Shown in pieces: positions 1 to 64,000 of a stretch of DNA of 64,000 nucleotides (position 1 is the stretch's first letter; each line of letters starts with the position of its first letter). The notes under the pieces were generated by a model. That model had not been told where the DNA came from. It made no database searches and was given only the letters and a program-made list of their open reading frames with translations. Source of the stretch: Paraescarpia echinospica (lineage: Eukaryota > Annelida > Polychaeta > Sabellida > Siboglinidae); contig JAHLWY010000215.1 of the NCBI GenBank assembly GCA_020002185.1, positions 62,001 through 126,000 of the forward strand. Reading direction: 5' to 3'. Made by a program: the position numbers and the translations under genes.

Positions 1-65
1 CTGTAGAACACAGGAAACAGTCTTTATAAAAACTAAGATAGTTAAGTTATTAAATAAATTCTGAT

Positions 66-1215
66 ATGGCGCCTTGCAAGCGGCACTTCATGGCAAAGCG
101 AAATGTGGTGTGCGATCACTGCCACGGCTGGGTGGATTTTGCCTTGTTCAGGTGTGGGAAGTTATGGGTAGAAACCAAGGAGGAGGGAATCACCTTTCAA
201 TGTTTGGGGTGTTGGAAGGTGAAGTGTCTGCAGAAAGAGATTGTTAGGTTGACAGGTATTGTGTAGAGGATGGATATGAGAATTAGGAAGGGGACAGGTG
301 GAATGGAGAGTGTCGACGGGGAGAGAGTTGGGAATACTGTGAGACTGAAGGAGCAGAGTAGAGGCAAGAAGACTGTGGAAAGGAGACTAACAAGAGGGAA
401 GGTGATTGGCGGAGAAGAAATTGGAGAATTGACGACAGAAAACGTGACAGGCGTGAACGTGACATGGGAGAAAGTGACCGTAGAGAAGGAGGGAGGGAAA
501 TGGGACGGGAGAGGAGAGGAGAGAAGAAAAGAACATGTGATGAGAGGAAACATGAAGGGACGAAAGGAAGTGAGAGTAAATGTGATAGAAGAGAAGTCTG
601 ACTGGAGGAAAGATGACAAGAGAGAAAGAGACAGAAAAGAATGGATCGGATGAGAATGTGACAGGAGAGAAGACGGCAGGGGGAAAAGACAACATTCAGA
701 CAGATGCAAACCGGAGAAGAAGCTAGTCTGAGTCAATGATTGAAGGGCAATGAGAAAAGAGAGGGTGTTCATGGGCAACTCTATTCTGAGAAAGACAGAT
801 ACGATGTCGTCGTTTGACTACCGTGGGCTAGGATAGAACACGTTACTGAAAGGGTAGAGAAGGTATTGGGGCATGGCAAGGGAGGGTTTATACTAGTACA
901 CGTAATGCAGACAGGGAGGGAATAACTGGGATAGTAAAGAAATACAGACTGTTAGTGAAGAAGCTAAAGAAGACAAGAGTTGAACAGATTATTCTATCAG
1001 GAATTTTGCCAGTAATGGGAGAAAGGGGGGATATATATATAGAAACTACAAGAGGATAACGATCAACGCAATAGTTGACCGGATGTGGGAAGAAGAGGAG
1101 GTGGGTTTCACAGATTGATGGGGATACTTTGTTGGGATGGAAGATATGTACATGACAGATGGCCTCCATTTAAGTGGAAGGGGGGCAGCACTTTTTTCGT
1201 GGAACCTGCTGCAAT
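66..1215 (+). pseudogene. CR1-type ORF1 remnant: cysteine-rich start plus esterase-like domain
   Basis: The first 66 codons hold two CxxC pairs (VCDHCHGW and FQCLGCW) about 30 residues apart, like the PHD/zinc-ribbon start of CR1 ORF1. A Lys/Arg/Glu-rich, low-complexity stretch follows to about 650. Between 830 and 1210, across frames, come LSGILPVMGERG (about 993-1030) and DGLHLSGRGA (from 1158). The latter resembles the last SGNH-hydrolase block, which supplies the catalytic Asp and His. In CR1 elements this esterase-like ORF1 is thought to bind RNA or lipid and help retrotransposition. Several frameshifts separate the pieces and no intact ORF remains. The minus-strand Ser/Pro-rich ORF over the same bases is a shadow of the purine-rich strand. 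Confidence 0.65.
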
Positions 1216-1344
1216 ATGTTGTCTGTGACAGGTTGCATCTATTTAAACTAGAATCGCAGGGAGGTCTCACAGAGAAGCCTGAAACTGGAGGCATAGATAA
1301 AGACTGCACAAATATATCCACAAAGAACAGTCTGGAAAACTGTT

Positions 1345-2810
1345 GTAAAGTTGGGTATAAATGTGTTTGTTTAATTGCAAGGAGTTTAGTAAACAAAATA
1401 AATTAACTAAACATTATGGTAGAAGATATTGACCCTCAAGTAATAGATATAACCGAATCATGGGCCACCACCGATATATCAGATGCCGAACTAACAGGCT
1501 ATGCAACGTTCAGGAAAGATATAATAGAAGAAGGGGAGGTGGATGTATTTTATATATTAAAAATACATCCAGCTGTATGAAATACAATTAAAAAGAGAAA
1601 CAGATTGCGAAGAAGCTGTTTGGTGTAACATTGTTACAGGAAACTCAACGGTAACGGTTGGGTTAGTTTATCAAAGTCCAAACATAAGCATAGAGGAGAA
1701 TGAAAAAGTACAAAACGCTATAAGGGAAGTAAGCAAACGGGACTGTATTATTATGGGGGTTTTAACCATGGGCATATACAATGGAAATCTCTACAGAGTA
1801 TGGGGAGTGAGGACCACAAGTGTTTAGTTTTAGTACAAGATAGTTTCCTTTCTCAACATCTGCTAGAACCAACCAGCGGTGAGAATGTGTTAAACATAGT
1901 ATTGTCCTCACAGAATGAATTAGTTAACAATGTCAAGATTTGTGAGCCACTGGGGAGTAGTGATGACAACTAGATACATTTACCATCAAATTAAAATCAG
2001 AAAGGAATAGGAAAAAAGCAGTACAGGGGAAATGTCCACAAAGGAAGATGTAAGGACATGAGGACATATTTAGCAAAGATAGACTTAAATAACTCACTGA
2101 ACACTAAAAGAGCAACAGGATGTTGGAACGTTTTAAAGAGTGAAATTGAGTACATCATCGATAAATACGTTCCCTTGAAAAAATAAGGGAAACGGTCCAA
2201 AAAGAAACACTTATCGAAAGAAGCCATTAAAAATAAGTACAAACAAATAATGTGGAAGTCACATAGACGTACTGGAAATGACGACGACTATAACATTTAT
2301 AAAGAAGCACTTAATCAAGCTACAGCTGAAACTAGAAATTCAAAGAGAAGCTATGAACAAAAAATAGCTTGTAATATAAAACGTGACAGCAAGACTTTGT
2401 TTGCGCATGTTAGAAGCAAACAGAAGTTCATGTATTTTAGTTCGGTGTTTACCAGAAACGATATTAATTCACTGCCAGTACCAGAGGCTAAGTTCAAGGA
2501 CCAGAATCAAACTATTTTCGACAGTTAATTGTAACTCCGGAAATGGTAGCTAAGAAAATAAGGGCTATGAAGGACAGTAAATCACCTGGAGTGGGTGGGA
2601 TTCCAAACTACTATTATAAATTGTAGAACAAGTTAGTATACCACTTGCAACTGTTTTCAATGTGTCATTAAAAGAGGGAGTGGTGCCTTTAAAAAAGAAA
2701 GAAGCAAACATTGTACCGTTATTTTAAAAAAAGTTCCAGAAAAAAGTGAGAGAACAATAGACCAGGGAGTTTTACATTGGTGATTTGCAATTTATTGGAA
2801 AGATTATTAA
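1345..2810 (+). pseudogene. CR1-type ORF2 remnant (endonuclease, linker and start of reverse transcriptase)
   Basis: An endonuclease start is readable from 1345 (ARSLVNKIN), followed by ITESWA (about 1450), whose Glu is the metal-binding residue of APE-like LINE endonucleases. The segment 2250-2528 reads as the basic linker between endonuclease and polymerase. At about 2545-2630 comes KKIRAMKDSKSPGVGGIP, the conserved start of the LINE polymerase (K..KSPG.DGIP in the family). Stops and shifts occur every 100-200 bases. The palm with the catalytic Asp pair is missing, so the copy is truncated as well as decayed. A minus-strand relative lies at 22946-25130. Confidence 0.7.
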
Positions 2811-2829
2811 AGATCATTAAAGATCACAT

Positions 2830-3760
2830 GTCAAATTGACCGACAGTTTAAAGATCATATTAATCGTAGTGGTTTTTTAAGTCTTTTAAGATGAGTGGTT
2901 TTATTAAGCGCATTTGCACAACATTTACCGATGTACAGGTTTTGTGATCCTTGTATTTATCTCTAGTCAGAAGTAAGTTGGAGTATTGCAGTGTTATCTG
3001 GAATCCCTGGAAACGTATGTTTATTTATAAAATGGAACGAGTTCAACAAAATTAATTGAATATATGTGTTACAAATCCAAAATACAGTACTCCTCTGATA
3101 GTTAGCCTGAACTTTGTCATCATTTTAGACTACCTTCCCTTCAACATCGCAGGCAAGTTACATATCTCATCGTTTTACACAAGTGTGTGTACTTCCACCT
3201 ACACCTTTTTTCTTGATGAATAGACTCGGACTGCCATTTCTATGTGTCGTGCGCCGAAAAATCTGTGCACATCCACCTTCACTCGTCCTATCTGGTAGGT
3301 GCTATCAAATGTCACTGTCCTTCACGATCTCTACGAAACTACACTACTTTTAGAGTTTCCAATGGCAGAATCAACATTAGAAGACACTCTGTTTTGAACA
3401 GATGTATGACTACTTTCAACACATTGCATTTGTGATTCAACATTTGATATATTTTCCGGAGCTGAAACCTTTAGATCTTTAATTCAAAAACATTTCAATG
3501 TGTAACGGATGTTTGCGTGGTGTATTCGACGTTGATATTGTGCGGTTTTTATGTACTTATTGTTATTATAGTTTTTACTGTTGTGTTATTGTTTTATTAT
3601 TTATATGCATTGTTTCAGTTATCAGTCCGGTTACTGGTTCCACTGGGCCTGTCGGAATCTGAGTAAATGCAATACAATGCATTACAATACAAAACAATAC
3701 AATACTATACAACACAATAAAATATGCCATGAAAATGTATGCAACACAAATGGTTGATGT
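2830..3760 (+). mobile_element. LINE 3' end (RT C-terminus and microsatellite tail)
   Basis: The bases from 2830 match 30940-31740 closely in the same orientation. They encode the end of a jockey/CR1-like polymerase: FKDHINRS, a GFIKRICTTFTDVQ stretch, EYCSVIWNPW (about 2970-3010) and the typical tail SLRNYTTFRVSNGRINIRRH (about 3330-3390). The element ends in an irregular AATAC microsatellite (about 3664-3720), a likely LINE 3' tail. Frames are broken. It starts abruptly inside the CR1-like copy at 1-2830, so it is a separate insertion or a duplication junction. The second copy at 30.4-31.7 kb shows that it travels with the GPCR segment. Confidence 0.7.
3201..3271. other. 71-bp insertion flanked by a 7-bp direct repeat
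   Basis: The otherwise matching copy at about 31.29-31.32 kb lacks these bases. The insertion is bounded by TCCACCT at 3194-3200 and 3272-3278, which looks like a target-site duplication. A related piece in the opposite orientation lies at about 4645-4705, sharing the CGGCGCACGGCACATAG / CTATGTGTCGTGCGCCG core. It has no coding content. It may be a fragment of a short mobile element. Confidence 0.55.
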
Positions 3761-3849
3761 GGTTGTCATGGTAATTTTTGCCTATACATCGTATTAGTTT
3801 GCCGAAAAAAATAAGATATTGGAATTTGATTATATATATACACGTGAAC

Positions 3850-5960
3850 GTCTCACTTGGGAAGACGCTTGAGAAGAATCTTGGGAAAGATAATGTCTGA
3901 CTATCAACAACAATTTTACTTTTTTAGAACATAGAAACAAACTGTTTAGTTGTTTTAAAGTTTCAATGTTAAAATGGAAATTTGTTAAGTATACGTGCAC
4001 CGAATTTCAGTGCAGCATGGCATTCTGTGTTTAGGTGAAGTAGTACTGGCCGCTGTTTGAAGCAGGACTAGTGAATGACCACTACCACGTTGTCTGAGCT
4101 TAAATGAAGGGCAAGATCAATGTAGCCACGAAGAGACATGCATATCTCTCCACTCGGAGTGTCGCAATCTGTTTTGTTCAGGTAGTTAATGGTCTGCATA
4201 TGGCGACTTCACAGAAGTTGTGAAGAAATTGGTGTTTTCTCTATCATGCTTCAAACTACTGGTGCTAACTGTTGAAACAATGATATATACAATTCTATTA
4301 CGACATCCAAATGGTAAACTTACACCTTTTTCCATTGTTTTCACTTTTATTCACCAAACACATTGACATTGTATGTTTGTCTTCGTCAGGCAACACGTTT
4401 CATGTTTGATAAACAATTTCTTTACCAATTAAATATATATATATATATATATATATGAATATATAAGTAAAATATGTAGTGCAGAAATGATGCCAAAGAA
4501 GGTAATAGTACGGCAAGCATTCAAACACACATTCTAAACTTATCTTTTATGTATTATTATACTCGGAGTAAGAAAAACAACGTACGTTGTTACGAAGGGT
4601 GGCGGATGTCGTAATGAATATCACCTCCAGGTGTTGACAGAAATCAGATTTTTCGGCGCACGGCACATAGAAATGGCAATCCGAGTCTATTCATCACGAA
4701 AAACGCACATATCTTGCCATTCAGATTGCCAAAGACATATTTCTCCAACATTTCACGCTGTCGTGTGACCTGAAAATTTAGACTCTGGAGAAATCAGAAA
4801 GTATTAGTTGTAGACTTACATATCCTTCGAAGCCCAGTGCTGATGTTTAATAAACATACACAAACATTCTGCTACATCTCACGGTTTTGATATAATGTCA
4901 AATGGAAAGTGTTAAATAAAGATATTGTTCAGTTGAAACTATGAGGTTTTCATGTTTATTACGTTTATTGGAACGTTCTAAAACGTAACCATTGTTTTCA
5001 CAAATATTGACCACTTATATTGACATTGTATATCTTGCACATATACTAAGCAAGATATTTGGTAAGCAATAGTGTTTTTGGATATGTATTAAGAAATATA
5101 GCGAATAAGGTTTGATATAGTTTGTGTAACGTGTGAAAACGTGTCAAGTAGAAAACAGGCTATCATTTGATGTTGAGTATTAGTTATGAAAACGAGAATA
5201 AGCCTTTAGGGTGTATGATTTTTCAAAGGTAATTATTTTGGTAGCATTCAGATAGCTTTATAAACTTTCATTTTATATATTTTCAAAATAAAACAGTGTA
5301 CTTTGTTACCAAAGGTGACGGGTGTCGTTATACACATCACCAAAAGTGTTAGAACAAATATAACTTCTGGTGGACGCCACACAAAAGTGGTTGAAGTAAT
5401 GTTCACGATATTTGTGGCCTGTCACCTACACTATGTTATCGATCTGAAAACAAAAGAAATGTTACATATAGACAACATTTGTATTTTGTCGTTTGATTTA
5501 TCCAGTTTGTAAAAACACTTTTGCCGATATGTATATATATATTGAATGAGTTTATTGAGTAAAATTATATACGTGATGAGTATAAATAACAATAGCGTCA
5601 TATATATATAGAGTTACTTCCAATGGGGTCCTCCTACAAAATAATAAATTATGATAATGAAAATAGATACAATAATAAATAAATATTATACAATAAGTTG
5701 AGACAACATAAAAAGGTAAGCTACTAAAAATATGTCAATTGTTTAGAGATTATCTGCACACGTGATACAATTAAAATTGTTACGTTTATAAAAACTAATT
5801 TGAAAATGTTAAGATGTAAGGTAGTAAGTTATTTCCTGAGAAAGCAGACGAGTAATAAAGGATACTTTACGTGTTTTTAAAAATGTTTTTGCTATTATCG
5901 TTCTTTCATAGCAAAATAAACATTACATCATCAAGTGCACATAAAGTGTGATAATATGAT
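3850..5960. other. AT-rich non-coding stretch with an old direct duplication
   Basis: I see no supportable gene. Two diverged direct copies lie about 680-730 bp apart: about 4345-4640 and about 5005-5375. They share ATTGACATTGTAT, the pattern around GGTAATA..GGCAAGCATTCA, and GTTACGAAGGGTGGCGG against GTTACCAAAGGTGACGG. The ORF at 5303-5512 lies in the second copy. Its counterpart in the first copy is not kept open, so I do not call it a gene. Confidence 0.5.
4435..4457. repeat. (AT)n microsatellite
   Basis: An uninterrupted run of AT dinucleotides. It is one of many in the window and has no other visible role. Confidence 0.9.
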
Positions 5961-7171
5961 AAAATATAGTTTATACTAAACGCCTTTCAGCTGAGGTATC
6001 CAATTCGTCGTCCGCTCATTTCACGTTTCTGTCGTGGACTATTGTAGTCGGAGAAACTAAGACGATAGTGGTGAATTTTAATGTCGTTGACAGACAGGAC
6101 ATAGTGTTACTTTGTTAATTAAATTGAGTTAATTTAATTAATTAATTAACAATTTGAATTAACCCATGCCTGCCACCAGCCGAGTTGAGGACACCCTTTT
6201 TGTATGGGAAACTAAGACTTTAATTATAATAATTTAATTATATATACATACACTCCTCAATATTGAGAGAAGCCTTTTGCAGTGCAGTATGATTCGACCT
6301 TAACAGTTTTCCAAATTGAACATTGCATAACCTCTACTCACCAATGTTCGTTGAACCAAGGCGTAATTATGAAATCCCTGCAGTATTCTTCATTGGCACA
6401 ATCAAGTCTTGCACGCAGGGTTGCTGCACAGATCAAAACACGAACATCAATCACGCTGTGATTGATTATTTTCCACCTGCATCAGCTGAAAAGCCTTCAG
6501 GTTGTGTGCTGTACGTTCAATATTCTGACTGCGAACTGCGCGAGTAGACAGACGTTCAGGTGTCGTCATTGTATTTACAAAGTTGGTGGACTTCATTGGC
6601 GTTTATTTGCACGTTTCGTAGCACCGCTCAAACACAGACACTTGCATAAATGTCGTGTATCCGTGATCAGCCGACTGTTTGGCTTCGCGAGGAATGGTCG
6701 TTCGTCGTGGTGTCGGCGAAACGGGGAAGTTAGTGAAGATAATGTCAACTCGAAAGAACGTCACGCATGCACAAGTACAGTAGCACTATTCGATCGTAGA
6801 AGACAATTGCTGTGCACTTTACACTATACTGTGCGAACATATACGTGCACAAATATCTACAATGACTACACCAAGCTATTATTCAGGGTGGACATACCCG
6901 TGCTACAACCAGTACTGACTCCGAAAAGTGCAAGTCCAGATGTAACCTGCGGCACGGTATGAAGAATGAACAACGCAAACAATGATAATTTCTTTGCTCA
7001 GCCTGCGTCGCATATATTTGAAATAGCACATATCGCATAAAATAAGATGCAAAACAATTGTACTGATCATGACAATAACTTGATCTGTAATACACGTCTT
7101 TATATTCGAATAATATAAATTTAACTTTGTATTTCAGCACATGTTTTTACTGTTACTGGTCATCGACAAGC
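5960..7171 (+). promoter_or_regulatory. Conserved upstream region of GPCR copy A
   Basis: This 1.2-kb block is repeated before GPCR copy D (about 46330-47726), and its proximal end also lies before the broken copy (about 31900-32253). Shared landmarks include AACGCCTTTCAGCTGAGG (5980 and 46340), the TGAACCAAGGCGTAATTATGAAA stretch (split here as TGAACCAAGGCG + TAATTATGAAA; 6353 and 46911) and TTGATTATTTTCCACCTGCA (about 6460 and 47021). Open frames here (6323-6547, 6462-6962) are not kept in the other copies, so the region is best read as promoter plus 5' UTR or intron. A pyrimidine-rich TTTGTATTTCAG at 7126-7137 is a good 3' splice site just before the coding start. No TATA box or core promoter can be fixed by eye. 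Confidence 0.5.
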
Positions 7172-8203
7172 ATGGATTCGCTCATAACGCCAAATTTTCG
7201 GCAGCGAGGTTTGAACGAGTCTTTCATCAACTCCACTTTGCTACCTGCTGGTATGAATGTCAGCGAGGATGCGAATAGTATCTCTACAAAGATAATTCCA
7301 ATACAGAGTTTCGTCACCTTCCTTATGTGTGTGTTTGGTATACCAGGCAACCTGCTCGTCCTCGCCGTGTACGCCTGCAAGATGACGTCATCCACCAGAG
7401 TGTACATGTTTGCTTTGGCCGTCGTTGACTTGGACGTTTGCGTTACTGGAATCGTCCTGACAAGAGTCGCGCTTGACATCTCGAGCATAGAGTTTATTAC
7501 ATTCAATGTGCATACCTCGATAGTGTTCTCCATGTTTCTTCTGGCGTTCGTGTCGATGGAACGCCTGCTGGCGGTGCGGCGTCCTCACACGTTCAGTCTG
7601 TGTACACGACGGGCGAAGCGGGCGCTGGTCGTCATCGCTCTAACTGCCGCTCTCAGTGCTACGGTCTTAACAGTGGCACGGATCAGCAAAAACAGGCTGT
7701 TGCTTCGTGTGTTTTCCGCGGTTGTTATAGTAACAAACGTCTTGGTCATGATCGTTTGCTACTCACTAATGGCACTGACGATGCTGTTAAAAGTAAGATC
7801 TGCTCACAGGAATGTTGGTGTCGCAAGCATGACACCTGTTCCGGGACCATCATCAGTTACTACTATCACGTTTGAACTCACAAAGGGTACAGCCACTGGT
7901 AATATCACTACCAGTAAAAAACACCCAGTGTTTGGTGGCAAAGCGACAACTGTGAAACAGACTAATGCATACAAAGGTGTGTCATTATTATTTATAATTA
8001 CAGTAATATTTTTAGCCTGCTGGATTCCACAATGGTTGGGAGATGTTGGTTTGCGAGTCCCAGCAGATATAAAACGACTGTTTATTCTTAACTCCGTCGT
8101 CAATCCGTTCATCTACAGCGCTGTAAGTGGTATGTTCCGTGATGACATCAGACAGTTCTACAGACAGGTTTGTTCCAAGTTTGCAACATGTCGCCATTGC
8201 TAG
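7172..8203 (+). CDS. Rhodopsin-like (class A) G-protein-coupled receptor, copy A
   Basis: An intact 343-residue seven-helix receptor, uninterrupted by introns. I start at ATG 7172 because copies A, C and D all align from MDSLI. The in-frame ATG at 7127 lies before a likely splice acceptor. The N-terminus has three N-glycosylation sequons (N15, N20, N29). Helix landmarks are GN at 59-60 (TM1), LAVVD ending at D86 (TM2), ERL at 130-132 in place of DRY (TM3), CYSLM at 196-200 (TM5), FLACWIP at 280-286 (TM6) and NPFIY at 311-315 (TM7). The third inner loop is Thr/Ser-rich (about 207-262). The tail ends CRHC, which could be palmitoylated. There is no Cys at the usual TM3 position and none in the very short second outer loop, so the standard disulphide is missing. 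TM4 also lacks its usual Trp. The plasma-membrane location is inferred and the ligand unknown. A peptide or small-molecule receptor is possible, but I see no subfamily signature. Confidence 0.93.
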   Translation: MDSLITPNFRQRGLNESFINSTLLPAGMNVSEDANSISTKIIPIQSFVTFLMCVFGIPGNLLVLAVYACKMTSSTRVYMFALAVVDLDVCVTGIVLTRVALDISSIEFITFNVHTSIVFSMFLLAFVSMERLLAVRRPHTFSLCTRRAKRALVVIALTAALSATVLTVARISKNRLLLRVFSAVVIVTNVLVMIVCYSLMALTMLLKVRSAHRNVGVASMTPVPGPSSVTTITFELTKGTATGNITTSKKHPVFGGKATTVKQTNAYKGVSLLFIITVIFLACWIPQWLGDVGLRVPADIKRLFILNSVVNPFIYSAVSGMFRDDIRQFYRQVCSKFATCRHC

Positions 8204-8660
8204 GTGTATGCTTCAACAAACACCGGTTTCATATGACGACGTGCCAGACTGTGTTTTTGTCCCATTGGATTTTCTGTTGTATTGAGATGGATATGTTTGA
8301 CATTTACAAATTATTTTATGGGATGTTATATGGCGATGTAGGAGGCTGAATGGTTTTAATGGATATATCGTACTGTATTTATATATGTTTCGACATGTGT
8401 AAATGTGTGTGTGGTATGTCACAATGTGAAGTACCGTGCAGTGGTATAGTTTCATAGATACATTGTATTGAATGTTATTGATATGTTGACATGTACAATT
8501 AATGATGTTACATTTTATCAACATGCGAATTTCTCTTTTGTGTTTTAGTATGAAAGTCTAGCTAGTGCATTGGTTTATCTAGGCTAATTTATATATTTGG
8601 AAATGATGAAATACTGGTGCTACGTATGTCATTCCTCTGACGGGATATTTGTGACTATTA
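8204..8660 (+). other. 3' flank / 3' UTR of GPCR copy A
   Basis: This stretch is similar to the bases after copy D (48753-49195). Shared features are the start GTATGCTTCAACAAACACCGG (here 8204, split as GTATGCTTCAA + CAAACACCGG) and a GGATATATCGTACTGTATTTA block (8361; 48909). The relative of the copy D AATAAA (49442-49447) lies at 10689-10694, beyond the pseudogene and a Penelope insertion. The transcript end of copy A is therefore uncertain. Minus-strand ORFs here are shadows. Confidence 0.55.
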
Positions 8661-8661
8661 G

Positions 8662-9214
8662 TACAAGACGGTCGAAGGGGGCAATGATCGTCATCGCTCT
8701 TATTGTCGCTGTCAGTGCTATGGTCTTAACAGTTGCATGAATAGTATGTTTTCCATAGTTGTCACAATAGCAAATGTCCTGGTAATGATCATTTGCTACT
8801 CGCCGATGGCAGTAACAATGCTCGTGAAAGCAAGAGCTGTTCTCAGGAATGATGGTGTCGCAAATATGACACTTGTCCCGTGACATTCATATGTTCCTAG
8901 TGTAGCATTTGAACTCACGATGGGTACAGAAATGGGTCATAGTAAAGACCGCCAAGTGTTTGGTGAAAAAAGACAACTGGAAAGCAGGCTAAGCCATTCA
9001 AACGAGTGTCGTTGTTATTTATAATAACTGTAGTATTTTTAGCCTGCGGGATGACGTCGGATTGCGAGTACCGGGAGATTTACGACGAATCTCTTTCCTT
9101 AACTCCGTCGTCAATCCGTTCGTCTACAGCGCCGTGAGTAGAATGTTTCGTGACGACGTCCCACAGTTCTACAGACATATGCGATCCAAGTTGGCAACAG
9201 GTCGCCATTGCTAG
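8662..9214 (+). pseudogene. Truncated GPCR pseudogene, tandem to copy A
   Basis: Homology to copy A begins abruptly at ACAAGACGGTCGAAGGGGGC (second inner loop/TM4, matching codons around 145) and runs to the shared end CGCCATTGCTAG at 9214. The first three helices are missing. A deletion removes the TM4-TM5 junction near 8739, and several shifts break the frame. The TM7 stretch (about 9098-9135) is still recognisable, with TCCGTCGTCAATCCGTTCGT matching the NPF.Y codons, though the Ile codon has changed to Val. About 140 bp of the 3' flank is also similar to copy A. This is a dead tandem duplicate. Confidence 0.88.
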
Positions 9215-9669
9215 GTGTACGCTTCGACAAACACGGTTTCATATAGAGACATGTTAGTCTGTATCTTAGTTTCATTGACATCGTATTGTAGTGAGATTAT
9301 ATTTGGACATTTAGAAATTATGTTAGGGTATAATACAAGACGGTGTACGGGTATAAGTAACAGCTACCACTCTTCGGCCACGTGTTACGTCTACCACCGA
9401 ACGTCCCTGCTCAACTAGCCATTGACGAGTACTTCAGACCAGACAAGGGCGGCATTGGCGGGTGGCTACTGGTGACATTGCCGACTGTACTAAATGGCAA
9501 CTTGTTTAGAGTTGGGTCACAGCTTCGCAATTGAGATGCTGCGTGCACTCAGCCACGTTAAATGGCGAGGCCTGGCGGGTCAGATCCATGAAATGGTTTA
9601 AGCGAATCCGACGTACACCGGTAGTTGGAAAGGGAACATGCTTGTGAAAATGTTCACTAAGTTGGAAGA

Positions 9670-10255
9670 ATAATTAAATAACGACATTTTCTTATTATAC
9701 AACTAGGAAATTGGACTCACATCGACGTTTCGACCGTTTACTGCGGCCTTCATCAAGGACTGTTCTCATAGTGCAAATGGCCTACGTTGGTGAAGAACTT
9801 ACTTGAAGTTCATCGTCATAACAACATACTTCAGGGGTATAATTTACCAACAGAAGCTCGTCACCGCGATGGGAAGCCTATTGTCACCGGTAATAGCCAA
9901 TCTATGTATCGAATAGTTGGAACTGCAAGCCATCGCCACGGCTCCATGTCTGCCCAGACTATGGAAGCGATATGTGGATAACGTAGTGAAAGTCGTGAGG
10001 AAGGGGTATCAACAACAACTGACGCGGACAGAGACACCTGTGTCATAGACTGGGACAGTGCCAGAGTGGTAGGTAGAGATACAGACATGTGTGCGCGATG
10101 GTTGAATAACGTGTGGGACAGCTTGCACGACACACCATCTGGGGAACAGGGAAAGCAGAGGAAGAACAATTCCTGATGAAGGCCACCGAAGGCGGTCGAA
10201 AAGTCGATGTGAGTCGAATTTCCTTGTTGTGGAATAAGACAATTTCGTTATTTAG
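9670..10255. repeat. Inverted repeat pair (pLTR-like) with hammerhead-like core
   Basis: The left arm 9670-9763 and right arm 10168-10255 are inverted copies, about 80% alike by eye. The right arm in + sense reads CCTGATGAAGGCC, a short loop, then GGTCGAAAAG. The left arm in minus sense reads TTGATGAAGGCC, a loop, then GGTCGAAACG. CUGAUGA, a stem and GAAA are the core of hammerhead ribozymes, which are known in Penelope terminal repeats. The stem in the left arm pairs GGCC with GGUC, with one extra A after the CUGAUGA box. Confidence 0.55.
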
Positions 10256-10273
10256 CGAACATGCTTATTATTG

Positions 10274-10275
<2 letters not shown>

Positions 10276-10304
<29 letters not shown>

Positions 10305-10305
10305 A
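10276..10305. repeat. (AT)n microsatellite
   Basis: A run of TA dinucleotides at the right edge of the Penelope remnant, with no coding content. Confidence 0.9.
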
Positions 10306-10688
10306 TGGCAATTATAGTTTAACAAAAAGCTTTAATAGCAGAATATAACTATTGCATGGGAGTATGTAGACAATTTGAGACATTTAGAAATTATTAAGTA
10401 TTTATGTTACTTGGGCTTACTGTATTCTGACCGGATATTTTGCACCATTAGTTCTTTATGAAAGGGCTAATTAGTCTCGATGAGATTATTCGTTTATTAT
10501 GTCGTTTGTAATGTGTGAATGTGTGCTCATATTCAAATAGTTAAGGTGGTGACGTTGACTTTGTCTTGTTGAGTTGTCATGACGTATGCGATTAATATAC
10601 ATAATACTAATGTGATCATGCGACTTATAAGACTGTAACATGAATCATTAGTGCATACTACTTTGATGTTGGAGAATATATTATGTTC

Positions 10689-10694
10689 AATAAA
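10689..10694 (+). promoter_or_regulatory. Candidate polyadenylation signal (AATAAA)
   Basis: The hexamer sits in TTCAATAAAGCTAGTCTCAC, which matches ACTGAATAAAAGTAATCCCAC after GPCR copy D. Keeping the hexamer in both duplicated 3' flanks fits an ancestral polyadenylation site about 690 bases after the stop codon. Confidence 0.45.
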
Positions 10695-10769
10695 GCTAGT
10701 CTCACTGCAAGATTGTTTGCGTTTTCCTGAATTGGTGGGTTCTATATGAAATAGTTGCTGAGACATATG

Positions 10770-11419
10770 ACTCCCAGAGAGCTTAGTCGCACGATTATCT
10801 AAACCTGTGACTAATTTAAGTTAGTCCTTTGTCTGGCGTACGGCCCGTCACGGCTAAACTATTTTACATGCTGATGTCTTCCTCACTTTGTGTGCGCGTC
10901 CAAAAATTGAAAGATTCCGTGTGATCTCGCAGTTACCTCAAACGTTGTTCCAGTGTTTTATCTGCAGGTGCTGAGGTCAAATAGATCTGAAAACACGTGG
11001 CAAAGATCCCGTTCCACTTTGCAGAAGAAAAGAGCTCAACTTGCTTTCAAATTAGCTGTGCCATGATAGTGTCCACTTGCATGCAGCTAATGTTAGAGAA
11101 TTTACCGCACAACTTGTTCACAAACTGTTTTCTTTGACCGCATGACGTCACGTCTGACATAACTGACAGCGCCCCCAATGTTTATGTTGGACAAATAATA
11201 ATAATATAACAATAATAATAATAATAATAAGTTTATTTAAGTTGCAAAGATACAAAACAAAGTAATACAGTATAATATTGCAGTGCAACTAAGAAGATTC
11301 CTAAAAACCCGCAAGGGCATATAGGAGAACCACCTATGACAATTAACAAATTTTATATTAAACGGTAACTGTTAAATAAAAAAACAATAATGTCATTAAT
11401 GAGAATAAAATTACATAAC
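10770..11419. other. Non-coding spacer with short ATA repeat
   Basis: I see no gene. An (ATA/AAT)n tract lies at about 11196-11230. The rest is unique as far as I can tell. It separates GPCR unit 0 from the long-TIR transposon. Confidence 0.4.
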
Positions 11420-11422
11420 TAA

Positions 11423-11990
11423 TAGGCCATGGGCCAGATATGCCCCTCGTGCACCCCCCCCACAACTCTACCAACCCATGTTTTTTTGAAGCTTTGGGGT
11501 CCCTTGAAAATGATTTCAAGTGGTAACAGTGAAAAGGTTGGGTCTCACTACCCATTTCCAATCTATCTTGGATGGTACCCTGAAATATCGTATTTCTCAT
11601 CAATGTCGCGTGGTATTTAATCACCCACACCACAATCGTCATTGTATAGTCATATATATCTCAATATGTACTTGTAATATGTCATATTGAAGTGATCTGG
11701 TGATAATTATAATAGCATCCAATATATATATATATATATACTATTATGGCATGTGCCCTAATTAGCATAGAATAACTATACCCCATTCTCACTCGTGACC
11801 GCATAGATGACATCATTATGTTTGTCAAATATATCAATTTCCTTTGATCCTATGGCCTCTTTAAGATTAAAATAATAATGCATGACACTCTACAGCATCA
11901 TATATTTAATTTGATACCAGAATTGTCTTTCTATCATTACATATGGATTATATATAATGTTTCAACGATAACCGTAGTGTCGCGGATCAA
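11423..11990 (+). repeat. Left terminal inverted repeat of the DNA transposon
   Basis: It pairs with 15432-16001. Matching blocks include GGGTCTCACTACCCATTTCC, CACCCACACCACAATCGTCA, CCCCATTCTCACTCGTGACC and, at the inner end, CCGTAGTGTCGCGGATCAA. The ORFs at 11358-11642 and 11429-11620 fall inside and are not genes. Confidence 0.9.
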
Positions 11991-12431
11991 CAGGCGTAAC
12001 CCAGGGCATTTTTTATTATTACACACTATACTCCACCAGCAATGGATTGTTTAAAATGTAATGAAGAAGTGACTATAATATTGTTGTTTTATAAGTCATC
12101 TACGTTCTATTGCAGTATCTAGGTACATGTTTGCAGCTGGAATACTATTTTTCTTACATGTTTCATTTAAGGTTTATATTATATCATTTAAGTCTCATAT
12201 TATATTATTTAAGTTTCAGTTGCAGCTTATACGAATACTTGAGGTCAACTTATCAGATATCAATAAGTTAAACTGTTAGTTAAGTTGGATAATGATAAAT
12301 TATAAGCTTTACCTGCTTTTACCTGCTGATATTGCATTCCTACCTTTGTTTGTATTTATTATTAAAACGAAAACGAACAAGTGATCAAACTGTCAAACCT
12401 ACTTGTATAGTTCACATAAAGGGCTGAAAAT

Positions 12432-14997
12432 ATGGAGAACTTCAACTCATGTCTGGTATGTGGGATGCAGAGAAGAAGTTGGAGAACTTGTAGGAGATCA
12501 AAGAAAAGAGACTTTCAGAACATCCAACTTCAACCCACAGGATGGAGGACACGTGCAAGCTCATCCCCAACACAGTGATGGACTATCATGGCTTCCATTG
12601 GAAATGCTACAAACGTTTCATCATGAATATGGACAGGCTGACGTCCACCTCATCACCACCATCTGATGCCTCCACACCCCAACGTACGAGCCGCATAACT
12701 TCCACGGAAGGTGATAAAATCATCTTCAAGTCGGACTGTGTTTTCTCTGGATCAGAGGGTTGTAAGACGGTAAAAGTGAAAGGCACATGGACCAGTCAAG
12801 GCATGAGTCAGTTCGAATTTGATGAATGTAAGACTGTGGCGACGATGGCATAAATAAAACAGGATGAGAAGTTCCTCACAAGAATACGATGTTTGCTTGT
12901 GAAGCCAAGTTCCACAAGAATTGCCGCATGAACTATACGCAAAAACCAGAGAAATGGCGAAGTACAGATGAAGAGGCACGTGTTGACCAGTTCAACTTGA
13001 TGGAAGCCCATGAAAAAGGATTTGACATAGTGGAGAAGGATGTCCTGCATGATCGGAAGATGGTGAAATTGGCTGACCTGCAACAAGTGTACATATCCAA
13101 TCTAGAGAATACAGAGCATAGTAATCATGCCGGAGTGAGAAATTAAAACACAAACTTGAAACCCATGAACCCTTCAAAGGCAGTCTGTCCTTCTGTGATA
13201 TGGAGAAATTCCAGTCAAGCGTAGTCTATGTTTCACAGATTGACATCAACACAGCCGTGAAACATGCCTTCCAGTTGGGATCAACTGATGTTATCAAGAC
13301 CACTGGTTTATCCAAGATGGGTTTGCTGAAGCACCTGATCTTAAATGGCTACCAACTCCCCGTGATTGTGACATAATTGACACTATTGTACCAAACACAC
13401 TCCAAAATTTGTTATGTTATGTCATACCTGGGATGGCAGCTCCCACATCATCCCGCACACAGAGACTTGTTCTGTCAATTGGTCAGGACATCTGCCAGGC
13501 AACAACCAATGGATCGTGGAAGCTGCCAAAACACATCTTCATGAGCATGTCCATGCTTCATATGTTCAAATATGAAAAACTCGTAATTCACTTGAATAGA
13601 ACGGCACACTGTGAAAGCTACTCCTTTTCATTGGAGCTGGAGACATCGCTAGCTGAACCTGTTATGCAGTCGCCCACTCGTCTCTCCAACCAGATTGTCA
13701 GGTCACCACCAGGACCAACGGTATTCAATTCATAATTTTTTTAATTTCGAACAGCTTCTGAATGATCTCACAGGAAAAGGATAGGATCAGTTCACACAGC
13801 TCATGGCATCATGTTACAGGAAGTTGGCAGTGATGATCATTCTGCGGAATCTGGTGACTGTCCTGAAATACCATCTCAAACAAGGAAAAAGGAAAGGTCG
13901 CTGAACCTGAAGGAGTCGGCCACACTAGAAAGAAGCTGATTCTGAAAGGAGAGGCAACCAAGAGTCCACCTGATTGGAAACCATCCATGTCCAATGGTGA
14001 AAACAAGTGTCAGTTCATCAAACTACTTCTGAAGCTGTGGCAGAGCGATGGATACGCATCAAAACTGCATGGAAGACAAGTGATCTTCATTTATGAGGAG
14101 AATGCCACTCTGCTGACTTCCAATGATGGCCGGACGATAGTAACCCATGAACTACCCCTTCTGAAGTCATCACAGGAAACCGACTCAAGAGTTATTATCT
14201 ATGTTAATTACGCTAGGAGTAGGAATTACGGATTCGTTCGTGTGAAGAGCCCAGATTCAGACATCTTCTTCGTTCTTCTGCACTATGCTGCATCAATTGG
14301 AGACATCACCATCTTGTTTGACACTGGTGTAGGAAATAAGCAAAGATTGATTGATGTCAGCAAACTAGGAGTTGATCTCGGCCAAGACAAATGTACGGCT
14401 TTGGTGGTTCTGTATGCTTTCAGTAGATGTGACAGCACTAGTGCTTTCTGAGGGATTGGCAAACTCAAACCAGTGAAACCTCTACTGAATATTCCTAAAT
14501 ACATTCATGTACTCAAGAAGCTGGGAGATACATGGGACCTACCTGAAGAAAGGATTGATGAGCTGGACAACTTCACTTGTGCTGCGTATGGTAGAGCATC
14601 AAAGGTGTCAAAAGTTGATGACTTCAGGCTAATTCGTATCAATGAGCTGTGTGCCAAGGATAACCGTGTTATTCCTTCAGTTGATATTGACATGGCCAAT
14701 CTACCATCATGCAATCGCAGTCTCACCCAGCATGTCAGAAGAGTAAACTATCAAGTTTTCATATGGAAGAGAGCACATATTCCTGAGCCTGACGGCCCCA
14801 AACTGAGCAGAAACCATAGCTGGAACATCGGCAATGGAAGCATTGAACCACTCTGGTATGATGAAGATGTGCTGCCACATAAACTGGCTGATATAGCTCA
14901 GGTAGATCCCCACCAGACTGATAGTGATGACGAATCTGACATGAACATGTCTGATGGGATGGAACTATGTGTTGACAGTGACAGTGATTATGACTGA
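12432..14997 (+). pseudogene. Transposon-encoded protein: zinc-binding N-terminus, FEN1/XPG-like C-terminus (broken)
   Basis: One long gene is split by at least five frameshifts and several stops. The start at 12432 reads MENFNSCLVCGM, a CxxC. Next come FHWKCYKRF (about 12594-12620) and FACEAKFHKNCRMNYTQKP (12892-12948), which are C..H/HxxCxxxY zinc-binding-like blocks. Then RLVLSIGQDICQ (about 13463-13500) and FEQLLNDLTGKG followed, one frame over, by SVHTAHGIMLQE (about 13748-13825). The best frame is 13987-14997, with one TGA at 14449-14451: QETDSRV, VKSPDSDIFFVLLHY, then FSRCDSTSAF, stop, GIGKLKP. Acidic pairs followed by CD.T...F.GIGK resemble the catalytic and helix-hairpin part of FEN1/XPG nucleases. 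The tail is acidic (DSDDESD). It is the only gene in the element. I recognise no classical DDE motif spacing. Confidence 0.78.
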
Positions 14998-14999
14998 GC

Positions 15000-15431
15000 A
15001 TCAAAATGTGACTAATTGGTTAAGTAACTATAAATGTTTGGAAAGTGTCCATACATCAACCTAGATACTGTATGTCATTGCATACAATTAAGATGTGAAT
15101 AACTTTTTGGCATCTAACTACATTTTGTTTGATCAATGGCTAGCATCTAAATGAATGTCATACATACGTAATTCGCTTTAAACTGAATTATCATATTTTG
15201 AGATACTGGCGTTCGATTTGTCTGTGTTGTTGACATTTGGCACATCTTAATTCACGAGTTTTGGATATCACATTAAGCTAATATACATGTACATTATATG
15301 AAATATGTAGTGCTTTGTTTTATGCATCTAAAATTACTATGGCGTAAATGTATACCTGAAAACACACACATAATGTTGACAGTTTTGACATGTATGCGAT
15401 CCATTTCCATGGTTATCTTCGCTTTCGCCAC
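15000..15431. other. 3' internal region of the DNA transposon
   Basis: AT-rich and non-coding, between the gene's TGA at 14995-14997 and the right inverted repeat. No strong polyadenylation hexamer was fixed by eye. Confidence 0.5.
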
Positions 15432-16001
15432 TTGATCCGCGACACTACGGTTATCTTTGAAGCATCATATCTAATCCATTTGTAATGACAGAAAGACAAT
15501 TATGGTACCAAATGAAAGATATGATGCTGCAGAGTGTTACAAATGATTATTTTGATCTTAAAAAGGCCATGGGATCAAGATAAATTGATATATTTGACAA
15601 AAATAATGATGTCATCTATGCGGTCACGAGTGAGAATGGGGTATAGTCATTCTATGCTAATTAGGGCACATGCCATAATATTATATATTTATTGAATGCT
15701 ATTATAATTATTATAATGATCAGCAGATGAAAACCTTCAATTTGATATATTACAAGTACATATTGAGATATATATGACAATACAATGACGATTGTGGTGT
15801 GGGTGATTAAATACCACGCGACATTGATGAGAAATACGATATTTTAGGGTACCATCCAAGATAGGTTGGAAATGGGTAGTGAGACCCAACCTTTTCACTG
15901 TTACCACTTCAAATCATCTTCATGGGACCCCAAAGCTTAAAAAAACATGGGTTGGTAGAGCTGTGGGGGGTGCAGGAGGGGCATATCTGGCCCATGGCCT
16001 A
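15432..16001 (-). repeat. Right terminal inverted repeat of the DNA transposon
   Basis: An inverted copy of 11423-11990. The outer end reads GGGGCATATCTGGCCCATGG then CCTA at 16001, directly followed by TAA. Confidence 0.9.
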
Positions 16002-16009
16002 TAATAAAT

Positions 16010-16640
16010 ATTTAAACAATATAACTTTTGAGCATTAAATTTTAACTACTTAACTAGGTTTGTTTAAATCCAATTGAATATTTAGTATAGACAAAACATT
16101 CAAGAATATTTTTTTTTAATATACTTAATTAAGATAAAACTTGATATTACTGGAATAGTTAAGTTTCTTGATAGTGACAACTACAAATGTGTAAGATTCT
16201 TTTTGAATCGGTATACTGCCACTGACTGTTTAATTTAAGTTGTCAGAAAATTCCGAATTTTTGTCCCATGTATTCGTTCATTCAGTTCATTCAGACTGTT
16301 TATTACCAAGTAGCATTTAAAAAATGTACGAGGAATTCTTGGCGTTGTGGCGTCAACATACATGCACGCTTGTTTCCCCTGCCCCCCATCATGCACACGC
16401 AAAATATACAATCAGAGACATTATGAAACTATGCTAAAACTAGTATAAATTTAAACCAAGGCCAACTGCCAACATATTTTAAGACAGTCGTACATCTATT
16501 GACATAAAGTGAACTTGATAACATAATATTAATACCGTCTGAAAATTACCTAAAAATTAAAAAGTATACATGTAGTTGAATAAATAATAAACAAATGTAT
16601 AAATAAATTAGCTGACGATATAAAAACTAAGCTGACAGTT
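16010..16640. other. AT-rich spacer, no gene seen
   Basis: No ORF or motif stands out. It includes short ATTCA runs near 16270-16300. It ends in the 3' region of the next LINE. Confidence 0.4.
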
Positions 16641-16675
16641 AAAAAGTAAGTACATACATGTAGTCATGTTAATAA

Positions 16676-16740
16676 ATAATAAATAAATAAATAAATACTA
16701 AAAATAAATAAATAACTAAAAAAATAATAAATAAATAATT
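16676..16740. repeat. (AAAT)n simple repeat, likely LINE 3' tail region
   Basis: Imperfect AAAT units lie just beyond the 3' end of the minus-strand Rex1/L2-like LINE. On the element's strand this is an ATTT repeat. Confidence 0.65.
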
Positions 16741-16780
16741 TAGCATGGCGACATAAAATCTAAACCGACTGAAAACAGTA

Positions 16781-18622
16781 TCATGGCATCTCGCGGTTCA
16801 AGTGACGCACAGCCTGCGGATAAAACTGCGGATAAAACTGCGGATAAAAACTATTTTTAAGTCTAGTGGTCCTTGTCTTAATACTTCTATAGCGCTTGCC
16901 AGAGGGAAGAAGTTCAAAGAGATGGTTGGCTGGGTGGGTAGTATCCCGTACAATGCTCTTGGATTTTCGCGCACAGCGAGCATGGTAAATAGATTCTATG
17001 GATGGCAACTCGCGCCCAATGATTCTAGATGCGCCCTTCACGATAACTTCTAGCCGTTGTTTCTTCTCCGGCCAAACCACACTACAATCGAGAAAGAGAG
17101 GATACTTTCAATGATTGCGCGGTAGAATCGTATCATAATCTCCTGAGCAATGCCGAATGTCCTGAGCTGCCTCAGGAAGAACAGGCGTTGTTGTGCCTTT
17201 TTTGTAATGCACAGTGTGTTTGTGCACTAGCTGAGATCGTTTGAAATTGTTGTTCCAAGGAATCTAAAAGATTCAACCTGCTGGACCTCCACGCCATTTA
17301 TCGAAAATCAACAATCATTTCTTTAGTCTTTGAAACGTTCAATTCGAGATTGTTATTCGCACACCAGCCAACCATTCTCTGAACTTCCACCCTGTATGGC
17401 GCCTCATCCGCATTCTCAATGCAGCCCCCACAGTAGTGTCATCGGAAAACTTGATCACATTTACCGATTGGTCCACGGAGACACAGTCATTTGTGAAGAT
17501 AGTAAACAGGAAGGGGGATAGCACACAACCTTGTGGGGCACCTGTATTTAGGATAAGAGATCTGGGGATAGAGTTGTTGACTCTGACAGATTGAGGCCTG
17601 TGAAGAAGAAAGTTAAGGACCCATTGACACATGGCAGGATGTACATTCAACAATGAAAGTTTATCGAACAGCTTGAATGGGATGATAGTGTTAAATGCTG
17701 AGCTGAAGTCAATGAACAGGATCCTGGCATAGGTTCCTGGCCTGTCTAGGTGCTTCAGGGTGTGATGCAGACCTAAAGCTACCGCATCGTCTACTGATCT
17801 GTTTGCTTGATATGCAAACTGGTGCGAGTCCAGGAGGCCGTCGGTGGCCGACTTCAGTTACTTGAGTACTATGCGCTCGAACACTTTCATGGCGACTGAG
17901 GTCATTGCCACTGGACGGTAGTCGTTCAGCCCGGTGATGTTGGACTTCTTGGGAATGGGTATGATAGTGGAAGTTTTGAAGCAGACTGGAACTCTGCACT
18001 GCTGGAGAGAGGAGTTGTAGATGTCTGTAAACACCGCAGAGCGTTGGTTGGCGCAGTTCTTCAGGGTAGATGTGGAGATGTTGTCTGGACCCGAAGCCTT
18101 CCGCGTGCTCTGTCTCCTGAACAGTTTCCTCACCTCAGCTTCCTGGACTATGAAGGGCGGAGACAGAGAGGTACCTGATGGAAGTAGACGCTGCTCTGGT
18201 GAATAGTTACGCTTGTCGAATCTGCTGTAAAATTCGTTCAGCTGATCAGGGAATGAGGGGTCACTGCTGTTGGTGGCCGCTGCGCGTTCCTTGTACTGTG
18301 TAATCTGCCGCAGGCCATTCCAGACAGATCTGGTGTTGTTGGAAGCGAACTGGTCCTCAAGTTTGTGTTTGTATATTAATTTGGCCTTCTTGACCGCCTT
18401 CTGCGCTTCGCACTTAGCTCTCCTGAATTCTTCCCTGCTGCTGCTGATGAACGACGCGTTCTTCGCCGCCAGTTTCTGCTGGATGTCCCTGGTGAACCAA
18501 GGTTTGTCGTTGCCATACAGGGTGACAGTCTTTGTCTCCGTGCACAGCTCCTCACACAAGTTGATGTAGGATGTCACGGTGTCAGCGTACACGTCTAGGT
18601 CTGGACATGCCTCTTTAAACAT
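16781..18622 (-). pseudogene. LINE reverse-transcriptase half, Rex1/L2-like
   Basis: 18622-17858 carries the linker and the start of the polymerase: TRKASGPDNIS, then IIPIPKKSNITGLNDYRPVA and MTSVAMKVFERI. 17999-17709 in another frame covers the finger/palm join. 17653-17339 holds APQGCVLSPFLFTIF (motif B) and IKFSDDTTV (motif C, normally FADD; the Ala is Ser here, the Asp pair is kept). 17080-16781 is the C-terminus (SRIIGRELPSIESI, LLPSGKRYRSIKTRTTRLKN). Three or more shifts, and a repeated FYPQ-FYPQ-FYPQ near the end (three ATAAAACTGCGG units at 16819-16850), show decay. Confidence 0.82.
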
Positions 18623-18679
18623 GTCCCAATCTGAGCACTCCAGGCATCCACGAAGAGCTGCAGTCGACTCGTCGGTCTG

Positions 18680-19665
18680 CTTCTTGACAGTCTTCTTTCA
18701 TGGCTTCAAAGTTTTCAGTTTCTGTCGGTACGTGGGGATGAGGACGACCGTTGCGTGATCGGACTCTCCGAGGGGAACCCTGGTGGTGGCACGGTACGCA
18801 TCCTTAAAGACAGTGTTGCGGTGATCCAGGACCTTGCTATTGCGTGTGGCACAGTCTACGTGCTGCTTGTACCTGGGCAGTACCTTCTTCAAATTTGTGT
18901 GATTAAAGTCACCCAGAATGATGACTACGCTGTCAGGATAGGTCGATTCTGCTGCCACCACCTGAGCAGCCAACTGGCTGACTGCCTTGGTAGCACTGGC
19001 ATCAGCGGGGATGTAAACACCCAACAGCACGACCGAAGAGAACTCTCTCGGGAAATAGAACGGCTTGCAATTGATAGTTAGAGTTTCCAGTTCACGGGAA
19101 CACGAAGAAGAGACAAGCTGAGTGTCATTGCACCACCGCTGATTCACAAGAAAGCACACGCCACCACCCCGCTGCTTGTCCGTCAGTTCGCTCGATCGGT
19201 CCGCTCTAAACAGAGCATGATCAAGGGGTGTCACTGCGGCGTCAGGGGTCGTGGCTTTTAACCACGTTTCCGTAAAACACAGTATAGAGGCGTCTCTTAT
19301 TTCTCGTTTGTAAGTCAACAGGTGAAGAAGTTCGTCTGTTTTGTTCCTCAGTGATTTGCTAAAACGATAGCAGGGAGTGGTGGTCGAAGGTTGCGCCGGC
19401 GAAATCTACAGAGTGCGCCCCCGCGTCTACCCCGCTTGCGTGTGCGGCTTGAGGCGTTGTGTTGTGTATAACCCGTGTTGTCAACAGAAAAAGTGTCCTC
19501 CAAGGTGAAGTTTGGTTTGTACTCACAGTTCATGGATTCCCTGATTCTCAGTAGATCTTCACTATCATACTTATATAGATATATAGACTTAAACATTAGA
19601 ACAATAATCGAAAACGTACACACAATCATACACCGCCACAACGTGTCGCCATGCACCGGCGCCAT
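18680..19665 (-). pseudogene. LINE endonuclease half (APE-type), Rex1/L2-like
   Basis: The first part (19348-19665) starts MAPVHGDTLWR with a hydrophobic stretch at residues 12-26, then a basic RKRGRRGG stretch, ending PLPAIVLANH. One frameshift then leads into 18698-19318, which holds the APE endonuclease: CFTETWL (metal-binding Glu), RGGGVCFLV, VIILGDFNH (Asp/Asn of the active site) and GESDHATVV (the catalytic SDH near the end). All key residues of the fold are present. This domain nicks the target DNA to prime reverse transcription. An ATG at 19318 is only the first in-frame Met after the break. Confidence 0.82.
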
Positions 19666-19829
19666 CTTGGACTAGACTATTTAACAGATAATTAATTTAT
19701 GTTAGTTCTAACAAGAGGTATAACAGAGTCTGTGTGCGTTCTGGTGTTATGCAAGTCAATATTAAAAAGAATTAACATACTGGTTGGAAGCATATGGTTA
19801 TTAAATTGGTACACAAACTCACTCAGCTG

Positions 19830-20950
19830 ATATTTGTATATGTAGTTTAGTTTTAGTAAGTTGTTTTTCTTGAATCATTTATCTGTGTGGGCAAGGTAAT
19901 GAGACTTGGTAATTATTCTGATTGCTTACTTTTGTATAATATTAAGTTTATTTATTCTTGAGGTGTAAGTATTTTCCCAAATTAGGGCATAGTACTGTAG
20001 ATGGGGGAGAATTAATGTGCAATACAGAGTTTTAATATATAGTCAAGTAAAATATGCATTAATTTATAAAGCACACCTACGATGGGTGAAACTTTAGCCA
20101 CAATTGAGTTAATATGTAGTGACCAGTTTAAACGGTCCTCTAGATAAATTCCTAAGAATTTTCTTGCAGTAACTTTTGTTTATATTAATTATATTTATTT
20201 TAATTACTGCATCATATTTATTATAGTTTTAATTTTTAGGAATAAATATAATAAAGTTAGTTTTATTTATGTTTACTGATAGTTTATTACAGTAAATCAA
20301 CGTTGATATCTTATCAAGTTCTGAATTTACTTCTTCAATAAGCTTAGTAAAATTTGAATGTCAGTGAAACATATCTGTGTCATCTGCAAATAAAATAAAG
20401 TTGAGAATATTTGTTGTTTTAACAATGTCATTTATATATAAAATGAAAAGAAGTGGACCAAGTATTGATCCTTGAGCGAACGCCACAAGTCACTGTCATA
20501 TAATTCTGAATCTGATGGGTTATAAGAAACAAATTGTTTTTTTTATTTTTCAGGTAATTTCTAAACCACTGTAAACAAACACCTTTTATTCAAAAGCAGT
20601 TTTGTTTATTTAGCAAAATATAATGGTCAATGGTGTAAAATGCTTTAAATAGATCAACGAATACTCCTATGTTGTAATACCGATTATCTATATTTGTTGA
20701 TATTTTATTTATTAGATTGATTAATGCCGTATATGTTCCATATTTCTTTTTGAATCCGTACTGAATTTCAGCCATACTTTTGAATTGAGTAAGGAAATTA
20801 TTAACTCGGTTATACATTAGGCGTACAAATAATTTAGAAAAACAACGTAATATAAATATTGGTCTGTAATTACTAAATAGTTTTGGATTTTCCTTTTTGA
20901 ATATAGGTATAACCTTTGCAATTTTGAGTTTAGTGTCTTAAAGTGTTAAA
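19830..20950 (-). mobile_element. LINE reverse-transcriptase fragment, old
   Basis: On the minus strand, across frames, are GVFVDLFKAFYTIDHYILL (motif A, about 20620-20680), QGSILGPLLFILYINDI (about 20430-20480), ILFADDTDMF (motif C, about 20370-20400) and FLGIYLEDRLNWSLHI (about 20110-20165). The 3' part (about 19850-19990) reads RINKLNIIQK and HYLAHTD. It is a palm-to-thumb piece with no endonuclease. A close family relative lies on the + strand at 60236-61140. Confidence 0.78.
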
Positions 20951-20989
20951 AATTTGCTTCGTCGTCGACAGAAAATGTTGCATATTGGC

Positions 20990-21439
20990 TAGTTATTAGC
21001 GTCCCCTCTAGGCACAGGTACGGTGGAACGTACTAGAATTATACGATCGATACGCCATCAACATCACCACCACCGACAGTGTGTCACAGTACTAATATTC
21101 ACATGCAACAGTGGAACACGACTAACACATAAAGAAGTCGACAGCACGGTGTGCGATCTGGTGTAAGTAATATGTTCATAATACCAAAAACATTTGAATC
21201 AGGAAGCAGTGTCACTCGGCGGCATGTTATATTGAAATTGATCGGATATCGCCATCTTCAAATGTCGTCTGAAGACACATTTCTTTTGTGTTTCGTATTA
21301 GTGTCACTCTAGATGAACACTGCCCTCTACTAAAACCAATTTTAATTAGTTATCGTATTCGTATAATGATTATTCATTATTCCTCAGGTAAACCATTTTA
21401 TATCAAATGTTTTACTAAAGTATTTATTATTATTAATCA

Positions 21440-21470
<31 letters not shown>

Positions 21471-22870
21471 ATTTATGTATTAGTATCATTTTTATATAGT
21501 TATTGTGCTAGATTGATTATTATTAATATTATTTAATTTTGATGAATAACTGCTATTTATTTACTTCTTTATTTAGAAATTCTACTTTATTCAATATGTA
21601 TGTATTTATTTATTTTATTCTTTACCACTAATATTTATTTTAAATTAATATACATATACATATTTATTGCAATTCTACCATTTTTATGTATTTTAATATG
21701 TTGTGAAGCGCCACGAACAATACTGGATATGGCGCTATACCAAATAAAATATATTATTATCTGTTTCTCTGGGCTGTTATAACTATGCTGTGATTTTGAT
21801 TATAACTCTCGTTTTGAAGGCAACAGTCATCTCTTAGAATACACAGAAGCACGTATTATCACAATGACATTGGAAGGTTAGTTTATATGACAGTAGACCT
21901 TATAATTCCATTCGAATAGTAACGTTAGTCATTTAAATTATTAAAACCCAGCTTAATTATGTTAACTCAACGCGACAGATGACGCTACCCAAGTGAGTTT
22001 GCTTCCAGATTTAAATGGTTTGATAATACTAATAATATTTTGGTAATATTAATAATAATACGTTAACAATACTAAATAGAAGACAAAGACAAAAATCATA
22101 CTAATTAGAAAACACAGCTTCGCAATCTCCCAGTTGTAACGACTCGTGCCAAAATCAAATGCAACGTCAGGCGTAAACACAAACAGAGAGCAAATAGACC
22201 AACACTTGAAACGTTAGCGGTAGCCATCAGTGACCATATCAAGTTTCTTAGGAGCTGATGCAAGGATTGAAACACGCACACACGTCACACAATTAATGAT
22301 AATGTATTACCCGTTGCAACGTATTTTAATCGTATAACATACTGTAGTTTGAAGAATAATATAGAGTACGTATGATACGCTCATTGTCAAGATATCAACA
22401 TTATTTGAACTGGTAGGTTCGATTGTAATAACATGTCCAATATTCTGCAAGCAGAGATGTTGCTCATGGCGAGAGGCTTCACTAATAGACACCGAGCTTT
22501 GACGTTGGTTATGACGCGCCACGGTCCTTGTTTTGCTCGACTTATACACGAATACGCCGGCTCATTTGTTAGTTTCTTATACTCCATTCCATTCCGAAGC
22601 TGCGTTACACTTGTATATGCATGGACATATATGGCATAATGCGATACCATGTACCATGCGGACGTAACGATACAGCAATTTCGTATGTTATCTACATCTG
22701 CTTTAGTTGCTATGGGAGTAAGGATATAATCATCTGATTTTTTACAATATTTAACAAGGTTTAACAAGACTGCCGACCAGAGCTATCAGCTTCAGACGAC
22801 ATGCGGACAAGGAAGCCTTTGGCTTATCGAGAGTCCAACAAGTTTCCACCTACGTATAACCCCTCTCTTC
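20990..22870. other. Non-coding stretch with (TA)n and a repeat shared with 39.85 kb
   Basis: I see no gene. 21448-21467 is a (TA)n run. 22278-22420 matches about 39850-39985 in the same orientation (shared GCAACGTATTTTAATCGTAT). The ORFs at 21288, 21600 and 22307-22767 look like chance frames in AT-rich DNA. Confidence 0.4.
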
Positions 22871-22945
22871 AGATAGATAGAAATTGTATGTGTTAACATA
22901 TTCACACTGTTAGCATTAACACAATTATCAGATAATTTGTTCCAG

Positions 22946-25130
22946 TCATTTTGTCCTTTGAGAGAATGAGTACTTTGAGATATCCAACCTACACTGTTCC
23001 ATGACTAATACTGCATTGTGTCCTCTGGTTATACTGCCTTCTTTCAGTGTGAAGAAACTATTTCTGTCAATATCCTCATAACCATTCAATATCTTAAAAA
23101 CATATATTTGGTCTCCTCTTAGTCTCGTAGTCTCTAGTGTTGTCAACCCACATTCTAATAGGCGTTTATAATAACCAATATCTTTCAGTTCAGGAATCAG
23201 CTTAGTTGCTCTTGTTTGCACTCTTTCTTTCTAGCTTATCTATGTCCTTTTTACGATGTGGCCCCCATGCTTATATACAATTTTCCAAATGTGGCCTAAC
23301 TATTGTTTTGTACAGTGGCACAATTAGCTGTTTCTCCTTATATGTGATATTTATTCTAATTAGCCCTAGTATTTGGTTACCCTTTGAAGCAGCAATTCCA
23401 CATTGCTCTGAAACGTTCATGTCAGCGCTAACTGTTAATCCGAAGTCTTTTTTTAGTACAGTTTTACCTAATATAGTATCCCCCATTATGTATTCTTTGT
23501 TTACATTTCCATGTCCTACGTGGATGCAATTACACTTCCCAAAATTGAATAACATTTGCCATATTTCAGACCACTTGATCAATTTGGCTAGATTATCCTG
23601 TAAAGTGTGTTTACTTGCATCTGTTTTAACTGTTCTGAACACTTTTGTATCGTCTGCGATTTTAGTACTTTGTATAAGAATTTACTTTGTATAAGAATAC
23701 TATAGGTCCCAACACCGACACCTGGCACTCCACTGAAAACTGGTTTCCAGTTTGAAATCTCCCCCTCTACTATTACTCTCTGTCTTCTGTCTGTCAACCA
23801 TGTTTCTATCCAACTGATCACACCATCCCCTATACCATGGGCTTTAGTTTAAGTAACAGACTTTGATGTGACCCTTTATCAAATGCGTTCTGAAAATCTC
23901 AGTAGACAACATCCACTGGTGACCCATCATCTACCCATTTTGTAATTTATTCTAAAAACATAAGCGATTGAATAAACAAGACCTAGCTTTTGGGAACCCA
24001 TGTTGCGATTCATTTATTAATTTATGATTTACAAGGAATTCCACCATGTGGTCTCTAATAAGTGTTTCTAATAATTTGCATAAAACTGATGTTAAGCTCA
24101 CTGGTCTGTAATCATCTGTCTTGCTCCTCGATCCCTTTTAAAATAATGGTTAATGTTTGCTTCTTTCCATTCTAGTGGAACGATTCCCTCTTTAAATAAT
24201 GACAAGTTAAAGAATATAGCAAGTGGTGTACTGATTTGGTCTAAAATTTCCTTAAGCTGTTTTGGTGGTATCCCGTCAACTCCAGGTGATTTAGTTTTCT
24301 TTCATCATCTTAATTATCTTTGATATAATTTCAAGAGTAACACACAACTGCCCTAATTGATTTGATTCATCCCTCTCAAATTTAGTAACTGGTAATGGCA
24401 GTGAACTTATATCTTCTGTGGTATACACTAACATTTTTCGTATAGCTTCTTTTGATAGGTGTTTCTTCCTAGATCGTTTCCCTTGTTTTTTAAGGGAACA
24501 AATCTTTCAATAGTGCCATCAATCTCATCTTTCAAAATGGTCCAAAATTATGTTGCTGTCTTGTCCTTCATTAAGTTAGTCGAATATGTGTGGTAAATAT
24601 TTTCTCATCTGTTTATATTTGCCTTTGTTACATTTCTCCCCCATCGCTTTTTACCATTATTCCCTGATTGTACTTTTATACTGAAATGGATCTGGTTATC
24701 ATCACTAGATCCCAAAGGTTAATGTATTTTAACATTATCAACTAATTCGTTTTGAGAAGAGAACACTAAATCCAACACATTCCCACCTCTGGTTGGTTCC
24801 AAAACATGTTGGGTAAGAAACTGTTGGTCATCACCTCCAGCACTCTCTGGTGACTTCCACTAAATATGACCGTGATTACAATCACCCATTATAACACATT
24901 TCCCGTTACTAATCTCCTTTATAGCATTGTGCAGTTTTACATTATCCTCATATGCATGTATAGGTTCTTTATTATAGAGAATTACTCTGCCTCCCCTTCC
25001 CTCTTGTCTGTCCTTTCTAAACATGACATAACCCGATAGAGCTAATTCAGCATCTACCATGTCTTGATTTGCCCATGATTCTGTGATGCCTATTATGTCG
25101 AGGTCTATATAATATACATAAAACAACTTA
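22946..25130 (-). mobile_element. CR1-like LINE (endonuclease to RT C-terminus), degenerate
   Basis: On the minus strand, from the 5' side: the endonuclease piece 25126-24860 with DIIGITESWANQD and CVIMGDCNHGHI (family GDFNH); then a heavily broken linker and polymerase start. 23821-23588 reads ISWIETWLTDRRQRV. 23642-23271 holds the thumb (KCNCIHVGHGN, DFGLTVSADMN). 23221-22946 is the CR1 C-terminus (QTRATKLIPELKDIGYYKRL, LRGDQIYVFKILNG). The wording matches the + strand copy at 1-2830 (ITESWA, DAEL, YVMFRKD), so both are one family. Confidence 0.82.
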
Positions 25131-25139
25131 GGTAATGGA

Positions 25140-26460
25140 AAGTGACATAAACAGCATATAATTACAAATACTAATACACAATTGGCCGAAATGTATTATG
25201 TTTACGAGAAGGTTGTGACCCATGATAGGGGGAGCTTTGATCCATCCCCTGTAACATTGTTAATATTTTTCAGACGTTTAATGTTTTAGTTCTGTGAAAG
25301 CAGCTCATGCTACTTACAACTTCACGGCCATGTGAATAATTACGGATGACTAACGGCGGCTCAAAATCACGATTGCATAAATATAATATAAAATATAATA
25401 TAATAAAATAAATTATTGTTGAGTAAACATTTCGTGTTCTTTGTACAATTACCATAAGTAGTGCATTGTTGGTAATGGCATATTGACAATAAGAAATACG
25501 TATTCTGTCAATATCTGAACCAGTTCTTGACAGATGGTAGTCTAATTTTCGAGAAAACGGGCGCCCGGGGGGGTTGAATAGTTTTCGCGGTGATCTTCGA
25601 CATTTTTAAGCTCACCAAAAACCTTCAACTGCACACCCCTTGAGACTGACAAAAATGAATTATGAAGAAACAAATTTCCGAAAAAATTAATCCTGTAGGC
25701 ATTTCTTAGTAGAATATGCCAACAAACGTATTTAGGGTGAGTCGTGTATGCTGAATCAAACAAATCCATGTTAGCAATCTGTGGGAGGGGTCCACGACTC
25801 TTTAAAATTGAGAAAACACACAATTACGTCAGCTTAATCCCCAAATATAAACCAGCACCCTTCTAATTCACCTAATAAAACTAACCCATGTTGGCAATAT
25901 GCGGGAGTGGTCCATGACACCTCAGTTACAAAAAAAAACACTACGTCAGTTTTATTCACCCGAAAACAAAAATAGATAAACGCCGTTCTGATTAACGTAA
26001 TATTGATCACGCAGGGCCCAATCTCACTATAATAAAGTATTTCTCCTTATGGAGTGAGATTGATAAATAACAATGATATTTTATTTATTTATTAAGACCT
26101 ATATTTAAATTAAATACATTTTAAATATTTATTAAGAACAAGTGTGAAACAATTTAAATGATCTAAGGAGATCTGCATTTAGACTGATCGATCACCGACG
26201 TTCATACCAGCAATACAGGTGTACATAACTGTAATCACTGTTCACAACTATGAAATAGAAGAAAGTAGTTATACAGAATAATAATAATAATCAAATTAAT
26301 ACAATAATCAAAATACCAAAGCTAGGTAACAGTTATCGGTTATTACTAAGACATTACTTAAACATATTAGTTTAACATTGTACGATGCACTATATGATAT
26401 GATATGGAATGTTAACAGCTGATTATACTTAGAATTATCACAAATATGGTCATAGGACTT
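25140..26460. other. Non-coding spacer with an old ~120-bp direct duplication
   Basis: Two diverged direct copies lie at about 25755-25866 and 25876-25992. Both hold CCATGTTxGCAAT.TG.GGGAG.GGTCCA.GAC and ACGTCAGxTT. A short inverted repeat (ATCTCACT..AGTGAGAT) lies at about 26020-26062. The bases just before 26461 would be the 3' untranslated part of the Penelope element. Confidence 0.4.
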
Positions 26461-28668
26461 CTAGTTTTGTATTAACGATATGATTTGTTTGCTTAGAAGC
26501 AAGGCTTCCTTGATATGCAAAATTCTTCTGTTGGGTTCCTTGTCTACAATTTTCACTCCCTCCCAGTCTATGACGTGGTTTTCAGTTGTCGTATGGTCTG
26601 TAAGGGCGGATTTATTGATGGTAGACATCAACTTTTTTTTCGCTCCTTGTGTATTTCTCAGTGTTCCTCCAGTCTTGTTTTGAGTAGTCTTCCTGTCTCC
26701 CCAATGTACTCAGCACCACAATTCTTGCACGGTGTTTGGTACACCAGTTCGCCCTGTTCTTCTAGCTGTACTTTGTCCTTGGGATGTACCAACAGGTGCC
26801 TGAGGGTGGTGTGGGGACGCATGGCTGTTGCTACTCCATACTTCTTCAGTACTCGATGTACTCTCTCTGAGACCCCCTCTATGTATGGGATGACTACTTG
26901 GCTCCGATAGTTGTTGTCCTTAGTCTTTTTGTTGGTCTTTTTCTTCTTACTGCTATCTGTCACCTGTCATCTGTGCCCACGACGGATAGCTACATACTCT
27001 TAGAGTTCCTCTCAGGTGTTCCACCTCTTCTTTCTTGTCCCCCTCCTCCCAAGTTATTGTCTCACACCTGTTCATAAGGGTTCTGACAACTCCCAACTTC
27101 TGATGTTTGGGGTGGTGGGACGCAAAGTTCAGGTATTGGTCAGTGTGCGTCTTCTTCCTGTACACTGTGGATTTCACACTGCCATCTTCCTTTCTGGTGA
27201 ACTTTGCATCCAAGAAGGGCATGCTGTTGTTCTCTTCATCTTCCAGCGTAAAAACGGTGCTACATGTGGGGTCTACAGTGTTCATGTGTTGTTGTAATTT
27301 CTTTGCCTTTCCTGTGTGTACCAGGAAAATTACATCGTCCACATATCGCTTCCAGTTTCTTGGTTGGCAATCGACTGGTGCTGTGGCTATGATTTTCTGC
27401 TCCAGGTCCTCCATGTACAGGTTCACAACAATGGGGGGTACTGGACTGCCCATGGCTACCCCAAACGTCTGCTGGTAAATTTATCCGCGAAATCTGAAGT
27501 ATGTCGTCTCCAAGACAAATTTCAACAACTCCATGATGTCGTCTACGTTTAGGTTTGTTCTCTTCTTTATTGTCTTGTCAATCTCTAGTCTTTTTCTGAT
27601 GATTTCGCAAGCTTCTCTGATCGGGGTCTTCGTGAACAGTGACACAACATCATATGACACAAATGATTCTCCTTCTTCCATTCTCAGCTTTGTCATTTCT
27701 TTCACCAATTCTTGTGAATTTTCTGTATGGTGTTCTGTTTTTCCCAACAAGTGGTTGTAGTATGTTGGCCAATTCTCTGGATACTCTGTATGCTATTGTC
27801 TGTGTGTAGTCGACAATTGGTCTGAGTGGCACCTTCTCCTTGTGGATTTTTGGTGATCCATACATCCGTGGTACTTTTTCTAGCGCAGGATACAAGTACC
27901 AGTACTGGTCTTTGGTGATCTTCCCGTATTTCTCCAAGGAATTTACCATTCTGATGAGTTCTGCCTTATATTTCTTGGTCGGGTCCTTCTTTAACATCTC
28001 ATATGTCGCTTCGTCACTTAGCATTTCTTTCATGTTGTCTGGTATTCTTTCCATGATGACTGTGGCTTTTCCCTTGTCCGCAGGGAGTATGGTGGTGGAC
28101 TTCTCCTTCTGTAGCTCTTTTAAAGTTGTTCTTTCTTGTCTGGTTAGGTTCTGTTTGGGAACTTTTGTTGATTTAAGAACTCCCGCGATGTCTGCACGAA
28201 GTTTATCTTTTTGTTCTTGTGGTAGGCTCCATGTCGCGTGTTCTGCCGCTATGACGAACCCCTCGGTCGTTACTTTTTCTGGCGTTACCGCGTAATTTAG
28301 TCCCTTCGCTAATATCTTATTCTGGTCCCCGGACAGTTTGTTTTTCGACAGGTTTATCACCCACCTTTTTAGCTGGGTTCCGGTAAGGTCAGTTTCGTTT
28401 GTTCTGTCTCTCTTCGCTTTCAAGCGCCGAATTTTTTTTTTTGATGACGCCTTTTTGTTTTCTCGTGTGTACTCTCACTGACATGCGCGATGTGGCGCGT
28501 GACGTTTTGTTGTTCTTCCCTTGACAACGAAGTAAACACCATCGTTTCTAGGGCGCGTTTCTTCTCTTTAAACGTGTCCAATTTGTTGTTTATGACACGT
28601 ATTCTCTCTCTCACTGCTTCCTTCCTGGCCTTGTCCACTATTCGCCTCGCATACGTCGTGTTTATCAA
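26461..28668 (-). mobile_element. Penelope-like element: RT and GIY-YIG endonuclease, nearly complete
   Basis: Read on the minus strand: a basic N-terminus (28668-28420), then LPADKGKATVIMERIPDNM (about 28060-28110), PRMYGSPKIHKEKVPLRPIV (about 27810-27870), FVSYDVVSLFTKTPI (motif A), VAMGSPVPPIVVNLYMEDL (motif B), WKRYVDDVIFLV (motif C with YVDD) and NSMPFLDAKFTRKEDGS. A GIY-YIG domain follows (VYQTPCKNCGAEYIGETGRL, about 26670-26730), then ENHVIDWEGVKIV and a TAG at 26461. The order RT then GIY-YIG defines the canonical Penelope group. There are at least four frameshifts (near 28420, 27700, 26955 and 26655) and one in-frame stop at 27481. It is dead, but every domain is readable. Confidence 0.92.
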
Positions 28669-28788
28669 GCATTTCAGACTGAGACTGGGAGGTGTTACAT
28701 TGATGTCTTTGCAACGTAGCGTAAATACAAGGTGATTTATGTGGCGTCATCACGTCTTTAACACATTCTTGTCCTTATTTTGTCGTAA

Positions 28789-29045
28789 GATTACTGAACA
28801 CTCTTCATAATAATTCGTTTTCAAATCAGAAACTTTAATTTTTTCATATTCGAGATGTTTAATTTACCTGGTAGAGGCTTTCGTCAACGCATCACGTAGA
28901 CTTCATCAGTACCGATGGCACTAAATGACGTCATCGTACACGTGAAGCAGTTCGTTGACGAAAACCTCTACCAGATCTTGGATATAAAAAATTGAAAGTG
29001 TCTGATTTGAAAACGAACTATCCTGACGAATGCTCAGTAATGTTA
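28789..29045. repeat. Inverted repeat upstream of the Penelope element (pLTR-like)
   Basis: Arms 28789-28889 and 28953-29045 are inverted copies (CTGGTAGAGGCTTTCGTCAA against TTGACGAAAACCTCTACCAG; TTCGTTTTCAAATCAGA against TCTGATTTGAAAACGAA). They sit about 120 bp upstream of the element's N-terminus on its own strand. In that sense the near arm reads CTGATGAAGTC (28909-28899), a loop, then GACGAAA (28885-28879), the same hammerhead-like layout as at 9.7-10.2 kb. A copy of the right arm lies at about 61830-61930. Confidence 0.65.
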
Positions 29046-29535
29046 CTGCGGAAATGTAACTGTTAACGGACTGAATCAAGTGTGTCGTGCATCACAATAA
29101 ACACATTGAGAGGGTGCACAACATGTATTGATTATAGTGTGTTAAAAGACAAATTACACGTGTGGTAAATCTAACACTTTTACCCTAATATGATTGCTAG
29201 GGTTAAACTTACATAAAAGTCATTGATTCTTCGTGTTTGTCCCCTTCAAACATTGTATACACACTTGTGTGTGTATATGGTATTTTGTAGAGTATGCATA
29301 ATTATATCACATCAAATATATATTTTATATATGTATTTGGTTATCTATGTGTATATATACACAGGTTTATTTTCTTTCTTCTTGTATTATGTTTCCAATG
29401 TTTTAATAAACGAATCCATCATTCATTCAAATGTTATTCTCCTAACAATGCTGCTTTTCATTGGCAAATATCAATTTGTTTGCAACAAGAAGTTTGTAAG
29501 AGAACGGTTTTAATCTTTTATCAACACAATCTACA
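29046..29535 (+). repeat. Start of duplicated unit 1 (copy 1 of a three-copy block)
   Basis: This non-coding block is closely repeated at about 61190-61690 and 61920-62400, all in the same orientation. Shared markers are CTGTTAACGG..T.AATCAAG, AACACTTTTA..CT.ATATGATT and CCTTCAAACATTGTAT. It ends at CTACATTGCATCGTGACGTG. Confidence 0.7.
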
Positions 29536-29549
29536 TTGCATCGTGACGT

Positions 29550-30033
29550 GATGAATAGCAGCAACGAAACAATGAATGTCTTCATCACAAACGGCATTCC
29601 AATTGAAAGATTTACTGTTGTCGTGTGTATTTTGTGTTCCGGAAATGCGCTCATGAAAGCCGTATACATTTCTAAAAAAGCTATACCTACCCAGCTCTGT
29701 ATGCTTCGTATGGTATCGGTAATTTATAAGCAGTGCATTTGGGAACACCAGCTGTAATGTCTTTGTATAAACTAGTTGCAAATCTGGCGTTTGTATTCAA
29801 CTCAGAAACATGGATTATACAAAGGGAGATGTGATTTAATGTCATGTAAGTTATGCCCATTAGCTAAACTATATCACAAAAACACTACAATGTATATTAC
29901 GACATCGTCATTTATTCCGACATCCGGACCTTGTGGAACACGCGTTTACGTGGCATTAGGGATGTTATGGCTTAGTTATTTGTCTTGTAGGGAACTATTG
30001 AACGTAGTAGTTGTGTTTACACATATTCATTGA
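29550..30033 (+). pseudogene. ORF fragment shared with 43750 region; GPCR-TM1-like, not assigned
   Basis: The frame opening MNSSNETMNVFI (29551 on) resembles a GPCR N-terminus: two sequons, then a hydrophobic helix with GN (ILCSGN). A loosely matching stretch in the known family is MNVSEDAN..FLMCVFGIPGN. The copy at 43751-43933 differs at about 14 amino-acid sites and only about five silent sites, as expected without selection. A second frame (29776-30033) continues with a Cys-rich and a hydrophobic part. I keep this as an unassigned decayed fragment. It may be a relic of a related receptor or of a Penelope linker (CKLCPLAK). Confidence 0.35.
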
Positions 30034-30375
30034 TTTAGTGTCAATGATTCTTCGAAGTAAAACATCGGTGTCTTTTCAAAAATGAAATAATTTATATATA
30101 AATATGTCCTTATTATATTAAATAATATGCATGAATGAAGTACACACACTAATCTATTAAACATTAATAATCAAATAAATTTGTAATATTGGCATGTGGT
30201 CCGTTAGTAACTAGCATCAAAATACAGATGTCGTAAACACATTTTTGTTAATGATGCAAATGTGTGCAATTACAGGCAAAGTTTCTGAGAAAGTGGTACA
30301 CTACTAATTGCATGAGCATGTGCGCAACACAATTTCGAGCAGCCAACACGGATTTATGAGGCGTAGAAGTGCATT

Positions 30376-31740
30376 ATAACTCATGTAGCGTGTTACTTGA
30401 ACGCCATTACTGAAACTGTTGACAACAAAAACAGGTTGACTCTGTTTATTTGGACTTCAGTAAAGACTTTGATTCGGTGTGCCATCCATTGTTAATTCAC
30501 AAGCTTAGATAACATGGCTATTCCGGGCTATGCATAGAGTGGTTGCAGTCTTACATTGTCAACATAAAACAACGCGTGGTCCTCGAAGGCAAAGCATCTG
30601 ACTTGAAACCGGTGTTGTCTAGTGTACCACAAGGTTCACAAATTAGACTACTTCTGTTTATCTTGTATATTAACGATCTAACTAATCATGTTGATTCATG
30701 TAAAATTTCATGGTATACTGATGATTCCAAATTGTTTAAAGAACTTTAACGGATTGTCAGTTGGTGCAGAAGGATATGGACAGTGCATGTCTTCGGTGTG
30801 AGACATAGCACCTTAAACTTAACGTTGAGAAATGCTGCATAATGTCGTTCATTAACATAAAGAAACTTATGTCCTATGACTACACGATCTTAAGCCAGTC
30901 TCATCCCAAGGTCACCTCTGTCAAAGGTCTCTGTGTCACATTGACCGACAGTTTGACTTTTAAAGATCATATTAATCGTAGTAGTGTGTATAAAGCTTTT
31001 CAAATGTTTGGTTTTATTAAGCGCGTTTGCACAACATTTACCGATGTACAGGCTTTGCGATCCTTGTATATATATATATCTAGTCAGAAGTCAGTTGGGG
31101 TATTGCAGTGTTACCTGGAATCCCCGGCAACGTAAGTTTATTGACAAAATCGAACGAGTCTAAAAAATGTATTAAATACATGTGTTACAAATCCAAAATA
31201 CTGTACTCCTCTGACAGGTAGCCTGAACTTTGTCATCATTTTAAACTACCTTCCCATCAACATCGTAAGCAAGATACAGCTCTCTTCTTTTTACAAAAGT
31301 GTGTGCACTCCCACTTAGACTCGTTCTATCTGGCAGGGGCTATCAACTGTCACTGTCCTTCACGATCACTACGAAACTACACTTCTATTATAGTTTCCAA
31401 TGACAGAATCAACATTAGAAGACACTCTGTTTTGAATAAATGTATGACTACTTTCAACACATTGCATTTGAGTGATCCAACTTGTGATATATTTTCTGGA
31501 GCTGAAACCTTTAGATATTCAATTCACAAACATTTCTATGTATAATGGATGTTTACCTGGTGTATTTAACGTTGATATTTTGTGGTTTTTATGTCCTTAT
31601 TGTTCTTATCGTTTGTATTGTTCTATTATTGTTTAATTATTTATATGCATTGTTTCAGTTATCAGTCATGTTACTGAGTCCAGTGGGCCTGTTGGAATCT
31701 GAGTAAATACAATACAATACTATACAATATAATGAAAAAT
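30376..31740 (+). mobile_element. LINE reverse-transcriptase fragment with microsatellite tail
   Basis: Read in + frames: SVYLDFSK/CHPLLIHKL (motif A, about 30440-30510), VVLEGKASDLKPVLSSVPQG (30575-30632), LLLFILYINDLTNHV and WYTDDSKLF (motif C with Asp pair, about 30713-30740), then LTDSLTFKDHINRS and the C-terminus SLRNYTSIIVSNDRINIRRH (31353-31420). It ends in an AATAC tail at about 31700. The 3' half repeats 2830-3760, and the 5' half repeats 45540-45890. Motif B lacks the usual G after GSQI, and frames are broken. Confidence 0.8.
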
Positions 31741-31899
31741 GTGCCATGGAAATGTATGCAACACAAATGGTTGATGTGGTTTTCATGCTAATCTTAGCCT
31801 ATGTCCTACATCGTATTAGAAAACCAAACAACTAAAATATTGGAATTTGACTATATATATACATGTTTGTTTGATTTTTAGTAGAAGACGTCCACATAT

Positions 31900-32253
31900 G
31901 TTGTGCACTTTACTCTAAACTGTACGAACCTATACGTGCAAAATATTTACAATGAGTACACTAAGCTAATATTAATTGTGGACAAACCGTGCTACAACCA
32001 GCACTGACTGCGATAAGTGCAAGTCCAGACGTAACCTGCGGCACGGTGTGAAGAATGAACGTAGACAACGCATATATTTGAAATAGCACATACTGCATAA
32101 AATTAGATGCAGAAAAACATGTTCTGATATCGACAATATCGATTTATCTGTAATACACGGTTCCCGATTCAAATAATATCAATTTAACTATGTAACTGTG
32201 TCATTTTTTTGTACTTCTGCACATGTTTTAATTTTTAGTGGTCATCGACAAAT
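31900..32253 (+). promoter_or_regulatory. Upstream remnant of GPCR copy C with a splice-acceptor-like site
   Basis: Matches the last ~350 bp before copies A and D. A pyrimidine-rich TTTTAATTTTTAG ends at 32238, 15 bases before the ATG. The distal upstream block seen in A and D is missing here, so the copy was probably cut from its promoter. Confidence 0.5.
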
Positions 32254-32822
32254 ATGGATTCGCTCATCACGCCAAGTTTTCAGCAGCAAGGTTTGAACGA
32301 CTCTTTCATCAACTCCACTTTGCTACCTGTTGGTATGAATGTCAGCGAGGATGCGAATAGTTTCTCTACAAAGGTAATTCAAATACAGAGTTTCGCCACC
32401 TTCCTTATGTGTATGTTTGGTGTACCAGACAACCTGCTCGTCCTCGCCGTGTACGCCTGCAAGATGACGTCATCCACCAGAGTGTACATGTTTGCTTTGG
32501 CCGTCGTTGATTTGGACATTTGCGCTACCGGAAACATCCTGACAATAGTCGTGCTTCACTTCACCAGCATATTCATTATTTCATTCAGCATGCGTACGTC
32601 GGTCGTATACTCCGCGTTTCTTCTGGCGTTTGTGTCAATAGAACGCCTGCTGGCAGTGCGGCGTCCTCACACGTTCCGTCGAGTACACGACGGGCGAAGC
32701 GGGTGCTGGTCGTCATCGCTCTTACTGCCGCTCTCGTTGCTGCAGCCTTAACAGTGGCAAGAATCAGCAAAAACAGGCTGTTGCATAGTGTATTTTCCGC
32801 GGTTCTTAAATTAACAAACGTT
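32254..32822 (+). pseudogene. GPCR copy C, frameshifted and truncated
   Basis: Starts MDSLITPSFQQ and stays open through TM1 (GVPDNLLVL; the usual Gly before N is Asp here), TM2 (LAVVDLD) and TM3 (VSIERLLAVRRPHTF). A 1-base loss at about 32680 shifts the frame. TM4 and the start of TM5 continue in another frame (RRAKRVLVVIALTAAL, 32691 on). Similarity to A and D stops near 32820, before the middle of TM5, and unrelated AT-rich DNA follows. The last two helices are missing, so this copy cannot make a receptor. Confidence 0.9.
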
Positions 32823-33016
32823 TATAAGTTCTTGCATTTTGCGTAAATTATGATAATATTGCTGTGTAGGCATCAGGAGATTAAATTAGTTGTTATAATT
32901 CAAATAAATAAATAAATACTTATGTTAAAATACCTACTTAAAAATATGTTCCTTCTGCTGTAAAAATAGATCAATATATTTAAAAATGAATAGCTTAGAA
33001 AATAATATTTACACGG

Positions 33017-34140
33017 TCATTGAAACAGTGTACGCATTATATAAAAACGTGGGCTTTTAAAGCCGTCTTGACTGATTGAAGTTTTTGAAGTAACTGTAGT
33101 CGGCAGAGTATTCCTTATTGTAGCGGCAGCGTGAACGAATGCGCAGTCCGTTGGCTTTCGTTCGTGGTCTCTCAACCACAAGACTGTTACACTCAGCAGA
33201 AGTCTTAGACTTCTGGCCGGTTTTTGGATTGACACAAGTGTTTGCATGTGTTGTGGTGAGAGTTCAGCATTCAACCCCTTATATGTAAGTTCTGCTATTT
33301 TTGTAGGTAATCCGTTGCTGGACAGGCAGACAGTGGATTTGGCGCAGTAGTGGTAATGCACTGTCGCATCGCGCACTCCGAGTTATTAGACGAACCGTAG
33401 CATTCTGTAGTGGCTGCAACCTGCCGATGTTCTAGGCAGAAGTGCCAAACAAAAGCGAATTGCAGTAGTTAATGTGTGATGTAATCATTGCATTGACAAC
33501 ACGTTCTGCTGTCTACTGTGGCAGGTAACCGTGAATTTGGCGAAGTGTGACTATATCAGTGTATTGTACAATACAATATTTATATTACGAAGTAGTAACT
33601 ATTTTAGTATATTCAATACACGTAACATCCTTGAAACCCTATTTGAAATGTTGTCAATGTGATTTTCCAGTTAAATTGTTCATTAAAAGTTATTCCAAGA
33701 AAATTGAATTCTACCACTCTGTCAATAGCAGTGTTATCTATGATTAATAATGGGGAAGTCACATTTTTTCTTCTGCCTGTTTTGAAAAGCATTATATAAA
33801 AAGTGGGTTTTTTAAGCCGTCTTGACAGTTTGAAGTTTTTGAAGTAACGGTAGTCGGCAGAGTATTCCATATTGTAGCGGCAGCGTGAACGAATGCGTAT
33901 ACACTGGATTTCGTTCGTGGTCTCTCAACTACAAGACTGAAACACTCTGCAGAACGAATACTTCTGGCCGGTTTGTGGATGGACACAAGTGTCTGCATAT
34001 ACTGTGGCGAGAGCTTAGCAATCAAATCCTTATATGTAAGTTCTGCTATTTTTGTAGGTAATCCGTTGCTGGACAGGCAGCCAGTGGATTTGGCGCAGTA
34101 GTGGTAACCAACTGTCGCATCACGCACGCCGAGTTATTAG
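33017..34140 (-). mobile_element. LINE RT C-terminus, two tandem copies
   Basis: 33376-33017 and 34127-33792 on the minus strand encode the same polymerase C-terminus: LSSNGLPTKIAELTYK, SIHKPARSIRS, and AFVHAAATIWNTLPTTVTSK. This is the R.W..LP pattern of L2/CR1-like elements. 33870-33613 supplies the thumb (VVEFNFLGITFNEQFNWKI). A third copy lies at 52202-51890. The two adjoining copies share the flanking bases CGAACCGTAGC..T.TGTAGT, so the pair arose by local duplication of about 760 bp. Confidence 0.78.
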
Positions 34141-34372
34141 ACGAACCGTAGCGTTTTGTAGTCGCTGCAGCCTGCCGATGTTCTTTGCAGAAGTGCAAAA
34201 CAAAAGCGAATTGCAGTAGTTGATGCGTGACGTAATAATTGCATTGACAACACGTTATGTTGTCTACTGTGGCAGGTAACCGTGAATTTGGCCGAAGTTA
34301 CGTAAATACAGTGAATAGGTAGTAATTGTACCACAAATCTGCTCCGTCATGTCAAGGTGTTTGTATAAAGTA

Positions 34373-37300
34373 GCCCGGACACCAAGGAGACTCGCACGAG
34401 ACACGGTCGAGACGCAACAGTCTCGACCGCGTCCCGAGCGCGTCTCGGGCGAGTCTTGAGGAACTAACATGTTTGATATTTTGTGTGCGTCTCGGTGCAT
34501 CTTGACCTCGTCCTGACCTCGTCCCCTCCGCGTCTTGTATCAAGACTTGGTGTGCGGGTGCTTAACGTCGAGATGCGGTCGAGACGAGATGGAGCAGTTC
34601 CACATGCTAATGATGAGCTGGCCTAGAGTCACATTGTAGGTCATACGTCCCACAGATGTGCAGATTCACGGGACAGCCCTGAGAGTCCGGACCCCATATA
34701 AAAATTTGTTAAAAATCACGTTCTGTGTGTCGCCTAAATTCACATTTTCAAGTGTTTTGTCTATAAAAAAACGGTTGGAAGGTTGGAAGTGCAGGCATAC
34801 CTTGAGCCACATGACATGGCGATATGTGTTTGAGAGCTACGTGTGTGTGAGAGATCGAGGGGAATTTAGTGTTGGACGCGGACTAGGATGCAAGTAAAAA
34901 GTTGCACACATACCTACGAAAATGTGTGGAATCGAATTCACAAAATTTTGTTTAACATTCTCGTCCAGGAGGTATAAGATTGAACTGACTTTTTTAACGC
35001 GCACCTGACTGAAGCTGTGTTAAACTTCGCCATCCATTAATAGGAGCGGCTGTCGTAACCGTCTGGCACCTACTCCCAGTGTTGTAAACATGCCGAAGCC
35101 AAAACAAAGCGCGCGGCTGGAGTCTGCCAGCTCAGACAGCACCGTTCTCGGGGAAGTCGACGTGAACCGGTTCAAACTGATTATACAAGAACTACTATCT
35201 GATGAAATCGTCCTGAACAAAATGAAAACGGTCCTATACCCAAAATAAACGTAGTGACCGGATGGATTATTTAAAATCAAAAATCGACGAACTCACCAAA
35301 GCTTGACAAGCAAAAGATGAGCGAATTGCGGTCTTAGAAACCAAAGTTACATATCTAGAAATCCAGCTAAATTGATACGAGAAATACTCCCGCAGGTCAA
35401 ATCTCCGCTTCCTGGGTATCGCGGAAACCGTCAGTGACGACAACATTCAAGACAAGGTTACTGACATTGTCAACAAGACGATGTGTGTTTCCCCGCCGCT
35501 CCTGGTTAACGATATCGTCCGTTGCCATAGAATCGGAAAAAAAGCACCAATCAACTGACACGCAACGCCCTCGCCCCGTGATTGTCAAGTTTCACAATGA
35601 GCGTCGGAGAGATGAAGTGTTCCGCCAGCGAAGCAAGCTGAAGGCAAGTTCAGACGCAAATCAGATCTTCATTAATGAAGACTTAACGGCCCGGAGCGGT
35701 TGGCTCGCCCGCGAAGCACGGATGCAACGAAAACAAGGAACTATCCAGGATACTTGGACTTTCAACGGAACAATACTCATAAAGGATCGGCAAAACAAGA
35801 TCTTTGTTGTCTCTACGAAGTCTGACTTTCCATCGAAGTAGAGTGTTAGCTACTTATTACTGATGTCAGTTTACACTGCAAATGTTGAGTTTCCTCGATG
35901 TATTCTCACCCAAGCTACAGTCGATGCTAATCGTTTTACTGCTATTAATATTATGTTTTGTATTGACACAGTGCAGGGTTTCATGTTCATGCTACAGTTC
36001 ACTATGTCTAAATCTCAAAACTACAAAAAATAATGCACTAATGATTTATATTTACTTAAATTGCTATGTTATACATGATATCACTATTAGCAAATACCTA
36101 CCGAATTATTGGAGCAATGTTACATGCAAAAATGTAAAAATACTAAAACACTAAATGATAGATTCAGATGATTTATTCATACGACATTATGGAAGTGTCC
36201 ACAACAATTGCTTAAATAAAATTCTACATTTTAATGATGATGAAAACCTTGAAAACGACAGTTTGCCAATAATGAAATCTTCATCATACTATGACACCGA
36301 AAATGTTAAGTCACTGATTAATACAAACTAAATAGTTTTGGCATACTGATTACAAACATACAATCTATTACTGCTAAAATAAACGAGATCGAGGTCTTTG
36401 TAAAAGAACTGCAGCTACTATTTAACTATGCTTTCAGCATTATATGTATTCAGGAAAGTTGGTTAACTGAACAAGACGATTTATGTAACATCCAGTTAGA
36501 AGATTATTCTTGCATCTCCTTGGGTAAGATTAATAGTACCAAAGGAGGTTTAATTATGTATTTTGATTCTAAATATGAGTATTAGGTATTGCAATGTATA
36601 ATAAATGAAAATTGGGAAGGGCAGATAACTGAAATCACCGGGGGTGGCCTTATAAAACCTGTGATAGTTGGTAATACATATAGGCCTCTACGAAACTTAA
36701 ATCGTGATTACAAACAATTTATTGAAGAATTTGCATTATTATTATCACAACTTGATTAAAACAAATCTGAAGTTATTATTGTTGGAGATTTTAATATAAA
36801 CTTGTTTAAAATTAATGATAAAGAATATTTTAGTGAGTTTTACGACACCTTAACAGGATTTAGTTTCTTTCCAAAAATAACATTCCCAACCAGATTGTCT
36901 CATTGATCGACAATATGTTTTGTAAAGTTAGTTAATTAATGCTACAATCAATAACAGCTATCCCAATCAAACAATCTTCAGACCACCAACCATATTTTAT
37001 ATTTATTGACACTGCTTCAGTTAAAAAATATCCTCCCAACTTAGTTACAAAATGAAATAGCCATGTCAAATTGTGCTTATGAAATAATTAACTCAAATAT
37101 TATGGAGAAATTAGATCAATACCCTTTGCATGATCCAAATAACAATTACAAAATAATCATTGATGTACTTGAAAAGGGAAATTGTAATCCTATGCCATTT
37201 AAATTAGTCACGTTTAATAAATATAAACATAAATACTCTCTATGGATAACAAATGATATACTTAAATATATAAAATACAGAGAGAACCTACATAAACAGC

Positions 37301-38032
37301 TTAAGCTGTCAAATCCAACATCTATTGATTATTTTTTTAAAGACAAACTTACACACTTATAATGGTATCCTAAAAAGTGTTTTCTATTTTGTTCAGCAAA
37401 TGGTGGATTTAGAAAAAAATATACATCAACTGGCTGAAAAACGTGTTCTTAGTGTAACCAAATATTGCACCTTTTTAAGTGTTTTGTCTAAACATTTTAG
37501 CCCTCCCACACACACATACTGTGTGTGTTTCTTTTTTGACCACACAAATACCATTATTCACCACGGAAATTATACTATTTTCAAAGACAAATCAGAGTGT
37601 GTTGTGTCATTCCAACCCACCCACAATCGGCGCTTCTTTTTGGTCACCAAATGAGTACAATCACAACTGCAATATGCTGTAGAACTGTAGTCAAAGTGTC
37701 CATCTGTATCGTCTATTGCGTATCTTCGCGCAACCCAAGGGATAACATTTAATCTTTTCAGGGATTGGGTTATTTCACCGTGTTCGTCCAAAATGAACAA
37801 TACAACATTTGTTATTTTAATTTTGCATTCGCCGTGTGTCCAAATAAGCGCGCGTATCGACAAGTCTTGCATCGTGACGCATTCTCGTCTCCTTGGTGTG
37901 CGAGCACTTCACGTCGGGACTGGCTAGAGACTCACAGGAGACGCGTCAAGACGAGATGTTCGAGACGCGGTTAAGACTCATCGAAAACCCTTCTGGACCG
38001 CGTCTCGAGCGAGTCTCCTTGATGCGCGGACT
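34373..38032. mobile_element. Candidate DNA element with GTCTC-rich inverted ends (unit 1 copy)
   Basis: The left end GCCCGGACACCAAGGAGACT (34373) and the right end, read on the minus strand, GTCCGCGCATCAAGGAGACT (38032) are inverted and continue with CGAGACGCGGTC. Each end holds 140-230 bp of CpG-rich GAGACG/CGTCTC repeats. The unit 2 copy at 52448-53580 has the same ends but is 1.13 kb long. The extra length here is a nested LINE. No transposase is present and no target duplication could be seen, so this is a non-autonomous element at best. Confidence 0.5.
35090..37362 (+). mobile_element. LINE with ORF1 and endonuclease but no RT (3'-truncated), nested
   Basis: The ORF1-like part (35090-35841) starts MPKPKQSARLES. 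A heptad-like stretch follows (AVLETKVTYLEIQL), then YEKYSRRSNLRFLGI, the join of coiled coil and RRM in L1-type ORF1 proteins, and RPRPVIVKFHNERRRDEVF with ARSGWLAREARM. Several stops occur near 35245-35375. The endonuclease (about 36340-36960) reads ITNIQSITAKINEIEVF, IQESWLTEQDD, IIVGDFNINLFKI. 37063-37362 is the endonuclease-RT linker (FNKYKHKYSLWITNDIL). Sequence then changes to the host element with no polymerase, so the 3' end was lost. Confidence 0.72.
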
Positions 38033-38117
38033 GTTTAAGTAGACTCCAAGAACTCTCACACATTCGGCAGCACAACCGACTTCGGACCCAACGCGCATAT
38101 GCAGTCCAGCGACCAAA

Positions 38118-39306
38118 TCAGTTGTCGACCTGGGTAAACTGTAGAACCTCTGTTTTTGCATCGTTCATCATTCGTTCCAAATCTCGTTTACCACCCAAAG
38201 TAGAGCGGTCTCTGTTGAATGACTTCTTTTGTATGCAGTACAGTGACTGATTGGCCAAGTGAGTGTTCAGTCTGGTGGCCACTATCTTTACAATTATCTT
38301 AGATAGCTGTGATAGATGGCTGACTGTGCGGTAGTTGCTTATCGTGTCTTTGCACATAAATGGTTCCTTTAGTACTTGGTGCACAAGACCACGCTTCAAC
38401 TCAATCGGCATTACTCCTTCCGATAAGCATACTGACAGCACGGAGAGCAAGTTCGTCAATGTTTTGCTTTACATGATCAGAGGACAGAGGATCAAATGTG
38501 CACGTTTTACTCTTTGTTCTGATGATAGCTGTCATTTGACAAACTGTTGTTGGTGTGAAACTGTCAGTCGACGTAACGTATCAGCGAGATTCGTGTGGCG
38601 GTGTGACGCGCTTTCGGGCATCGTGTAACTCGTTGCTTTCAATACAGATGGAAAATTGCATTGCAGCAATCCTAGGAGGACGTATTATTATAGGTGAAAA
38701 GATTGTGCACTTTCGGATAAAGCAAAACACTCGGCTCAAACATGCTTAAATACACGACTAATTAGCATGCGCACCAGCAGAACATTAGTGACGCAGACAC
38801 AGGAAATATAGTATCGGTAGTTGTCAAATTGCCATGAAGTTGCTAACACAACTCTAATGCGCCGACGATGGTTACGGGGGGACATACGTCACGTTGCTTG
38901 TGCACGTGGGTGGTTACAAGCGATGACGTCGATGTTGAACTCGGCTTTTTAAGTGAAGTTACCTTCTTATTCGGTTAAACGCACTGAGGTGAGTGACACA
39001 CATGGTTCCATTATGGAGACGAAGGACTTGATGCATTGCAGCATTGCAAGGCGGACGCATGTTCTAGGTATGCAGGTGATGGCTTCTTACCTTACTGTGT
39101 GAACTGGCGATTTTAAAGAGGTTTTTGTTATCAGCATTTTGCAACTTGTCCTGGTAGTACTTCGGCTTTGTGAGAGATGTACTATTGTTGCACTCATCGC
39201 GTGCAGCAGCAACCATTTGGCGATGGACTTCCAGTTTCGAACGACTCCACAATAAGTCCATCTCGCCGTTGTGTTCTCGCATCATTAATGTCAGACTTGA
39301 ATGCAC
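38118..39306 (-). mobile_element. LINE linker/RT fragment, degenerate (unit 1 copy)
   Basis: 39306-39064 on the minus strand is the linker (SRSKLEVHRQMVAAARDECN, KPKYYQDKLQNAD). 38459-38118 is the polymerase start (GVMPIELKRGLVHQVLK, SNYRTVSHLSQLSKI, RSTLGG). The unit 2 copy at 53930-55140 covers more of the same element. A stretch of unrelated bases (about 38480-39060) separates the two parts. Confidence 0.7.
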
Positions 39307-39309
39307 TAG

Positions 39310-39550
39310 ACAAAGATGTTGACAATTGGGAGGATCTTAATGGAGACCGATCCACGTGGAGGCCGGAACTACACATGGGTCTCAAAAGATGAGAAGATAC
39401 TCTCCGCAGGCTAGAAGAAGAAACCACAGAAAAAAACATCCAGGTTGACAACAGAGCCGAGAGCGCTTTCAAGTACAGCATGTGCAATAAAGACTGCCAC
39501 TCACGAATTGGCGTCTACTGCTACAACAGACGCTGCCCAGCCAGCAACTT
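39310..39550 (+). mobile_element. C-terminal fragment of an RTE-type LINE
   Basis: The + strand reads NWEDLNGDRSTWRPELHMGL, stop, RRLEEETTEKN, then MCNKDCHSRIGVYCYNRRCP. The C..CHSRIG....RRC end is a hallmark of a widespread group of invertebrate endonuclease-RT LINEs. Only the last 75 or so residues remain, with one stop at about 39391. Confidence 0.65.
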
Positions 39551-39619
39551 AACTTCGACACCAGGGCACATATCCCTAGTCCTACGAGACTGCAGGATGC
39601 CTATTATATATATATATAT

Positions 39620-39685
39620 GTTTCATTGGAGTATCTAGAGAAATTGAAACATTTGTTTAAATTTATCTAGATACTCCAATGAAAC
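39620..39685. repeat. Perfect 20-bp hairpin-forming inverted repeat
   Basis: GTTTCATTGGAGTATCTAGA (39620-39639) and TCTAGATACTCCAATGAAAC (39666-39685) are exact inverted copies with a 26-base loop. It could be an end pair of a small mobile element. No target duplication is clear. Confidence 0.8.
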
Positions 39686-40499
39686 AGTGCTATTAAAGCA
39701 CAACAGGATACTTCGCTTTTTGCTCAAACATAGTTACCATTATATATATACATTTTAGAAATGATGAAGTATTTATGTTACATAGGCTTATTTTATTCGG
39801 ACGGGATATCTTGCACCTCAGCTTGCCAGCCTTCTAGTTTGAAACAAGAACACCCATCACACAATTAATTATCATGTCTTACCCGTAGCAACGTATTTTA
39901 ATCGTATGAGATACTTTGAAGAAATATATGGAGTACAAATGTTATGCTCATCGACAAACTCTATTTGAATTATTGAGCTATAATTTTCGCTTTATCGCTC
40001 AATGGTGATGCTTGTTGACGATAAACGTGGACACATTTGTCTCGCAACGTCAGCTGTTCGTCGTGTGAATCTAATCACACTGAACTTTCTGTAGAAATAT
40101 ATTTCACACACATCACACTTTGATAGATTGTATAGATCTGTTTCTTCCCAGTGATAGAATTACACAAACAGGAGTATTTCTTGACGCAATCATTCTTTAT
40201 TTATTATTATTAGACGACTAGTTTCGCTAGTGAAACTTCGATATATTCAAAATAAATCTAGTATTACCAGTTTTGTGTCTTCTTGAAAATCATGTGTGTT
40301 AAAATGCTATGTCTATGAAGATACTACGCCATATTAAATGCGCTATCACTTGTTATTGTTTTTTTTTTATATTATTAGTCTCAAACGGTTTTAAGAACAA
40401 ATATATACTACATATTAAGTTTTTTTTATTATTGGATATGTTCATCTGGAATTATATCATTCTTGTATTATACATGTGACGAAAAAACAATAATTGCAC

Positions 40500-41120
40500 A
40501 ATAATCTTTCTTCATTTCTTATCAACCGACCATGTCACAATTGTTACTTAGTAATGATGATGAAGTATTAACTGTACATTTTGTTTGCACGCTATATTTA
40601 CAGCAATCAGACTACCATTTTCAGCGGATGGCAGCGACCAGTTACTCAGCTTATTTTTCTTTATCAAACCATTGTATACGCATATAAACCGGTACGAGAT
40701 TTGGCTCTGCTGCCTACCAGGAATTGTACATATTGCATACTATTCGTTATTCATTTTTTGTGTGTGTATTATTCAATTCCGAAATAAAGCACATATTCAT
40801 TCATTTATTTATTCATTCATTCATTCATTCATTCATTCATTCATTCATTTCCGATCCTTCATGGTGCATCACCTGTTGGATATGCGTGATCACCCACATC
40901 TATACTGTTAATTTACAAGTGATGACCTTTCCGTAAATGCAGCCGAACTTTGCAGTTTTGAAATTATTCTCAGTTCTTTCTCATGTGAGCTGTTTGGGTG
41001 GACGTACTTCTAAGTGCGATCCTTACCCGTACTTCTAAGTTCGGTCTTGGTATTACAAAAGCTGCGAGGTTGACGTGCGTCAACTAAGGTCGTAGGACAA
41101 CAATGTGCATTGGCACCATC
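40500..41120 (+). repeat. Duplicated non-coding block (unit 1), matches 55140-55650
   Basis: Shared markers are CAACCGACCATGTCACAATT, GGCAGCGACCAGTTACTCAG and AGGAATTG.ACATATTGCATA. The ORFs 40581-40787 and 55212-55502 start alike (MFAR..YSNQTTIFSGWQRP) but end differently and have no recognisable domain, so I do not call a gene. Confidence 0.65.
40795..40850. repeat. (ATTC)n microsatellite
   Basis: About 13 ATTC units. The unit 2 copy (about 55415-55440) has only a few, so the array expanded after, or shrank since, the duplication. ORFs across it are repeat artefacts. Confidence 0.9.
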
Positions 41121-41229
41121 ACCAGTTGCATGAGTGTTAATTTATTGGCAGTGTTGAGGCAGCTACACTTCAAACTGTTCTCAATGCTAATGTCGTGAGT
41201 TGATTTACCCTTAGGTGCGTCTGTCGCAT

Positions 41230-42420
41230 TACAACATGTGTGTATGTCAATGACATCATCAGCCTTTATACTTGTGCGGTGCTAAGCCTTCTGGCGAACA
41301 CTGACTGTAAAACACTCATCATCCAGTCATCGTGTGCCGACTATCTACCGAGTTGAGGATAAGCTTGCTGTGACCATAGTGATACTCCTTTAATGGTGAA
41401 GAGAGTGACGTTTCAACTCCGAGACTAGCGTGTGACAATGCAATAGGATCCGTACTGCACAAACAAATTCATGTTACAATCAACGTGGAATATGATGCAA
41501 ATTAGAAGTCCATACATAACCTATCAGCTTTCAAAATTCGTTCGGCGAGGACGCGTAATGACATTTCTGTAGTAGTCGACATTGACACAACCAAGTCTTC
41601 CTAGCAGGGCTCGCAATAAACTCGAACATCAATCAAGCATCGGCTGATTATTTCCCACATGTAATACAGTAAAGCAAATCCTTTTCCGCGATATGTTCAA
41701 ACCTAGGAATAACAGCCCCGGTTTTAGAGATATTGACTAGTGTGATCGACATATTACAATTGGTAGGCAATGTTTTCTTGTGTGTTCGGAGTACAGCTCC
41801 TACACTGACAGTAATATATAGATTGTCTACCCGTCACCGGCCGACCATTCGTATTGATTTCGATTCTCCCGTTGCATAAAAGAACTCTATTTTGATATTA
41901 CGTCAACAAGTGTAACTCGACACGGTCGTAGAAAACGTCAACAAATTACCTGGGCGATACTATAAATACGGACATGGGTAAAGTTAACGCATTTACCTTG
42001 ATCTATTTGTCGCCTTTGATACGATTGTCTACACCATTATCATTAACCGTTGTCTTTGTAATATGGTGTATCTGGCATAATTATGAGTTAGTTTTCTTCA
42101 CATCTAGCAGATATACATTGAATGAATATTGGGAATTATATTCATATACACTCCCTATTTCATGTGTTGTTTCTCGGGATCGTGAACTTGAAATGCTCTC
42201 AACGTAATCACATTGAGCTTTGTTATAAAGTGTCACAACTTGAGTTACCACATTCACGCATGCAGGCGATGTACATATCTACATTTCTTTGTCTACTCCT
42301 GATAATAATTGCTCAATATATCAGCATAGAAAATGACCTTAATGACACTTTCCACTGGACGACTTACACTAGATTAAAGCTAATTGTTGCAAAAAAAACA
42401 AGTTTAGATTATTGGCGCAA
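41230..42420 (+). repeat. Duplicated segment, inverted relative to 55870-57440
   Basis: Reverse-complement matches run in order: GATAAGCTTGCTGTGACCAT (41360) against ATGGTCACAGCAAGCTTATC (57345); CCTATCAGCTTTCAAAATTCG against CGAATTTTGAAAGCTGATAGG (split as CGAATTTTG + AAAGCTGATAGG, 57172); and the 42060-42240 block against about 56050-56215. Part of it (41560-41700) also resembles the GPCR upstream region (CAAGTCTT, AACATCAATCA.GC, GATTATTT.CCAC). No gene is visible. Confidence 0.7.
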
Positions 42421-42504
42421 AGAGGGACCGTCGGGAAAATTAAATAAATTATCTTGTTAACGATAATTTCAAGTTCAGAGGGCTTATTTTGCATACATAT
42501 GTAC

Positions 42505-43040
42505 ACAAATGCATACATACATACATACATACATACATACATACATACATACATACATACATACATACATACATACATACATACATACATACATACATAC
42601 ATACATACATACATACATACATACATACATACGTACATACGTACATACGTACATACGTACATATGTGCATATGTGCATATGTGCATATGTGCATACGTAC
42701 ATGCGTACATGTGTGCATACATGCATACGTGCATGCATATATACACACATGCATACATGCATGCATGCATGCATGCACGCGTACACGCATACACACATAC
42801 ACGCATACACGCATACACGCATACACGCATACACGCGTACACGCGTACACGCGTACACGCGTACACGCGTACACTCATACACGCATACACGAATACATAC
42901 ATACATACATAGATACATACATACATACATACATACATACATACATACATACATACATACATACATACATACATACATACATACATACATACATACATAC
43001 ATACATACGTACGTACATACATACATACATACATACATAT
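42505..43040. repeat. Long (ACAT)n microsatellite with ordered variant units
   Basis: About 535 bp of tetranucleotides: pure CATA, then CGTA-CATA alternation, then TATGTGCA, GCATGCAT and ACGCATAC/ACGCGTAC blocks, then pure CATA again. All six frames stay open because the unit period avoids stops in several frames, so the long Met-Tyr-Val-Cys and Thr-Tyr-Ile-His ORFs are artefacts. The related array is at 57725-58350. Confidence 0.97.
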
Positions 43041-43049
43041 GCTAGCTCT

Positions 43050-43600
43050 TTTGACGTTAGATTGCTAAAACATTATCTTAGACATTTGACCGGCCATGTA
43101 TATGTGAATTAACAATACCTTAGTACTAAACTTTCTTTGATAATGTGTAATTGATTTTGTGCTTGTAATGCACGATTTTAGTATTCACGTACTAAGTATA
43201 GTTGACGAGAATCTCTTACATTCGCTGAAGGTCGGCCTCCCTTATGTCATAACATAATACAATTCAACTGTCACGTGCGCCTTTTTGGTTTGTTGACTGA
43301 AGTAAATCAATTATCATAACCGTGTGTTTTATTATATGATACTACGGTACATGCAACCTTTAGTGTGATTACTGTCATGACTCAGTTTTATTTTAAAATG
43401 TCACTAGCTCCCATTTTGCCGTTTCACGGCAGCTTGCTGGTCGTCTGAGCATCATTGGTATGTTTGTCGTGTTGCGAGATGTGTGAGGCCGCGGTAGCGG
43501 AAATTGGAGAAAACGGCTAATGCCGAAGAGAGTCAGACACTTACAGCAATATCAGCAATACGTCGTACAACTGATGTTGAGAAGATATCAACAACATGGT
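43050..43600 (+). repeat. Duplicated non-coding block, matches 58355-58560 + 59846-60240
   Basis: The homology is continuous except that the second copy is split by a LINE insertion (58567-59840). Shared markers are TTTTAGTATTCACGTA, CAACTGTCAC.TGC.CC, and GGTGAGGCC/GTGAGGCC before GAGAAAAC.GCTAATGCCGAA. No gene seen. Confidence 0.7.
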
Positions 43601-43750
43601 TTGTTCATCTCGTCAGTCGTATGCTCCAAATGTTATTCTCCTAATAATGGTACTTTTTTATTGGCAAACAACAATATGTTTGCGGCAAGAAGTTTGAAAG
43701 AGAACGGTTTTAATACCTACTCAAGAAAATCTACATTGCATCGTGACGTG

Positions 43751-44294
43751 ATGAATAGCAGCAACGAAGCAATGAATGTCTTTATCACAAACGGCATTCC
43801 AATTGCAAGATTTACTGTTGTCGTGTGTATTTTGTGTTCCGGAAATGTGTTCGTGAAAGCCGTGTACATTTTAGAAAAAACTACATCTACCCAGTTCTGT
43901 ATGCTACGTGTGGTATCGCTGATTTACAGGTAGCGCATTTGTGAGCACTAGCTATAAGGTTTGTATAAACTAGTTGCAAATCTGGCGTTTGTATTCATCT
44001 CAGAAACATGGATCATACAATGCGAGATGTGACGTAATGTCATGTAATTTATACCCATTAGCTTAGCTTTATCACAAAAACACTACAATGTGTATTACGT
44101 CATCACCAATTATTACGACACCCGGACGTTGTGGAACACTCGCGTACGTGATATTAGGGATGTTAAGTTACGTGTCTCTCAGGCAACTATTGACCATAGT
44201 AGTTGTGTTTATGAATATTCATTGGATTAGTGTCAGTGATTTTTTCCAATTAAAACATCAGTGTGATTTCAAAAAATATATATTTTACATATAA
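43751..44294 (+). pseudogene. Second copy of the TM1-like ORF fragment
   Basis: MNSSNEAMNVFI then ARFTVVVCILCSGNVFV, matching 29551 on. A second frame (44088-44294) is hydrophobic (VILGMLSYVSLRQLL). Amino-acid changes outnumber silent ones about as expected for neutral drift. I can see no function. Confidence 0.35.
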
Positions 44295-44311
44295 ATATTT
44301 GGTTATAATTT

Positions 44312-45323
44312 GCTATGGCAAATCCTGAAGCTATACGGCATACCAAGCAAATATATAGACATTTTCAAATCGCTATACCGAAACACCAACTGCTGCATCA
44401 AGACCAATGATGGCTACACAGGCATTTTCGATTTAGAGACAGGTGTACGTCAAGGTTGCATCCTGTCCCCTTTCCTCCTTGTTGTTGTTATCGACTTCAT
44501 CATGAGGAAAACGATGAAAGATCCGAACTTTGGTATTAAATGGATAAATAATAGGTTGACAGACCTTGACTTTGCCGATGATATTGCATTGCTCAGCCAC
44601 ACGTCGGAGATCCTACAAGAGATGACCAATACTTTAAACGAAAATGGAAAGATGGTCGGATTACGAATCAGCTATGGGAAGACAAAAATATTGTCAGCTG
44701 GTGATGACCCCGTCGAGAACTTCCCTTACCTCGGAAGCTACATCTCTACGAAACGCGACGCGGAAGTAGATGTACGAGCAAGGATAGGCAAGGCATCAGC
44801 AGTGTTCCAAAGACTACGTCCAATATGGTCCAGTAACACCATCAGAAAGGACATAAAACTACGTCTTTACATGTCAATCGTAATACCAACAGCGATATAT
44901 GCCTGTGAAACGTGGAAGAATACGGTGAGGATATAAAAAAAACTAGATATATTTCACCAACGATGTCTCCGGTTCATATTGGGCATATCGTGGACAGAAC
45001 ACATCACCAATGAAGAAGTGATGAGGAGGGCAGGTCTGGATAGCCTGCATTATATAGTTAAGTCTCGACGACGAAGACTAGCGGGACATATCCTACACTT
45101 ACCAAGAGAGAGAACTGCACATGTAGCAATGGAATGGGTTCCTGAAGGTGGAAACAGAAGGAGAGGAAGGCCGACTAAGACCTGGCGCAAGACGTTTAAA
45201 GAAGATCTGGCAGAAATGGAAATCACCTGGAATGAGGCCAAAGAAATTTCGAAAGACCGTAGCAGATGGAGAAAGCTCGTCGCCCGATGTTCCGAAAGGA
45301 ACAGGAGGAACTAAGTAAGTAAG
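44312..45323 (+). mobile_element. 5'-truncated LINE with (TAAG)n tail and 8-bp target duplication
   Basis: The insertion splits the block that is continuous at 30.09-30.13 kb. TATAATTT lies on both sides (44304-44311 and 45324-45331). The 3' end is CTAAGTAAGTAAG. Being 5'-truncated with a short repeat tail and a target duplication is the mark of target-primed reverse transcription. Only two shifts or stops break its ORF, so it is young. Confidence 0.92.
44313..45314 (+). pseudogene. LINE reverse transcriptase, C-terminal half
   Basis: Begins inside the palm: LWQILKLYGIPSKYIDIFKS, then TGVRQGCILSPFLLVVVIDF (motif B), LTDLDFADDIALLS (motif C, about 44560-44600), LRISYGKTKILSAG, and FPYLGSYISTKRDAEVDVRA. 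After a stop at 44934-44936 the C-terminus reads ITNEEVMRRAGL, RRRRLAGHILHLPRER, GNRRRGRPTKTWRKTFKEDL and DRSRWRKLVARC to the TAA at 45312. The GH..R and GRP..TWR blocks mark a common invertebrate LINE type also seen at 58567-59840. The exact clade is not fixed by eye. Confidence 0.88.
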
Positions 45324-45539
45324 TATAATTTTAAATAATATGCATGAATGAAGTACACACACTAATCTAATAAACATTAGTAATCAAATACATTTATGAT
45401 ATTGGTATGTGGTCCCATAGTAACATGCTTCAAAATACCGATGACGTAAGCACATTTTTGTTATTAATGCAAATGTATGCAATTACAGGCCTACCTCGCT
45501 CTTACAGCAAAGTTTTGGAGAAATTGGTGTAAAACTAAT

Positions 45540-45890
45540 TGTATGAGCGTCTGCGCAACACAATTTATGGCAGCCAACACAGATTTGTGAGGCGTAGAAC
45601 AGTTTCGAATATAGCGTGTTACTTGAACTCCATTTCTGAATCTATTGACAACAAGAAGCAGGTTGATTCTGTTTATTTGGACTGCAGTAAAGCCTTTGAT
45701 TCAGCGTGACACCGTTTGTTAATTCACAAGCTTAGATCATATGGCTATTGCGATCTATGCATTGAGTGGTTGCAGTCTTACCTTGTCAACAGAAAACAAC
45801 GCGTGGTCCTCAAAGGCAAAGCATCTGACTAGAAACCGTTGTTGCCTGGTGTACCACAAGGTTCACAAATTGGACCACTTTTTTTTATCT
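45540..45890 (+). mobile_element. LINE RT fragment (unit 2 copy), truncated by a TA repeat
   Basis: Matches 30340-30680: VYLDCSKAFDSA (motif A), LQSYLVNRKQRVVLKGKASD, then VPGVPQGSQIGPLFFILY and a (TA)n array. Here motif A and motif B are nearer the family consensus (SKAFDSA, GSQIGP) than in the unit 1 copy. It lacks the C-terminal half that unit 1 has. Confidence 0.75.
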
Positions 45891-45936
45891 TGTATTATAT
45901 ATATATATATGATATATATATATATATATATATAAT
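45891..45936. repeat. (TA)n microsatellite
   Basis: Interrupted TA array at the junction between the LINE fragment and the GPCR upstream block. Confidence 0.92.
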
Positions 45937-45939
45937 AGC

Positions 45940-46686
45940 GAAGGTTACACATATAAGCACACGAAAGTATAGTTACTTCCAATAGGGTCATCATACAAAA
46001 TAAAAAAAATGATAATGAAAATATATACAATAAATAAATATTATATAATAAGATGAGACAACATAAAAACGTGATTAAGCTACTAAGATTATGTAAATTA
46101 TTTAGACAAGGTCTATACACATGATACAATTACAATTACTGCGTTTATACAAAAACTACTTTGAAAATGTTAAGAAGTGAACTAACCATTTACTTCCTGA
46201 GCAAGCAGACGAGTAAAAAAACAGATTTTACCTGCTTAAAAAGTGTTTCGCTATTATCGCTCTTTCATAACAAAATAAACAATTAAATCATAAAGTGCAC
46301 ATAAAGTGTGATAAAGTGATTAAATATATTTTATGCTAAACGCCTTTCAGCTGAGGTAACCCACTTGTCTTCCGCTCGTTGTACGACGGCTGTCTTTCGT
46401 GGCCTATTGTTGTTGGAGAAACGGAGACGATAGTGGTTTATTGGCGTTGATAGATAGGACATACTGTTACTTTGTTCATTAAATTGACTTAATTAGCAAG
46501 TTAACAATTAACAATTTAAATTAACCCGTGGCTGCTACCTGCCGAGTTGAGGAGAGTCTTTTTGTCTGGGAAATTAAGACGATGGTTACAATCCTTTAAT
46601 TATATATACAGACACTCCTGAACATTGAGGCAAGACTGCTGCAGTGCAGTATGATTCGGCTTTCACAGTTTTCCAGATTAAACATT
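45940..46686 (+). promoter_or_regulatory. Distal upstream block of GPCR copy D
   Basis: Matches about 5600-6320 before copy A: GAGTTACTTCCAATGGGGTC against TAGTTACTTCCAATAGGGTC, and the CGCCTTTCAGCTGAGGTA region. No ORF is common to both. It likely includes regulatory DNA carried with the gene. Confidence 0.5.
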
Positions 46687-46688
46687 GC

Positions 46689-46915
46689 ATGACCTCTCAC
46701 TCTTCAACTTTTGTTGAATCAACCCAGGGGACAAACTGAACATTTACATCAATGCATGACCTCTCACTCTTCAACTTTCGTTGAACCAACCCAGGGGGTA
46801 AACCGAACATTTACGTCAATGACCTCTCACTCTTCAACTTTCGTTGAATCAACCCAGGGGACAAACTGAACATTTACGTCAATGCATAACCTCCCACTCG
46901 TCAACTTTCGTTGAA
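46689..46915. repeat. Tandem repeat, ~67-bp unit, 3-4 copies, specific to GPCR copy D
   Basis: Units begin at 46691, 46758, 46821 and (partial) 46888. The spacing is 67, 63 and 67. Each reads GACCTCTCACTCTTCAACTT, TCGTTGAA.CAACCCAGG, then ACATTTACGTCAATG. Copy A has only one unit-like sequence (about 6328-6360). The ORF from 46844 starts inside it. Confidence 0.92.
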
Positions 46916-47709
46916 CCAAGGCGTAATTATGAAACCTCTGCTGCATTCTTCATTGGCACAATCAAGTCTTGCTCGCAGGGCTGCTGCACAGATCAAAGCA
47001 TGAACATGAATCACGCAATGATTGATTATTTTCCACCTGCACTAGGTGAAATATGCGATACGTTCACTCTTCTAAATGCTAACTGCGCGAGTAGACAAAC
47101 GTTCAGGTGTCGTCATCGTATTACAAAGTTGGTGGACGTCATTGGCGTCGATTTGCATGCTCGTAGCACCGCTCAAACACAGATAATTGCATAACTGTCG
47201 TGACCCGTGATCAGCCGACTGTTTGCCTTCGTGAGGAATGAACGTTCGTCGTGGTGTCTGCGAAACGGGGAAGTTAGTGAAGATAATGTCAAGTCGAAAG
47301 ATAGTCACGCATGCACAAGTGCTGTAGCCCGATTCGATGTTAGAAGACGTCGACAAATGTTGTGCACTTTACTGTAAACTGTACGAACATACACGTGCAA
47401 AATATTTACAATGGGTACACCGAGCTAATATTCAACCAACACTTCCGAAAAGTGCAAGTCCAGACGTAACCTGCGGTACGGTATGAAGAATGAACGCAGA
47501 CAAGGCAAATAATAATAATTTCTTGGCTCAGCCTGCGTCGTATACATTTGAAATAGCACATATCGCTTAAAATTAGATGCAGAATTTTTTTTACTGATAT
47601 CAACAATAACGATTTATCTGTAATACACCGTACTCAATTCAAATAATATCAATTGAACTATTTAACTGTGTCATTGTTTCTTTGTATTTCTGCACATGTT
47701 TTTATTTTT

Positions 47710-47711
47710 AG
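47710..47711 (+). promoter_or_regulatory. Candidate 3' splice site before GPCR copy D
   Basis: TGTTTTTATTTTTAG ends at 47711, 15 bases before the ATG, and is also present before copy C. In copy A the same spot reads TTACTG, and a different AG 30 bases upstream has appeared instead. Confidence 0.5.
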
Positions 47712-47726
47712 TGGTCATCGACAAAC

Positions 47727-48752
47727 ATGGATTCGCTCATCTCGCCAAGTTTTCAGCAGGAAGGTTTGAACGTCTCTTTCATCAACTCCACTTTGCATCC
47801 TGTTGGTATGAATGTCAACGAGGATGCGAATAGTTTCTCCACCAAGGTAATTGACGTAGAGAGTTTCGCCACCTTCCTTATGTATGTGTTTGGTATACCA
47901 GGCAACCTGCTCATCCTTGCCGTGTACGCCTGCAAGATGACGTCATCCATCAGAGTATACATATTTGCTTTGGCCGTCGCTGATTTGGACGTTTGCGTTA
48001 GCGGAATGATCCTGACAAGATTCCCGCTCGACTTCATCAGCATACTGATTATTTCGTTCATCATGCGTACGTCGGCCGTGTTCTCCGCGTGTCTTCTGAC
48101 GTTCGTGTCGATAGAACGCCTGCTGGCGGTGAGGCGTCCTCACACGTTCAGTCTGAGTACACGACGGGCGAAGCGGGCGCTGGTCGTCAACGCTCTTACT
48201 GCCGCTCTCAGTGCTACGGTCCTAACAGTGGCACGAATCATCAAAAACAGGCTGTTGCTTAGTGTGTTTTCAGCGGTTCTTATATTAACAAACGTCTTGG
48301 TCATGATTGTTTGCTACTCGCTAATGGCACTGACGATGCTGATGAAAGTTAGATCTGCTCACAGGAATGTTGGCGGCCCAAGTATGACACCTGTTCCGGG
48401 ACCTGTTACTACTATCACGTATGAACTCACAAAGGGTACAGCCACTGGTAATATCACTACCAGTAAACAACGCCCAGAACTTGGTGGCAAAGCGACAACT
48501 TTGAAACAGACTAATGCATACAAAGGTGTGTCATTATTATTTATAATTACAGTAGTATTTTTAGCATGTTGGACACCGCGATGGCTGGCAGATGTTGGTT
48601 TTCGAGTTCCGGGAGATTTACAACGAGTGTTTTTCCTTAATTCCGTCGTCAATCCGTTCATCTACAGCGCCGTGGGCAGAATGTTTCGCGACGACTTCGG
48701 ACAGTTCTACAGACAGATTTGTTCCAAGTTGGCAACATGTCGCCATTGCTAG
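47727..48752 (+). CDS. Rhodopsin-like (class A) G-protein-coupled receptor, copy D
   Basis: An intact 341-residue receptor with an intronless coding region and about 80% identity to copy A by eye. N-terminal sequons are at N15 and N20. Landmarks are GIPGNLL (TM1, N60), LAVADLD (TM2, D86), SIERLLAVRRPH (E130-R131, in place of DRY), CYSLMAL (TM5), FLACWTP (TM6) and NPFIY (TM7). The tail ends CRHC. The third inner loop lost two residues relative to A (VPGP--VTTI). TM5, TM6 and TM7 are nearly unchanged between copies. Changes crowd into residues 91-125 (end of TM2, first outer loop, TM3) and the N-terminus, the likely ligand-facing parts. Like copy A it has no TM3 or ECL2 cysteine. Function is probably signalling at the cell surface; the ligand is unknown. 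Confidence 0.94.
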   Translation: MDSLISPSFQQEGLNVSFINSTLHPVGMNVNEDANSFSTKVIDVESFATFLMYVFGIPGNLLILAVYACKMTSSIRVYIFALAVADLDVCVSGMILTRFPLDFISILIISFIMRTSAVFSACLLTFVSIERLLAVRRPHTFSLSTRRAKRALVVNALTAALSATVLTVARIIKNRLLLSVFSAVLILTNVLVMIVCYSLMALTMLMKVRSAHRNVGGPSMTPVPGPVTTITYELTKGTATGNITTSKQRPELGGKATTLKQTNAYKGVSLLFIITVVFLACWTPRWLADVGFRVPGDLQRVFFLNSVVNPFIYSAVGRMFRDDFGQFYRQICSKLATCRHC

Positions 48753-49530
48753 GTATAATGCTTCGACAAAGACCGGTATCATATGACCACGTGCCTGGCA
48801 GTGTTCATGTGACATGGATTTTCTGTTGTAATGAAATGGATATGTTTTGACATTTACAAATGATTTGACGGGATGATACATAGCGACGTAGGAGGCTAGA
48901 TGGTTTTAATGGATATATCGTACTGTATTTAGATATGTTTCGACATTTATAAATGTGTATGTGGTATGTCACAATGTGACGTACCTTGCAGTGGCGTAGT
49001 TTCATAAATACATTGTATTGAATGTTACTGATATGTTGACATTTAGAACTGATGATATTATAGTGTATCAACAGGCGGATTACCCTTTGTGTTTCAGTAC
49101 GATTGTTTAGCTAGTGCATTGATTTATCTAGACAAATTCATACATTTAGAAATTATGAAGTTCTGATGCTGCGTACGTCATTGCTATGACGGGATATTTT
49201 GGACTATTAGTTCTTTATGAAATGGTTAATTAGTTTCGAACATATAGTTCGTTTATTCTGTTGTGTGCATTGCGTAAATGTGGGCGAAGTTCAAATCATG
49301 AAAGTGGCAATGTCGACTTTGACTTTATTATTATACGTATTACTAATGTGGTCATACGAGTTGTATGCGCTGTTTTTCTGAGGCTATGTTGTGTATATTA
49401 ATTGAATGCTACATGGAAAGCTGTTGAATAATTATACACTGAATAAAAGTAATCCCACTGTAAGAATATGTGCATTATTGCTGAATTATGGCGTTCTACA
49501 TGAGACCATGTCATAGTTGCTCAGGCCTAT
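48753..49530 (+). other. 3' UTR/flank of GPCR copy D with AATAAA at 49442
   Basis: Homologous to the 3' flanks of copy A and its pseudogene. AATAAA at 49442-49447 is about 690 bases past the stop and is kept at 10689-10694, so it is a reasonable polyadenylation signal. Minus-strand ORFs here are shadows. Confidence 0.5.
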
Positions 49531-50685
49531 AACTCGAGATGACGCTCGATTGAACAGGTCAGCCTGGGAGTGAAGTCTACATCGCTTTGAGTAATTGTAA
49601 AGACGGACTACTTTTTGCTCTTTATTAATACTGTTCGAGTAGCTATTGCATTTAAAAAATCACATTGTGGCTGCAATATGATACAGGACAAAAGTGTTTA
49701 GAGCGAGATGAGATGATCATCTATAGCACGAAATGATTGTTATGACAACGGGGCCCTTAATCAGGTTATGTTTCGGGGCCTGGATTCTCTAATGACTTTC
49801 GAATTTCTTAGCGACATTTTTATATAAAAATTACGTCAAAACAGCGCAAGTTACGATTTTTTCGCAAGTACTATTCTCGAAGCATTTACGATACGAATGT
49901 TCGCAAACATGGCGTATATTTCACCGTAAAGTTACGCCAACGCAAGATGTCGCGTAACTTTTTTGTTACGTTCGTGGTACTGCGATCAGATGGCGATTTC
50001 TCCGTTATCTAATGTTACAACGTCGACAAAATACATTAGTAAATTGTGTGTGATTCGATTACACTGATTGGTCTTTGTCAATTTTTATTGACCGCTATAA
50101 TTGCATAAATATTTTATTTGAAAGTGGCCGCCTCGCCTACGCTAACCAAGGCAAAATTCCTTTAAAAAAATAAACAAACGGGACCAGCCAATAAATGGGA
50201 CCGATTAGTAATTCAATGCAGTAATTTATATATTCATTGCGTGTTGTACAAGTATTTATCTTTAACGTTGAACAACACCAGAAACCACAATTTCTATTTA
50301 AAAAGTACGACAGTATTACATGCATGAATCCGATGGCATGAAAATATGTATATTCCAAAACAAAATGACACTATTTTTTTATATACAAAATATTTTAAAC
50401 CTGGATACGCTAATAAAATAAATATTACCATATAATACAGTTGTGCGGATGGTTGCAAATAAGTAATACAATAAATATATTGGGGGTTTTGCCAATTTCA
50501 TATATGAATGATGTTGTTCCTCCATATCTGCATAAAACCTAATGGGTACCTAGGCTCGGGTCCTACTTTCAGCGAAATGCTGCTTGGGAAATGCTATATC
50601 GAATGCACCAATATTATGACAACACTTGATTGATTGCACCATTTATTCAAGCTTTGGTAATTATATCCAACACAAACATGTACCA
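49531..50685. other. Non-coding spacer, no gene seen
   Basis: Unique-looking AT-rich DNA with the homopolymer-broken ORF 50137-50358, which has no recognisable domain. It ends at a large AT palindrome. Confidence 0.4.
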
Positions 50686-50900
50686 TTATATATATATATA
50701 TATATATATACATGTGTAACATTATAATTATACATAGGTATATATACATAGTATATATATATATATTATATATATATATCTATATATATATAATATAAAT
50801 GTATATATATATATATATAATATATGTATATACTATGTATATATACCTATGTATAATTATAATGTTACACATGTATATATATATATATATATATATATAA
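50686..50900. repeat. AT-rich palindrome (cruciform-capable) with 46-bp perfect arms
   Basis: Arms 50710-50755 and 50829-50874 are exact inverted copies (start ACATGTGTAACATTATAATT, end AATTATAATGTTACACATGT). (TA)n flanks extend the pairing on both sides. The centre is nearly pure TA. The minus-strand ORF across it is an artefact. Confidence 0.93.
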
Positions 50901-50999
50901 TGTATATACATGTTTGACTACAGCTACTTGCTTCATAAATTTCCTTATTATAGTTTTTGAGCGATCTTAATGTCACACGATTGTGTTGATTAGCAGGAA

Positions 51000-51690
51000 T
51001 GTTCTTACATTTGCGTGTACAATGTATTAATTGGTGGTCACATTTCATCAGGGTCTGAGATGAGGATGAGATCTAAGATGGTGGATTGTGTACTGGTAAT
51101 CCTTGTAGGTGTGTTAATAAGCTGGGTCATACCAAACATAGACATATAATGCTTCAGTAACACATGCAACTGATTGGTGTGAGTATTCAGGTGAGAGTAG
51201 TCAACGTTATAGGCACCCATTAATGATGAATTCTTGGTTGGTGAAAGAATTACATTCCATGCAGCATTGTTCGAGTATATTAAACAAGTCCATCTGTTTG
51301 GGTGGACGGTAGCATGCACCAATTAAAATAGGTTTGGTCTTAGGTAAATACAGTTCAGCCCAGACAGTTTCTAGATTAGTATATATATCGTCTCTCGGTT
51401 TGAAAGCAATGTCACTTCTAATGTAGATACATACACCACCGCCCTCGCGATTCCTGTCGCGCCGGAGAATAGTATAGTCAGTGATTTCAATTTCCGAGTC
51501 TGTGACCGACGCATCTAACCAAGACTCGGTGATGCCGATCACCGCAACTTTAGTGTTAGCTGCGAGAACTCTCAGATCGTCAAGTTTCGGCAGAAGACTG
51601 CGAGAGTTCAAATGAACAAAGTTGAGACCCTTTGACCGTAAACATTCAAAGTCAAGGAGTCTTTCACTTGATGACTGGTCAGCGGGGTCA
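51000..51690 (-). mobile_element. LINE endonuclease fragment (L2/CR1-like)
   Basis: On the minus strand: GLNFVHLNSRSLLPKLDDL, then VIGITESWLDASVTDSEIEI, RRDRNREGGGVCIYIRSDIA, and KPILIGACYRPPKQ. After a shift at about 51210 comes YNVDYSHLNTHTNQL and LINTPTRITSTQSTILDLIL. This covers nearly the whole APE-type nuclease up to the segment before SDH. No RT follows; the sequence stops at the AT palindrome. It is the cleanest endonuclease of its family in the window. Confidence 0.85.
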
Positions 51691-51889
51691 CCAACAGTGA
51701 CTGCTGTGGATGCATCAATAGATTAAGTAAGTTGTTCTAATTGCTAAAATAAATAAATACTTATGTTAAAATACAACTTAAATATGTTCTTTGTGATGTA
51801 AAAATATATCAAAATATATAAAGATGAATAGAGAATAATATTAATACGGTCATTGAAACCGTGTACACATTATATAAAAATGTGGGCTT

Positions 51890-52300
51890 TTAAAGCCGTC
51901 TTGACTGATTGACGTTTTTGAAGTAACAGTAGTCGGCAGAGTATTCGATATTGTAGCGACAGCGTGAACGAATACGCAGTCCTCTGGCTTTCGTTCGTGA
52001 TATCTCAACCATAAGACTGCTCAGCAGAACGAAGACTTCTGTCCGGTTTGTGGATGGACACAAGTGTCTGCATGTATGGTGGCGATAGTTCAGCATTCAA
52101 TACCTTATATGTGAATTCTGCTGTTTTTGTAGGTAATCCGTTGCTGGACAGGCAGACAATGGATTTGGCGCAGTAGTGGTAACGCACTGTCGCATCGCGC
52201 ACACCGAGTTACTAGACGAACCACAGCATTCTGTAGTCGCTGCGGCCTGCCGATGTTCTAGGCAGAGGTGCCAAACAAAAGCGAATTGCAGTAGTTTACG
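51890..52300 (-). mobile_element. LINE RT C-terminus (unit 2 copy)
   Basis: Third copy of the fragment at 33017-34140 (SSNGLPTKTAEFTYK, VSIHKPDRSLRSAEQ). It is followed by the same host DNA and the GTCTC-rich element as in unit 1, which fixes the unit 1 to unit 2 alignment here. Confidence 0.78.
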
Positions 52301-52447
52301 GGTGACGTAATCGTTGCATTGACAACACGTTCTGTTGTCTACTGTGGCAGGTAACCGTAAATTTAGCCGAAGTTACATAAATACAGTGAATAGGTATTAA
52401 TTGTACGATAAATCTGCTGAGTCATGTCAAGGTATTTGTATAAAGTA

Positions 52448-53580
52448 GCCCGCACACTAATTAGACTCGCACGAGACGCGGTCGAGACGCAACAGTCTCG
52501 ACCGTGTCCCGAGCGGGTGGAGCGAATTTCGAGCATCTAACATAGCTGATATTTTGAGATCGTCCTCACCTCGTCTCCTCCGTGCCTTGTCTCAAGACTT
52601 GGTGTGCGGGTGCTTAACGTCGAGTTGCGGTCGAGACAAGATGGAGCAGTTCCACATGCTAGTAATGACCTGGCCTGGAGTCACATGGTAGGACGTAGGT
52701 CCTAGAAATGTGCAGATTCAGAGGGCAGCCCATAGAGTGAGGACCCACATTTTGAGGAAAAATATGTTCATTTACAATTAAAATATAATAATTGGTTCAA
52801 AATCACGTTCTAAGCGTCACCTAAATGCAGCTTTTGATGTGTTTTGTCAAAAAAACATGATTGGAAGAGCAAGCATACCTTCCATCCTAATTTCCACGCC
52901 GATTCTCTTTTGGATAACAAAAATGTGCGTTTATGACTTAAATACGGATTAGTTGGCTAAACTCAACCATGTTCTAAAATTACATATTTTCTAGAGTTTG
53001 GCATAAAAATAATGCACGGGAAGGGAACACCCCACCCCACAGTGTGTTCTATTTTGTTCAGCAAATGGTGGATTTACAAACAAAATATACACCAACTTGC
53101 TGAAAAACATGTTCTTAGGGTCACAAAATTGCACCTTTTTAAGTGTTTTTTGTTGTCTAAAAATTCAGCTCTCCCACACACACACACATATACTGTGTGT
53201 GTTTCTTTTATGGCAAGGAAATTGTATTATTTGCAAAAATAAATCGAATATCCTGTATCATCTATTGCGTATCTTCGCGCAACCCAAGGGAGAACACATA
53301 ATCTTTTTCAGGGATTGGTTTATTTCACCGTGTACTTTCAAAATGAGCAATACAACCTTTGTCATTTTAGTTTTGCATTCCCCGTGTGTCCAAATGAGCG
53401 CGCGCATCAACCCGTCTTGCCTGTAGACGCATTATAGTCTCCTTGGTGTGCGGGCACATCATGTCGGGAAGATTGGAGACTCGCAAGAAACGCGTCGAGA
53501 CGAGATGCTCGTGAGGCGTTCAAGACGCATCGAAAATCCGTCTGGACCGCGTCTCGAGCGAGTTTCCTTGGTGTGCGGAC
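52448..53580. mobile_element. Candidate DNA element with GTCTC-rich inverted ends (unit 2 copy)
   Basis: Ends GCCCGCACACTAATTAGACT (52448) and, on the minus strand, GTCCGCACACCAAGGAAACT (53580). It is 1.13 kb long without the LINE nested in the unit 1 copy. Internal bases 53040-53450 match 37380-37900, including a CACACACA..TACTGTGTGTG inverted stretch. No coding capacity. Confidence 0.5.
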
Positions 53581-53929
53581 CACTTAGGTAGATCCCAAGA
53601 ACTCTCACCCATTCGGCAGCACAACCGACTTCGGACCCAACGCGCACATGCAGTCCAGCGACCAAATCAGATGTCGACCTGTTTATGCATCGTTTATCAG
53701 CAAGTAGTTGAACGTCGTCCAGTGTATGTTGTCCTTGCACTGCTCGACACGATGCATAACGGTCGTAAGAAAAATTACATTCGATTCAAAGTGACATAAC
53801 AATTATATGTCATCGGCATGACACTTTAAACATTATGTTTTCGAAATATATAACCGATCGGTTGCATATATAAGAAAAACGGTACGACTCAACCTAGCGT
53901 AATACAACTCCGGCTAGGCCACAGCGCCG

Positions 53930-55140
53930 TTGTAGATGATAAAGAAGTATTGTATGTCGATTATATCGAAAGCAGCGCGTGGATCAATGAGCATGATAAT
54001 ATTGCCTTGTCGACGGTCAAGGGCCGTTCTAATATCGTTGACCACCCAAAATAGAGCGGTCTCTGTTGAATGATTTATTTTGTCTGCAGATCGAAAAGGA
54101 CCAGACAGTGACTGATCGTCAGTCTGGTTGCCACTATCTATACAAGTTCTTAGAGAGCTGTGATAGATGGCAGACTGTGCGGTAGTTGCTTATCGTGTTT
54201 TTGCACAGAAATGGTTTCTTCAGTAATTGGTGCACAAGACCACGCTTCAACTCAATCGGCATCACTTCTTCCGTTAAGCATACTGACAGCAGTGATAGCA
54301 AGTTCGTGAATGTTTTGCTTAACACGATCAGAGGACAGCGGATCAAATGCGCATGTTTACGTGAACGCTTTATATGCACGCCTGTGCACAAGACCACGCT
54401 CCAACTTGGTGGGACAGTACAGGTGCACTTTGGTGGTTACAAGCGATAACGTCGATGTTGAACTCGTCTATTTAAGCGAAGTTAGCTTCGTATTCGGTTA
54501 TACGCGTGTGTTATCAGCATTTTTCAATCTGTCCTGGTAGTACTTCGTCTTAGTGAGATATATAATATTATTGCACTCACCGCGTGTAGCAACAACCATT
54601 TGGCGATGGACGTCCAGTTTCGAACGGCTCCACAACAAATTCATCTGTCGCCGTTGTGTTCTCCCATCGTCAATGTCACTGTTATACCACGGATCGTGTT
54701 TGTGAGTTCGGACGATAGTCGGACGTACAGGCGCGAGCGTCTCTATGACTTTTTTTTTCTTATATCATTGTTGTAGCGTGACACAAATTCCACAGCGTTT
54801 GTTCTTAATGCAACAGTGTCTGGCAAATCACACGTTGTTTCTACGTCGTGGTTGGATGTGTCAGCGTCAAACAAGCGGTAGTTATGCTTCAGTATTGCTG
54901 TTGGTGTCTTGGGAGGTCTCGTGACATCAATGGCACGGCGCACGACGGGATGATCAGTTGTAGAAAACGAAACAACTAGCAGAGCAGTGGCAAGATTGTG
55001 GTCATGGTGCGTAATTACGAAACTAAGTGTGTGACCAGGTGAATGTGTAGCTTCATGGACATGCTGGACAAGATTGAGGGAATTAAGTAGCTGAAGTATT
55101 GGTCGTTTTTCAGTTTTAACGCCATATTTGATGTTACTAA
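53930..55140 (-). mobile_element. LINE endonuclease end, linker and RT start (unit 2 copy)
   Basis: On the minus strand from 55140: LLNSLNLVQHVHEATHSPGH (end of endonuclease; read across a shift), TALLVVSFSTTDHPVVRRAI, ALRTNAVEFVSRYNNDI, APVRPTIVRTHKHDPWYNSD, SRSKLDVHRQMVVAT, KTKYYQDRLKNAD. Then 54397-54134 GVHIKRSRK...SLLSVCLTEEVMPIELKRG and, at about 53940-54030, NDIRTALDRRQGNIIMLIDP with AAFDIID (motif A). It is a single old element broken many times. The unit 1 copy is 38118-39306. Confidence 0.75.
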
Positions 55141-57440
55141 ATAATCAACCGACCATGTCACAATTGTTACTTAGTAATTATGGTAGTGTATTAATTGTCC
55201 ATTTGTAGTTATTGTTTGCACGCTGTATGTACAACAATCAGACTACCATTTTCAGTGGTTGGCAGCGACCAGTTACTCAGCTTATTTTACTTGATCAAAC
55301 CATTGTGATCGCATATAAACTGGTACCAGCTTTGGCGTTGCTGCCTGCCAGGAATTGCACATATTGCATATTATTTATTATTCATTTATGTTATGTATTA
55401 TTCAATTCCGAAATAAAGCATTCATTCGTTCATTTCTGTTCCTTCATGGTGCTTCACGTTTACATGTTGGATATGCGTGATGAATCACAGCTATTCTGTT
55501 AATTTACAAGTGATGAGCTTTTTGTGAATGAATCAAGTTCGTCTCCAGGTGCAGCGGAACATTGGTACTTCTAAGTTCGGTCTTTGCATTACAAAAGCAG
55601 CGTGGTTGACGTACGTCAACTAAGGTCGTAATACAACAATGTGCATTGGCACCATCATCAGTTGCATGTGTGTCTATTACACCGCTCAAAGGAAAATCGT
55701 TTAATGATACAAATAGAATTTTACAGTATACCTTGTATGACAAACTACATTTTGATACTAAATGTCAATTCAGCAATTGCCTTTATTTCATTACGTTGAC
55801 AACACTTCTGAGGAAATACGCTACTTGCTGATAGCATGTATTTCGTATCACTAAGAAGGTTAATTAAATAACTTAGTTATAATAATCTAGTGTAAGTCAT
55901 CCAGTGAAAAATGTCATCAAAGTCATTTGTAAGTTGTGTGTTGAGCAATTATTATCAGGAGAAGACAATGAAATGTAGTCGTGTGCATCATCTGCATGCA
56001 TATATATGGCGACTAAAGTTGAGACTCTTTATAGCTGGGCTCAATGGGATTACGTTGAGAACATTTCAAATCCCGAAGAACAACACTTGAAATAGGTAGT
56101 GTATATATATAGGCAATTCCCAATATGTACACACATTAGCTATCTGCTAGATGTGAAGAAAACTAACTCATAATCATGCCATATACATCATATTACAAAG
56201 ACAACGGTTAATGATCTAGTTTGCATGTTAGTCATCACATTTCTACTATCTTCATGCCCAAAAGTGGCTGCATTACAAACAATCCACCTTCCAATAAAAA
56301 GCTTCATCCTTTGGCCAATTTCAATTCTCAAACTGCATTGAACTTGTGTTGGTTATTGCATAAATGAAGGTATGAACGCAGCGCATACTGCATTTTATGC
56401 ATTGGTGAGGACAGGCCTAGTGTGGGTATTGAGATAAGTGGCCGAGGCGATACTTACTTCCAGCTGTAGGGCTTTGTGAAACCACCCAGCCCCTTCAGCC
56501 AATCACGCCTTCAGCCAAATCACGACTTGTCAGAATTAGGCCCCAGCCTTTGAATTGGATTAGCGGTTAAGCCGCCACTTCTGCGTTGGGTAGATGTGTG
56601 TCATGTCGTGTATATCCTGATACTTCTAAATTCGCCCTCCTCTCTACCATTCTGCCTAGGCACGTTTAGTTAAACAACTATTGTACACCACTGATAGAAA
56701 AGAAGTTGGAAAATGTCGTATCGCTTTCCCCAATTCTTGAATGTGTTGGGTTTTGGTTCGTCGACAAGCTTTTTGTTTTGCAAACGGTACATATATTTTC
56801 CTGATGTTTATACAAGATAGGCGGAATGGCTCCACCTTTTTGTAATTACATGTGCCTATTGGTGGTTGAATGTTCGTATTGTTTCCTTTGGTTTATATTC
56901 GTAATGTTTTTTATATCTCTATAGCGACAAGTAATGTATGTCTGTAATATTATCGTCATGTTGTAGGAATGGGTGCCTGAGAAACTTTGATGGGGCTGTA
57001 CAAAGGTTCAGTTTCCCATCTGGTTTGCACGTTTTTATGCCCAAAAAGTGGCAGCATTAGAAGCAATCCTATCTTCCAATAAAAAAGTCATCCTTTGGCC
57101 AATTTCAATTCTCAAACTACATTGGACTTGTGTTGGTTATTGCATAAACGTTATTACGCGTCTTCGCCCAACGAATTTTGAAAGCTGATAGGTTATGTAT
57201 GGACGTGTCATTTCCATCATGTTCCACTTTGCTTATAGCATGAATTTGATCACACTTGTTTGTGAAGTTTCGAATCCTACTGCATTGTTACACGCTAGTC
57301 TCGGAGTTGAAACGTCACTCTCTTCACCATTAAAGGAGTATCACTATGGTCACAGCAAGCTTATCCTCAACTCAGTAGATGGTCGGCACACGATGACTCA
57401 ATAATGAGTCAGTGTTCGTCAGTAGGCTTAGCACCGCTAA
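55140..57440. repeat. Duplicated non-coding segment; right part inverted relative to unit 1
   Basis: 55140-55650 matches 40500-41120 directly. 55870-57440 matches 41230-42420 as reverse complement. 56270-56360 and 57040-57140 are themselves direct copies (CCAAAAAGTGGC.GCATTA, CCTTTGGCCAATTTCAATTC). No gene is supported in it; the ORF 57195-57404 does not carry over as a reading frame in the unit 1 copy. Confidence 0.6.
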
Positions 57441-57724
57441 TAAACACGCACATAAAAGCTAATGATGTCTTTGACATACCCACATGTTGTAATGCGACAG
57501 ATGCACGTAAAGGTAATTATACTCACAACATTAACATTGAGAAAACAAACAAACTTTAATCTGTAGCTGCTACGCACATAGCCAATAGACAAACAGTGTA
57601 CACTCATACTATGGAATGTTATTATATTCACCCCGAACTAACATAAATAGGTTATCTTTCTGACAATAATTTCAACTTCATTGGGCGTATTTTGCTTGCA
57701 AAAGTACATAAATGCACACGTATA

Positions 57725-58350
57725 TACATACCGTACATACATACATACATACATAGAGTACATACTACATATATGCATACATGGAAACATACATATATGC
57801 TTGCATAAAAACATGCATACATATAGTACATACACAAACATATACATACATACATACATGCATACATACATGCATGCATACATACATACATACATACATA
57901 CATACATACATACATACATACATACATACATACATACATACATAGAGTACATACTACATACATAGAGTACATACTACATATATGCATACATGGAAACATA
58001 CATATATGCTTGCTTACAAACATTCATTCATACTTACATACAAACACATATACATATATACATACATACATAGATATACATACACACATACATACATACG
58101 TACATACATACATACATACATACATTCATACATACATACATACACACATACATATATACATACATACATGCATACATGCATACATGCATACATGCATACA
58201 TGCATATATGCATACATGCACACATACACATACGCACGAATGCATACACGCACGCACACCCCACACACACTCACACACACACACATACTTACATACATAC
58301 ATACGTACATACATACATACATACATACATACGTACATACATACATACGT
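57725..58350. repeat. (ACAT)n microsatellite with a ~230-bp internal duplication
   Basis: CATA tetranucleotides mixed with TGCATACA and ACACAC. A unit with AGAGTACATACTACATATATG (split AGAGTACATAC + TACATATATG) and GGAAACATACATATATGCTTG (split GGAAACATAC + ATATATGCTTG) occurs at about 57755-57805 and again at 57964-58015, so the array contains a direct duplication. Long ORFs across it are artefacts. Confidence 0.95.
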
Positions 58351-58566
58351 ACGCTTGCTTTATTATTGTTAGATTGATAAAACATTATCTTAGTGGCTAG
58401 TGGATATGTGAATTAATAATACGTCAGTGCTACACTTCTTTTGGTGATGTGGAATTGATTTGGTGGTTGCAATACTCGGTTTTAGTATTCACGTATTAAG
58501 TATTGTTGGAGAGAATATCTCACATGCGCTGGAGGTCGTTCTCCTTTTTTCATGACATATTGTAAT

Positions 58567-59840
58567 TAGCCATGCGAGCAAAATGATGCTAAGAGTCATC
58601 TTGAACAGATTGAAACCACAAGTAGAAGAGATCATCGCCGAAGAACAGACGGGCTTTCGCAGTGGAAGAAGCACCACGGAACAAATATTCAATCTTCGTG
58701 TTCTGGGAGGGAAAAACCTGCAACGTCAGCAATATATATTCCATGTCTTCACTGATTTCAAGAAGGGGTGTGGCATGCCGCACTATGGGCGACAATAAAG
58801 AACTACAATATTGGACGAAAATTAGTACACACGATCGAGCGGCTATACGATAAAGCTAGCAGCGCAGTACTGGTGCAAGTCGGCGGTTAATGGTTCCACA
58901 CATCAGTCAAGGATGCCTCTTGTTATCTACATTATTCAATGTATTCCTGGAACGAATAATGGCAGATGCCCTGGCAGATCACACTGGGACAGTCGACATT
59001 GGAAGACGTATCATCAACAACCTACGGTTTGCTGATGACATCGACGGGTTGGCTGGAAGTGAAGAGGAACTTGCTAACCTTGCGAACCGACTGGACGACA
59101 CATCAGCCAACTATGGAATGGAAATTATCACAGAAACAAAACAAGGTAATGACGAAGAGCAACAACGCAATGAGGTCCCGAATAACTGCCAATGGACGCG
59201 AACTGGAAACAGTAAGTATGTTCAAGTACCTCGCAGCTATCACCAATGATGAGAGTTGCAGCAACGAAATCCTTGCAAGGTCTGCGCAAACATTAGCAGC
59301 ACTGGCGAAATTGAAACCAGTCTGGAGAGACAAGAACATAGCACTGAAATCCAAACTTAAACTAGAACGTGCACTGGTCCTTTCCATCTTTCTGTATGCA
59401 TGCGAATCATGGACCCTCACAGCAGAACTGCAAAGAAGAAATGCTTCAGTGGAAATTAAATGCTACCGAAGAATCCTCGGTATTTCCTACACTGACTACA
59501 TCATCAACGACGAAATCACAACAATCATCTCTCAACATGTGGGACATTACAAAGACCTGCTGACCACAGTAAAAAAGAGGAAACTGACATGGTATGGTCA
59601 TGTAACACGATCAAGCAATAACGCGATCACAAAAACCATACGACAAAGGAACAGTGCCGGGGAATAGAAGACAGGGAACACAGAGGAAGAGATGGTCAGA
59701 CAGTATTGCAAAATGGACTGGGAAGACCTCCGCAGAAACTCAGACATTAGCACACAACCGCGAAGACTGGCGTCAACTGGTGAAACATTCAGCAATGCAG
59801 CACCCCTATGACCCAGGCGGGTTACGGGGGCAGTAAGTAA
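58567..59840 (+). mobile_element. 5'-truncated LINE, same family as 44312-45323, with short target duplication
   Basis: It interrupts homology that is continuous at about 43255-43265. GTAAT lies at 58562-58566 and 59841-59845. The 3' end GGGGGCAGTAAGTAA has the same TAAG tail as the 44.3-kb insertion. Frameshifts break the ORF near 58760, 59150 and 59665. Confidence 0.85.
58583..59833 (+). pseudogene. LINE reverse transcriptase, palm to C-terminus
   Basis: MMLRVILNRLKPQVEEII, then AEEQTGFRSGRSTTEQIFNL (fingers), FTDFKKGCG (motif A region, altered), VPHISQGCLLLSTLFNVFLE (motif B, altered), NLRFADDIDGLAGSEEEL (motif C, about 59020-59075), then FKYLAAITNDESCSNEI, LSIFLYACESWTLTAEL, ITTIISQHVGHYKDLL, KRKLTWYGHVTRSSN, GNRRQGTQRKRWSD and NREDWRQLV. 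The GH..R and DW..LV pattern ties it to the 44.3-kb copy. It covers more of the polymerase than that copy but is more decayed. Confidence 0.85.
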
Positions 59841-59845
59841 GTAAT

Positions 59846-60235
59846 ACCATTCAACTGTCACATGCTCCATTGTGCTATGTCGACTGAAGTAAATCAACGA
59901 TCATAACCGTGTATTTAATTATGTGATACTACGGTATTTGCAATTTTTAGTGTGATTACAGTCATAACTCAGTTTTATTTTATACTGTCACGTACTCCCA
60001 TTTTGCCGTTTCATCTCAGCCAGCTCGTCGTCTGGGCGGCATTAGTATGTTTGCCGTATTGCGAGATGGGTGAGGCCTCGATTGCGGAGATTGGAGAAAA
60101 CGTCTAATGCCGAAGAGAGTCAGACATCGACAGCAATATAAGAGGAGGTAAATACGTCGTATAACTGACGTAGAGAAGACATCTACAACATTGTTCACCT
60201 CGTCAGTCGTATGATCCAAACAGCTTTTAAACAGT
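59846..60235 (+). repeat. Continuation of duplicated block 43262-43620
   Basis: Picks up the homology exactly after the LINE insertion (CCATTCAACTGTCACATG) and runs to CTCGTCAGTCGTATG. No gene seen. Confidence 0.65.
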
Positions 60236-61140
60236 TATCTAGAAAACAGAAGACCATTTGTATCAATTGATAAATGTAAGTCTGCTGTATGCAAAATATG
60301 ACGTGGGGTGCCGCAGGGTTCGATTTTCGGCCCCAAGCTGTTTTTATTGTACGTTAATGATATGTAAACCATATATAAGCTAGTAAAATATGTCCTCTTT
60401 GCAGATGACATGAACATATAAAAAGACTGAGTGAAACAATTTGTAGCGTATTGGATAAAATGTCTACTTGGTTTGCGGTAAATAGATTAACATTAAACAT
60501 TCCAAAAAAACAATTATACGTTATTTGGAAATTGTATGCTTAACAGGGATGTCGTTATAAATATAGGGAATGTTAACATTGAAAGAATACGAGTTGTAAT
60601 TTTTTTAGGGGTGTATGTTGATGACGTACTTAAATGGAATGTTCATGTTAAATGCGTAAAATCAAAGCTTTCCAAAAGTACAGCTATAATGTATAGATGT
60701 AGTCATCCGCATAAGTGAAATAGTATGTATATTCTATATTGTTCACTGTTTTGCTTTTTAACATACTGTGTAGAATTATGGGGTAATACATATCAAACAA
60801 ATACTAATGGTATTTTCGTACTACAAAAATAGTTATCTGCATTGTTTATGATGTATGCTTTTGGATCACACGAAAGCAATTTTTTATAACTACATGTCTT
60901 AACATTTCTTGGCATTATAGAACTTAAAACGTTATTATTTATGTACAAAGCTTACTACTGTCGTTTACCATCAACCATTCAAAGTATATTTATTAGGCGG
61001 GAAATGTACTTGTTGAGAGCTAATCATGATTTAGAACGGCTCCGCATTCATTCAACAATACGATCGATGCATATATGTGTCTACGGCGTGCGTTTGTGGT
61101 ATTCTCTAAGTAATGTATTAAAAATAATAACAATATGATT
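60236..61140 (+). mobile_element. LINE reverse-transcriptase fragment (relative of 19830-20950)
   Basis: The + strand reads YLENRRPFVSIDKCKSAVCK, stop, RGVPQGSIFGPKLFLLYVND (motif B), VLFADDMNI (motif C, about 60398-60420), NIERIRVVIFLGVYVDDVLK with LKWNVHVKCVKSKLSKS (60536-60715), YCVELWGNTYQTNTNG (about 60765-60810), and the C-terminus LLFMYKAYYCRLPSTIQSIF (about 60930-60990). Stops and shifts are scattered. It lies inside unit 2 at a spot where unit 1 has no match. Confidence 0.8.
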
Positions 61141-61189
61141 GCATTTAAATCTAAACGCAAAAATCGTGTATTTCACAAATATGTTACTG

Positions 61190-62440
61190 TGGAAATATAA
61201 CTGTTAACGGATTAAATCAAGTATATCGTGCATCACTATAAATATATTGAGAGGATGCACAATATATATTGATTATAGTATGTGAAAAAAGAAACGTACA
61301 CGTGTGGGAAACCTAACACTTTTATTCTGATATGATTGTTTGGGGTAAATTTACATAAAATTAATTGACTTAGTGTTTGCCCCTTCAAACATTGTATGCA
61401 CATTTGTGTGTGTATGTGGCAAGTGTGTGTATGTGGTATTTTGTAGATTATGTATAATTATATCACATCATATATATATATATATATATATAAATATATA
61501 TGCATATGGTTATTTATGTGTACAGTGTATATATATACACAGTGGTTTGTTCTTTCTCCTTGTATTATGTTGCCAATATTTTAACATTCATTCATTCAAA
61601 TGTAATTTTCTTAATAATGCTGCTTTTGTTTATTGGCAAACATCAATTAGTTTGCGGCCAGACGTTTGTAATAGAACGGTTTTAATACGTTATCAACAAA
61701 ATCTACATTGCATCGTGACGTATCAACGTATCACGCCGACTTCATCAGTACCGATCAAGGAGCCTCTATTGATATACGGTCTTTGGTACATATGACGCTA
61801 AATGACGTCATCGTACACGTGAAACAGTTCGTTGACGAAAGCCTCTACCAGATCTTGGATATGAAAAAATTTAAGTTTCTGATTTGAAAACGAACTATCC
61901 TGAAGAATGTTCAGTAGTGTTACTGTGGAAATGTAACTGTTAACGGACTGAATCAAGTGTGTCGTGCATCACAATAAATACATTTAGAGGGCGTACAATA
62001 TGTATTGATTATAGTGTGTTAAAAGAAAAATTACACGTGTGGTAAATCTAACACTTTTACCCTAATATGATTGGTAGGGTTAAACTTACATAAAAGTCAT
62101 TGATTCTTCGTGTTTGTTTTGTCCTCTTCAAACATTGTATACACACTTGTGTCTTTATATGGTATTTTGTAGAGTATGCATAATTATACCACATCAAATA
62201 TATATTGTATAAGTGTATTTGGTTATGTATGTGTATATACATACAGTTTTCTTTTCTTTGTTCTTGTATTCTATTTCCAATGTTTTAGTAAACGAATCCT
62301 TCATTCATTCAAATGTTATTATCCTAATAATGCTGCTTTTCATTGGCAAACATCAATTTGTTTGCGACACTAAGTTTGTAAGAGAACTGTTATCAACACA
62401 ATCTACATTGCATCGTGACGTGATGACTAGCAGCAACGAC
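61190..62440 (+). repeat. Two tandem copies of the unit-start block
   Basis: 61190-61730 and 61916-62440 are direct copies about 725 bp apart, both matching 29035-29560. Between them, about 61740-61915, lies a copy of the Penelope-upstream inverted-repeat region (CAGTACCGAT, GTACACGTGAA, CGTTGACGAAAGCCTCTACC). The second copy breaks off at about 62440, where the unit 1 block would go on to the TM1-like ORF. A (AT)n run lies at 61470-61500. Confidence 0.75.
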
Positions 62441-62516
62441 GCAATTTTTTCACCATGGATAATAACAGGCAAGTGATCGGCAACAGTATATTTAGCATGG
62501 GGTGCACCGGTATTTG

Positions 62517-64000
62517 TTACCAAAGTTTGGGAAAGAATCTGATTACCTTAACAAGCTGCACTCTGTCTGTTAGAATAGAATGATACCATTTGATGATATA
62601 TGGATTGACATTCATTTGTTTCAGCTTAGTGAGCAGAATGTGAGGTTGGATAATATTGAATGTCGCGCTAAAGTCTATGAACAATAGTCTAGCATAAGTG
62701 TTGGAGTTGTCCAAGTGTTTTAAAATTAATTGGACAACAGTGTTGACAGCGTCATCTGTTCCTCTGCCATGCATGTTTGCAAATTGGAATGGGTCAAGAT
62801 AGTCCTGAACGTCTAGCTGCAGTTTACGAAATATTATTCGTTCCAAACGTTTCATGGCAATCGGTGTAAATGCAACAGGTCTGTAATCATTGTTTTCTTT
62901 GGGCAAGTTTTCTTTGGTACAGGAGTAATATGTGAGGGTTACCATAGTAATTGTACCATGTGGATATTGAAAAAAAGTTGGAATATGGGACACCAACCCG
63001 GTTCAAGCTCCTCAGCATATGTTTTCAATAAAAAAGCCGAAATGCCATCAGAACCAGTTGCTTTTCTACTATAAACATGTTGGAAGACTTTGGTGACATC
63101 ATGTACATCAATTTCATATGTATTGACATTATTGACTAATACATCACTGAGCACAGAATCACATCTACTGGAAGAATCCTGAGTATCAAACCGTATGTAG
63201 AAATCGTTCATTTCATCTGCGAAAGCCTGTTCATTTGTGCTGTGTATTGGTTTCCTAGTATAGTTCATGTTTATGGCCGACTTCATTGTATCCCATTATG
63301 TTCTATTGTTCATATAATTAAAATGTTTCTCCATTTTGTCTTTGTAGTGTTGTTTTTCCTCTCTCAGTTTGGTGTTGGGTATCTTTTGCACCCGTTTGAC
63401 CTCTTGTGTGTCTTCCTTGTGAAAGCCTGCTTTTTTCTATGTATGCAGTCTTTGATCTCCTTAGTGATATATGTTTTGTTGTTGGGAGAAGATTTCACAA
63501 TTTTCTTTGGAATCACTGTCTCGAAGCAAAACATGATATTATAGTCACTGTCACTGCATTTGTAACCGTGTTGATGTCGGGATTGTCCCGAGTGAAAACC
63601 TCCCAGTCTGTGCACATGAAGCAGCCTCTAAGAGTCTCCACATTGTCAACATACCACACGTTAACAGTTTTTGCCACAGGTTTGTTTCTCTTCAGGACTG
63701 GACGATATGTGGGTATGAGATGCACACTATGAAGGTCTGAATTGGCAATAGGTAGTTTGATATGCCGTGTATATTCCCGTAGCATTTGTCCAGCGTATTG
63801 CCTTTTAGAGTATCACACGCAATATACTGTGAGAAGCCTGGAAGGCTGAATTCCAGCTTACAGTGATTAATATCACCCAGGATGAAAACTGGTGCTTCAG
63901 GAGTCCGTTCTAGTTGCTTGTGGACACAGTCTGCAATAAATGTAGCTGCTCGGGCCGCAGTTGCACTGGAGGGCACATAAATAGAACAAATTAGAACACT
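62517..64000 (-). mobile_element. Rex1/L2-like LINE, cut by the window end
   Basis: The 3' end lies near 62517 and the element runs out of the window on its 5' side. On the minus strand: the endonuclease 63976-63692 (APVFILGDINHCKLE, family GDFNH), then 63785-63513 with the SDL/H region and IPTYRPVLKRNKPV. The linker and polymerase start follow: 63286-62939 (DEMNDFYIRFDTQDSS, SRKATGSDGISAFLLK). 62996-62517 holds NDYRPVAFTPIAMKRLERII, FANMHGRGTDDAVNTVVQLI and ARLLFIDFSATFNIIQPHIL (motif A with Asp). The C-terminal half of the polymerase is absent. It is of the same clade as 16640-19675. Confidence 0.85.

What the first reader, a model, noticed from the sequence alone, without database searches (positions are those of the whole stretch)
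11423..16001. Complete DNA transposon with ~570-bp TIRs and a TAA duplication, carrying a single XPG/FEN1-like gene
The termini are exact inverted copies (TAGGCCATGGGCCAGATATG), the arms pair for about 570 bp, and TAA flanks both ends. The only gene joins Cys/His zinc-binding-like blocks to a FEN1/XPG-like C-terminus, with no DDE triad that I can recognise. Established knowledge: Academ elements have 3-4 bp duplications and some carry an XPG nuclease. Inference: this is an Academ relative, or a poorly described superfamily in which the PIN-fold domain may take part in transposition. TIRs this long and a one-gene layout make it a good type element for a host species.
Basis: partly seen in the sequence, partly recalled or inferred. 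Interest (0 to 1): 0.8.

Follow-up and report, generated by a model that had tools for sequence, protein, structure and literature searches.

The report
Deleted, non-autonomous Academ-like DNA transposon
This is a real but crippled piece of jumping DNA: an internally deleted copy of a larger transposon in the same genome, which lost its transposase core and half of its nuclease before it multiplied, so it is a fairly ordinary passenger element and not a new kind of transposon.

Summary
In detail: 11423-16001 is a full-length transposon with 568/570-bp inverted repeats (93% alike) and a 3-bp duplication. TAA is only this copy's target; over 18 insertions the duplication is 3 bp of varied sequence (13 exact, none at 4 bp). 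The reading as a complete one-gene element without a DDE transposase fails. Long relatives carry, between the zinc-binding N-terminus and the FEN1/XPG-like end, about 650 aa with a DDE-type fold (D, D, E conserved) and the first half of the nuclease. The same genome holds undeleted relatives (5.6-6.8 kb, same ends). The window element equals those minus about 2.2 kb, joined out of frame. All 20 fetched copies (the best matches to it) share the junction, a lost first catalytic Asp and a frameshift. Variants shared among copies fall evenly on codon positions. So it is a non-autonomous deletion derivative, multiplied in trans (inferred). The undeleted type fits AcademX (3-4 bp duplication, nuclease), but no named Academ sequence could be compared. 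Ordinary element, useful correction.

The parts
11420..11422 (.). left target site duplication TAA (3 bp)
   Evidence: 3-bp length from 18 insertions
11423..11990 (+). left terminal inverted repeat, 568 bp
12365..13927 (+). remnant of the 5' part of the transposase gene (zinc-binding N-terminus up to the first strand of the RNase H-like fold), broken into several frames
   Evidence: tblastn of relatives P0001/P0008/P0004
13733..13750 (+). site of the first catalytic Asp: undeleted copies read FDNFDQ (GAT); derivative copies read TAT (16 of 20), TTT (3) or TCT (1), none GAT
   Evidence: 20 derivative copies, 4 undeleted copies L041-L044
13776..13786 (+). 5-bp (in some copies 7-bp) frameshifting insertion shared by the 20 derivative copies; absent from L041, L042, L044; L043 has 3 bp there, in frame
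13924..13928 (.). deletion junction; 2144, 2178 and 2243 bp present here in undeleted copies L041, L044, L042; fusion out of frame (..ESATLERS stop, read by eye)
   Evidence: junction in 20 of 20 fetched copies
13928..14997 (+). remnant of the C-terminal half of the FEN1/XPG-like nuclease (E/E, D/D and last D motifs; the first two acidic motifs are deleted)
14449..14451 (+). in-frame TGA in this copy's nuclease remnant
15432..16001 (-). right terminal inverted repeat, 570 bp
16002..16004 (.). right target site duplication TAA

Best explanation
The element is a non-autonomous internal-deletion derivative of a larger TIR transposon (undeleted copies here 5.6-6.8 kb) that encodes a zinc-finger, DDE transposase and FEN1/XPG-like nuclease protein, most likely of the AcademX lineage. 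Shown: same ends, same 3-bp duplication length, and a 2.14-2.24 kb internal loss relative to undeleted copies in the same genome, with out-of-frame fusion, a lost first catalytic Asp and a shared frameshift. Inferred: one defective master kept its long inverted repeats and was cut and pasted in trans by the transposase of undeleted relatives, whose nuclease would trim or process strand intermediates. The present copies then decayed neutrally.
Confidence: 0.96

Rival explanations
1. It is a complete one-gene transposon of a new superfamily in which a PIN/FEN1-fold nuclease replaces the DDE transposase.
For: The window copy shows no DDE triad and keeps FEN1-like motifs; long exact ends and a duplication show that it moved.
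Against: Undeleted relatives in the same genome and in other animals have the DDE-like core. The nuclease remnant here lacks its first two acidic motifs and is out of frame with the N-terminus.
Confidence: 0.01
2. The derivative family kept a useful product, for instance a truncated N-terminal protein that binds the ends and represses the transposase, as KP elements do for P elements (recalled analogy).
For: The zinc-binding N-terminal part is still recognisable; some of the seven copies printed have open stretches of 200 aa or more there.
Against: Shared variants do not avoid codon positions 1 and 2; a frameshift upstream of the junction is shared by 20 of 20 copies.
Confidence: 0.03
3. The undeleted parent belongs to a superfamily other than Academ, one not yet named, with a RAG/hAT-like DDE core and a nuclease domain.
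For: No Academ reference sequence was available; the only recurring Pfam echo is DUF6589 (4 of 20 members at E 0.01 or better, best 0.0016; 8 of 40 at E 0.1 or better, best 0.00042), below its curated cut-off in the two rows whose scores were shown.
Against: 3-4 bp duplications plus an encoded nuclease are what is reported for AcademX (PMC10045372 passage); Academ elements are reported as abundant in bivalves with a mean length of 5565 bp (PMC10294476 passages), but the host here is unnamed.
Confidence: 0.15

Closest known systems
AcademX lineage of the Academ DNA transposon superfamily
   Same: 3-bp duplications; DDE-type transposase with a nuclease in the undeleted relatives; terminal inverted repeats. 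The 3-4 bp duplication and the encoded nuclease of AcademX are from a passage of PMC10045372; that the nuclease is XPG is recalled, the primary paper is not held.
   Different: The window element has lost the transposase core and half of the nuclease; no sequence comparison with a named Academ element was possible.
Internal-deletion derivatives of autonomous transposons (Ds-, KP- or MITE-like; recalled)
   Same: Intact ends, internal deletion, dispersed copies with one junction, decayed coding remnants.
   Different: Only about a third of the element was lost, and the inverted repeats are long (about 570 bp).
FEN1/Exo1/XPG nucleases
   Same: The C-terminal domain of relative P0016 has this fold, and its acidic residues are conserved.
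   Different: Part of a transposon protein, 8-13% identity to solved nucleases (rows); in the window element only the second half remains, out of frame.
Hermes (hAT), RAG1 and Transib transposases
   Same: RNase H-like DDE core with a long helical insertion; they are the first 17 rows.
   Different: 6-9% identity and moderate Z (8.7 and less); different duplication lengths (recalled: hAT 8 bp, Transib 5 bp).

Membership tests
AcademX (of the undeleted relatives) | target site duplication of 3 or 4 bp | tested here: met
   13 of 18 insertions exact at 3 bp (10 of 14 derivative, 3 of 4 undeleted), 0 of 18 at 4 bp; lengths reported for AcademX in PMC10045372
AcademX (of the undeleted relatives) | nuclease of XPG type encoded with the transposase | tested here: met
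AcademX (of the undeleted relatives) | DDD/E transposase | tested here: met
AcademX (of the undeleted relatives) | sequence similarity to named Academ transposases | not testable with these tools
   Repbase/Dfam not available; Pfam gives only weak DUF6589 matches
AcademX (of the window element itself as an autonomous member) | encodes the full transposase and nuclease | tested here: not met
   2.14-2.24 kb deletion, out-of-frame junction, lost first Asp, shared frameshift
non-autonomous deletion derivative | same ends as an undeleted relative in the same genome, with internal loss | tested here: met
AcademH | duplications of 9 or 10 bp | tested here: not met
   3-bp duplications; length for AcademH from PMC10045372
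AcademH | encoded helicase | tested here: inconclusive
   no helicase among the families listed in Pfam scans of 6, 20 and 40 relatives; undeleted host copies were not scanned

The most novel reading that the evidence does not exclude
The undeleted parent represents a lineage in which a RAG1/hAT-like DDE core and a FEN1-like flap nuclease act in one polypeptide, and Pfam's unexplained DUF6589 is the same transposase family spread over other eukaryotes; the nuclease would cut the flaps or hairpins that the DDE core makes. The lineage may or may not be what Repbase calls AcademX.
Probability: 0.3. Interest if true: 0.5.

Novelty: new member of a known kind. Interest (0 to 1): 0.25.

Why it matters
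It turns an apparent DDE-less transposon into a well-documented case of a deletion derivative, and so removes a false lead for nuclease-driven transposition. The undeleted copies and the relatives give a domain map (zinc fingers, DDE core with helical insertion, FEN1-like nuclease) that could be used to study why some transposons carry a flap nuclease. It also gives a clue to what DUF6589 may be.

Tried and rejected
Pfam on six open pieces of the window gave only a sub-threshold leucine-zipper match at E 0.096; the 376-aa piece of L010 gave none. phmmer of that piece against PDB sequences gave at best Exo1 at E 0.57, aligned at the GCD..RGIG motif; a profile of 42 relatives gave none at E 10 or better. 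The search for related loci in genome contigs and viral contigs found no relative, at that sensitivity only. Rfam at gathering scores found nothing in the window. Foldseek of the DDE-region model gave no match at E 0.001 or better. Paper searches: Academ with XPG 1 paper, unrelated; 'AcademH'/'AcademX' 7 papers; 'DUF6589' 0 papers; Academ phrases or 'XPG nuclease' 62 papers, 30 listed; Academ/transposase/target site duplication/XPG 9 papers; Academ/nonautonomous/DDE/bivalve 4 papers. I saw only passages of PMC10045372, PMC10294476, PMC9587614 and PMC4746887. The primary AcademH paper is not held. The DUF6589 search of the own genome did not complete. I considered that N-terminal frameshifts prove a dead N-terminal frame throughout; copies differ there (L009 aligns in one frame), so only the insertion at 13776-13786 and the Asp change are claimed as shared. 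In one search the anchors missed L003, L043 and L045; one search read L003 (TAT, 7-bp insertion) and L043 (GAT, 3 bp), while L045 gave no match at the site.

Full report
What was checked. The window is part of contig C212 of a 1.08-Gb assembly of an unnamed eukaryote. The element at 11423-16001 has exact 20-bp ends, inverted repeats of 568 and 570 bp that are 93.2% identical, and TAA on both sides. A DNA search of the genome gave 124 match rows, 13 of which span the whole element (this copy included), with 35 of 338 candidates scored; the other rows are partial copies, some of them parts of the undeleted type, and arms that match each other. L002 has the same flanks as the window copy (98.7% and 99.3% identical), so it is a segmental copy of the same insertion. 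Of the 25 copies at hand (L001-L020 and L041-L045), 18 have both flanks readable: 14 derivative and 4 undeleted; left out were L002 as a copy, L013, L014, L016, L018 and L019 because an end was not found, and L041 because its right end is eroded. Of the 18, 13 have an exact 3-bp duplication; exact matches at 1, 2, 4, 5, 6 and 7 bp are 10, 1, 0, 1, 0 and 0. With right flanks shuffled among elements the mean is 1.6 and the maximum 7 in 10,000 rounds. The five that fail are L004, L006, L007 and L045 (one mismatch each) and L008 (CTA/CCT). The exact targets vary (TAA, GGT, TGT, TTT, ATT, TAG, ATA, AAT, TAT), so TAA is not a fixed target.

The parent is in the same genome. A search of the host genome with P0074 gave 84 matches (71 of 1597 candidates scored). 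One of them (C1) lies directly upstream of a piece that had matched the window element from position 2506 on. Five regions were fetched. L041, L042, L043 and L044 hold transposons of 6803, 5586, 6227 and 6582 bp with such ends (L042 and L043 have further deletions; the right end of L041 is eroded); L045 is a shorter piece of 3208 bp. In L041, L042 and L044 the window element aligns up to 2502-2504 and from 2506, with 2144, 2243 and 2178 bp extra between; L043 has lost the 3' breakpoint. The breakpoints are ..GGCCACACT and GGAGAGAAGCTG... Read in the upstream frame the fusion runs into TGA after three codons, so the nuclease half is out of frame (frame read by eye). A search with 2001 bp of the deleted middle gave 99 match rows from 40 of 50 candidates; 43 of the rows are 550 bp or longer, at 84-100% identity, and the rest are short, many of them tandem repeats in or beside two copies. 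The undeleted type is thus itself a repeat family.

When the derivative died. 20 of 20 fetched copies share the junction; they were picked as the best matches to the window element, so they do not sample the undeleted type, and L002 is not independent. At the first catalytic Asp the four undeleted copies that keep the site (L041-L044) read GAT (FDNFDQ); of 20 derivative copies 16 read TAT, 3 TTT and 1 TCT. The same 20 share a 5- or 7-bp frameshifting insertion that L041, L042 and L044 lack; L043 has 3 bp there. Derivative copies differ from one another by 1.4% (the segmental pair), otherwise 3.1-9.6%, and from the majority of the others by 2.6-6.3%. Variants shared by three or more copies fall evenly on the codon positions, and at about the rate of the non-coding parts (0.044-0.048 against 0.041-0.050 per site). 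The simplest history is one defective master that was multiplied by a transposase supplied in trans; the trans step is inferred.

How it works. Established for DDE transposons in general (recalled): the transposase binds the ends, cuts them and joins them to a staggered target, whose repair gives the duplication. Here this would be done by proteins of undeleted relatives acting on the intact inverted repeats of the derivative. What the FEN1-like nuclease adds is unknown; trimming of flaps or opening of intermediates is my inference.

Name. A passage of PMC10045372 states that AcademX makes 3 or 4 bp duplications and AcademH 9 or 10, and links the difference to the nuclease and helicase they encode. 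Passages of PMC10294476 report Academ elements as abundant in bivalves, with a mean length of 5565 bp. That AcademX nucleases are of XPG type is recalled; the primary paper is not held. The undeleted parent therefore fits AcademX in the features tested, but no named Academ sequence could be compared. Pfam's DUF6589 gives weak matches (best E 0.00042, 8 of 40 members at E 0.1 or better), below the curated cut-off in the two rows whose scores were shown.

Verdict.

Noticed in passing
window 7091-8203 (+), 32239-32751 (+), 47712-48752 (+): Three open frames that read as paralogous class A GPCR-like receptors, the middle one shorter; perhaps a local receptor cluster of the host (read by eye from the translations; no family search run).
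   Followed up: no
window 17339-19405 (-), 26953-28474 (-), 44295-44936 (+), 51207-51722 (-), 58960-59667 (+), 62517-63002 (-): Several frames that read as fragments of reverse transcriptase and endonuclease of retroelements, one of them (26953-28474) perhaps Penelope-like (by eye).
   Followed up: no
window 42492-43039 and 57705-58352: Long CATACATA and TACA tandem arrays.
   Followed up: no
contig C212: 73423-78001, 178005-180987, 182141-186742: The contig holds at least one segmental duplication that contains this insertion; a third piece is 99% identical to the window copy over its 3' two thirds.
   Followed up: partly
G000:C11:49924280-49925015 and G000:C7:57343781-57345829: In or beside two copies of the undeleted type, short stretches are repeated many times in tandem, about 67 bp apart (C11, from the presumed intron) and 77 bp apart (C7, from coding sequence).
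   Followed up: no
L042 5476-5712: Relatives' protein matches break and change frame here, which suggests an intron of roughly 200-235 bp in the transposase gene of undeleted copies.
   Followed up: no
protein P0005 (894 aa, unnamed source): This relative joins the region before and after the middle of P0002 (1-507 and 897-1255) with a different, smaller gap; another deletion derivative or a gene-prediction artefact.
   Followed up: no
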